IMG/VR virus record: IMGVR_UViG_3300006916_000200
Location: 1-32,044 of that record
Reading direction: 5' to 3' (one strand)
DNA length: 32,044 nucleotides
From: a virus
In this document: positions 1-32,044 of the stretch, piece after piece
How the letters are laid out: each line of letters starts with the position of its first letter
How positions within the stretch are numbered: position 1 is the stretch's first letter
Notes under the pieces: model-generated
The model's database searches: none
Told to the model about the DNA's origin: nothing
The model's input: only the letters and a program-made list of their open reading frames with translations
Made by a program: the position numbers and the translations under genes

Positions 1-331
1 TGATGTAGCTCCAAATAATTTGCTAGATACATGGGGAGCTATTAGTTCAAGCGGGAATGTAATCCAGCATAGATATCTTCAAGACTATATGGTTAGGGTG
101 AGATTGAATGGCGACAACTACGAGGGTATGTATTGGGCTACTGTAGATTACGACTATGGCGGCTTTGCTCATGACCCAGAGCAGCACAAAACAAGCAATA
201 TAGTGCTTCTTGATTCTGGGCAAATATGCGCGGCTCCTAACAATTTTTGCTTGTTTACAGATGGACATTTTACTGATGTTCCTGAAAAATTTATCTACCG
301 TAGAAACCAGAAATATTTTACAGTTGATTAA
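1..331 (+). CDS. Hypothetical protein, 5' end outside window
   Basis: The reading frame is open from base 2 to the TAA at 329-331, so the N-terminus lies outside the window. A TTG at 20 could serve as a start but has no ribosome binding site, so a partial gene is more likely. About 110 residues are visible. They are rich in Tyr, Asp and Asn with no membrane segment, signal peptide or recognised motif. The stop overlaps the next start (TAATG), which suggests translational coupling in an early operon. I do not recognise the family. Confidence 0.6.
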   Translation, partial: DVAPNNLLDTWGAISSSGNVIQHRYLQDYMVRVRLNGDNYEGMYWATVDYDYGGFAHDPEQHKTSNIVLLDSGQICAAPNNFCLFTDGHFTDVPEKFIYRRNQKYFTVD

Positions 332-525
332 TGACAGCTTACTTGGTGTGCAATGAATGTGGTATTAGAGATGTGTCTTTGGATACAGAGTGCTGTGACA
401 GATGCGGCAAAAACCTCTGGCTCGACTGGGACGAAAGATACGATAAAGAAGAGGACGAAGCCTATGAAGAACCAGGACAATACCCAGAAGACGATGACAC
501 CGACTACATTATTGTCGAACACTGA
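331..525 (+). CDS. Small zinc-ribbon protein
   Basis: This 64-residue protein has two CxxC pairs (Cys7/Cys10 and Cys22/Cys25), the usual layout of a zinc ribbon. They are followed by a very acidic tail (residues 31-64, rich in Asp and Glu) ending in IIVEH. Its ATG overlaps the previous stop. Small zinc-ribbon proteins with acidic tails are common in phage early regions and may contact protein or nucleic acid; the exact job is unknown. Zinc binding is inferred from cysteine spacing only. Confidence 0.6.
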   Translation: MTAYLVCNECGIRDVSLDTECCDRCGKNLWLDWDERYDKEEDEAYEEPGQYPEDDDTDYIIVEH

Positions 526-658
526 AAAGGGTGAAGCTACCTATGTTGCTGATTTAATATTTCATCTTATTCAGCAGGAGTTAGATAACAACAAGGGCGA
601 TATGGTTGATTTAAAAGAGGTTCATAAAAGGGTGAGGGAAATGTTATGTCGGACGTAG
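464..658 (+). CDS. Small hypothetical protein overlapping the zinc-ribbon gene
   Basis: A 64-residue ORF whose first 62 bases overlap the zinc-ribbon gene in another frame. The ATG at 464 was chosen because GAGGA lies about 10 bases upstream; a longer reading from 353 lacks such a site, and an internal ATG at 494 is the alternative. The C-terminal 43 residues, outside the overlap, look like a real soluble helical protein (DLIFHLIQQELDNNKGD). The overlapping N-terminal part is less certain. No family recognised. Confidence 0.5.
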   Translation: MKNQDNTQKTMTPTTLLSNTEKGEATYVADLIFHLIQQELDNNKGDMVDLKEVHKRVREMLCRT

Positions 659-735
659 TTGTCTTTGGCGTTGGGCTGTTCGTCGGTTCAGGTGTGACTC
701 TAATCTTTATGTGTTTGATTTCAATGAGCCGATGA
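646..735 (+). CDS. Tiny single-pass membrane protein (DUF3789-like)
   Basis: A 29-residue peptide consisting almost only of one hydrophobic helix with glycines and a Cys (GVGLFVGSGVTLIFMCL), then a short polar end. Glycine-rich start, MCL near the end and a total length near 30 residues resemble the DUF3789 family of phage and mobile-element membrane peptides; that match is from memory. The start overlaps the previous gene by 13 bases, with GAGGGAA just upstream as ribosome binding site. Function unknown. Confidence 0.5.
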   Translation: MSDVVVFGVGLFVGSGVTLIFMCLISMSR

Positions 736-800
736 CTTTCTTTTGGTTAATTTTATTTATTATTTTTATAGTCGTTTTAGACAAGGAGTTAAATAGATGA
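732..800 (+). CDS. Possible 22-residue membrane peptide
   Basis: The ATG overlaps the stop of the preceding membrane peptide (ATGA), and its own stop overlaps the next start (ATGA again). The product has a hydrophobic core (FFWLILFIIFIVVL) and a charged end (DKELNR). There is no independent ribosome binding site, so translation would depend on coupling. Double ATGA coupling favours a real gene, but the ORF is so short that it could be chance. Confidence 0.35.
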   Translation: MTFFWLILFIIFIVVLDKELNR

Positions 801-1117
801 GTAAGTTTGATATTGATCCAGAGCAAGATATTAAGAACGCACAAGCCTGTGGCAATGCTTATGTTTCTGAGCGTGGAAAAGGTTACATGGCTCAGTTCTT
901 ACAGGAGTCTGATCTTCTAGAAAAGTTAACTGACGAAATTGGTTTAGATGATAAGTCTGAAGAGGCTGTTGAGTATTGGAACAAGATATTTCAGGCCTAC
1001 GGAAAGTATTTAGCTTTATCTTATACTATGGGTTACATGGATGGCATGAAGGGCGAGAAGGTAACAAAGCTTCATATTCCTATGGACGATGATCCTGGTC
1101 CTAATGGAGCAGGGTAA
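797..1117 (+). CDS. Hypothetical early protein
   Basis: 106 residues, acidic, mostly helical, with no cysteine pair motif or membrane segment. The start is supported by AAGGAG eight bases upstream of the ATG at 797, one of the best ribosome binding sites in the region. It is last in the first + strand cluster and meets the antisense gene ending at 1101 with a 17-base convergent overlap. No family recognised. Confidence 0.65.
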   Translation: MSKFDIDPEQDIKNAQACGNAYVSERGKGYMAQFLQESDLLEKLTDEIGLDDKSEEAVEYWNKIFQAYGKYLALSYTMGYMDGMKGEKVTKLHIPMDDDPGPNGAG

Positions 1118-1367
1118 GCTGCTCATAGAAAGCTTCAGCAAACTTATCACAAATTTCATCCATCGTATCGTAAGTAACAAAACCTATTAGTTCATAGAAC
1201 TCACAGGTGTTATCTTCAGCAATAGTTCCCGTGGCGATTACCTCATCTCCACTTTCAAGCTCTATGCAAATGGTGAAGGTGAAGGTGCTTTTGTTGAAAT
1301 CGGTAGCATCGAATTCAAGTATTCTTGAGCCTCTTGGGAGTTTTGGGTCTTCTTGATTATCGTCCAT
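1101..1367 (-). CDS. Hypothetical protein downstream of VRR-NUC
   Basis: 88 residues with alternating strand-forming segments (FTFTICIELESGDEVIATG), an acidic C-terminus and no recognised motif. Its first 106 bases overlap the 3' end of the nuclease gene in another frame, an unusually long overlap, so the true start might be downstream; however no other ATG lies before residue 68. It is transcribed with the nuclease against the surrounding genes. Function unknown. Confidence 0.5.
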   Translation of the reverse strand: MDDNQEDPKLPRGSRILEFDATDFNKSTFTFTICIELESGDEVIATGTIAEDNTCEFYELIGFVTYDTMDEICDKFAEAFYEQLTLLH

Positions 1368-1795
1368 TTCTTGAATATTTTATCAAGTAATTCAGCCGAG
1401 TCCACAACACAGGCAAAACCATTCATTCGTATAGTTCTCTTAATATATTCCTGTTGGCGGTAGTTTTTTTCTCTATTAAATGTTGAGAGTCTGCCAGGAG
1501 CTTTGCACTCAATGGCTATGAATATCCCTTCATTGTTGACGCCTTGAATGTCGGGTGTTCCTGGGTTCATTGTCTGTGATGTGTAGCGTCCTGAGTGTCG
1601 GTTATATGTGGCCTTAGCTTCATATACCTGTAGTTCCCAGCCCATTTTAACAGCCCATTTAAGACAAGCCTTTACAACCTCTTTTTCTGGCTGCTTGTTT
1701 TTCTTCTTACGCTTAGCTGGTTTCTTTTGAGGTAATTGCTTTTCGTGAAAATTTTCTACTGCTTTTCTTATTCGCCGCTTAAAGTCATCGCTCAT
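1262..1795 (-). CDS. VRR-NUC domain nuclease
   Basis: 177 residues. After a Lys-rich N-terminal arm (residues 20-35), residues 37-135 carry the VRR-NUC version of the PD-(D/E)XK fold: Glu39 in the first helix, GTPDIQG with Asp82, IECKAPGR with Glu96 and Lys98, and the Gln-rich helix RQQEY near 113-117. Stand-alone VRR-NUC proteins are frequent in phages and cleave branched DNA such as Holliday junctions or flaps. A role in recombination or in resolving replicated phage DNA is inferred from the neighbouring exonuclease, ATPase and SSB genes. The C-terminal 40 residues are outside the domain and overlap the next gene. Confidence 0.85.
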   Translation of the reverse strand: MSDDFKRRIRKAVENFHEKQLPQKKPAKRKKKNKQPEKEVVKACLKWAVKMGWELQVYEAKATYNRHSGRYTSQTMNPGTPDIQGVNNEGIFIAIECKAPGRLSTFNREKNYRQQEYIKRTIRMNGFACVVDSAELLDKIFKKWTIIKKTQNSQEAQEYLNSMLPISTKAPSPSPFA

Positions 1796-1798
1796 TTT

Positions 1799-1854
1799 CC
1801 TTGATGTTCCCCTTACTGACTAATAGCTTAGGGGAGTTAGTGAAAACGTCAAGG
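1799..1854. promoter_or_regulatory. Nested inverted repeat in divergent intergenic region
   Basis: Between the divergent nuclease genes, CCTTGATGTT (1799-1808) can pair with AACGTCAAGG (1845-1854), ten pairs with one G-T wobble. Inside it CCCCT (1809-1813) pairs with AGGGG (1830-1834). Such a nested palindrome between two divergent starts could be a repressor or regulator site, or a structured leader for the + strand gene. The right arm runs into the GGGGG used as ribosome binding site for the gene at 1865, so folding could also limit translation. Regulatory role is inference. Confidence 0.45.
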
Positions 1855-1864
1855 GGGCATGTGA

Positions 1865-2734
1865 GTGGAAAGACCTGAATCAGGTACATATATAGACAAT
1901 TTGGCTGAGCATCTGTATCACGACAGAACTCATGGGTATTCATCATCTGATATTAAGATGCTTTTAAAGAGCACTCCATATCATTTTAAGTATTTCTACG
2001 ACAAGCCAGCGACACCGCCTACTGAGGCTATGAAGCTTGGATCAATGCTTCACGGCCAAGTGTTAAGGCCAGAAGCTATGGATGAAGAGATCACTGTCAT
2101 GCCGGACTTTAACTTAAGAACTAAAGACGGTCGGGCCAATAAGGAACAATTTCTAGAGGACAATCCCCATAAGCTTGTGATTACTCCTAAGCAATGGGAA
2201 GAGGGTATGAGGATGGCTGATTCTGTCAGTAAGAATGATCAAGCCATGGAGTTACTTGAAGGGTCTATTAGGGAGCGTTCTATGTGGGCTGAAGCAATGG
2301 GTTTGCCGATTAGAGCTAGGGCTGATGCTTATAAGAAGAACGCGCTTTTGGAACTTAAGTCCACAAGGGATGCGAGCTTTGACGGGTTTAGAAGACAAAT
2401 TGCTAACTTAAAATATCATGTATCTCTTATTCATTATGCTGTTTGCTTGGAGCAATGTGTTCCTGAGATCGAGTCTGTTTCTAACATGGAATATTACTTT
2501 ATATGTGTTGAAAATTCTGAGCCTTACACAACGGCTGTTTACAAAGCTTCACAGAACATGATTGATGAAGCATGGGAAGAGTGGAAGCGCGGGATGGAGT
2601 TACTTAAAACTTCAATCGAAAGCGACCATTGGGAAGGCTACATGAACCATGGTGAGATCGAGGAAATTGATTTACCAAGCTGGGCTTACAAGTCTCAGAA
2701 GATAGAAGACCTAGATCAATCATCAACTTTTTAA
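1865..2734 (+). CDS. RecE/YqaJ-like PD-(D/E)XK exonuclease
   Basis: 289 residues. The family pattern of phage RecE-type exonucleases (DUF3799/PDDEXK) is visible: SSSDIKMLLKSTPYHFKY at the N-terminus, GSMLHG with His63, WAEAMGLPIRARADAY (142-156) with Glu143, Arg152 and Asp154, LLELKSTRDAS (161-171) with Glu163 and Lys165, and the motif RRQIANLKYHVSLIHY (176-191). These enzymes degrade one strand of a duplex to produce 3' single-stranded tails for annealing. The GTG at 1865 is required because an in-frame stop lies directly before it, and GGGGG sits nine bases upstream. It is followed at 9 bases by the Sak4-like gene, as expected for a phage recombination operon. Confidence 0.85.
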   Translation: MERPESGTYIDNLAEHLYHDRTHGYSSSDIKMLLKSTPYHFKYFYDKPATPPTEAMKLGSMLHGQVLRPEAMDEEITVMPDFNLRTKDGRANKEQFLEDNPHKLVITPKQWEEGMRMADSVSKNDQAMELLEGSIRERSMWAEAMGLPIRARADAYKKNALLELKSTRDASFDGFRRQIANLKYHVSLIHYAVCLEQCVPEIESVSNMEYYFICVENSEPYTTAVYKASQNMIDEAWEEWKRGMELLKTSIESDHWEGYMNHGEIEEIDLPSWAYKSQKIEDLDQSSTF

Positions 2735-2743
2735 GGAGATAGT

Positions 2744-3424
2744 ATGAGTTTAAGAAAAGCATCCCAAGACAATGTGAAGTTAAGGATTGCCCTTTGCGGT
2801 GAGTCTAATAGTGGCAAGACTTTTAGTTCTTTAGTTTTGGCTAAGGCTATTAGTGGAAGCTTAGATAAGACCGCCATTATTGATACTGAATGTCGTGGAG
2901 ATTTATATTCAAAGCATTTTAAAGGCTACGAGATCTTTGATTTCAAGCCTCCTTTTACACCTGAAGCTGCGATTGCTGCGCTAAAGGAATGTGCTGAGGC
3001 TGGCATGGAGAACGTAATATTTGATTCTGCATCTGATGTTTGGGAAGGAACTTTACAGATCCATTCCGATCTTGTGGGAACGAACTATAAAACAAGTTTT
3101 CCTATGTGGGGAAAGGTTGGCCCTAGATGGGATGCTTTTAGAAACGCTGTTAATAACTACCCAGGAAATGCCTTCACTTCATGGAGAATGAAGGAGAAGC
3201 TAACACCTATTAATGGGAAGATGATTAACGAGGGATTGAAAGTTATAGCGCGTGGTGGAGCTAAAGGAATTAAGTTCGACTACCAAGTGGCTTTTGTTTT
3301 AAACGATAAGCACGAGGCTACTGTGGGTAAGGATAACTTACACCTGTTCACTGACTGGAAAGAGCCTATGGTTATTGATAAGGAAGTTGGATTAAAATTA
3401 AAGAATTGGTTATTAAACAAATAA
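2744..3424 (+). CDS. Sak4-like RecA-fold ATPase (recombination)
   Basis: 226 residues. Walker A is GESNSGKT (19-26) and Walker B is VIFDS (91-95); IDTECRGDLY (46-55) follows the first strand. This is the AAA_24/Sak4 type: short single-domain RecA-fold ATPases that act as single-strand annealing proteins in phages lacking RecT or Red-beta. A strong AAGGAG precedes the ATG by about seven bases. Its position between the exonuclease and SSB genes fits a role in exonuclease-coupled annealing, since known Sak4 proteins depend on SSB. No RecT or Erf homologue is visible in this window. Confidence 0.8.
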   Translation: MSLRKASQDNVKLRIALCGESNSGKTFSSLVLAKAISGSLDKTAIIDTECRGDLYSKHFKGYEIFDFKPPFTPEAAIAALKECAEAGMENVIFDSASDVWEGTLQIHSDLVGTNYKTSFPMWGKVGPRWDAFRNAVNNYPGNAFTSWRMKEKLTPINGKMINEGLKVIARGGAKGIKFDYQVAFVLNDKHEATVGKDNLHLFTDWKEPMVIDKEVGLKLKNWLLNK

Positions 3425-3436
3425 AGGGAGGACTAT

Positions 3437-3847
3437 ATGTCTGGAATTAATAAGGTTATTTTAGTGGGTCGTTTAGGAACAGATCCAGAAGTTAAAGCTG
3501 TTGGCGACAGTTCTGTGTGTAACTTTTCGATGGCTACTAGCGAGTCTTGGAAAGATAAGGAAGGCAACAAGCAAGAAAAAACAGAGTGGCACAAAATCGC
3601 TGTATGGGGGAAACTTGCTGATGTTTGCGAGAGATATTTGTCTAAAGGAAAACAAGTTTATTTAGAGGGGAGTCTTCACACAAGATCTTGGGAGACTGAT
3701 ACTGGGGAGAAAAGGTACTCTACAGAGATCAAAGGAACTAAGGTTGAATTCTTAGGTGGAGGCGAGGCGAGGGAAGAATCTCCGGCAGCCCTGCAATCTG
3801 ATAAAAAAAGAGATGTTCCTAATCACGCCGACAACATTCAGTTTTAA
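3437..3847 (+). CDS. ssb: Single-stranded DNA-binding protein
   Basis: 136 residues with the full SSB pattern: [16 protein letters not shown] at the start, the [21 protein letters not shown] block and [12 protein letters not shown] (OB fold, residues about 5-105). A short linker and the acidic tip DNIQF follow, comparable to the DDIPF tip that recruits partner proteins. It coats single-stranded DNA during phage replication and recombination. AGGGAGG lies just upstream of the ATG. It is the last gene of the + strand module and is followed by a terminator. The linker is shorter than in host SSB. Confidence 0.95.
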
Positions 3848-3868
3848 AAAGAAGTAGTATTCTTTTAG

Positions 3869-3911
3869 ATGCCTAGTACATCCTTTGGTTAACGGGAGCT
3901 AGGCATTTTTT
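3869..3911 (+). terminator. Rho-independent terminator after ssb
   Basis: ATGCCTAG (3869-3876) pairs perfectly with CTAGGCAT (3899-3906), followed by a run of T to 3911. It ends the + strand recombination operon. The late operon ends in the same place from the other side: the stop of the last - strand gene (3910-3912) lies in the T-run. On the - strand the hairpin is not followed by a good T-run, so termination there is less certain. Confidence 0.9.
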
Positions 3912-4221
3912 ATGATGGTTTGCCAGCAGGGCCTTTATTCGGACCAGCTTTATCTTCACCGTCGTTGTTCCAGCCTAGAGTTTTTTGAGAGAAATAATCC
4001 TCTTCTCTTCTTTGCTGTTCTTCAAGCTCCTCTTCAGCTTTCTTTGCAGTTAGCTTTCTAAGGTCTTCAAAGTCTAGAAACTTTTTAGCGGCCATCATCT
4101 TAGCTTCGATAACAGGCTTAACTTGTTTCATCAGCTTTTCATCAGACTCAATTTCACGAGCCTTTAAAACAATATCAGCGCACTCTTCAACCATCTTTTG
4201 TTCTTGGTTTTGTTCTTCCAT
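3910..4221 (-). CDS. Hypothetical protein, end of late operon
   Basis: 103 residues, highly charged and helical, with a likely coiled coil (residues 30-80, KKAEEELEEQQRREEDYF) and a Gly/Pro/Lys-rich C-terminus. It starts within the stop of the preceding 623-residue protein (shared base 4221). Last gene of the late operon, so probably a virion or assembly accessory protein. No family recognised. Confidence 0.65.
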   Translation of the reverse strand: MEEQNQEQKMVEECADIVLKAREIESDEKLMKQVKPVIEAKMMAAKKFLDFEDLRKLTAKKAEEELEEQQRREEDYFSQKTLGWNNDGEDKAGPNKGPAGKPS

Positions 4222-6092
4222 TAATCTCTCCCAGACATTTCATCTCTATACTCACGGTTCATCTGAAGCCATGGAGTGTAGAGTAAGTTTTTCTCTAATA
4301 GCAAATCTTTTTTACCTCTGTTCATTAATGCTCTACCGCCCCTAGTCTGAACCTCAGTGAGTCGTAAAGCATCAGCAATCTTTTTCATCGCAAGAGCTTT
4401 AGGGCTTAACACTGACATCGCTGAGTCAACAGGAGTTGCCCAAAGTTTTCTCATCTCCTTGATAGCGTCCATTCTTGCTCGCTCTTTGGTAGACAAAAGC
4501 TTTCCTAATTGCTCTTGAACATAGCGAACATCTTCAGCCGGAAGTTTTCCAAGAGTGTCGTTAACAGCGTCTATTGTAGCCTCATTAAGACCGAAGGCTT
4601 TTTTCTTTAAAAGACCTTTTCCTGTACCACTCCCAGTAACTACATCGTAAGCCTTGTCTCCAATAACATCGTAAGTTGAAGACTTCCATCCGGATGTTTG
4701 CTTTGGAGCTGGACCCATAATCCTGTCTACGGTTGCTCCCCAAGGAGCTACAACGCCTTCGTCCAATACTGTTAGCGGAGGTTGAGAACTAATTTTTTCT
4801 GGATAAGTTGTTCCAGTTGTTCTTAACTTTTGCTGACCTTCAATGGATGGTATTTTTTTGTACTGAGAGGCCTCAGGTACTACTTGCCCCATGAGTATTT
4901 CATCTTCAACATAAGGAGCTTTTCCAGGTAATATAGCATCTGGATCTTGCTTTAGCTTTTTCCAAACTCTAAATTTTTCCGCTAAGTCAGTGTCTAATGG
5001 ACTTAGATTCCCACCCAAAGGTAGTTTTTTTCCGCTTGATGTTGGTAAAGATCTGTAAGGCCCAACATAGTCTCCTTGTGTTGGCAAAGAACCGACCTCT
5101 TCAAACTTATCTCCGAGAACGCGTTTTAGTTTTTCAACGCCTCCCTCGCCTCTTATAGTTTCAAGCTGAGTCTGGGCTGGGGTTATCTTTCTTCCTTGCG
5201 GAAGTTCACGAATAAACTGCTCTCCCTCTTTAGCTCCTAAATCAAGGTATTTCTTAGCGTCAGCTTCCATAATATCAGCAATGCCTTGAAGCGCAGGGTC
5301 CTTGCTTTTTCTTATTTCAGCAATCTTTTCCATGAGTGGACCCATGGCTCTGTTCATATCTACTTCAGCACCTTTTCTTCCGGCCTCTAGAAGTATGCTA
5401 TTTCTTTGATCAAGGTATTGAGCCGCTAACTCATCAATCTGTTTTTGAATTTGTTCCGACGAGCCGACAACTCCTCTTTCCATTAGTAAGTCTGATACAG
5501 GCTCTTTTCCGTATTTAGCAGCCTGAATATCTAGCTCTTTTAATCCTGTTTTGTAAGACTTTCTACCAAGCTTATCATAAAGCTTAGCAAGACCAGACAT
5601 ACCAAAGGTGGAGTAAGTTAAAGGATCTAAGGCGATGTCACCAGTAAGTCCTGTTATTGTGTTTGCCGTTCCAGGAGTTGCTCCATCTCTTGCTTGAAAT
5701 TCACTCATTGTTGGAGCTTGCCCAGTTAAGGCTCTTTTAAAATCATCTGCTGTTACAAGGTTTGGTTTTTTTGCGTATTCGTTTTCTACACCGGCAGCTT
5801 CTAGAGCTTTAGCTAAAGCCCTTGGGACATTCATAAGTCCACGGTAACCAGTTCTAACCAAGCCACCAGGCATATCAGCCGTTCTCATTGCCATATCTAT
5901 AGGGTTAACTCCCTCTGGATCTGGAATAGCTTTCGTTCCTGACAAGACAGAGCCATCATCTTCATAAGGATCTCTCGCTGGTTCTAACTGAATTTCTCCA
6001 GATTCGGCGAGGTATTGAAGGTATTGATTAACCTCTTCTGGGTTTTGTCCAGAATCTATTAGGTATTGTTTGTATTCTTCGGCTTCACTCAT
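4221..6092 (-). CDS. Large internal virion / ejection-type protein
   Basis: 623 residues with no membrane segment. The N-terminus is acidic and Gln-rich (EEYKQYLIDSGQNPEEVNQY), then comes GLTGDIALDPLTYSTFG near residue 150, a motif I associate with internal or ejection proteins of podoviruses. Most of the remainder is helical, charged, low in cysteine, and ends in a basic region. Its place after connector, nozzle and other internal-protein-like genes supports a protein carried in the capsid and ejected with DNA. No lysozyme or transglycosylase motif could be identified, so enzymatic activity is not claimed. Confidence 0.55.
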   Translation of the reverse strand: MSEAEEYKQYLIDSGQNPEEVNQYLQYLAESGEIQLEPARDPYEDDGSVLSGTKAIPDPEGVNPIDMAMRTADMPGGLVRTGYRGLMNVPRALAKALEAAGVENEYAKKPNLVTADDFKRALTGQAPTMSEFQARDGATPGTANTITGLTGDIALDPLTYSTFGMSGLAKLYDKLGRKSYKTGLKELDIQAAKYGKEPVSDLLMERGVVGSSEQIQKQIDELAAQYLDQRNSILLEAGRKGAEVDMNRAMGPLMEKIAEIRKSKDPALQGIADIMEADAKKYLDLGAKEGEQFIRELPQGRKITPAQTQLETIRGEGGVEKLKRVLGDKFEEVGSLPTQGDYVGPYRSLPTSSGKKLPLGGNLSPLDTDLAEKFRVWKKLKQDPDAILPGKAPYVEDEILMGQVVPEASQYKKIPSIEGQQKLRTTGTTYPEKISSQPPLTVLDEGVVAPWGATVDRIMGPAPKQTSGWKSSTYDVIGDKAYDVVTGSGTGKGLLKKKAFGLNEATIDAVNDTLGKLPAEDVRYVQEQLGKLLSTKERARMDAIKEMRKLWATPVDSAMSVLSPKALAMKKIADALRLTEVQTRGGRALMNRGKKDLLLEKNLLYTPWLQMNREYRDEMSGRD

Positions 6093-7315
6093 TATTGCCC
6101 CTTAGAAGCTTTCCACTCTTCAAAGCTCATTGTTCCACCAGGACCAGATCCTACACCTGGAGGTTTTATGTCTTTCGGCTTATTCCTGGCATTGTATCCT
6201 TTTGCTGGGAAAAGTGAGTCAGTAAGTTCCATTCCTCGTTTTCTCATTTCAGGAACAAAAGGTTTATATGCAGCTTCATGTTGTTTTGCTTTTCTTATTA
6301 AGATATCTTTATATCTTTTAATTGCGGCAAGCATTTGTGTCTCTGTACTAAACGCACCAGCAGCATATTCAGACTGTAGTCTTCTTAATTCTGGATCGGT
6401 AACAGCAGCACCGGATCGATCTTTTAATTCTCTGTTGAAGATATTAGAGAAAGCTGCGTAGATTGTTTCACCCTTAGATCCAGGTTCATAAACACGACCA
6501 ACACCAGGAACCGTAATGCCAGGAGCATCAACTTCTTTTCCGTTAACTTTTCCAGTTACAGGATCAATGTCATCAATATCAAACCCAGCGACCTGTTCGA
6601 TAGTGTCGAAGGCCTTTGACATATCCTCTAGAGCGTTAATTCTTTTTTCATTAAATTTCTCGATTTTTTTATTTACTTCTTCTCTCTCTAAACGATTTTG
6701 ACCCCTTACCTTTTGGTCAAGGTTAGCCAGGGCTATTTGCTTACCGAACCCCTTTGATTCTGTTTGGCTTTGCATTTGCGCGAGCCGTGTAAGCATATTT
6801 GCTTGCTGCATACGCTGAGACTGTTCACTCTTTAGCATTTCCTGAAGAGATCCTAGTTCCATCCCAGTTAGACCTTGTTTTAGCTTTGCAATCTCTTTCG
6901 CCCTTTGATCGGCAGATTGAGGTTGATTTGCTGCTGCATATTGAGCCATGCCTGACCAGGTGGGATCATAAGCTGCTAACATCTGCATTGCTGGAGCCAC
7001 GTTAATTTGTTGCGGCGCTTGTTCTCTTTGCTGAATGAAATCTTGCATTTGCTGAGTTGCTGCTCCCTGTCTTTCAAGAAGTCTTTCCCTCAAAGCTTTT
7101 TCTTGCTCTGAAGGTTGATAGGCTTGCATCAAAGCTTCTTGAAATTGGTTTGGGATGAATGCTTGTTTAGTAGTTGTGCTTGTGCTCATTAAATCAGATT
7201 GAGGTTCAGCCTTGCCTTTCTGGAGTCTTAAGTTCTCCAGATAAGCTTGCTGTCCCTCTGGACTCATGTTAGCAACACGAATCATCTCATTTAGTTTTTT
7301 TTCATATTCATCCAT
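6092..7315 (-). CDS. Internal virion-type structural protein
   Basis: 407 residues. The N-terminal half is Gln/Met/Ala-rich and probably coiled-coil (residues 60-210). The second half contains DRSGAAVTDPELRRLQSEY and AGAFSTETQMLAAIKRYKD, a pattern I have seen in phage structural proteins next to tail nozzle genes. The C-terminus is Gly/Pro-rich (PPGVGSGPGGTMSFEEWKAS). The stop overlaps the next start at 6092. A role as an internal or ejection protein is inferred from composition and position; no enzymatic motif seen. Confidence 0.55.
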   Translation of the reverse strand: MDEYEKKLNEMIRVANMSPEGQQAYLENLRLQKGKAEPQSDLMSTSTTTKQAFIPNQFQEALMQAYQPSEQEKALRERLLERQGAATQQMQDFIQQREQAPQQINVAPAMQMLAAYDPTWSGMAQYAAANQPQSADQRAKEIAKLKQGLTGMELGSLQEMLKSEQSQRMQQANMLTRLAQMQSQTESKGFGKQIALANLDQKVRGQNRLEREEVNKKIEKFNEKRINALEDMSKAFDTIEQVAGFDIDDIDPVTGKVNGKEVDAPGITVPGVGRVYEPGSKGETIYAAFSNIFNRELKDRSGAAVTDPELRRLQSEYAAGAFSTETQMLAAIKRYKDILIRKAKQHEAAYKPFVPEMRKRGMELTDSLFPAKGYNARNKPKDIKPPGVGSGPGGTMSFEEWKASKGQ

Positions 7316-7327
7316 ATTAAAAGGCTC

Positions 7328-7720
7328 CTAACCTATAACATCCCATGGGCTTCTACCAGGGGTATAAACATTTGGCTTTGCTTGTCCAGATCCACCAAAA
7401 ACATCAGCAAATCCCTGAGCTTTATCTTGAGCACTCATAGCCTCTTCAGCGCCGCCGCCTAATCCGCCAAGACCGCCCATGCTTTGTCCCATGGAAAGAC
7501 CGCTAAGCCCTCCACCCAAAGCTCCGGAAACCATCCCAGAAGTAGAAGCGTCTGGTCTTGCAGCTTTATGCTGAACATTCATTCCCGTCCAAGGGGAAAG
7601 CCTCATCATCTCTGCATTTAAAGCCATTTCATTAGCGTCTGCTTGTTGTTGCTGTTTTCCTTTAGAGTATCCTCCAAGAGCACCTAAAGCAGCGCCCCCT
7701 AGAATAAGTGGTAGTGCCAT
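7328..7720 (-). CDS. Small Gly-rich virion-type protein
   Basis: 130 residues. A hydrophobic Ala/Gly/Leu N-terminus (PLILGGAALGALGGY) is followed by a Gln tract, and then a Gly/Met-rich stretch (about 65-92) resembling a flexible linker. Such N-terminal glycine-alanine helices are common in small podoviral internal proteins that reach the host membrane during ejection. The start overlaps the stop of the GNAT-like gene. No enzymatic motif. Assignment is by composition and position. Confidence 0.55.
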   Translation of the reverse strand: MALPLILGGAALGALGGYSKGKQQQQADANEMALNAEMMRLSPWTGMNVQHKAARPDASTSGMVSGALGGGLSGLSMGQSMGGLGGLGGGAEEAMSAQDKAQGFADVFGGSGQAKPNVYTPGRSPWDVIG

Positions 7721-8130
7721 TATTGAACCTCCATCATTAAATGTACTATTACCTTGTTACTTATATAATCTACACCATTAATCAAAAAACCATTAGCCAA
7801 AGCCAGCTTTAGCATTGGCAGGTTTTCATTCTCAATCTTTGTAGAGATAATAGAGTAGTTATCCCTAAGAAGATTCAGAATTTCTTTATACGCCTTAATA
7901 ACTTTTGAGCTTTTAGAGATGTTAGGGAAAGCCCCACCATGCTGCATATAAGCCCATGTTTTATCCATTTCAATTACAGTAGCGTAACCACACATTTCTT
8001 CGTTATTAAAAGCTCCTATGCAGTAATCAAAAGTATTAAAGTCCTTAGGCCTCTCTTCACCGAAGGTAGCCATGTGAGCATCTTCTGCTACGTGACTCCA
8101 TTCCTGAAAAGATATCGGCCTAGCCTCCAT
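7720..8130 (-). CDS. GNAT-like acetyltransferase-fold protein
   Basis: 136 residues. The order of elements resembles a small GNAT fold: CIGAFNNEEMCGYATVIEMDKTWAYMQHGG as the central strands, then KSSKVIKAYKEILNLLRDN as the acetyl-CoA-side helix, then ENENLPMLKLALANGFLINGV, like the usual GNAT motif B (neighbouring residues, helix, GF). The typical Q/RxxGxG/A loop is not clear, so it may be inactive or degenerate. Genes of this type are often placed among internal and tail genes of podoviruses; the substrate is unknown. Confidence 0.6.
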   Translation of the reverse strand: MEARPISFQEWSHVAEDAHMATFGEERPKDFNTFDYCIGAFNNEEMCGYATVIEMDKTWAYMQHGGAFPNISKSSKVIKAYKEILNLLRDNYSIISTKIENENLPMLKLALANGFLINGVDYISNKVIVHLMMEVQ

Positions 8131-8957
8131 TACTTACCAACCACTCCGCTAACTGCGCCCATTAAGCCTTTTGGCTTTGCAGCACTAGATGCTTGAGCCG
8201 CCGCCGCTTGTTGAGCTTGAGCACCTTTTTCAGCAGCCCATGCTCGCATTTGTTCCTGGTATCTACCCATATCGAAATCGCCCTGACCTCTAACATCGCC
8301 TGTAAGACTTTGTAAGTTAGCTTCTTGAGCAGCAAGTTCACCTTTGGCAAGTTGTCCTGTAAGGCCTTGTTTTCTTTCTAGATCACCGGATTGAATTCCC
8401 ATTCTATCCATCATGCCTTGTCTCGCGACACCTTGATTAGCCATCATAAGATCACGAGCGCCCATACCAGCCATTCGTTCTCTAGCTCCGCCGCCCATGC
8501 CGCCAAGCCTCATCATGTTTGCTTGAGCTTGTGCCAAAGCTTGTTGTTGACCTTTTTGAGCAGCACCTAGTTGGTTTTGCTCCTCAAGTCCTTGCTTGTC
8601 CATTTGCATTTGCGCCCATGGAGAAAGGCCTGTGCCTTCAGCTTCAGCCTTAAGTTTTTGCATCATTCCAGACTTATAAGGATCAAGTTTAAACTCTTCT
8701 TTTAATGCCCCGTCCTCACCTCTTAAAGATGCATATTCAGGACGCAAAATCCCAGATCTATCTTCAATGCTTCCCTTAACGCTTCCACCGAAGCCGCCGC
8801 CCATGCCGGTAGTTGGCTGTTTCCCAGTAAGTAACTGGCTTCCCATTTTAACGCCGCCTATGGGGCCTAATGGATTTTTTGTAACAATCCGCATTGGGTT
8901 TTTAATAGTTTTCTTAATTGAGCGTGTTAATTTTTTAACCGGATTTCCCTTACCCAT
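8130..8957 (-). CDS. Ala/Gln/Gly-rich internal virion-type protein
   Basis: 275 residues. A very basic N-terminus (about residues 1-30) is followed by a Gly-rich stretch and a long Ala/Gln/Met-rich helical part (residues 100-260). A conserved-looking piece, GLSPWAQMQMDKQGLEEQNQ, recalls proteins placed next to the connector in short-tailed phages. Both ends overlap neighbouring genes by one base (8130 and 8957). Internal virion protein is inferred from composition and position. Confidence 0.55.
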   Translation of the reverse strand: MGKGNPVKKLTRSIKKTIKNPMRIVTKNPLGPIGGVKMGSQLLTGKQPTTGMGGGFGGSVKGSIEDRSGILRPEYASLRGEDGALKEEFKLDPYKSGMMQKLKAEAEGTGLSPWAQMQMDKQGLEEQNQLGAAQKGQQQALAQAQANMMRLGGMGGGARERMAGMGARDLMMANQGVARQGMMDRMGIQSGDLERKQGLTGQLAKGELAAQEANLQSLTGDVRGQGDFDMGRYQEQMRAWAAEKGAQAQQAAAAQASSAAKPKGLMGAVSGVVGK

Positions 8958-9658
8958 TAATTCGACTCCTCATAATGTGTAGTATCGCCTTCCATCCCAT
9001 GAAGTTCTGGATCAGCAGCTTGCCCCATTAAAGTAGTATCCATCAATGTTTGAAGCTTCTCAAGTGTGCCAGCTTCAACCTGCATATTTGGATGTAACTC
9101 TTTTTGGTAGCATCTAAATCTAACATAGCTTAATAGCCATTCGTAACAAATTTCAGGAATATCACAGTTTGTTGCATCAGTTAGGTATCTGTTTAGATCT
9201 TTGAAATAAACAACTCTGATCGCATCTGTGACGCTTTTTGTTGGCTCCGGCGTTAGCCTTAATACATAATCTTCAGAAGTCTTATAAATCGACCAATGAA
9301 AGTATGTAGTGCTCCCAGAATAGAAACGCTCAACATCTTCAACCTCGTAGGAGTCTTCGGAAATGAGAGGCCTCATAGTGTAAATTGTTGCACCGTCCCT
9401 AAAAACAAGCTTTCTAATTTTGGTGTCAATAATATCAGAAGGGAGAGTGTAATCTTCTTGTGCTGCGACAGTTGAAATAAAAGCCTCGTCTTGCAGGTAC
9501 TTGTCGCGAGAGTTTTGCTGAATAATATTAGCCTCAATAATTCTGATGCCAGAATTAAAGTAGTTAGTTAGCTCAGAAGGTTGAATGAAATCTTCAGTAT
9601 CAAGATCTAGTTCAGCCCTTACCTGTGTGGCTAAATCGCCAAAAGTTCTATATGCCAT
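8957..9658 (-). CDS. Head-to-tail connector (adaptor) protein
   Basis: 233 residues. The helical N-terminus (FGDLATQVRAELDLDTEDF... LTNYFNSGIRIIEANI) followed by DYTLPSDIIDTKIRKLVFRDG and a C-terminal helical region (CYEWLLSYVRFRCYQKEL) has the layout of podoviral adaptor proteins such as P22 gp4 or T7 gp11: two long helices plus a small strand domain. These form the ring beneath the portal. Its position beside the 757-residue nozzle-like protein supports this. The exact family cannot be fixed by eye. Confidence 0.65.
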   Translation of the reverse strand: MAYRTFGDLATQVRAELDLDTEDFIQPSELTNYFNSGIRIIEANIIQQNSRDKYLQDEAFISTVAAQEDYTLPSDIIDTKIRKLVFRDGATIYTMRPLISEDSYEVEDVERFYSGSTTYFHWSIYKTSEDYVLRLTPEPTKSVTDAIRVVYFKDLNRYLTDATNCDIPEICYEWLLSYVRFRCYQKELHPNMQVEAGTLEKLQTLMDTTLMGQAADPELHGMEGDTTHYEESN

Positions 9659-10002
9659 TATCTAGAATTCCTCGCCGCTTGCTCTCTATATGCTCCAATA
9701 AAACAACGAACCACGCAAGCCCCAGTGGTCGTTACATTGATATTTTCATTGGTAAAACTATCATTATTAAAGGTAATTGTACCAGCCCCAGTAACAGATG
9801 TCTGAATAACATCTAGCGGCTTAAAACCTAGACCATGGGCGCGATCCTGATCAGTAACAGCACCGTCAAAAGTAAGCTCGAAAAACTGCCATTGGCCCTT
9901 CAGAAGAACATCGTCCTGGAAGAACTCCTTAAGTCTTAAGAAATTGTCCCTAATATGGATGTCTGTAATATTCTTTAAAATCAACTGAGGAATATTTATC
10001 AT
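9658..10002 (-). CDS. Small tail structural protein
   Basis: 114 residues. A helical start (IPQLILKNITDIHIRDNFLRLKEFFQDD) is followed by a beta-rich domain (WQFFELTFDGAVTDQDRAHGLGFKPLDVIQTSVTG). This small type recurs between connector and nozzle or fibre genes in short-tailed phages, usually as an unnamed virion protein. It overlaps the nozzle-like gene by four bases and the connector gene by one. Role inferred from position. Confidence 0.55.
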   Translation of the reverse strand: MINIPQLILKNITDIHIRDNFLRLKEFFQDDVLLKGQWQFFELTFDGAVTDQDRAHGLGFKPLDVIQTSVTGAGTITFNNDSFTNENINVTTTGACVVRCFIGAYREQAARNSR

Positions 10003-12272
10003 GCGTTACTCCCCGATTGCCCAACCTCAAAGGTTTGCTGGGTTTGCGAAATATCAACCCAATGGATATTATAAGAAACCAGGTTCAAAACCTCTTCCCT
10101 CTTATACCCCTTGATAACCCACTTATATGATCCTGTTGGAAGATCATTTGCTGAATCAATTACAGACAGAACAGTATTAGAAGTCCTTGCGTCCACCTGA
10201 TATTCCTTCACATAACCATCAATCTCAGTAGCTATAAAGTAATCAACCACATCCGTAGGCCATGTATCAGAATCAATAGTCACAGTGTTTGCTGTATTAT
10301 CAAAAGTAGCTGTACCATAAACATCAGAATTATATATAGGAGCGTAACCATTTGTGATGACAGTATTCAAATAAGAAAGCCTTAGACCGCGAGCAGGAAA
10401 TCTTCTCCATTGCTCGATAACCCCTTCAGCGTTCCAAACACAATCTGGATTTCCCCATACGAACTCATCAGACCCCCACACAAAGTTAGTGCGAATTCTA
10501 ATGATATTACAGTTACGAACAGTTCTTCCTACATCACCAATCGCTGATATTTGAATTGTTACGTTACCTTCGTTACCCGCTGTTAGCTGAATCTTAGTTG
10601 GCATCTTCCTAAAGAATGTTCCACCAAAATTATTATTAATACTTTTATATGTCCAAATAATTGTCTCTGTATCCCAATCGCTAGGCGTAACTACGGTATC
10701 AACCTTGGGATCTGTTTTATTAGTCATCTCATGCTCGAAAACATAACCCCTTGAGTCGCCGCGATAAAGCTTCCCGTTGAAGTATTCTAAAGCAGTTGGC
10801 CTAAAGCTCGTTCCTGACCAAGTATAAAACGTACTCCTCGCACTAACTCCCCATCTTAAATCAAGAGCAATTATGGTGTCGTTATCTAAAGACGCTGATG
10901 CTGATTGAATTCCCCATAGAATACGCCTCTCAGTTTCATCAAACTTTCCGTATATTCTGTTTTGCTGAGATTGTGCATCTAGTATTGTTTTGTAGCGAGT
11001 ATTAATATTGTCAGATATTTTAATAACCTGATAACCATTAGTTGAATAAAAGCCATCATTACCAGCCCAGAACAATGCACCGGCACCGTTACCTGGATCT
11101 GCTTGGACTAATGACTGTGAACTCACACATCCGGCTGTATCAGACAGGCGAACAAAGTTAATGCCGCCCCTACCAAACTGATCGTAGTTACCTTCAAGCC
11201 TGTAGATATGACGTTTACATAAAACAATAGGAATAGAGTTAACACTGTGTATTCCGACAATTTCATCCTCCACTTCAATAAAGAAACTTTCGGGACAAGA
11301 ATCTGGGTCGCCTGGAACTGATTGCCTTATTCTAAATGGGTATTTATCGGACCCATCTTGAATAAAGCCATAGTAACCAATGTTGTTAACTACATGTAGG
11401 ACTTTACTTTCTGGAGTGGGATCGAAGTCAACAGTCCCATCGTTAGTATAGAGTAGAAGGCCAGAAGTGATACTAGCATCAGCAGCCGAATCATTATAGA
11501 TAGTTGTTCCATTTGTTACTTCTCCTATTTTGTAAAATACATCTCCACCTGCAATGGTTCTGTATATGAAAACTTTGATTACAGTTGTGTCCCAGTTGTC
11601 AATAACCCCGTTACTTATAACAGGTATGTTCGTTATATTAACAGTGTTTGAATCTGGAGCGGCTGCACTTGTTAAAGAAACCAACTCAGTTCTTCCAACA
11701 TCTTGAAAGGTTTGGTCGTTAACTGTGTATGTGTACTCATAATGAAATGCGTAAACATAAGAGTTGGCACCAGCGGCACCAGCCGTTACAGTTGGCGCTG
11801 AAGCAAGCTCTGGAAGACCAGATGTTCTTACCCTATAAGTTCCACCAGAATCTTTGTAAATCTTCTGTGGTCTTGGGAAGTCATCTGTAGTTAGGAATAT
11901 ATGATCATTCCACTGGCTATAAGAAAGTACATTTGTTGTATCGCCACTGGAAAAAACATCATTGCCTGAAGGACCAGTTAGTGTTGTATAGGCAGATGGG
12001 TTTCTGTAATAAATCTTATCAGAGCTATGAACGAACATCTTGTCGGAGTTTGCATAGTTAATTAAAGCTCCAACCCTTTGAACCCCTGCTGGGATTTGCG
12101 GATTGGTTTCGTCGTCTAAAACAGATCCTTCTCTGGTAATCAGTTTTCCATCAGAAGCAATATTGAAGTTATCAATAGTCTCGGCGGTATTATACTTTTG
12201 CTCGTATAAATCATCAGTGATACCACCTGAAAAATCATTAACCTCGAAGGGGTTATTATACTTAACCGCCAT
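9999..12272 (-). CDS. Tail nozzle / tail tubular protein B-like
   Basis: 757 residues, mostly beta strand. The N-terminus (NPFEVNDFSGGITDDLYEQK ... NFNIASDGKLITREG) is typical of podoviral tail tubular B-type and stabilisation proteins, which open with FSGG and a short list of strands. Further on, repeated strand-turn blocks (WAGNDGFYSTNGYQVIKIS; DERRILWGIQSAS-like segments) suggest a beta-propeller domain. Such proteins form the distal nozzle of the short tail. The ATG at 12272 begins MAVKYNN. Candidate family by architecture, length and neighbours. Confidence 0.65.
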   Translation of the reverse strand: MAVKYNNPFEVNDFSGGITDDLYEQKYNTAETIDNFNIASDGKLITREGSVLDDETNPQIPAGVQRVGALINYANSDKMFVHSSDKIYYRNPSAYTTLTGPSGNDVFSSGDTTNVLSYSQWNDHIFLTTDDFPRPQKIYKDSGGTYRVRTSGLPELASAPTVTAGAAGANSYVYAFHYEYTYTVNDQTFQDVGRTELVSLTSAAAPDSNTVNITNIPVISNGVIDNWDTTVIKVFIYRTIAGGDVFYKIGEVTNGTTIYNDSAADASITSGLLLYTNDGTVDFDPTPESKVLHVVNNIGYYGFIQDGSDKYPFRIRQSVPGDPDSCPESFFIEVEDEIVGIHSVNSIPIVLCKRHIYRLEGNYDQFGRGGINFVRLSDTAGCVSSQSLVQADPGNGAGALFWAGNDGFYSTNGYQVIKISDNINTRYKTILDAQSQQNRIYGKFDETERRILWGIQSASASLDNDTIIALDLRWGVSARSTFYTWSGTSFRPTALEYFNGKLYRGDSRGYVFEHEMTNKTDPKVDTVVTPSDWDTETIIWTYKSINNNFGGTFFRKMPTKIQLTAGNEGNVTIQISAIGDVGRTVRNCNIIRIRTNFVWGSDEFVWGNPDCVWNAEGVIEQWRRFPARGLRLSYLNTVITNGYAPIYNSDVYGTATFDNTANTVTIDSDTWPTDVVDYFIATEIDGYVKEYQVDARTSNTVLSVIDSANDLPTGSYKWVIKGYKREEVLNLVSYNIHWVDISQTQQTFEVGQSGSNA

Positions 12273-12313
12273 TTGACACCTTTCTCATAAGTATATTAAT
12301 AGTAATACTATCT

Positions 12314-12748
12314 ATGGAAAAAGAAAAAAATCGGTTCTTAAAGTTTATATCAAACATAAGCGAATCCGGCTGTATAGAGTGGAACGATCGCGGACTCAGA
12401 AGAGGATATGGAAGGTTTTATTTTTATGGAAAATCTATTCCCGCTCATAGAGCGTCCTATATTATATGGAAGGGAGTTGACCCTGGAAAAAATCTTGTAT
12501 GCCATTCCTGTGATAACAGAAGGTGCGTAAACCCAGATCATCTGTGGCTTGGGAATCAGAGCGACAACCTTAAAGACATGGTATCTAAGAAAAGACACCA
12601 TGAGCAAAAGAAAACTCATTGCAAAAATGGTCATGAATTTACAGAAGAAAACACCTACCTTGAAAATAGAAAAGGAAGAGGACCATCCAGAAGATGCAAG
12701 GTCTGTAGAAGAAGCAGAGTTATGAAGCATTACTGGAAGAATAAGTAA
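12314..12748 (+). CDS. HNH homing-type endonuclease, antisense in late operon
   Basis: 144 residues. The HNH motif is clear: PAHRASYIIWKG with His45, then CHSCDNRRCVNPDHLWLG (63-80), with the zinc cysteines and the N-x-x-H of HNH_3 enzymes. A second zinc-binding module follows (Cys103, His107, Cys128, Cys131). The gene is on the + strand between two - strand tail genes, leaving only two bases to its right neighbour, so it is not part of the late operon. A perfect -35-like TTGACA lies at 12273-12278, with only a weak -10. No good ribosome binding site is seen. Free-standing phage HNH genes usually act as mobile elements that cut intron- or gene-less relatives. Confidence 0.85.
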   Translation: MEKEKNRFLKFISNISESGCIEWNDRGLRRGYGRFYFYGKSIPAHRASYIIWKGVDPGKNLVCHSCDNRRCVNPDHLWLGNQSDNLKDMVSKKRHHEQKKTHCKNGHEFTEENTYLENRKGRGPSRRCKVCRRSRVMKHYWKNK

Positions 12749-12749
12749 A

Positions 12750-13142
12750 TTATCCCCCATAAACAGCTACCATATCGGCTGTGTTGTCTATTGTGTAAAC
12801 TAGGTATTGAGTGTCTGAAACGCGCTCCACAGTTGGATAAATTGCAGCCCCCGTTGATCCTGACTCTCTAAAAGATATAGAAACAACATCGAAATCAAAA
12901 CCAGCGGGAACAGTTACCTGCTGCCTATAAAAACCTGTAGGTCCACCGTAAGTCACCCAAGAGCCTGAAGCTATTGTTTGAGTAACCCCAGTTATTGATT
13001 GAGCTGGGAGTTTTGCCGAGTTCGTTCCATTGTGAGTATGATCATTAAGCTGCTGAATGTTATCTTCTAATGCCGTCCAAAGAGATGAACCTCTGTCTCC
13101 ACTTTGCGGTTTAATAAAACCGTAAGTTAATGTTAAAGCCAT
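12750..13142 (-). CDS. Tail fibre accessory / beta-rich virion protein
   Basis: 130 residues. SLWTALEDNIQQLNDHTHNGTNSAKL is a helix followed by the His-rich HTHNGT turn often found in phage tail fibre and collar proteins. The remainder is beta strand (FYRQQVTVPAGFDFDVVSISFRES), like a small receptor-side or fibre-tip domain. It follows the 446-residue fibre gene at 12 bases and probably shares its mRNA. The receptor or partner is unknown. Confidence 0.55.
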   Translation of the reverse strand: MALTLTYGFIKPQSGDRGSSLWTALEDNIQQLNDHTHNGTNSAKLPAQSITGVTQTIASGSWVTYGGPTGFYRQQVTVPAGFDFDVVSISFRESGSTGAAIYPTVERVSDTQYLVYTIDNTADMVAVYGG

Positions 13143-13154
13143 TTTAATTCTCCT

Positions 13155-14495
13155 TTAGGATTTCCATCCCGTAATAGGGAGTCTTGCCTCCAAGTGATAA
13201 CTTTGTGCAGCGTTATCGTTAAATGCGATAAAACCACTATCCCAAGTTGAAGTTGAAGATGATGTTCCATTAGTTGTTTTACCTAAAACTTTTAACTCAG
13301 TTGTGCTATACGCTGAAACCATGCCATCGACAAATGCATCAGTAGAATAAGCTGCGGTCCACCTTCCTAAAGATCCTGAGTCAGAGTTATCACCGCCTGG
13401 GCTTGTTTCTGTGTTTACAGTTACGAAATTAGTGTCCATTGTTAAACCAGATGGCAAATTGAATAAGTAAATGCCGCTTCCAGCAGCCGAGCCAGTGGTA
13501 TTTGTATGTCTGTAATCCCACCGTATTAAAACGTCACTTCCGCTTCTCTTCCAATAAGCAGCGTTTGTAACAGGCGAACCGCTATTTCCGTAAGAAGGGT
13601 CCGATGTTACCGCCGTTATAAGAGTTCCAGCAGCTACAGAAGGGAAGGCGATCCAATCCGTTTTCGCTGAATGATCTAGCACAAGCCAATTAGTGTTGTC
13701 AGAAACTAACTTTACCCTTTCGCCATTTGTGTAAAGCGCATAGGTGCCTAAGCCTGTTCCCGAAATTGTGTAAACCTGGCTCAAGTTAGTCCCGCTATGG
13801 ATGATTTCAATTATTTTTCCTGAATTACCAACCGGCGTAAATAAAGTTTGCGTAAAACTAGCACCGCTTAAAACTAAAATATCGTCAGCACTTGTTGCTG
13901 TATCCGTTGTTACAACTGATCTAACAGCTTTGTTTGCAGATCCAGACGCCCATTCAAGCCCAGAAGGGAGAGAAGAGTTCGCTTTTAAAAATAAACCATT
14001 AGCTCCAACTGGCTGTCTAATATCAACCGAACCATCGTGAGTTAGTAAGTCACCCTTGGTAGTAGTTGGATTAGGCCCAACAACATCCCAAGTTGTACCG
14101 TTATCAACATTAATTCTTTGTTCGTCAGTTATATAAATAGATCTACCGGCATTACCTGCTGCTGGCTTTCCAGCTTCAAGATAATTTTCAAGCCTTGCTG
14201 ATAGTTGATTGATGCTCGATGAAAGAGATCCCTCTGCTGTTGCATCATCGCCTTCAAGTAGCTGAATAACTCCAGCCGCCCCCCTGTGAAGCCTGATGTT
14301 TTCAGAATCGGTTCCTGAATTACCAATAACAGCTTTTAAGTCGTTTCTTAAAAGAGCGCGTTTATTAGTGCCATCGTCAGTTTTAATTCGTGCTTCAGTT
14401 GTGTTTGTATAAATTCTTCCAGATACAGATGAACCTGGGTCTGATGAAAGGTGCTCAAGACAAGCGTCTTGCAATTCCCCTAAAATCTTAGGCAT
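13155..14495 (-). CDS. Tail fibre-like protein
   Basis: 446 residues, rich in Gly, Ser, Thr and Asn. The N-terminus has a repeat-like ITDEQRINVDNGTTWDVVG block of the sort phage fibres use. A region near residues 190-275 (TSADDILVLSGASFTQTLFTP ... NTNWLVLDH) matches the short beta module seen also in the beta-helix protein ending at 17111. The C-terminal 160 residues form a distinct beta domain (WIAFPSVAAGT ... HLEARLPITGW), probably the receptor-binding tip. Function is inferred from composition, order and neighbours. Confidence 0.6.
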   Translation of the reverse strand: MPKILGELQDACLEHLSSDPGSSVSGRIYTNTTEARIKTDDGTNKRALLRNDLKAVIGNSGTDSENIRLHRGAAGVIQLLEGDDATAEGSLSSSINQLSARLENYLEAGKPAAGNAGRSIYITDEQRINVDNGTTWDVVGPNPTTTKGDLLTHDGSVDIRQPVGANGLFLKANSSLPSGLEWASGSANKAVRSVVTTDTATSADDILVLSGASFTQTLFTPVGNSGKIIEIIHSGTNLSQVYTISGTGLGTYALYTNGERVKLVSDNTNWLVLDHSAKTDWIAFPSVAAGTLITAVTSDPSYGNSGSPVTNAAYWKRSGSDVLIRWDYRHTNTTGSAAGSGIYLFNLPSGLTMDTNFVTVNTETSPGGDNSDSGSLGRWTAAYSTDAFVDGMVSAYSTTELKVLGKTTNGTSSSTSTWDSGFIAFNDNAAQSYHLEARLPITGWKS

Positions 14496-14533
14496 TATTC
14501 CCCCTATTTTTACGTTAGGTCACGCTACCGTAA

Positions 14534-14956
14534 TTATTTATTTTCGATGTTATTATAGTAGCTTTTTTGGTTTTCGTATATCTTTTTAACTCGCAACAAA
14601 AACTCAGTCATACTCTCTGTATGCTTCATGAAATTACACTTTGTGCAGCAAGGCAGACTGTTAGTGAATGTATATCCGATGCTACTATTTATTCTGTCTA
14701 TACCGTTGGTAGGTATAACGAGATCCCCCTTTTTGAGCCTTAAGGTTTTATACCTATTCTTCGTATTCCCTGGAGCAGCGCCACAGTAAAAACAGTGTCT
14801 TATAGAAAAAAACTTCCACTGATCATAAGTTAAATCAAAATGTATCTTCCTTTTAGAGGCTCTCCTTTTCACCTCACTGTAAGCTCGCTTCAGGCTGGCA
14901 GTGCCAGCGGTCTTGTAACCTACAACTTGCCCTTTTTCATTACGCTCTTTTATCAC
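14534..14956 (-). CDS. HNH endonuclease (late-strand, free-standing)
   Basis: 140 residues. Basic helical N-terminus (AYSEVKRRASKRKIHFDL), then CFYCG (Cys55, Cys58), GIDRINSSIGYT (85-96), the usual site following the HNH His/Asp, and PCCTKCNFMK (102-111) with the second cysteine pair. This Cys-x-x-Cys, GIDR, CCxxCN type is a common phage HNH family. It is transcribed with the late genes between the endolysin and fibre genes and interrupts neither. I see no intron at its position, so it is a free-standing homing-type gene. The HNH histidine is not obvious by eye. Confidence 0.8.
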   Translation of the reverse strand: MIKERNEKGQVVGYKTAGTASLKRAYSEVKRRASKRKIHFDLTYDQWKFFSIRHCFYCGAAPGNTKNRYKTLRLKKGDLVIPTNGIDRINSSIGYTFTNSLPCCTKCNFMKHTESMTEFLLRVKKIYENQKSYYNNIENK

Positions 14957-14965
14957 GCCAAAAGC

Positions 14966-15460
14966 CTAGCCTGGAACTCTGTAGCCTAACACTCGACTTT
15001 TAGAATATTTGGAAACATTAACCTCATCACTTTGATTTCCACCTAAAACGTAAACACTCTTATCATCCTCTTTAACGTAAAAACCAACATGCCCTTGCTT
15101 TGGGTTTCTTCCCCTAGATAAAACAACAACGCAGCCAACAGTGGGCTTCTCAATACCTTTTCCCCACTTCTCATAAGACCTTGCTCTAGCACTCCTTGAA
15201 GATCTAACCCCAGATGACTCTAGACACCAGCAAACAAAAGAAGCGCACCATGGCACTTCATCTGCTGTGGCCTTTAAACTTGTGGCGTAATGATATTCAA
15301 CAATTCTTTTATTATGCTTGCGAGGACCTTTAAGCTCTCTCACTCCCATCTCACCAACAGCCAGACGATAGTAAGAAGGTATCTCTTCACCCCTAGTTTC
15401 AGGCTTTATGTCAGCCTTGCCAGAAAACCAATTTCTAATTCTTCTCCACAGCCTTCTCAT
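14966..15460 (-). CDS. Endolysin, NlpC/P60-CHAP type (TIGR02594-like)
   Basis: 164 residues. A basic N-terminus is followed by a cysteine peptidase domain: LAVGEMGVRELKGPRKH, DEVPWCASFVCWCLESSG with catalytic Cys72, RSARARSYEKWG, GCVVVLSRGRNPKQGHVGFYV with His124, then VLGGNQSDEVNV. This matches the TIGR02594 endolysin family, which cuts peptide cross-links of the cell wall. No signal peptide is seen, so it should need a holin. It overlaps the lipoprotein gene by 26 bases and ends ten bases before the HNH gene. Function is strongly supported by domain and context. Confidence 0.85.
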   Translation of the reverse strand: MRRLWRRIRNWFSGKADIKPETRGEEIPSYYRLAVGEMGVRELKGPRKHNKRIVEYHYATSLKATADEVPWCASFVCWCLESSGVRSSRSARARSYEKWGKGIEKPTVGCVVVLSRGRNPKQGHVGFYVKEDDKSVYVLGGNQSDEVNVSKYSKSRVLGYRVPG

Positions 15461-15773
15461 TCATCCCCCTCATTTTCATCAAAAAAACCCCTTGAATTCT
15501 TTTCTGCTCAGCAGAACATCTAACAAACTCGCAAGCACTCTCAATGAAAGTCTGGAAGGCAGCAAATGATTCGGCAGACATTGAAAAGCGCCCTGTCTGA
15601 ATTGCAGCCCACTCCTCTTTATCAACGTGCTCAGAAATGTCAGAAACAGTATGGTCGCAAAAAGCACTGCCATCATCTAAAGTAACGCAAACCTCTTCAT
15701 CTGGAATAGTTAAACTACAACTGAGAATTAGGGTTGAGCTTAATAAGATCACGAGCAATTTCAATAACTTCAT
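15435..15773 (-). CDS. Lysis-cassette lipoprotein (possible outer-membrane spanin)
   Basis: From the ATG at 15773 the product is 112 residues. It begins with a signal peptide, MKLLKLLVILLSSTLILSC, with the lipobox LILSC and Cys19 as lipid site. This start is preferred to one at 15818 because AAGGAA lies upstream and the signal peptide starts there. The mature part has three further cysteines and is acidic. Its place directly upstream of the endolysin is that of an outer-membrane spanin or lysis regulator, but no inner-membrane partner is obvious. A lipoprotein fits a Gram-negative host. Confidence 0.65.
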   Translation of the reverse strand: MKLLKLLVILLSSTLILSCSLTIPDEEVCVTLDDGSAFCDHTVSDISEHVDKEEWAAIQTGRFSMSAESFAAFQTFIESACEFVRCSAEQKRIQGVFLMKMRGMNEKAVEKN

Positions 15774-16059
15774 TTCTATGCTTTTCCTTATCCGCATCGG
15801 GAGAATTAACAAGTTCATCTAGAGCTTTGTTGAACCTTCTAACGTCAGCATCATTTCTTAACTTTATCAAGGATAAATTAATGCCAAGAATTGTTTTATC
15901 TAAAATAATATGAAGTAATTTTTTGGTGAAGAACGATATAATAAAACTGATAGGCCCCCAAGAAAGCCATGGGAGCCTTTCAATTAAGACTCCCATCACC
16001 TGCTTAAGCACTAATTCCACTAGAATATCCCTCTTGGGATCTAATAGTGGCTGATTCAT
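15715..16059 (-). CDS. Hydrophobic-segment protein in lysis cassette
   Basis: 114 residues with a hydrophobic stretch (residues 17-53, VLKQVMGVLIERLPWLSWGPISFIISFFTKKL-like) that could cross the membrane once or twice and a charged helical C-terminus. It overlaps the lipoprotein gene by 59 bases. Position and hydrophobicity suggest a holin-related or antiholin role, but it could also be an inner-membrane spanin. The assignment is tentative; the better holin candidate is at 16489-16749. Confidence 0.5.
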   Translation of the reverse strand: MNQPLLDPKRDILVELVLKQVMGVLIERLPWLSWGPISFIISFFTKKLLHIILDKTILGINLSLIKLRNDADVRRFNKALDELVNSPDADKEKHRNEVIEIARDLIKLNPNSQL

Positions 16060-16062
16060 TTA

Positions 16063-16293
16063 CTACGCCTTTAAAGCGGCTTTGATGATGTCAATTACTG
16101 CATCGTCAATATCGCCTGGAATAGCTTCTTTTAGTTTGTCTAAAAGAGCACCTGAATCAACAACAATAGAAACCGAAGCATCTGCCTGGTGTCCATCGTA
16201 AGAAACAGAAACTACAAGATTACCTTCTTTTAGTTCTACTTTTAAATTTCCCTCGTTGCCGAGTTCCCCCTCATGAAGACCTGCGTCTACCAT
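16063..16293 (-). CDS. Small hypothetical protein in lysis region
   Basis: 76 residues. A beta-rich half (NLKVELKEGNLVVSVSYDG ... ASVSIVVDSG) is followed by an amphipathic helix (ALLDKLKEAIPGDIDDAV). Followed after three bases by the hydrophobic-segment gene, so probably co-translated. No membrane segment, signal peptide or recognised motif. Upstream is GGGGGAAATT, a usable ribosome binding site. Function unknown; the location between holin and endolysin genes suggests an accessory role. Confidence 0.55.
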   Translation of the reverse strand: MVDAGLHEGELGNEGNLKVELKEGNLVVSVSYDGHQADASVSIVVDSGALLDKLKEAIPGDIDDAVIDIIKAALKA

Positions 16294-16349
16294 AATTTCC
16301 CCCTCATTAATGGCATTATTGCCGCTTAAATGTTAACACAATAATTTTA

Positions 16350-16535
16350 TTATTTATTAGCGTTTTCTTCTTTAAAGACTGGCTGGGACTGTTGTAGAGC
16401 GTTAATTAAATTAGCCACATCCCTATAAGGACGCTCTAAAAGATAATTAACAGTAGCCTCTAATACATTAGGGCTTACCTTGTATGCGTCAGGTTTTTTT
16501 TGATTTTCTTCTTTTTTTTCTTCTTTTTGGCTCAA
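16350..16535 (-). CDS. Small hypothetical protein, TTG start
   Basis: 61 residues, Lys/Glu-rich N-terminus and an amphipathic helix (VLEATVNYLLERPYRDVANLINALQQSQ). The TTG at 16535 is supported by AGAGGTG six bases upstream, a strong ribosome binding site inside the 3' end of the holin gene (47-base overlap). The A-rich overlap tempted me to think of frameshifting, but an independent start explains it better. No family recognised. Confidence 0.6.
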   Translation of the reverse strand: MSQKEEKKEENQKKPDAYKVSPNVLEATVNYLLERPYRDVANLINALQQSQPVFKEENANK

Positions 16536-16749
16536 CTTTCACCTCTTTCTTTTCGCTTATCTTCCAATATAAATGGCCCATTACAAAGCCCATGAGAAAA
16601 GAGGTTACTGGGAATTCATAAGCCCAATCAATTAAAACCTGAGAAATAGAAGTATCAACACCATGCGAAATTATCGTGTATGCGTCATAGGCAAAAATTG
16701 CCACAACAACAACTATAATAAAACAAATCGTAGCATTGCGAGGAGACAT
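16489..16749 (-). CDS. Holin
   Basis: 86 residues. Two membrane segments (residues about 7-27, CFIIVVVVAIFAYDAYTII, and 45-62, FPVTSFLMGFVMGHLYW) are joined by a short loop, and the C-terminus is Lys/Arg-rich (RRKKRRKSKK). This is the usual layout of a small two-segment phage holin with cytoplasmic basic tail. It is the only clear two-helix protein in the cassette and lies upstream of the endolysin on the same strand. Family not named; the call rests on topology and context. Confidence 0.65.
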   Translation of the reverse strand: MSPRNATICFIIVVVVAIFAYDAYTIISHGVDTSISQVLIDWAYEFPVTSFLMGFVMGHLYWKISEKKEVKVEPKRRKKRRKSKKT

Positions 16750-17102
16750 TATTTCTTAACCAATTCTATGCCAGCAGCAGCCTCAATCTTAGCGTCTGCT
16801 TCTGCCAGCGTTGCCTCGATTACAGCAGCTAGCTCCGCTTGCTTGGCCTCAACTTCAGCCTGTGCTGTTTCATTGGCGAGTCTTTTTGCTTCCTGCGCTT
16901 CTTCAACTAACGTCTCTTTAAGTTTAATAAGCAGTAGCTCCGCAAAGTATTCCTCTATAGTCGTAGCTCCAACATCCGCTGCTTTTGTTGCGAAATAGTT
17001 TCGAGCTAGAGTTGATAGTTTCTCTCCGTCAACGTAGTCATTGAAGCTAAGTGTTACTTCAACTGGGTTTGGGTCTGCCGTAATATCATCTAGTAATCCC
17101 AT
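16749..17102 (-). CDS. Coiled-coil hypothetical protein
   Basis: 117 residues. The first 60 residues are mixed (ADPNPVEVTLSFNDYVDGEK), then an Ala/Glu/Lys-rich helix continues to the end (ETLVEEAQEAKRLANETAQAE), likely a coiled coil. It overlaps the holin start by one base and follows the beta-helix protein at eight bases. Possible tail-fibre chaperone or accessory subunit judging by place; not recognised. Confidence 0.5.
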   Translation of the reverse strand: MGLLDDITADPNPVEVTLSFNDYVDGEKLSTLARNYFATKAADVGATTIEEYFAELLLIKLKETLVEEAQEAKRLANETAQAEVEAKQAELAAVIEATLAEADAKIEAAAGIELVKK

Positions 17103-17110
17103 TGTTACTC

Positions 17111-18808
17111 CTAATAAAGTGCCGTGTAATTAATGTGAGCGCCCGTTACATGAATGGCTGCTACACCTGTTAAGTTTGTTAAATGAAATTCAAAAGCGAT
17201 CTGGCCGTTAACTAAATCCTCTATCGGATTCGTGGCATCAGATACATCTACTGTAAACTGCATGACATAAGCTGTATCTATCGCAAGTCCTCCAGCCGTT
17301 GTTATGGTTTCGCTTGCTGTTATCTGCGTACTTGTCTTTGTTAAGACTTCGTTCGCAGCACTATCAAAAGATATGTAATCAATAGTGCCGCTTGCGACAT
17401 CACTGTTCACTTGAGCGTTCACCAATGCAAAGTGGACATCAATAGTAAAGTCTTTTCTTAAGTCCATATCTTCAGGAGGAATGAGATTAAAAGAAATTAA
17501 TTCATTTGTCGCGTCAAATAAAAGCGCCGCAACCGATGGAGTAGTTCCTATTAAAGCGTCCGTAGGAGCCGTTGATCCTTTTTGAAGATTATTAACACCA
17601 AAGCGCGTTTTTCTTATCGTGCCTTTAGAGTTGTTTGAAACGATATGCCACTCAGTGCCGTCAGATATAACTCTTAAAGTCTCGCCAAACCTATTGAGAA
17701 TAACATTAAGCTCGCTATCTATAGTCTCAGATCCGTCGCCCTCCACTGTAATAACACCAGTTCCAATATTTTTAACTGTATAATCTGAGTCTGGGAATTG
17801 AGCAGCGGGAGGAAGGGTTACGGTAAAAGTACCATCGCAGCCAACAACTCTGTATGTTTCATCTAGGGTTTGAGTTGAATTGATTTCAGTCCATTTATGT
17901 CTGTTGAAGCTTGTGCCGTCAGTAAGATCATTGTAGTTCCCTGGTGGCACATTCCCGTTGAGTGTAAATGTCGTAGTGTCTGCCGTTAAATCAGTAAACT
18001 CATAGCTTGCTGAGTTAGTTCCGCCAGCCCCTTCAATAACTATAGACTCAGTGGCTCCTGTAATACGCTCACCTTTAGAAATGTAGGTGAGGCTGCCGTT
18101 ATCTGCAATCTCAATAGCAGTTTCAATGTCCGTGTATTGGTTGCTTGAAAATTCAACCTTCACACCGCCATTGATGTCGGCACCAGTAGTACCCGAAACC
18201 AGGGTACTGTCGAAAGCGTTATCACGAAATGACACGTTCCCGCCGTCAACTTGAACAAATAAAGCATTTGTGTCCGGTAGAACTAGCTGGCAGTTTGTAA
18301 TACCAACCGCCGTACCTCCATTGATATGAAGTGCCGGTCCTGCGAAGTTTTGAATAGTAGTATTGTTTAAAAACGTAAAACCATTTAAACACTCAACTGC
18401 TGTGGTTACGTTATTAAACTGGCAGCTTTGCACAGAAAGGGTATCAGTTGAGCCGGTTAGCTTATCAATAGCTAAAGTACAGTCCTCAATAGATACGTCT
18501 TGTAAGGTTAAGCTCTGACAAGTAAACAAAGGCTGTCCGCTATCACTTCCCTTAATGTTACTTAAAGATGGTCCTCGCCCTACGAAAGCAATAAACGCAG
18601 GTAAAGCAATCGCGCCGCCTGAGTTATCAACCTCAAAGCTTCCTGCGCCCAGTTCAATAACAAAGAAGTCATCATTGGTCGGAGTAAAGCCAGAGCCAGA
18701 AAGATATTCTAAAGCCGCGTCAATAGTTGAGAAATCTCCGCCGCCGTCTCTCAAGACAGTTACCGACCTATAGTCTGTGGCCTCTTGTGGCTTTCTACCT
18801 AATCCCAT
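17111..18808 (-). CDS. Beta-helix tailspike-like protein 1
   Basis: 565 residues. Residues about 15-60 (VLRDGGGDFSTIDAALEYL, then LGAGSFEVDN) are the entry motif of a pectin-lyase-type right-handed beta helix, as in tailspikes. Repeated short strands with Asn and Gly turns follow to about 280 (ITNCQLVLPDTNALFVQ, SVQSCQFNNVTTAVECLNG). Next is a small beta module (FTVTLPPAAQFPDSDYTVKN ... GTEWHIVS), and then a separate C-terminal beta domain. Role: host surface binding and perhaps glycan degradation; no catalytic residues are assigned. Confidence 0.65.
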   Translation of the reverse strand: MGLGRKPQEATDYRSVTVLRDGGGDFSTIDAALEYLSGSGFTPTNDDFFVIELGAGSFEVDNSGGAIALPAFIAFVGRGPSLSNIKGSDSGQPLFTCQSLTLQDVSIEDCTLAIDKLTGSTDTLSVQSCQFNNVTTAVECLNGFTFLNNTTIQNFAGPALHINGGTAVGITNCQLVLPDTNALFVQVDGGNVSFRDNAFDSTLVSGTTGADINGGVKVEFSSNQYTDIETAIEIADNGSLTYISKGERITGATESIVIEGAGGTNSASYEFTDLTADTTTFTLNGNVPPGNYNDLTDGTSFNRHKWTEINSTQTLDETYRVVGCDGTFTVTLPPAAQFPDSDYTVKNIGTGVITVEGDGSETIDSELNVILNRFGETLRVISDGTEWHIVSNNSKGTIRKTRFGVNNLQKGSTAPTDALIGTTPSVAALLFDATNELISFNLIPPEDMDLRKDFTIDVHFALVNAQVNSDVASGTIDYISFDSAANEVLTKTSTQITASETITTAGGLAIDTAYVMQFTVDVSDATNPIEDLVNGQIAFEFHLTNLTGVAAIHVTGAHINYTALY

Positions 18809-19152
18809 TAGCTAAATTCCACCCCGCCAACAATTACGTTAATGGCGTTTGCGGTTAAGGCCTGCACTCTAATTTCAGAAGCCGCCGTTGAATGTGCGAT
18901 CTTCTTAGCATCAACTAAGTCACGCCAATCGTTAGGCGGTATTGCGAAGTTAGTCACAAGTCTGTTCGCATTTGCCCCAGCCCCACCGCCTGACACTGAC
19001 CAAGCGTTAACGAATACTGTAGAGGAGCTTCCGTTTACAATACGGATTGAGTTAAGTTGCGCTCTTGTGCTGGCCGGAACTGTATAGACCACTGTCTCAG
19101 TAGTTGTAGTTAAGTATGTTTCTGATAACTGTTCAAAATCTGCCGTAGCCAT
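18808..19152 (-). CDS. Small beta-rich virion protein
   Basis: 114 residues. An immunoglobulin-like or jelly-roll strand pattern: YTVPASTRAQLNSIRIVNGSSSTVFVNAWSV, then IPPNDWRDLVDAKKIAHSTAAS. Such small proteins recur between fibre and tailspike genes of short-tailed phages and are probably virion components. Both flanks are tight (one-base overlap with the beta-helix gene and an eight-base gap to the other). Function unknown. Confidence 0.55.
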   Translation of the reverse strand: MATADFEQLSETYLTTTTETVVYTVPASTRAQLNSIRIVNGSSSTVFVNAWSVSGGGAGANANRLVTNFAIPPNDWRDLVDAKKIAHSTAASEIRVQALTANAINVIVGGVEFS

Positions 19153-19160
19153 GTATTACC

Positions 19161-20918
19161 TCATTCAAAAAAGTTTCCGTACTCAAGCAATGGTATCTCA
19201 ACAAAGGAGTTAGAGTCACCTGCGTTAATGAATTTACCTGTATTCGTATCAAAATAAGTGTTAGGTCTGTGGTCTTCTACAAACAACGAGAAGTCAGTCT
19301 CGTCCCATTTGCCATAGTTTGAAGTAACCGAAACGCCAGCCGCACCCGTTAAAAAGTTATTAGTGTAAGTTCCCGTCTGAGTATTGTAATCACATTGAAG
19401 CGTTGCGGTGCCATCAAGGTCGTATATGACAGTCCCTCCCCCACCGAAAGTATTATAAGTAGAAATTAATGTGCCTGAGTTCATTTCAAACAATCTGCCC
19501 AGACCAAAGAAAGTATTAATAACTGTACATTTGGTTACTGTGATATCTAAGTTAAAAGACGTTGTTTGAGTATCAATTATTGTATTAATAAGATCAAAAG
19601 AGCAGCCCTCTATTAAATTGCTCGTGCTGTCTGCCGTTAAGTTGGCTGTTTCTACTAGAGTAGTGGCTCCGAAGCCGTTAATGGTGCAATTTTTTATTGT
19701 AATGATTCCCTGGTAAATATCGAAAACAATATTCGAGCCATCAATAATTAGTCCGGCAAAGTTTATTATTCCGCTCGGATTTACTCCGTTAGCATTTACC
19801 TCAAACATGGTAAAGGCACTGCCAATATTAATATATGCATTATAAAAACCAGATAAGCTTCTCATTGCCAGGATAGTTCTTGCACTTGATGCACCAATAA
19901 GTCTTGTAACTCTTCCCGCGCCAAAAACATGAACGTGTTGCGGAACAACTGGAGTCGACACTGAGTTATCAATGGTGTGTGTTCCCGCTGATAGAAATAT
20001 ATAGACATTGCTGTTTGCAGTAGGAGAAAGTGCTGATGCTGCTGTAATGGCGGCTGTTAATGTCGTATAGTCAGCACTACCTGAAGGATCTACATATATC
20101 TGCCTTGCGAAAGATATGTGTTCTTCAGGTAGATAATTTAAAATCTGATTGTGGTCTATAAATGTGTTCGGGTCAGTCCAAGAACCAGCACCCGTTGTGG
20201 CATTATCAAGCTTCCATACATCATTAACTGATGCCGAAGCAAGAGAGGCGTCAATAAAGTTAATAGTACCTTGTGAGCCACCTGCGCTAGTACCAATTTG
20301 CAGATTAATGTCACCACTATCGCCTGTTCCCGCTGTCTTGTTGCCAGTTTCAATGTTAACTGAGCCTGAAGCAGTGGCATCTGCCGTAGCTTCGTCTTCT
20401 GTATATAAAGCTACTTGAGATGCCGCCCCATCAGCACGAAGGCCCACGGCTCCGGTTTGCCCACTTGGAAGCGTAAGCCCCCTGCCTATAATACCTGAAT
20501 TATTAATATTGAATTGCTCAGAAACTACATCAGACCAGGCAAGGCCAACAATTCCAAGAGATCTTGTGTTGTTGCCATCTGGCCTTGTGCCTCCATTCAA
20601 AATAATGTCTGCACCAGTATAACCAACCTCAACCCGACCCGCTGTATTTACTTTTAAAAGGTCGCGGTTAGAGCCAAAGAAGCCCTGATAAGCGACATCG
20701 TTTTGAACAACCACTGTATTTGTAGAAGTCATATTAAGGTCAGCGTTAATTGCCGTTGTGCCTAAATTATCAAGCTCACGAGTCGCATAAGTAGAAGACC
20801 CTAAAGCTAGAATGTCTGCTGCCGTTATTTGCCTACTTACATTATCAGCTTGTGCAACTGCAAAAACATCAGTCGTTGCCGCTGTTCCAATAGGTAAATC
20901 AGTAAACTTAACACTCAT
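19161..20918 (-). CDS. Beta-helix tailspike-like protein 2
   Basis: 585 residues. The N-terminal part (residues 1-240) is fibre-like, with Asn/Gly/Thr-rich repeats (SVNIETGNKTAGTGDSGDIN). Then IYVDPSGSADYTTLTAAITAA (about 270-290) opens a pectin-lyase-type beta helix; GTHTIDNSV and many short strands (IKNCTINGFGATTLVETAN, VTKCTVINTFFGLGR) follow to about 540. The protein resembles the gene ending at 17111 in plan but has a longer N-terminus. It is probably part of a tail receptor-binding complex. Catalytic activity not assigned. Confidence 0.65.
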   Translation of the reverse strand: MSVKFTDLPIGTAATTDVFAVAQADNVSRQITAADILALGSSTYATRELDNLGTTAINADLNMTSTNTVVVQNDVAYQGFFGSNRDLLKVNTAGRVEVGYTGADIILNGGTRPDGNNTRSLGIVGLAWSDVVSEQFNINNSGIIGRGLTLPSGQTGAVGLRADGAASQVALYTEDEATADATASGSVNIETGNKTAGTGDSGDINLQIGTSAGGSQGTINFIDASLASASVNDVWKLDNATTGAGSWTDPNTFIDHNQILNYLPEEHISFARQIYVDPSGSADYTTLTAAITAASALSPTANSNVYIFLSAGTHTIDNSVSTPVVPQHVHVFGAGRVTRLIGASSARTILAMRSLSGFYNAYINIGSAFTMFEVNANGVNPSGIINFAGLIIDGSNIVFDIYQGIITIKNCTINGFGATTLVETANLTADSTSNLIEGCSFDLINTIIDTQTTSFNLDITVTKCTVINTFFGLGRLFEMNSGTLISTYNTFGGGGTVIYDLDGTATLQCDYNTQTGTYTNNFLTGAAGVSVTSNYGKWDETDFSLFVEDHRPNTYFDTNTGKFINAGDSNSFVEIPLLEYGNFFE

Positions 20919-20921
20919 TAT

Positions 20922-21056
20922 CTACTCCAAATTAGCCATTAAGGGAGTTCCGTCTTGAGCACAAAGCAAATCACCGCCCTGAGTGCAGAAAACATCCAAC
21001 AGCCTTCTCTTGCCGTATCTTAAAACCCTAGCTGCTGTAACTCGTAAAAGCTTCAA
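20922..21056 (-). CDS. Small basic protein, TTG start
   Basis: A 44-residue ORF filling the gap between the decoration-like gene and the second beta-helix gene. Its TTG start overlaps the preceding stop (TTGA), and its own stop lies three bases before the next ATG. The N-terminal half is basic (LLRVTAARVLRYGKRRLLDV), and the second half has two Cys and a DGTP motif. No strong ribosome binding site (GGGGA about 12 bases upstream). The exact packing between neighbours is the main support; unknown function. Confidence 0.45.
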   Translation of the reverse strand: MKLLRVTAARVLRYGKRRLLDVFCTQGGDLLCAQDGTPLMANLE

Positions 21057-21541
21057 TCTAGTAAAATCCCCACTTTAACAACAAGCCCACTCGTAGATGT
21101 GTAAGTAGGCGTACCACCAGATCTAACTATAGCCCATATACTTAAAGCTTTTCTGTTGTCTGGAATACTTTTTATTGAATCTAATAAAATTCCAACCTGG
21201 CCAATAGTGGCAACAGAGTTGTTTGCTAAGTCCCTATAATCCCCAGAAGAAACCCTAACAGAGCCTAAATACTTTTCCTCTAGTTCACTGTCAGAAACAT
21301 CTAAAGGATCATTGTCAGATGAAGCTACTGTTACTTCCTTAGAGAAAAATAAAACATCTAATGTTGAGTTTTGAGAATCCTTATCAATAATAGTCACAGA
21401 CAAGATAGCTCCGGTACTAGGACAATCCATCACAGCACTTAGTTCCTGCAAATCTCCAACCTGATCAGCTTCAGCATAAGCAGAAGTTGAAATAGTTGGC
21501 GTAAAACTAACAACCCTTGATTTTCCTTGTAACGTAGACAT
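21053..21541 (-). CDS. Capsid-associated (decoration-like) structural protein
   Basis: 162 residues of beta-rich protein. Recognisable blocks are YAEADQVGDLQEL, LSVTIIDKDSQNSTLDVLFFSK, NSVATIGQVGILLDS and SIWAIVRSGGTPTYTSTSGLVVKVGIL. I know this combination from phage structural proteins immediately after major capsid genes, where they are usually annotated as unnamed virion proteins. The position just downstream of the capsid gene fits a head decoration or a capsid-stabilising subunit. Function in this phage is inference. Confidence 0.6.
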   Translation of the reverse strand: MSTLQGKSRVVSFTPTISTSAYAEADQVGDLQELSAVMDCPSTGAILSVTIIDKDSQNSTLDVLFFSKEVTVASSDNDPLDVSDSELEEKYLGSVRVSSGDYRDLANNSVATIGQVGILLDSIKSIPDNRKALSIWAIVRSGGTPTYTSTSGLVVKVGILLD

Positions 21542-21562
21542 CTTTCCCCCTAATCAATAATA

Positions 21563-21588
21563 GACCCCCAACCCGAAAGTCGGGAGTC
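21563..21588 (-). other. Stem-loop between capsid and decoration-like genes
   Basis: CCCGA (21572-21576) pairs with TCGGG (21580-21584) around a three-base loop, with GAC/GTC outer pairs (21563-21565 and 21586-21588). On the - strand the hairpin lies between the capsid stop and the next start and is not followed by a T-run. It could be an mRNA stability or partial attenuation element that sets the high capsid level. Weak evidence. Confidence 0.35.
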
Positions 21589-21602
21589 CAGAAATCAACT
21601 AA

Positions 21603-22721
21603 CTAATAGCTGATTGTGTGCATAATAGCGTTCTTCCATGGCGCTGTGCAGACTAAATCGCCATACAAAGCGTGATCCAGGATGTACGCGTAGCCTGTAG
21701 TGGCACGAGTCTCAAAAAACTCTTTCCCGTCTGGTGCTTTTCTTCTACGGAACATTCCGTTAGTGTAGAAAGTCACTGAATCCCAATCAAGGTACATGAT
21801 TACATCATCACCTTGCTCTTGAATTCCAACGATGCGAAGAGTATTCCCATCAACAGAGCCGACCTCAATAGTAGCCCAACCGTACTGATTAGTAGTACGA
21901 GAGTTAGGAACTACGTTGAAAGATCCCTTAGAAGTTTCAATAACTTTCAATACAGAACCGAAGTTCTTGAAAGACATTAATACTTCAGGAGCTTTTCCGC
22001 CCTTACCTTTAATCATGCGCTCGCTGTAACCATCGAAAACTTTTTCAACGATGTTCGCAGCAGTAACAGATGATCCGTTAACTTGAACAGCTTGCAAAAA
22101 TGGATAATCCAATTTTGTTTGGCCGAAAAGCGTTGCCGAGCCGCCGTTAGCAAGAGAAAGTAACTGAGACTTTAAGCTTGTGAACCCAGATGCCTGAGCA
22201 CCAGGATGATAAAGCTTCGCTGATTGAGCAACACTGTATGCGCTTAAATCAGCAGCAGCCCCGCCACGAGTGAGTGATAAAGTCACAGCACTTGTTTCGA
22301 TGTTGATTGCAATAACATAAACGTCAACAGCAGCAGAATCATCATCGTCAATAGAAGCTTTTTGAGATAGAGTAAATCTATCAATTCTATCAACAACAAG
22401 AACACCTGTTGCAGCGTTAGTGTCATCAGTTACCGTGGCAAATTCTGGTCCATCTAAAAGATGTACTGACATTACCATTTTCATATACTGCATCATACCG
22501 TCCACTTGGTCAGGTAGAATACGTAAGAACGTAGACTCAGGAATTTTCCCATCATGTTGAACTAAATCACGATGTTGAAAGATAAGTGAACTCCAGGCCT
22601 CAGGTTGAGTCGAGATAGTACCACGTACATAATCGTACTTAGCAATATCAGAATCAGCAGCAAGCTGACCAAATTCAACGCTTGAAGCGTGTTGTCCTTG
22701 GAACGGTACGATCAATTGACC
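21603..22721 (-). CDS. Major capsid protein, exon 2 (372 codons)
   Basis: Exon 2 begins with GGT at 22721, and the spliced protein reads ...DESWKG|GQLIVPFQG.... The 372 residues from here contain the capsid pattern GQLIVPFQGQHASSVEFGQ, YDYVRGTISTQPEAWSSLIFQHRDL, RILPDQVDGMMQYMKMVMSVHLLDG and the C-terminal EFFETRATTGYAYILDHALYG. The best-known relatives start with the 42-residue piece carried by exon 1. The ATG at 22724 that an ORF search chooses consists of the last three bases of the intron. The spliced product is 414 residues, HK97-type fold by inference. The decoration-like gene follows. Confidence 0.85.
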   Translation of the reverse strand, partial: GQLIVPFQGQHASSVEFGQLAADSDIAKYDYVRGTISTQPEAWSSLIFQHRDLVQHDGKIPESTFLRILPDQVDGMMQYMKMVMSVHLLDGPEFATVTDDTNAATGVLVVDRIDRFTLSQKASIDDDDSAAVDVYVIAINIETSAVTLSLTRGGAAADLSAYSVAQSAKLYHPGAQASGFTSLKSQLLSLANGGSATLFGQTKLDYPFLQAVQVNGSSVTAANIVEKVFDGYSERMIKGKGGKAPEVLMSFKNFGSVLKVIETSKGSFNVVPNSRTTNQYGWATIEVGSVDGNTLRIVGIQEQGDDVIMYLDWDSVTFYTNGMFRRRKAPDGKEFFETRATTGYAYILDHALYGDLVCTAPWKNAIMHTISY

Positions 22722-22925
22722 CATTCATGTTACTACCCTTTCGGGCGGGGAAAACTCTTCGGATTTCCCTCTTCGGCTTCTTTTGTTATACCGAAGATCA
22801 GACTGTCGCTTCCTATTTCTAGGTTCTCTCACTCAGTCGTTCAGCCTGGCTTTACCCTTGGCCCCTGTCGTCCACTTCTGGACTTCCAAGTCAATCAGAG
22901 AGAATTTTACAAGAGCTAGCCTTTA
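22722..22925 (-). ncRNA. Group I intron in the major capsid gene (204 nt)
   Basis: Read on the - strand. The 5' exon ends in U (22926), and the intron ends in G (22722). P1: exon AAGGGU pairs with the guide GCUCUU (22916-22911) with a G-U at the splice site. P3: TTCTCTC (22904-22898) with GAGAGAA (22830-22824). P4: CTTGG with CCAAG. P5: GTCCA with TGGAC, loop GAAG. P7: GACTG (22838-22834) with CAGTC (22805-22801), preceded by AAGCGA. P8: CCTA-GAAA-TAGG. P9: TCTTCGG with CCGAAGA; then GGGAAA with TTTCCC and CCC-GAAA-GGG. There is no internal ORF. P6 and a P2 are not evident. A small self-splicing ribozyme is the only reading that also repairs the capsid frame. Confidence 0.9.
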
Positions 22926-23051
22926 ACCCTTCCAACTTTCGTCCATTTTACATTTTTGTAGCAAGTAATCGCGCTTAATATATTCTTCTTTCAAGAGATC
23001 AAGCGGCAAATACTCGTTCAGCATTGAGCTGAAGTCTCTATTAGTTGCCAT
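22926..23051 (-). CDS. Major capsid protein, exon 1 (42 codons)
   Basis: ATG at 23049-23051 with AAAGGA-type ribosome binding site (AAAAAGGAAAAAACAA) upstream. The 42 codons give MATNRDFSSMLNEYLPLDLL, then KEEYIKRDYLLQKCKMDESW and KG, and stop at TAA, the first three bases of the intron. This N-terminus (helix, acidic, ending ...DESWKG just before the GxLIVPF strand) is what I remember from homologous intron-free capsids. It is far too short to be a separate gene of this type, and joined to exon 2 it is in phase. Confidence 0.88.
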
Positions 23052-23070
23052 TTGTTTTTTCCTTTTTAAT

Positions 23071-23084
23071 GCTCATTATTGAGC
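23071..23084 (-). other. Small hairpin upstream of the capsid exon 1
   Basis: GCTCA and TGAGC (23071-23084) form a five-pair stem with a four-base loop on the - strand, between the scaffold stop and the capsid ribosome binding site. It may expose or protect that site; otherwise there is little to say. Confidence 0.25.
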
Positions 23085-23092
23085 GGTTAATG

Positions 23093-24208
23093 TTAGCCCT
23101 GACTGATTTCACGATACTTAGCCCGTAAATCGTCAAGGTTTTTTACTACTGGTTTCACAGCGGTTTGCTGTCCGGCTGCTACTGTTGGAATAACTGGCTT
23201 AGCTGCTGGAGCCTGAACTTGCGGTTCTTGCCCTGGTGCTTGAACTGTGGCTTCTGCCGGAACTACTGGGGACGCTTGCTGTTCCCCAATGAACTTGCCG
23301 TAAGTAGAAAGCACCCTTTGTGCCGCCTCTTCTACAGAAAGATCTTTTTGTTCCATGGCCCAAGCCTTTTGCCCCTCTTCAACGACTAATCGCTTAAAAG
23401 AACCTAGCTCTCCCATTTTCTGATCCACTTGTGCCGCGACGCTTGCAACGTCCGATCTAGAAAGCAAAGAATCTAACTGCATAGTTCTGGCCTGAACTGC
23501 GTGAGACTCGCTTTGCTGACTTAACATTTGATTCTGCTCCTCTAGCTGATGCAATTTTGCACGTTCATTGACTTGCTGCTCGTACATTTGCTTAGCCATC
23601 GGGTCTTCATTTAAACTTAACTTTTGGAGCATCCACTTTTGCAAAGCTTCTTCCCCAATACCTAATTCATTAAAAAAATTGTCGTAATCCCCACGCTCAG
23701 CGAATCCTAAAATTCGGTTCACGTTACCATCTAGTTGAGTATGAGCTTGCATAACAGTCTCATAGTCTTCTCTGGATTTACCTAACTTCTCCTTGAACCC
23801 ATCAATAGCGTAGGATCTTTCGAGAATTTCTTTAACCTGTGCCTCTGTCTCAGGATTAATAATGGCTCCCTTTAAAAAATCAGGGACCTCATGCTCCTTA
23901 CCAAAAGCTGTAAACTTATGGTTGGCCTCGTACTTGGCCTCAGCCTCTTCTTTTGGAAGTTCATCAGCCACTTCTCCGACTGGTGATTCTTCCTTTGCTT
24001 CTACTGCTGGCTTGTCTTCTGCCTTAGCAGCCTTCTCTAAATTCTTGGCTGCTTTTTCCATAACCTTATCTTCTAACGGTCTATTTGCCTCTTCAGATAA
24101 GTTTGTGTGAACGGCGTTACTCTCCGTTGCTTCTTGAATTGTTTCCGCTCCGCCTTCAAATGGCGTGTTCGAGTGCTCTGTAGAATTTGCTTGTTCTACT
24201 TGTTCCAT
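23093..24208 (-). CDS. Scaffolding protein
   Basis: 371 residues, acidic and Gln/Glu/Ala/Lys-rich. It has an N-terminal acidic arm (about 1-90), a helical middle with DFLKGAIINPETEAQVKEIL and a coiled coil around 200-260 (EQQVNERAKLHQLEEQNQ), and a Pro/Ala/Val-rich linker before a basic C-terminal helix (VKNLDDLRAKYREISQG). This is the typical plan of a scaffold, with the capsid-binding helix at the C-terminus. It lies between portal and capsid, in the usual order. The ATG overlaps the portal stop (TAATG) and has GGGGGAGA upstream. Confidence 0.75.
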   Translation of the reverse strand: MEQVEQANSTEHSNTPFEGGAETIQEATESNAVHTNLSEEANRPLEDKVMEKAAKNLEKAAKAEDKPAVEAKEESPVGEVADELPKEEAEAKYEANHKFTAFGKEHEVPDFLKGAIINPETEAQVKEILERSYAIDGFKEKLGKSREDYETVMQAHTQLDGNVNRILGFAERGDYDNFFNELGIGEEALQKWMLQKLSLNEDPMAKQMYEQQVNERAKLHQLEEQNQMLSQQSESHAVQARTMQLDSLLSRSDVASVAAQVDQKMGELGSFKRLVVEEGQKAWAMEQKDLSVEEAAQRVLSTYGKFIGEQQASPVVPAEATVQAPGQEPQVQAPAAKPVIPTVAAGQQTAVKPVVKNLDDLRAKYREISQG

Positions 24209-26337
24209 TAAATTTCTCCCCCTGGCATCTGCAACTGTGGGCTTTCAGTTACTTGTTCCCCAGTTGGGACACCTTGTGATTGTTGTTGTTGGTTTAATAG
24301 AAGCTCAGCAATTTCTGACTGAACTCCTTTATCTTGCATTAACAAATCCTGCATCCCTGAACCTTGCTGTTGAAGCCGGTCCATCAACCACTTAACAGAC
24401 TCCTGTGGAACTGTTGCTCTCACCTGTCTGCTTGGGTTATTAGGATCTTGAACGTAGAAGTCGATCTTAACGCGACCTCCACCTGTAGGAATAAATTCAT
24501 CTTGAGCTGCCTTAATCGCAGCAGCCTTATCCGCTTCTATCTGCTCACATGCACCAATTAAACCTTCATATTTGGCCTTGATGTCATCAGACAGTAATTG
24601 GTAATCACTCATCTTCATTCGAGAAGATAAACGCTTAGCAATGTAAGCCGTGTCATCGTACTTATTAAGTGAAGGCATCTCACCACGGTCAAGCTGCAAA
24701 ATGATGTTAGTCGCTGTATCGTAGTTAATAGTTAAATCAGAAGCGATCTCGTCAGTGTTCATAAAAGGAAGCTGCTTAATAAGCTTTCCTAAATCATCTT
24801 TTTCTAAGTTCCCACCGTTATATTGCAAGATCTGGTTTAACACCAAATGCTTACCCATCAACGTGTCCACATCTTCACTTAATGGCTCGACTTTAATTGA
24901 GAAATTAAGGGGATCTGTGGATTTAAACTCAGGAATATTAATATATTCAGCCCTGCCAATGGCGGGTATTAACATCTGATCATCATAGTAATTCTTAGCC
25001 AAATCCAAGTAAACCTTACAAAGATCAACTAAAAACCTTTCAAACTTCTCCGCATATATAGAAAATTTCTTCTTATTTCGGATCGACTTATATAAGTATG
25101 CTAATGCGTCGGACCCTTGCCCAGTAAGCTCTGCATCTTCATGAAAGTTTGCAACATTATACATCTCGCTGATTTGTGACTGAATATAAGGACCGTACTG
25201 CTCACCAGAACGACCAGGCAAAATTGTAGGAGCCATACCGTTAACCATCATCGTTCTAATGCCTGGGACCTGTGGCCCATTAGTAACCTTAGAACCATTT
25301 TGTAAAATGATCTTATCATCCCCTAGCGATATCTGGTGCTCCGCCACTTTTGAAGCCGCCCTATTTATCTCAATTTGATACGGACGTAATTGCTTAATTA
25401 TGCTGCGATGTCTAGGAGCTGTAGAAATCTCATCAAACCCGCCGTAAACAATAGGAAAAATTCCAAATGGCAACTCGCCCTCAGAAATTATTACCGACTT
25501 AGTAGCAATATAAAAATACCCATTAGGGTACTCACGGCAAGGTCTATAATAAAACTCGCGTACCAATGTTTGTCCCGTGCTCTCGCCATACTTTCCACGC
25601 ATTTGATCAAATACGAAATAGGTTTCATCACGACTTTCATGGATCATCCTAACTTTATCAGGATCATCCTGCACCATGGCCTTTAGATCATCCGTGTAAC
25701 TCATTCTCTCAATGCAAAGCCAAGGACTCTCGTCAATGGTTCTTGCTTCAACTGATCTTAATAAATTAAAACCGTAAATAGGCTCAAAACATAACTTGCC
25801 AGAAAAAATTCCTTGTCCAGAACTCTCCGGCTCACCGTTCTCGTCAAAAACAGGCTCATTGTTGTCATCAAGCTTTTGCTCGTAACCAACTAACTCGCCC
25901 TGATTCGGATCCCAATAAACCCTAGCAATACACTCACCAATCTCAATAAAGTCCTGACACCAACGAGAAATCTTTGATTTCAAGTTCTCGGTGTAACAGG
26001 CATACTCCCAAACTGCCTTGTTAAGAGAAGCCGCCTTCTGATCCTGCAACTCTTTGGGGTTATTTGGAGTCGGCGTCACCTGGGGAGCCAGAGACAGAAT
26101 ATTGTTCTGATAACCCTTAGTGATTTTGTGAATGTGGTTCTTAGTTAAACGTAGCTTTGAATCAACAGAGGCATTGCTGCTCTCTCTCAGTCGGTTGTAC
26201 CACTTAGATGTTTTTTTGCTATAATGATTTCCAGCCGTAAGCAAAATATTACTACGCTGCTCACTGAATAGTTCCTCATCTACGTGCTTTGATTTTTTGG
26301 CTAACGAGTTAAGTTCATCAACTTTTTTCTTCGGCAT
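24208..26337 (-). CDS. Portal protein
   Basis: 709 residues, long for a portal, like the P22-type podoviral portals. Features: helical N-terminus, NHIHKITKGYQNNILSLAPQVTPTPNN, WCQDFIEIGECIARVYWDP, the wing/crown part with FYYRPCREYPNGYFYIATKSVIIS, GQGSDALAYLYKSIRNKKKFSIY and a Gln-rich C-terminal barrel. Portals form the twelve-subunit ring through which DNA is packaged and released. The position between the terminase and the scaffold confirms it. The start overlaps the neighbouring gene by 20 bases. Confidence 0.85.
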   Translation of the reverse strand: MPKKKVDELNSLAKKSKHVDEELFSEQRSNILLTAGNHYSKKTSKWYNRLRESSNASVDSKLRLTKNHIHKITKGYQNNILSLAPQVTPTPNNPKELQDQKAASLNKAVWEYACYTENLKSKISRWCQDFIEIGECIARVYWDPNQGELVGYEQKLDDNNEPVFDENGEPESSGQGIFSGKLCFEPIYGFNLLRSVEARTIDESPWLCIERMSYTDDLKAMVQDDPDKVRMIHESRDETYFVFDQMRGKYGESTGQTLVREFYYRPCREYPNGYFYIATKSVIISEGELPFGIFPIVYGGFDEISTAPRHRSIIKQLRPYQIEINRAASKVAEHQISLGDDKIILQNGSKVTNGPQVPGIRTMMVNGMAPTILPGRSGEQYGPYIQSQISEMYNVANFHEDAELTGQGSDALAYLYKSIRNKKKFSIYAEKFERFLVDLCKVYLDLAKNYYDDQMLIPAIGRAEYINIPEFKSTDPLNFSIKVEPLSEDVDTLMGKHLVLNQILQYNGGNLEKDDLGKLIKQLPFMNTDEIASDLTINYDTATNIILQLDRGEMPSLNKYDDTAYIAKRLSSRMKMSDYQLLSDDIKAKYEGLIGACEQIEADKAAAIKAAQDEFIPTGGGRVKIDFYVQDPNNPSRQVRATVPQESVKWLMDRLQQQGSGMQDLLMQDKGVQSEIAELLLNQQQQSQGVPTGEQVTESPQLQMPGGEI

Positions 26338-26632
26338 TAACTAATTCCTTCTGGATAAGAAGTTTTTCAAACTCGTGAGGGTCGGTTAGATGTCCCGTCT
26401 CCATATCCTCTTCAAGTTTTTCTAGCCGGTCGCGCATTTCGGCTTCATTAGTTAACGCATCAAATATTTTATCATCCACAGGCCGCACCGTTTTAGATCT
26501 CGACCTTTTCTCTGGAATGAAGTTTCTATCGAATTGTACTTCAAGTTCACCAAATTTCAAACTACTAACGCCTAAGCTGGCCGCTAACTTCATGATGTCC
26601 TTGATTTCTTTAGCCGTTTTAGAACTCTCCAT
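26318..26632 (-). CDS. Hypothetical protein between terminase and portal
   Basis: 104 residues, charged, with helical segments (TAKEIKDIMKLAASLGVSSLKFGELEVQFD, MRDRLEKLEEDMETGHLTD). It overlaps the terminase by 14 bases and the portal by 20, so translation is coupled. Small proteins in this slot often form part of the head-tail or packaging assembly. No motif recognised. Confidence 0.6.
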   Translation of the reverse strand: MESSKTAKEIKDIMKLAASLGVSSLKFGELEVQFDRNFIPEKRSRSKTVRPVDDKIFDALTNEAEMRDRLEKLEEDMETGHLTDPHEFEKLLIQKELVNAEEKS

Positions 26633-28190
26633 CCGTTAAATCCCCCCAAAAACTAAGTTCATCGTCAATAGTAGGTTCTTTAGGAGTATCGTCAAGCCCC
26701 ATGAACCATCTGCGCCGCCTCTCATCAGATGTCTCAAAGACCTCTTTCACCGGCTCCACCTTCTCGACATTGGTCTTAGTCTTGATCTCCATCTCAACAG
26801 GCATCGCCATAGCTGCATAACGTGTTGCATCAGCCAAGTCGTCCTTATTCTTGCCGCGATATGCCCGTTTATCCAAACCAGCAGGAACACTCATAAATTC
26901 ATTAATAAGTTTATGATTATCACCAACACCAGACCAAATTTTTAATTGCCTGTTTTTTAATAAAGAATTAAGCAAACCATAACCAGCATCCTTAGCCTTA
27001 TTGGCAGGAATAAAAGGCTCCCCAACACGAGTCGCAACAATAAAGAAATCCTTAGCCTGTCCATCATATATCTGCTGAGTCATGCTGTAAGGTTTTTTAA
27101 GCTCTAACCACTTCTCCAAAATATCAGGATGCGCTGTTTGAATACCATCTCCACGCCAAGAATTAATTACCCTAACTTCTTTACTGTCAGGAGATAAAGC
27201 AAGAAAAGATATCCCAGTCGGATGTCCAGACTTACCGCCACTACCAGGATCAACTGCGCCATATATCGTCCAATTAGTGATGTCATGAGGCTCGCAAACA
27301 TTCTGAACCGGATCAAAACTCTCAAATAACAAGCCTTCACTCTTAACAAACTTTCCATAAACACGTCTTTGAACCTCTAACTCCGTCGGACAAGCCGCAA
27401 TAGCCTCAGAAATAGCCTTTTTGTTCCATCTAGAAGGAGTTCCGTCCATATACGTCTCGCAATCAAAAAGACTGATTTGCTGCTTAAAAGCTGACTTATG
27501 AACCTCCTCATCAGCATTAATTGGCTCCATTGCCCTTCTCCAGTAGTCCTGACCAATCGTAGCGGTAAAAACTCCTAAATAATATCCCCTCGTTGCCTGT
27601 AATCTAACCTTAATCTCAGGGAACATCTCTAAAGGCATCTCCTCATCAGCAGTTACGTGGTAAACCGTACTCGCCTGAATGTTTCTCTCCCTCATTGCGT
27701 AAGTTTTAAACTGAATAGTAACGCCCGTGTTAAACTTAAGAGCGTGTAAGTCACCCTTTTTATAAATAACCTGCCAACCATAACGAGGATCATCCTCATA
27801 CTGACCTCTAGGTAAAAATTCAGGGAGCCATTTAGTTTCAAATTCAGTTCCAGCGGTTTCTTTGTTCGGGTAAAAATACCAAAATAAATTCGGCTTCTGA
27901 CCTTCCATTAAATTAGGCCATAACCTAGGCCATGCCTCAGTCCATGTAGCCCAATGAATGTTTTTTCTAATAGCTGTCGAAGATTTACTGACCTGATTGG
28001 CAGCAGTTAACAGTATTTCGCGGTTTTCACTCTCAAAAACAGCCCGCGCCCAGTTATACCAAGGAAAACCAAATAAATGAGGCAAGCCCTCCTTTAAGGC
28101 CTTTTCCTCCTCCATTTCCTTAATAACCTTGAACTGTTCGTCCTTTGAAAGCTCTTTAAACTGCTCGTGAGTTAAGTTTTTATAATTCAC
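26619..28190 (-). CDS. terL: Large terminase subunit
   Basis: 523 residues. ATPase part: a Walker A-like segment AANQVSKSS (64-71), a Walker B VTADEE (179-184) with Asp182 and Glu183, and KTYAMRERNIQAST in between. Nuclease part: YGAVDPGSG (310-318) with Asp314 at the RNase H-fold metal site, and KDDLADATRYAAMA near 450. The protein cuts and packages phage DNA with the portal. The Walker A has Ser where a Gly is expected (NQVSKS), so the ATP loop is non-canonical. GTG start overlapping the preceding stop (GTGA). Confidence 0.9.
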   Translation of the reverse strand: MNYKNLTHEQFKELSKDEQFKVIKEMEEEKALKEGLPHLFGFPWYNWARAVFESENREILLTAANQVSKSSTAIRKNIHWATWTEAWPRLWPNLMEGQKPNLFWYFYPNKETAGTEFETKWLPEFLPRGQYEDDPRYGWQVIYKKGDLHALKFNTGVTIQFKTYAMRERNIQASTVYHVTADEEMPLEMFPEIKVRLQATRGYYLGVFTATIGQDYWRRAMEPINADEEVHKSAFKQQISLFDCETYMDGTPSRWNKKAISEAIAACPTELEVQRRVYGKFVKSEGLLFESFDPVQNVCEPHDITNWTIYGAVDPGSGGKSGHPTGISFLALSPDSKEVRVINSWRGDGIQTAHPDILEKWLELKKPYSMTQQIYDGQAKDFFIVATRVGEPFIPANKAKDAGYGLLNSLLKNRQLKIWSGVGDNHKLINEFMSVPAGLDKRAYRGKNKDDLADATRYAAMAMPVEMEIKTKTNVEKVEPVKEVFETSDERRRRWFMGLDDTPKEPTIDDELSFWGDLTDGEF

Positions 28191-28372
28191 TCACCCTCGC
28201 GCTCCTGCCTGACCTTCTCCTTGATGAATTCAATAGCCTCTGGAGAATATTCACCGTCTTTCCTTAACCAATCACCAAACTCATCATCCCAAATGTTCAA
28301 AGGCATACCATCCTTGCACTCTTCCATAACCTCTTGAGCCTCTTTTATCTCTTCCTTAGTCTTATCCTTCAT
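28187..28372 (-). CDS. Small acidic protein before terminase
   Basis: 61 residues, Glu/Asp-rich helical peptide (EEIKEAQEVMEECKDGMPLNIWDDEFGDW). The ATG at 28372 overlaps the end of the small terminase candidate, with AGGG upstream, and its TGA overlaps the GTG of the large terminase. Possibly an accessory of packaging; no family recognised. Confidence 0.55.
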   Translation of the reverse strand: MKDKTKEEIKEAQEVMEECKDGMPLNIWDDEFGDWLRKDGEYSPEAIEFIKEKVRQEREGE

Positions 28373-28955
28373 TTTTACCCTCGATTTCTATAGGCTTTGG
28401 AGTGATGTCCTTCTCCTGACCCAAACTTTTAAACCTACTCTCCAATTCAGTAGGCGATGCACCCTCTTTTAACGCCCTATTAGCGTCAATATTCACGTTT
28501 TTGTTGTGCTGAATCGTTGTCTGAGTAACAGCCCCAATAGACCTGTCAGCTAAAAATTTAGCCGCATTTAACACCGATGCGAGCGTTTTTTGATCGTCCG
28601 TGTCCAAATTCGTTAATATCCGGTGCAATTTTGTTAAAGCTAAGCGAAAAGTATCATCAATCAGCTCATTTAAGTCCGTAAACGGCTTCATAACCCAAGC
28701 TTTGCGATGATGATTCTTCAGAAAATTAAAAAAAGAAGGCTTAGTCATCACATCCTTGTAAACATCAAAAGGACCGAAACTCTCACGCTCTCCTCTCCTA
28801 CACTTCTCAACCAATGACCAAAAATTACGACGTAACTGCCAGTCATTCATAGACGGCTTAATGATCTTCTCCAAATCCATTTCGTCCATTGAAGCAATAT
28901 CTAAAGGAGTCTCTTCCAAATACTCCCTAGCCCTGCCAACGTCAAAATAGTCCAA
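28362..28955 (-). CDS. Small terminase candidate
   Basis: From the TTG at 28955, 197 residues, helical: DVGRAREYLEETPLDIASMD, a basic region (SLVEKCRRGERESFGPFD), then NHHRKAWVMKPFTDLNELI and a helical oligomerisation region (TLASVLNAAKFLADRSIGAV). Its place upstream of the large terminase is that of TerS. No clear helix-turn-helix is seen, so the call is by position. The start is uncertain: the frame is open for about 45 codons upstream without ATG, GTG or TTG, and the TTG has no strong ribosome binding site. Confidence 0.55.
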   Translation of the reverse strand: MDYFDVGRAREYLEETPLDIASMDEMDLEKIIKPSMNDWQLRRNFWSLVEKCRRGERESFGPFDVYKDVMTKPSFFNFLKNHHRKAWVMKPFTDLNELIDDTFRLALTKLHRILTNLDTDDQKTLASVLNAAKFLADRSIGAVTQTTIQHNKNVNIDANRALKEGASPTELESRFKSLGQEKDITPKPIEIEGKNEG

Positions 28956-29009
28956 CGGCGACTTACCCGAAACCTCTTCCTCTTTGATGCAATACCCCCT
29001 GAGCCAAAA

Positions 29010-29018
29010 AATATACCA
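29010..29018 (-). promoter_or_regulatory. Extended -10 promoter element for the late operon
   Basis: On the - strand TGGTATATT reads as an extended -10 (TGn then TATATT) about 55 bases upstream of the TTG start of the small terminase candidate. No good -35 is present at 17 bases. The surroundings are AT-rich. It is the best candidate for the main late promoter in this region, but late phage promoters often depend on phage factors. If used, transcription would start within the open frame upstream, favouring the TTG start. Confidence 0.35.
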
Positions 29019-29198
29019 TAAAGACCAATTTAAGCAGGTAACAGTCTTATTGCACCTTGGCGCGAAAAAAATTGGGAGTTGTGAATCTACTTACTCGTGA
29101 GTACCACCCCCCACCCCCCCATCAATTAAGGAATGATTTTAAAAATCCTTTAAAAATCTCATGATATCAAGTCGAATAGGGGGCATCTGATAGGCTAT

Positions 29199-29213
29199 GA
29201 CAGGATGACTGTC
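29199..29213. promoter_or_regulatory. Interrupted palindrome (GACAG...CTGTC)
   Basis: GACAG (29199-29203) and CTGTC (29209-29213) are perfect arms separated by five bases. Dyads of this spacing are typical operators for dimeric helix-turn-helix repressors. No regulator gene is visible nearby. Inference from symmetry only. Confidence 0.35.
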
Positions 29214-29241
29214 TAATAGCTGAGGGATATCATAGCACTAG

Positions 29242-29270
29242 GACTAGTCAATTTGAGAGAATGACTAGTC
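29242..29270. promoter_or_regulatory. Twin GACTAGTC palindromes, 21 bp apart
   Basis: Two identical eight-base palindromes GACTAGTC at 29242-29249 and 29263-29270 are separated centre to centre by 21 bp, two helical turns. Between them lies TTGAGA (29253-29258), and TATATATAAGG lies just after. The same face of DNA would be presented twice, as for cooperative repressor binding over a promoter. The related GACTAG/CTAGTC sequence recurs in a terminator stem at 31210-31241. Confidence 0.5.
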
Positions 29271-29500
29271 TCGATGCCTATATATAAGGACACCGGCCGA
29301 GACTCCAGGATATCCAGCCAAAATCCCGCGCACGTTTTTTTTAAGATTCACTGCGTCTGTAACATAATAATATTATCGTATCAATTTGAGAATCTTTACA
29401 AAATCTCATTTTAGCTCTTGAGTTTTGGTGTATCATAGACGATACTATTAATAACACAACAATAACAGTCTAACCAAGACTAAAAACAAAGGATGAAAAG

Positions 29501-29629
29501 ATGAATCAAACAAACAAACAAGACATTCTGATGGATAGATTGATGCTTTCTTTTAGCTTCGGTCTATGCGTTTCAACAACATACATAGGACTAAAAGCAT
29601 TGATGCTTTTAAACACTGTAAATTTATAA
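29501..29629 (+). CDS. Small membrane-type peptide, first right-hand gene
   Basis: 42 residues: a polar start (MNQTNKQDILMD) then a hydrophobic region (RLMLSFSFGLCVSTTYIGL) that could cross the membrane once. AAAGGATGAAAAG provides a ribosome binding site, as in the next gene. Codons 3-6 are encoded by CAAA repeats. It lies only 36 bases upstream of the 489-residue gene and probably shares its mRNA. Function unknown; a regulatory leader peptide is possible. Confidence 0.5.
   Translation: MNQTNKQDILMDRLMLSFSFGLCVSTTYIGLKALMLLNTVNL
29592..29611. repeat. Perfect inverted repeat around TG
   Basis: TAAAAGCAT and ATGCTTTTA flank TG, inside the 3' part of the small membrane-type ORF. Eleven bases of the second arm (ATTGATGCTTT, 29599-29609) also occur at 29539-29549, exactly 60 bases earlier. 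It could be a protein-binding site or just part of the coding sequence. Confidence 0.3.
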
Positions 29630-29630
29630 A

Positions 29631-29654
29631 CAAACAAACAAACAAACAAACAAA
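29631..29654 (+). repeat. CAAA tetranucleotide repeat in leader
   Basis: Six CAAA units in the short space between the small ORF and the ATG at 29665, just before the AAAGGA ribosome binding site. Three further CAAA units occur at 29507-29518. Unstructured CA-rich leaders can raise translation; slippage could also vary the leader length. Seen directly; role inferred. Confidence 0.6.
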
Positions 29655-29664
29655 GGACTAAACA

Positions 29665-31134
29665 ATGGCAAAAGTAAACTTGAAACATAAATTTATCGAA
29701 GAAGGAAAAGCGTCGAGTCGAGTCGTATTAGACTATGAAGCAGGACTAATCTATCAATACCACGATCCGGACCAAGTGAAAGCCGTCTATGAAAACGGCT
29801 CGTGGCATTTAACCGAATCACCCGAATATCATAGTGGCGGCGGTTGGGGACAACGGTCTAGTGGCGACAAAGAAGGACACGACACTCACTATAATGCTGT
29901 AAACCTATTAAGGGCCATAGAAGCCGAAGCACTAGTCTACAATATCCCATATTTTTATGACGAAAAAGAGTATCAAGACTATCTAAAAGGCGCGGAAAAA
30001 GCTCGAAAGCTTTCAGACGCGGCTAAAAAGTTAGGTGTATCTAGTGGCTTTGAGTGTAAATTTAAAGAGCTAAAAGCCAAAGATGCTTTAGAACGATATT
30101 CTTATTGGAGCGAAAAACCAAAGAAGAAAAAACGAATCAATAAAGGCAAAGGGATAAACCCGATTGAAAGTGTCGAAAAAATGGAAAAAGCTTGTCGAGT
30201 CTTTTTAGATCGTAAAGGAAAAGCTATAAACGTGGCGGGCTATTCAATCTCTAGAGACGAAGTGTCTCAAGGTGATACGGTCGTGGCTTTTTATGATTCT
30301 AAAGGCGACATTTTTATGAATAGCCAAGTCTTGAGTCTAACAAGCTTTGAAAGGTCTTTTTTAGGCGGTCGCTCTATGGTTCAAGACCAAGTCCGTAAAG
30401 CGTCTAAGTTCAATATCCCTTTTAATGTCTTAGCATCGGCGAATCTAAAGCTTTCCGAGACTAAAGTCTTAGAACAAGGTCCCGAAAGTGAACACGAGAT
30501 AAAAGTCGACGCTTATGGTTCTAAACTTGAGACTCGACACTTTACAGGGGCATTGTTACTAGAAAACAACGGTCGAAAGTTTCTTATGGACATTGATAGA
30601 ATCGAGATTGAACACAAGATATTCAATGTCTTTTTCGTTGAGGTCGATTCTAAGGCAAAAAGCATAGAAGAAGCTTATGAGTCTATGAAGCCTAAAGAGG
30701 TCAAAGAAGCCGAAAACCAAGGCATTGAGGTCAAAAGACAAGGCGAGTGGTTTTTCATCAAGACTGATAAAAGTGTCGAGATAAACGATTCACAAGTTCA
30801 CATATGGTCGCCTAGTGAAGAAGACAAGGGCTTTAAAAAGCCTAGACTTGAACGATTCGACATAGCACACGGAAAAGGTCGACCGAATCAACTTTATAAG
30901 CCTGTAAACTTTGACGGTCTAGAAGACTTAGTTTGTGGAGTCGTGTCACATACAGGCCGTGAACATAAAGATTTATGTTTAGGCATAACAGACCTAGAGT
31001 CTAATGAGACTCAAGATTCTATGCCTAGACGGTCTTATAGTGAAGAAGAAGCTAAAAGTTATAAATTTGACTTGTGGCGAGTCGTGCCAAACACGACCAT
31101 TGGTAACTTTACCATAACAGGTGATGTTGACTAA
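29665..31134 (+). CDS. Phage protein of unknown function (RQGEWFF family)
   Basis: 489 residues with AAAGGA ten bases before the ATG. The N-terminal half is charged and includes HDTHYNAVNLLRAIEAEA and a Lys-rich stretch (about 152-162). The C-terminal half has IEVKRQGEWFFIKTD (about 350-365), FDIAHGKGRPNQLYKP and VVSHTGREHKDLCLG, ending in WRVVPNTTIGNF. The set RQGxWFF ... GxVxHxxHKDLxLG ... WRVV is one I recall from uncharacterised phage and plasmid proteins. No signal peptide, membrane segment or catalytic motif is clear. GTC, CTA and TCG codons are much commoner than in the left-hand genes. Confidence 0.6.
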   Translation: MAKVNLKHKFIEEGKASSRVVLDYEAGLIYQYHDPDQVKAVYENGSWHLTESPEYHSGGGWGQRSSGDKEGHDTHYNAVNLLRAIEAEALVYNIPYFYDEKEYQDYLKGAEKARKLSDAAKKLGVSSGFECKFKELKAKDALERYSYWSEKPKKKKRINKGKGINPIESVEKMEKACRVFLDRKGKAINVAGYSISRDEVSQGDTVVAFYDSKGDIFMNSQVLSLTSFERSFLGGRSMVQDQVRKASKFNIPFNVLASANLKLSETKVLEQGPESEHEIKVDAYGSKLETRHFTGALLLENNGRKFLMDIDRIEIEHKIFNVFFVEVDSKAKSIEEAYESMKPKEVKEAENQGIEVKRQGEWFFIKTDKSVEINDSQVHIWSPSEEDKGFKKPRLERFDIAHGKGRPNQLYKPVNFDGLEDLVCGVVSHTGREHKDLCLGITDLESNETQDSMPRRSYSEEEAKSYKFDLWRVVPNTTIGNFTITGDVD

Positions 31135-31146
31135 AAGCTACTCTAG

Positions 31147-31184
31147 GCCGCGGTCTTTGTTAGTCCTTTGACCGCGGCTTTTTT
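31147..31184 (+). terminator. Rho-independent terminator 1 after the 489-residue gene
   Basis: GCCGCGGTC (31147-31155) pairs perfectly with GACCGCGGC (31170-31178), followed by six T (31179-31184). It starts 12 bases after the stop codon and should end the transcript of the upstream genes. Confidence 0.9.
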
Positions 31185-31209
31185 CATAAAGGACTAGAAA
31201 AACCCAAAG

Positions 31210-31247
31210 GACTAGAATCTCGAATCGTCGGGACTCTAGTCTTTTTT
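31210..31247 (+). terminator. Second terminator or attenuator before the last gene
   Basis: GACTAGA (31210-31216) pairs with TCTAGTC (31235-31241) and is followed by six T (31242-31247). It lies only 26 bases before the ATG of the next gene with no clear promoter in between. It could be a second stop for leaking transcripts or an attenuator acting on the last gene. Confidence 0.7.
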
Positions 31248-31273
31248 AGCTTATAAACCGAAAGGATAAATTT

Positions 31274-31996
31274 ATGAAAACTTATAAAAACCTAAAAAAA
31301 GTTATGGCCGAAAACTTTGTTTTTTCTAAAAACGAGATTGAATCGGCTTTCGATGCTTATGTAAACCGAAAAGACATCTATTCAAGTGAAGCCGTTAATG
31401 CTTTCGGCGGGTTCAAGACATTAATATCAGCGACAAGACATAGCCACAAAGTAAACCTAAGAAAGCGACTAGAAGCAAAAAAAGCTTGTCGAATAGAGAT
31501 AGAACAAGACATAGATATTCTAGAGTCGCCTAGAGACTGGTCAAACTTAGGCACTATGGTCTGTTTTTATAGGTCTTATGAACTAGGCGATAAACACGAC
31601 CTAAGCATAGAAGAAGCACAAGAACTTTACGATTCTAAAAATGTCGTGGCTTTACCTCTTTTTCTTATGGACCATAGCGGTCTATCTATCTCGACATCAG
31701 ACTTTGGGTGTCCTTGGGATTCTGGTCAAGTCGGGTTTATCTATGCGACCTATGAAGACATTAAAAAGACATTTATGGTCGACACTATAACAGACGATAT
31801 TCTAGAAAAAGCTAAACAAAGTTTAAAGTCTGAGGTCAAGGTCTATGACCAATATCTTTGTGGCGACGTTTATGGCTTTGTCATAAGAGACGGTCGTGGC
31901 GAGATTCTAGAGTCTTGTTGGGGATTCTATGGCTATGAGACTTGTAAAGAAGAAGCCGAAGCTATTCTAGAATCAATCGGCGGAAAAACGGCCTAG
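31274..31996 (+). CDS. Conserved phage protein of unknown function (CPWDSGQVGFIY family)
   Basis: 240 residues. Near residue 85 it has ILESPRDWSNLGTMVCFYR, then YELGDKHDLS, VALPLFLMDHSGLSISTSD, FGCPWDSGQVGFIYATYED and VKVYDQYLCGDVYGFVIRDG followed by ESCWGFYG. I recognise this chain of motifs from many uncharacterised phage proteins; no biochemical role is known to me. It probably is soluble, with no signal peptide or transmembrane segment. GAAAGGA supports the ATG at 31274. Upstream lies a terminator, so its transcription is unusual. Codon use is that of the right-hand island. Confidence 0.7.
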   Translation: MKTYKNLKKVMAENFVFSKNEIESAFDAYVNRKDIYSSEAVNAFGGFKTLISATRHSHKVNLRKRLEAKKACRIEIEQDIDILESPRDWSNLGTMVCFYRSYELGDKHDLSIEEAQELYDSKNVVALPLFLMDHSGLSISTSDFGCPWDSGQVGFIYATYEDIKKTFMVDTITDDILEKAKQSLKSEVKVYDQYLCGDVYGFVIRDGRGEILESCWGFYGYETCKEEAEAILESIGGKTA

Positions 31997-32044
31997 AACA
32001 CTAGAAGACATTTTAAAAAACTAAAGGACTAAAGACTCGGGACA

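Follow-up and report, generated by a model that had tools for sequence, protein, structure and literature searches.

The window analysed here is an entire IMG/VR record of 32,044 bases, in which a 42-codon ORF and an ORF encoding 373 amino acids are separated by a 204-nt insert. The insert and both flanking coding segments lie on the minus strand, a point on which the preliminary description had been silent (Table 1). That description had called the gap apparently non-coding, and this holds: it starts with a UAA codon and contains no evident internal ORF. Its GC content is 47% compared with 41% for the window. Removing the insert, which falls between codons 42 and 43 of the capsid gene, joins the two ORFs in phase into a protein of 414 amino acids (...DESWKG|GQLIVPF...), also as proposed. 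The window reads TGGAAGGGT^intron^GGTCAA and is expected to give GGAAGGGU|GGUCAAUUG once spliced, compared with TGGAAGGGC|GGAACT in an uninterrupted homologue (L003). In two scans of IMG/VR the joined protein had 32 distinct relatives, and in those with an N terminus the W-K-G-G point is unbroken (at least 28 in an N-terminal listing, and every one of the 20 displayed across the junction). Because these homologues read straight through, they fix the splice sites, leaving G as the last intron base. They carry the predicted N-terminal extension and exclude a capsid protein that begins at MGQLIVPF without its first 42 residues, and the proposed insertion at a conserved position is borne out.

Table 1 Features of the interrupted capsid gene and its insert, in window coordinates
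Feature	Position	Strand	Basis or remark
Capsid exon 1	22926..23051	minus	42 codons, MATNRDF...DESWKG; aligned to homologues
Group I intron, 204-nt, ORF-less	22722..22925	minus	opens with UAA stop, last base G; intron-free homologues and covariation
Capsid exon 2	21603..22721	minus	GQLIVPF...HTISY and stop; aligned to homologues
P1	exon side AAGGGU 22926..22931, guide sequence GCUCUU 22911-22916	minus	sequence and P1 scan; U-G wobble at splice site
P3	5' strand UUCUCUC 22898..22904, 3' strand GAGAGAA 22824-22830	minus	double-sided changes in 6/7 pairs
P4	22887-22890 / 22864-22867	minus	encloses P5; invariant, uninformative for covariation
P5	22879-22883 / 22870-22874	minus	covariation in 3/5 pairs
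P6	22860-22863 / 22843-22846 (region 22843..22863)	minus	three covarying pairs
P7 pseudoknot GACUG/CAGUC	22834-22838 / 22801-22805	minus	encloses P8; 4/5 pairs invariant
P8	22820-22823 / 22812-22815	minus	covariation in 4/4 pairs
P9	22791-22796 / 22771-22776	minus	covariation in 5/6 pairs
P9.1	22762-22769 / 22748-22755	minus	covariation in 7/8 pairs
P9.2-like hairpin CCCGAAAGGG, then UAGUAACAUGAAUG up to 3' splice site	22736..22745	minus	sequence

We wrote the secondary structure by hand from the window and scored it across 29 distinct introns, aligned by MAFFT on sequence rather than on structure. All of the pairings proposed earlier (P1, P3, P4, P5, P7, P8 and P9) were found, together with P6 and P9.1. 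From P3 to P9.1, including the P3/P7 pseudoknot, 97.1% of cells were paired, and double-sided changes occurred in 29 of the 44 pairs. When partners were moved by 1-3 columns as a sliding control, pairing fell to 37-42%, and the covariation score was 0.523 versus 0.039-0.115 in the controls. As pairing and covariation lie far above these controls, the structure is not a product of chance, and the group I architecture suggested in the preliminary description stands. The invariance of P4 and of most of P7 makes covariation uninformative for these helices; the fifth P7 pair is G-C in the window alone and A-U in relatives. Single-sequence folding of the insert gave a modest signal (z -2.3).

The helices follow the group I order P3-P4-P5-P6-P7-P3'-P8-P7' with the P3/P7 pseudoknot. 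At the 5' splice site P1 carries a U-G wobble, in the window as across all 17 different curated sites, over which it spans 4-9 bp, and the intron ends in G at every curated site, in agreement with the U and G first noted at the ends of the window intron. Relatives also carry GUAACA close to the intron 3' end, and P10 is weak by eye in the window. By its sequence, the stretch 22925-22722 is a group I intron that lacks an ORF and interrupts the major capsid gene of a phage. For the coat introns at FHVD|TQF, we rejected a P1 placed directly before the AAAA that precedes P3, as comparison with intron-free coat genes reveals an extra hairpin (P2) between.

Scanning with the Rfam model RF00028 (Intron_gpI), a check on which the preliminary description would have let the intron fall, gave no match in the window even at E values up to 10, and the window accordingly lies outside the family at its gathering score. 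Searches of the window and its relatives against all of Rfam returned nothing relevant, RF00028 being silent in the relatives as well. This miss is not decisive because two of three phage T4 introns used as controls are likewise below the 50-bit cut-off (td at 40 bits, nrdB at 36 bits), with nrdD scoring 105 bits; the gathering score sets what the model detects and does not define a group I intron. The family model R1 matched 22748-22913 of the window with 177 bits, the window being one of its training sequences, and gave 93-158 bits at loci outside its training set (the CRP-118 ribonucleotide reductase, plasmid pTK9001, L058, L063, L091 and L094). With filters off, its best match in the three T4 intron loci coincided with the nrdD intron (E 0.078, 13 bits), which is suggestive only.

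Because the window capsid protein had no match in Pfam or PHROGs, we relied on fold prediction, building an AlphaFold2 model of a 73%-identical homologue (L075) with 24 homologues (pLDDT 87.6). The best structural matches of this model were HK97-fold capsids (SU10, Foldseek E 1.7e-10; cyanophage A-1(L), Z 17.6), and portal and terminase genes lie upstream of the window gene in the same module. Judged by the model of its homologue and by this head-module position, the host gene is a major capsid gene with a predicted HK97 fold, in line with the identity first assigned to it. A tblastn search of phage records gave no relatives of the window capsid, and none were found in cellular genomes.

We regard it as nearly certain that a compact, ORF-less group I ribozyme interrupts this gene and splices to restore a 414-amino-acid HK97-fold capsid protein. 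P1 (AAGGGU/GCUCUU, with the U-G wobble at the cleavage site) would dock on the P3-P8/P4-P6 core, guanosine held at P7 would cleave at the 5' splice site, and the U released at the end of exon 1 would attack behind the intron's final G, so that the full-length protein is restored. The UAA at the intron start would halt ribosomes at the splice junction. Splicing is probably efficient in vivo, and the intron presumably neutral for the phage.

An in-frame AUG immediately before exon 2 could instead point to a decayed intron, a ribozyme that no longer splices, with exon 2 translated as a shortened capsid from this AUG at the intron 3' end. We consider this very unlikely: the core helices are all intact, the window-specific variants (G-C in P7, and others in P8 and P9) are compensated, the 42-codon exon 1 is still open and conserved relative to homologues, and sites at which it would be out of frame have the terminal AUG too. 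A reading of the insert as regulatory RNA in the space between two independent genes would suit the silence of Rfam on a group I intron, but is already refuted by the exact fusion of both ORFs in homologues, and relatives lie within other genes at many different points.

The capsid intron of the window belongs to a larger family. By blastn, a copy with 78% identity over 165 nt was recovered inside the P22-like coat gene of phage MW202674, and 65 IMG/VR loci, found with two patterns drawn from intron sequence only, also carry relatives. Host genes were assigned from joined ORF tails and HMM scans of representatives, most loci being placed by similarity to a scanned representative. They comprised P22-like coat genes (41), phrog_9953 (16), phrog_14242 (2), PF25209 (1), a weakly phrog_267-like head gene (3) and ribonucleotide reductase (2, L006 and L058). 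Major head genes of several unrelated families account for 63 of the 65 loci, a figure that overstates the capsid bias, as two capsid introns served as seeds for the patterns and the loci include many near-identical contigs; counted by distinct site, there are 16 capsid sites and one reductase site. This count comes from a table of 17 sites with curated junctions, used because the automatic choice was wrong at the 3' splice sites of several loci; L015, where P1 is not settled, was excluded. Further reductase members lie in a gap between two reductase halves of the CRP-118 phage and on the Thioalkalivibrio plasmid pTK9001 (L071:2487-2692), where the exons read by eye as ...TNP|CGEQPLPP, placing the intron at the NPC active-site codon; the PLSDB table lists no gene there. 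The reductase copy at L058:4536-5298 (minus strand) has an HNH-like ORF inserted in P8 and is a probable mobile form. In MW202674, the intron contains the ORF annotated as hypothetical protein UOF80274.1 (L002:3015-3134).

P22-like coat genes hold introns at seven sites, and the window capsid family at three: WKG|G (window), YVR|GTIS (L091) and NHR|DLM (L094). Since many nodes of the intron tree are poorly supported, we used only sister pairs. In three of these the partners occupy different sites: L014 and L032 are 95% identical, L063a and L063b are each other's best match and come from one phage, apparently from one gene, and L091 and L094 (support 0.94) have a short P5 in common. From these sequence relationships we infer transposition within genes, with reverse splicing as the favoured though unproved mechanism. 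That the family spread to new sites through pairing of guide and exon RNA is less certain. Exon ends of the form CCGT^, which match the intron guide, occur at 7 of the 17 sites compared with 0.17 expected from the same genes, although the motif was noticed post hoc. This excess is a prediction of guide-directed insertion, but it fits equally well with insertions by other routes that survived only where the guide matched.

Such sites might instead have arisen by DNA-level homing, through endonucleases either encoded or free-standing. We rate this explanation, which concerns the spread only, as a real if doubtful possibility: it would accommodate the HNH-like ORF of L058 and the collaborative homing known for ORF-less phage introns (reviewed in PMC3984707), but the different sites have only ~4-5 nt in common next to the 5' splice site, as the CCGT^ excess illustrates, and no homing-endonuclease family was recognized among the subset of window ORFs tested. 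Tentatively, and with confidence somewhat short of even, we propose for the family as a whole a mostly ORF-less group I lineage, unseen by Rfam and found almost only in phage major capsid genes, that has jumped repeatedly by guide-directed reverse splicing and probably originated from an intron at the NPC active-site codon of a ribonucleotide reductase.

Two contigs carry more than one insert. The phage L063 has two members of the family (10693-10860 and 12006-12175) within what looks like a single capsid gene. Long extra sequence follows each of them, and a possible ORF accompanies the first. In L094, a 65-nt insert at ~4250-4330 (CTCTATGACTTCGGG...TTATATG) lies in the same capsid gene as the intron, between ISVQP and EVWG; it is too short for a group I intron; a remnant, a translational bypass element and a misassembly are all conceivable. 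A second L094 insert of ~278 nt (~5430-5710), near the capsid gene 3' end (CLFG then LVCTAPWKN), includes a short ORF and a stretch resembling a group I intron, and R1 does not match it.

Most reports of phage group I introns concern genes for nucleotide metabolism, polymerases and terminases, and transposition by reverse splicing, long proposed, has rarely been caught in protein genes. A family in major head genes, spanning several unrelated capsid families and at least 13 sites, offers a natural series for testing such transposition. It also suggests that split-looking capsid genes in environmental phages may be intact, and warns that RF00028 misses introns of this kind. Our search of the open-access literature found no paper describing the family or its capsid preference. 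Capsid introns and phage introns of ~206 nt are already published, and the window intron adds another example; the family pattern is of greater interest than the window intron alone.

Among known systems, the T4 nrdD, td and nrdB introns, which belong to subgroup IA, have the same core order as the window intron, and nrdD is identical to it in the P7 3' strand and the sequence that follows (AUAGUCUGAAC). Like the window intron, td and nrdB lie below the RF00028 cut-off, whereas the T4 introns are larger, through ORFs or otherwise, and R1 scores them weakly. The capsid intron of mycobacteriophage LittleE, whose splicing was demonstrated by RT-PCR (PMC3706429), likewise interrupts a major capsid gene and is of group I type, with U before the 5' site and G at its end, but is ~819 bp long and encodes an endonuclease; the likeness described here is one of these general features. 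That paper also cites a capsid intron in lactococcal Tuc2009. In size, a close parallel is with the Jug huge-phage introns, which, in the sections of PMC12363816 used here, average ~206 nt, have RNA reads supporting splicing of 37 of 76 predicted introns, and are reported in terL and nrdD rather than in a capsid gene. The preliminary description had ranked the window intron with the shortest known group I introns; its compactness is borne out at 204 nt, but beside these averages its size is not exceptional. A relative by sequence is the coat-gene intron of Podovirus ctn9Y15 (MW202674), of the same family as the window intron but hosted by an unrelated P22-like coat gene, which is annotated as two genes and with an intron ORF that is probably spurious.
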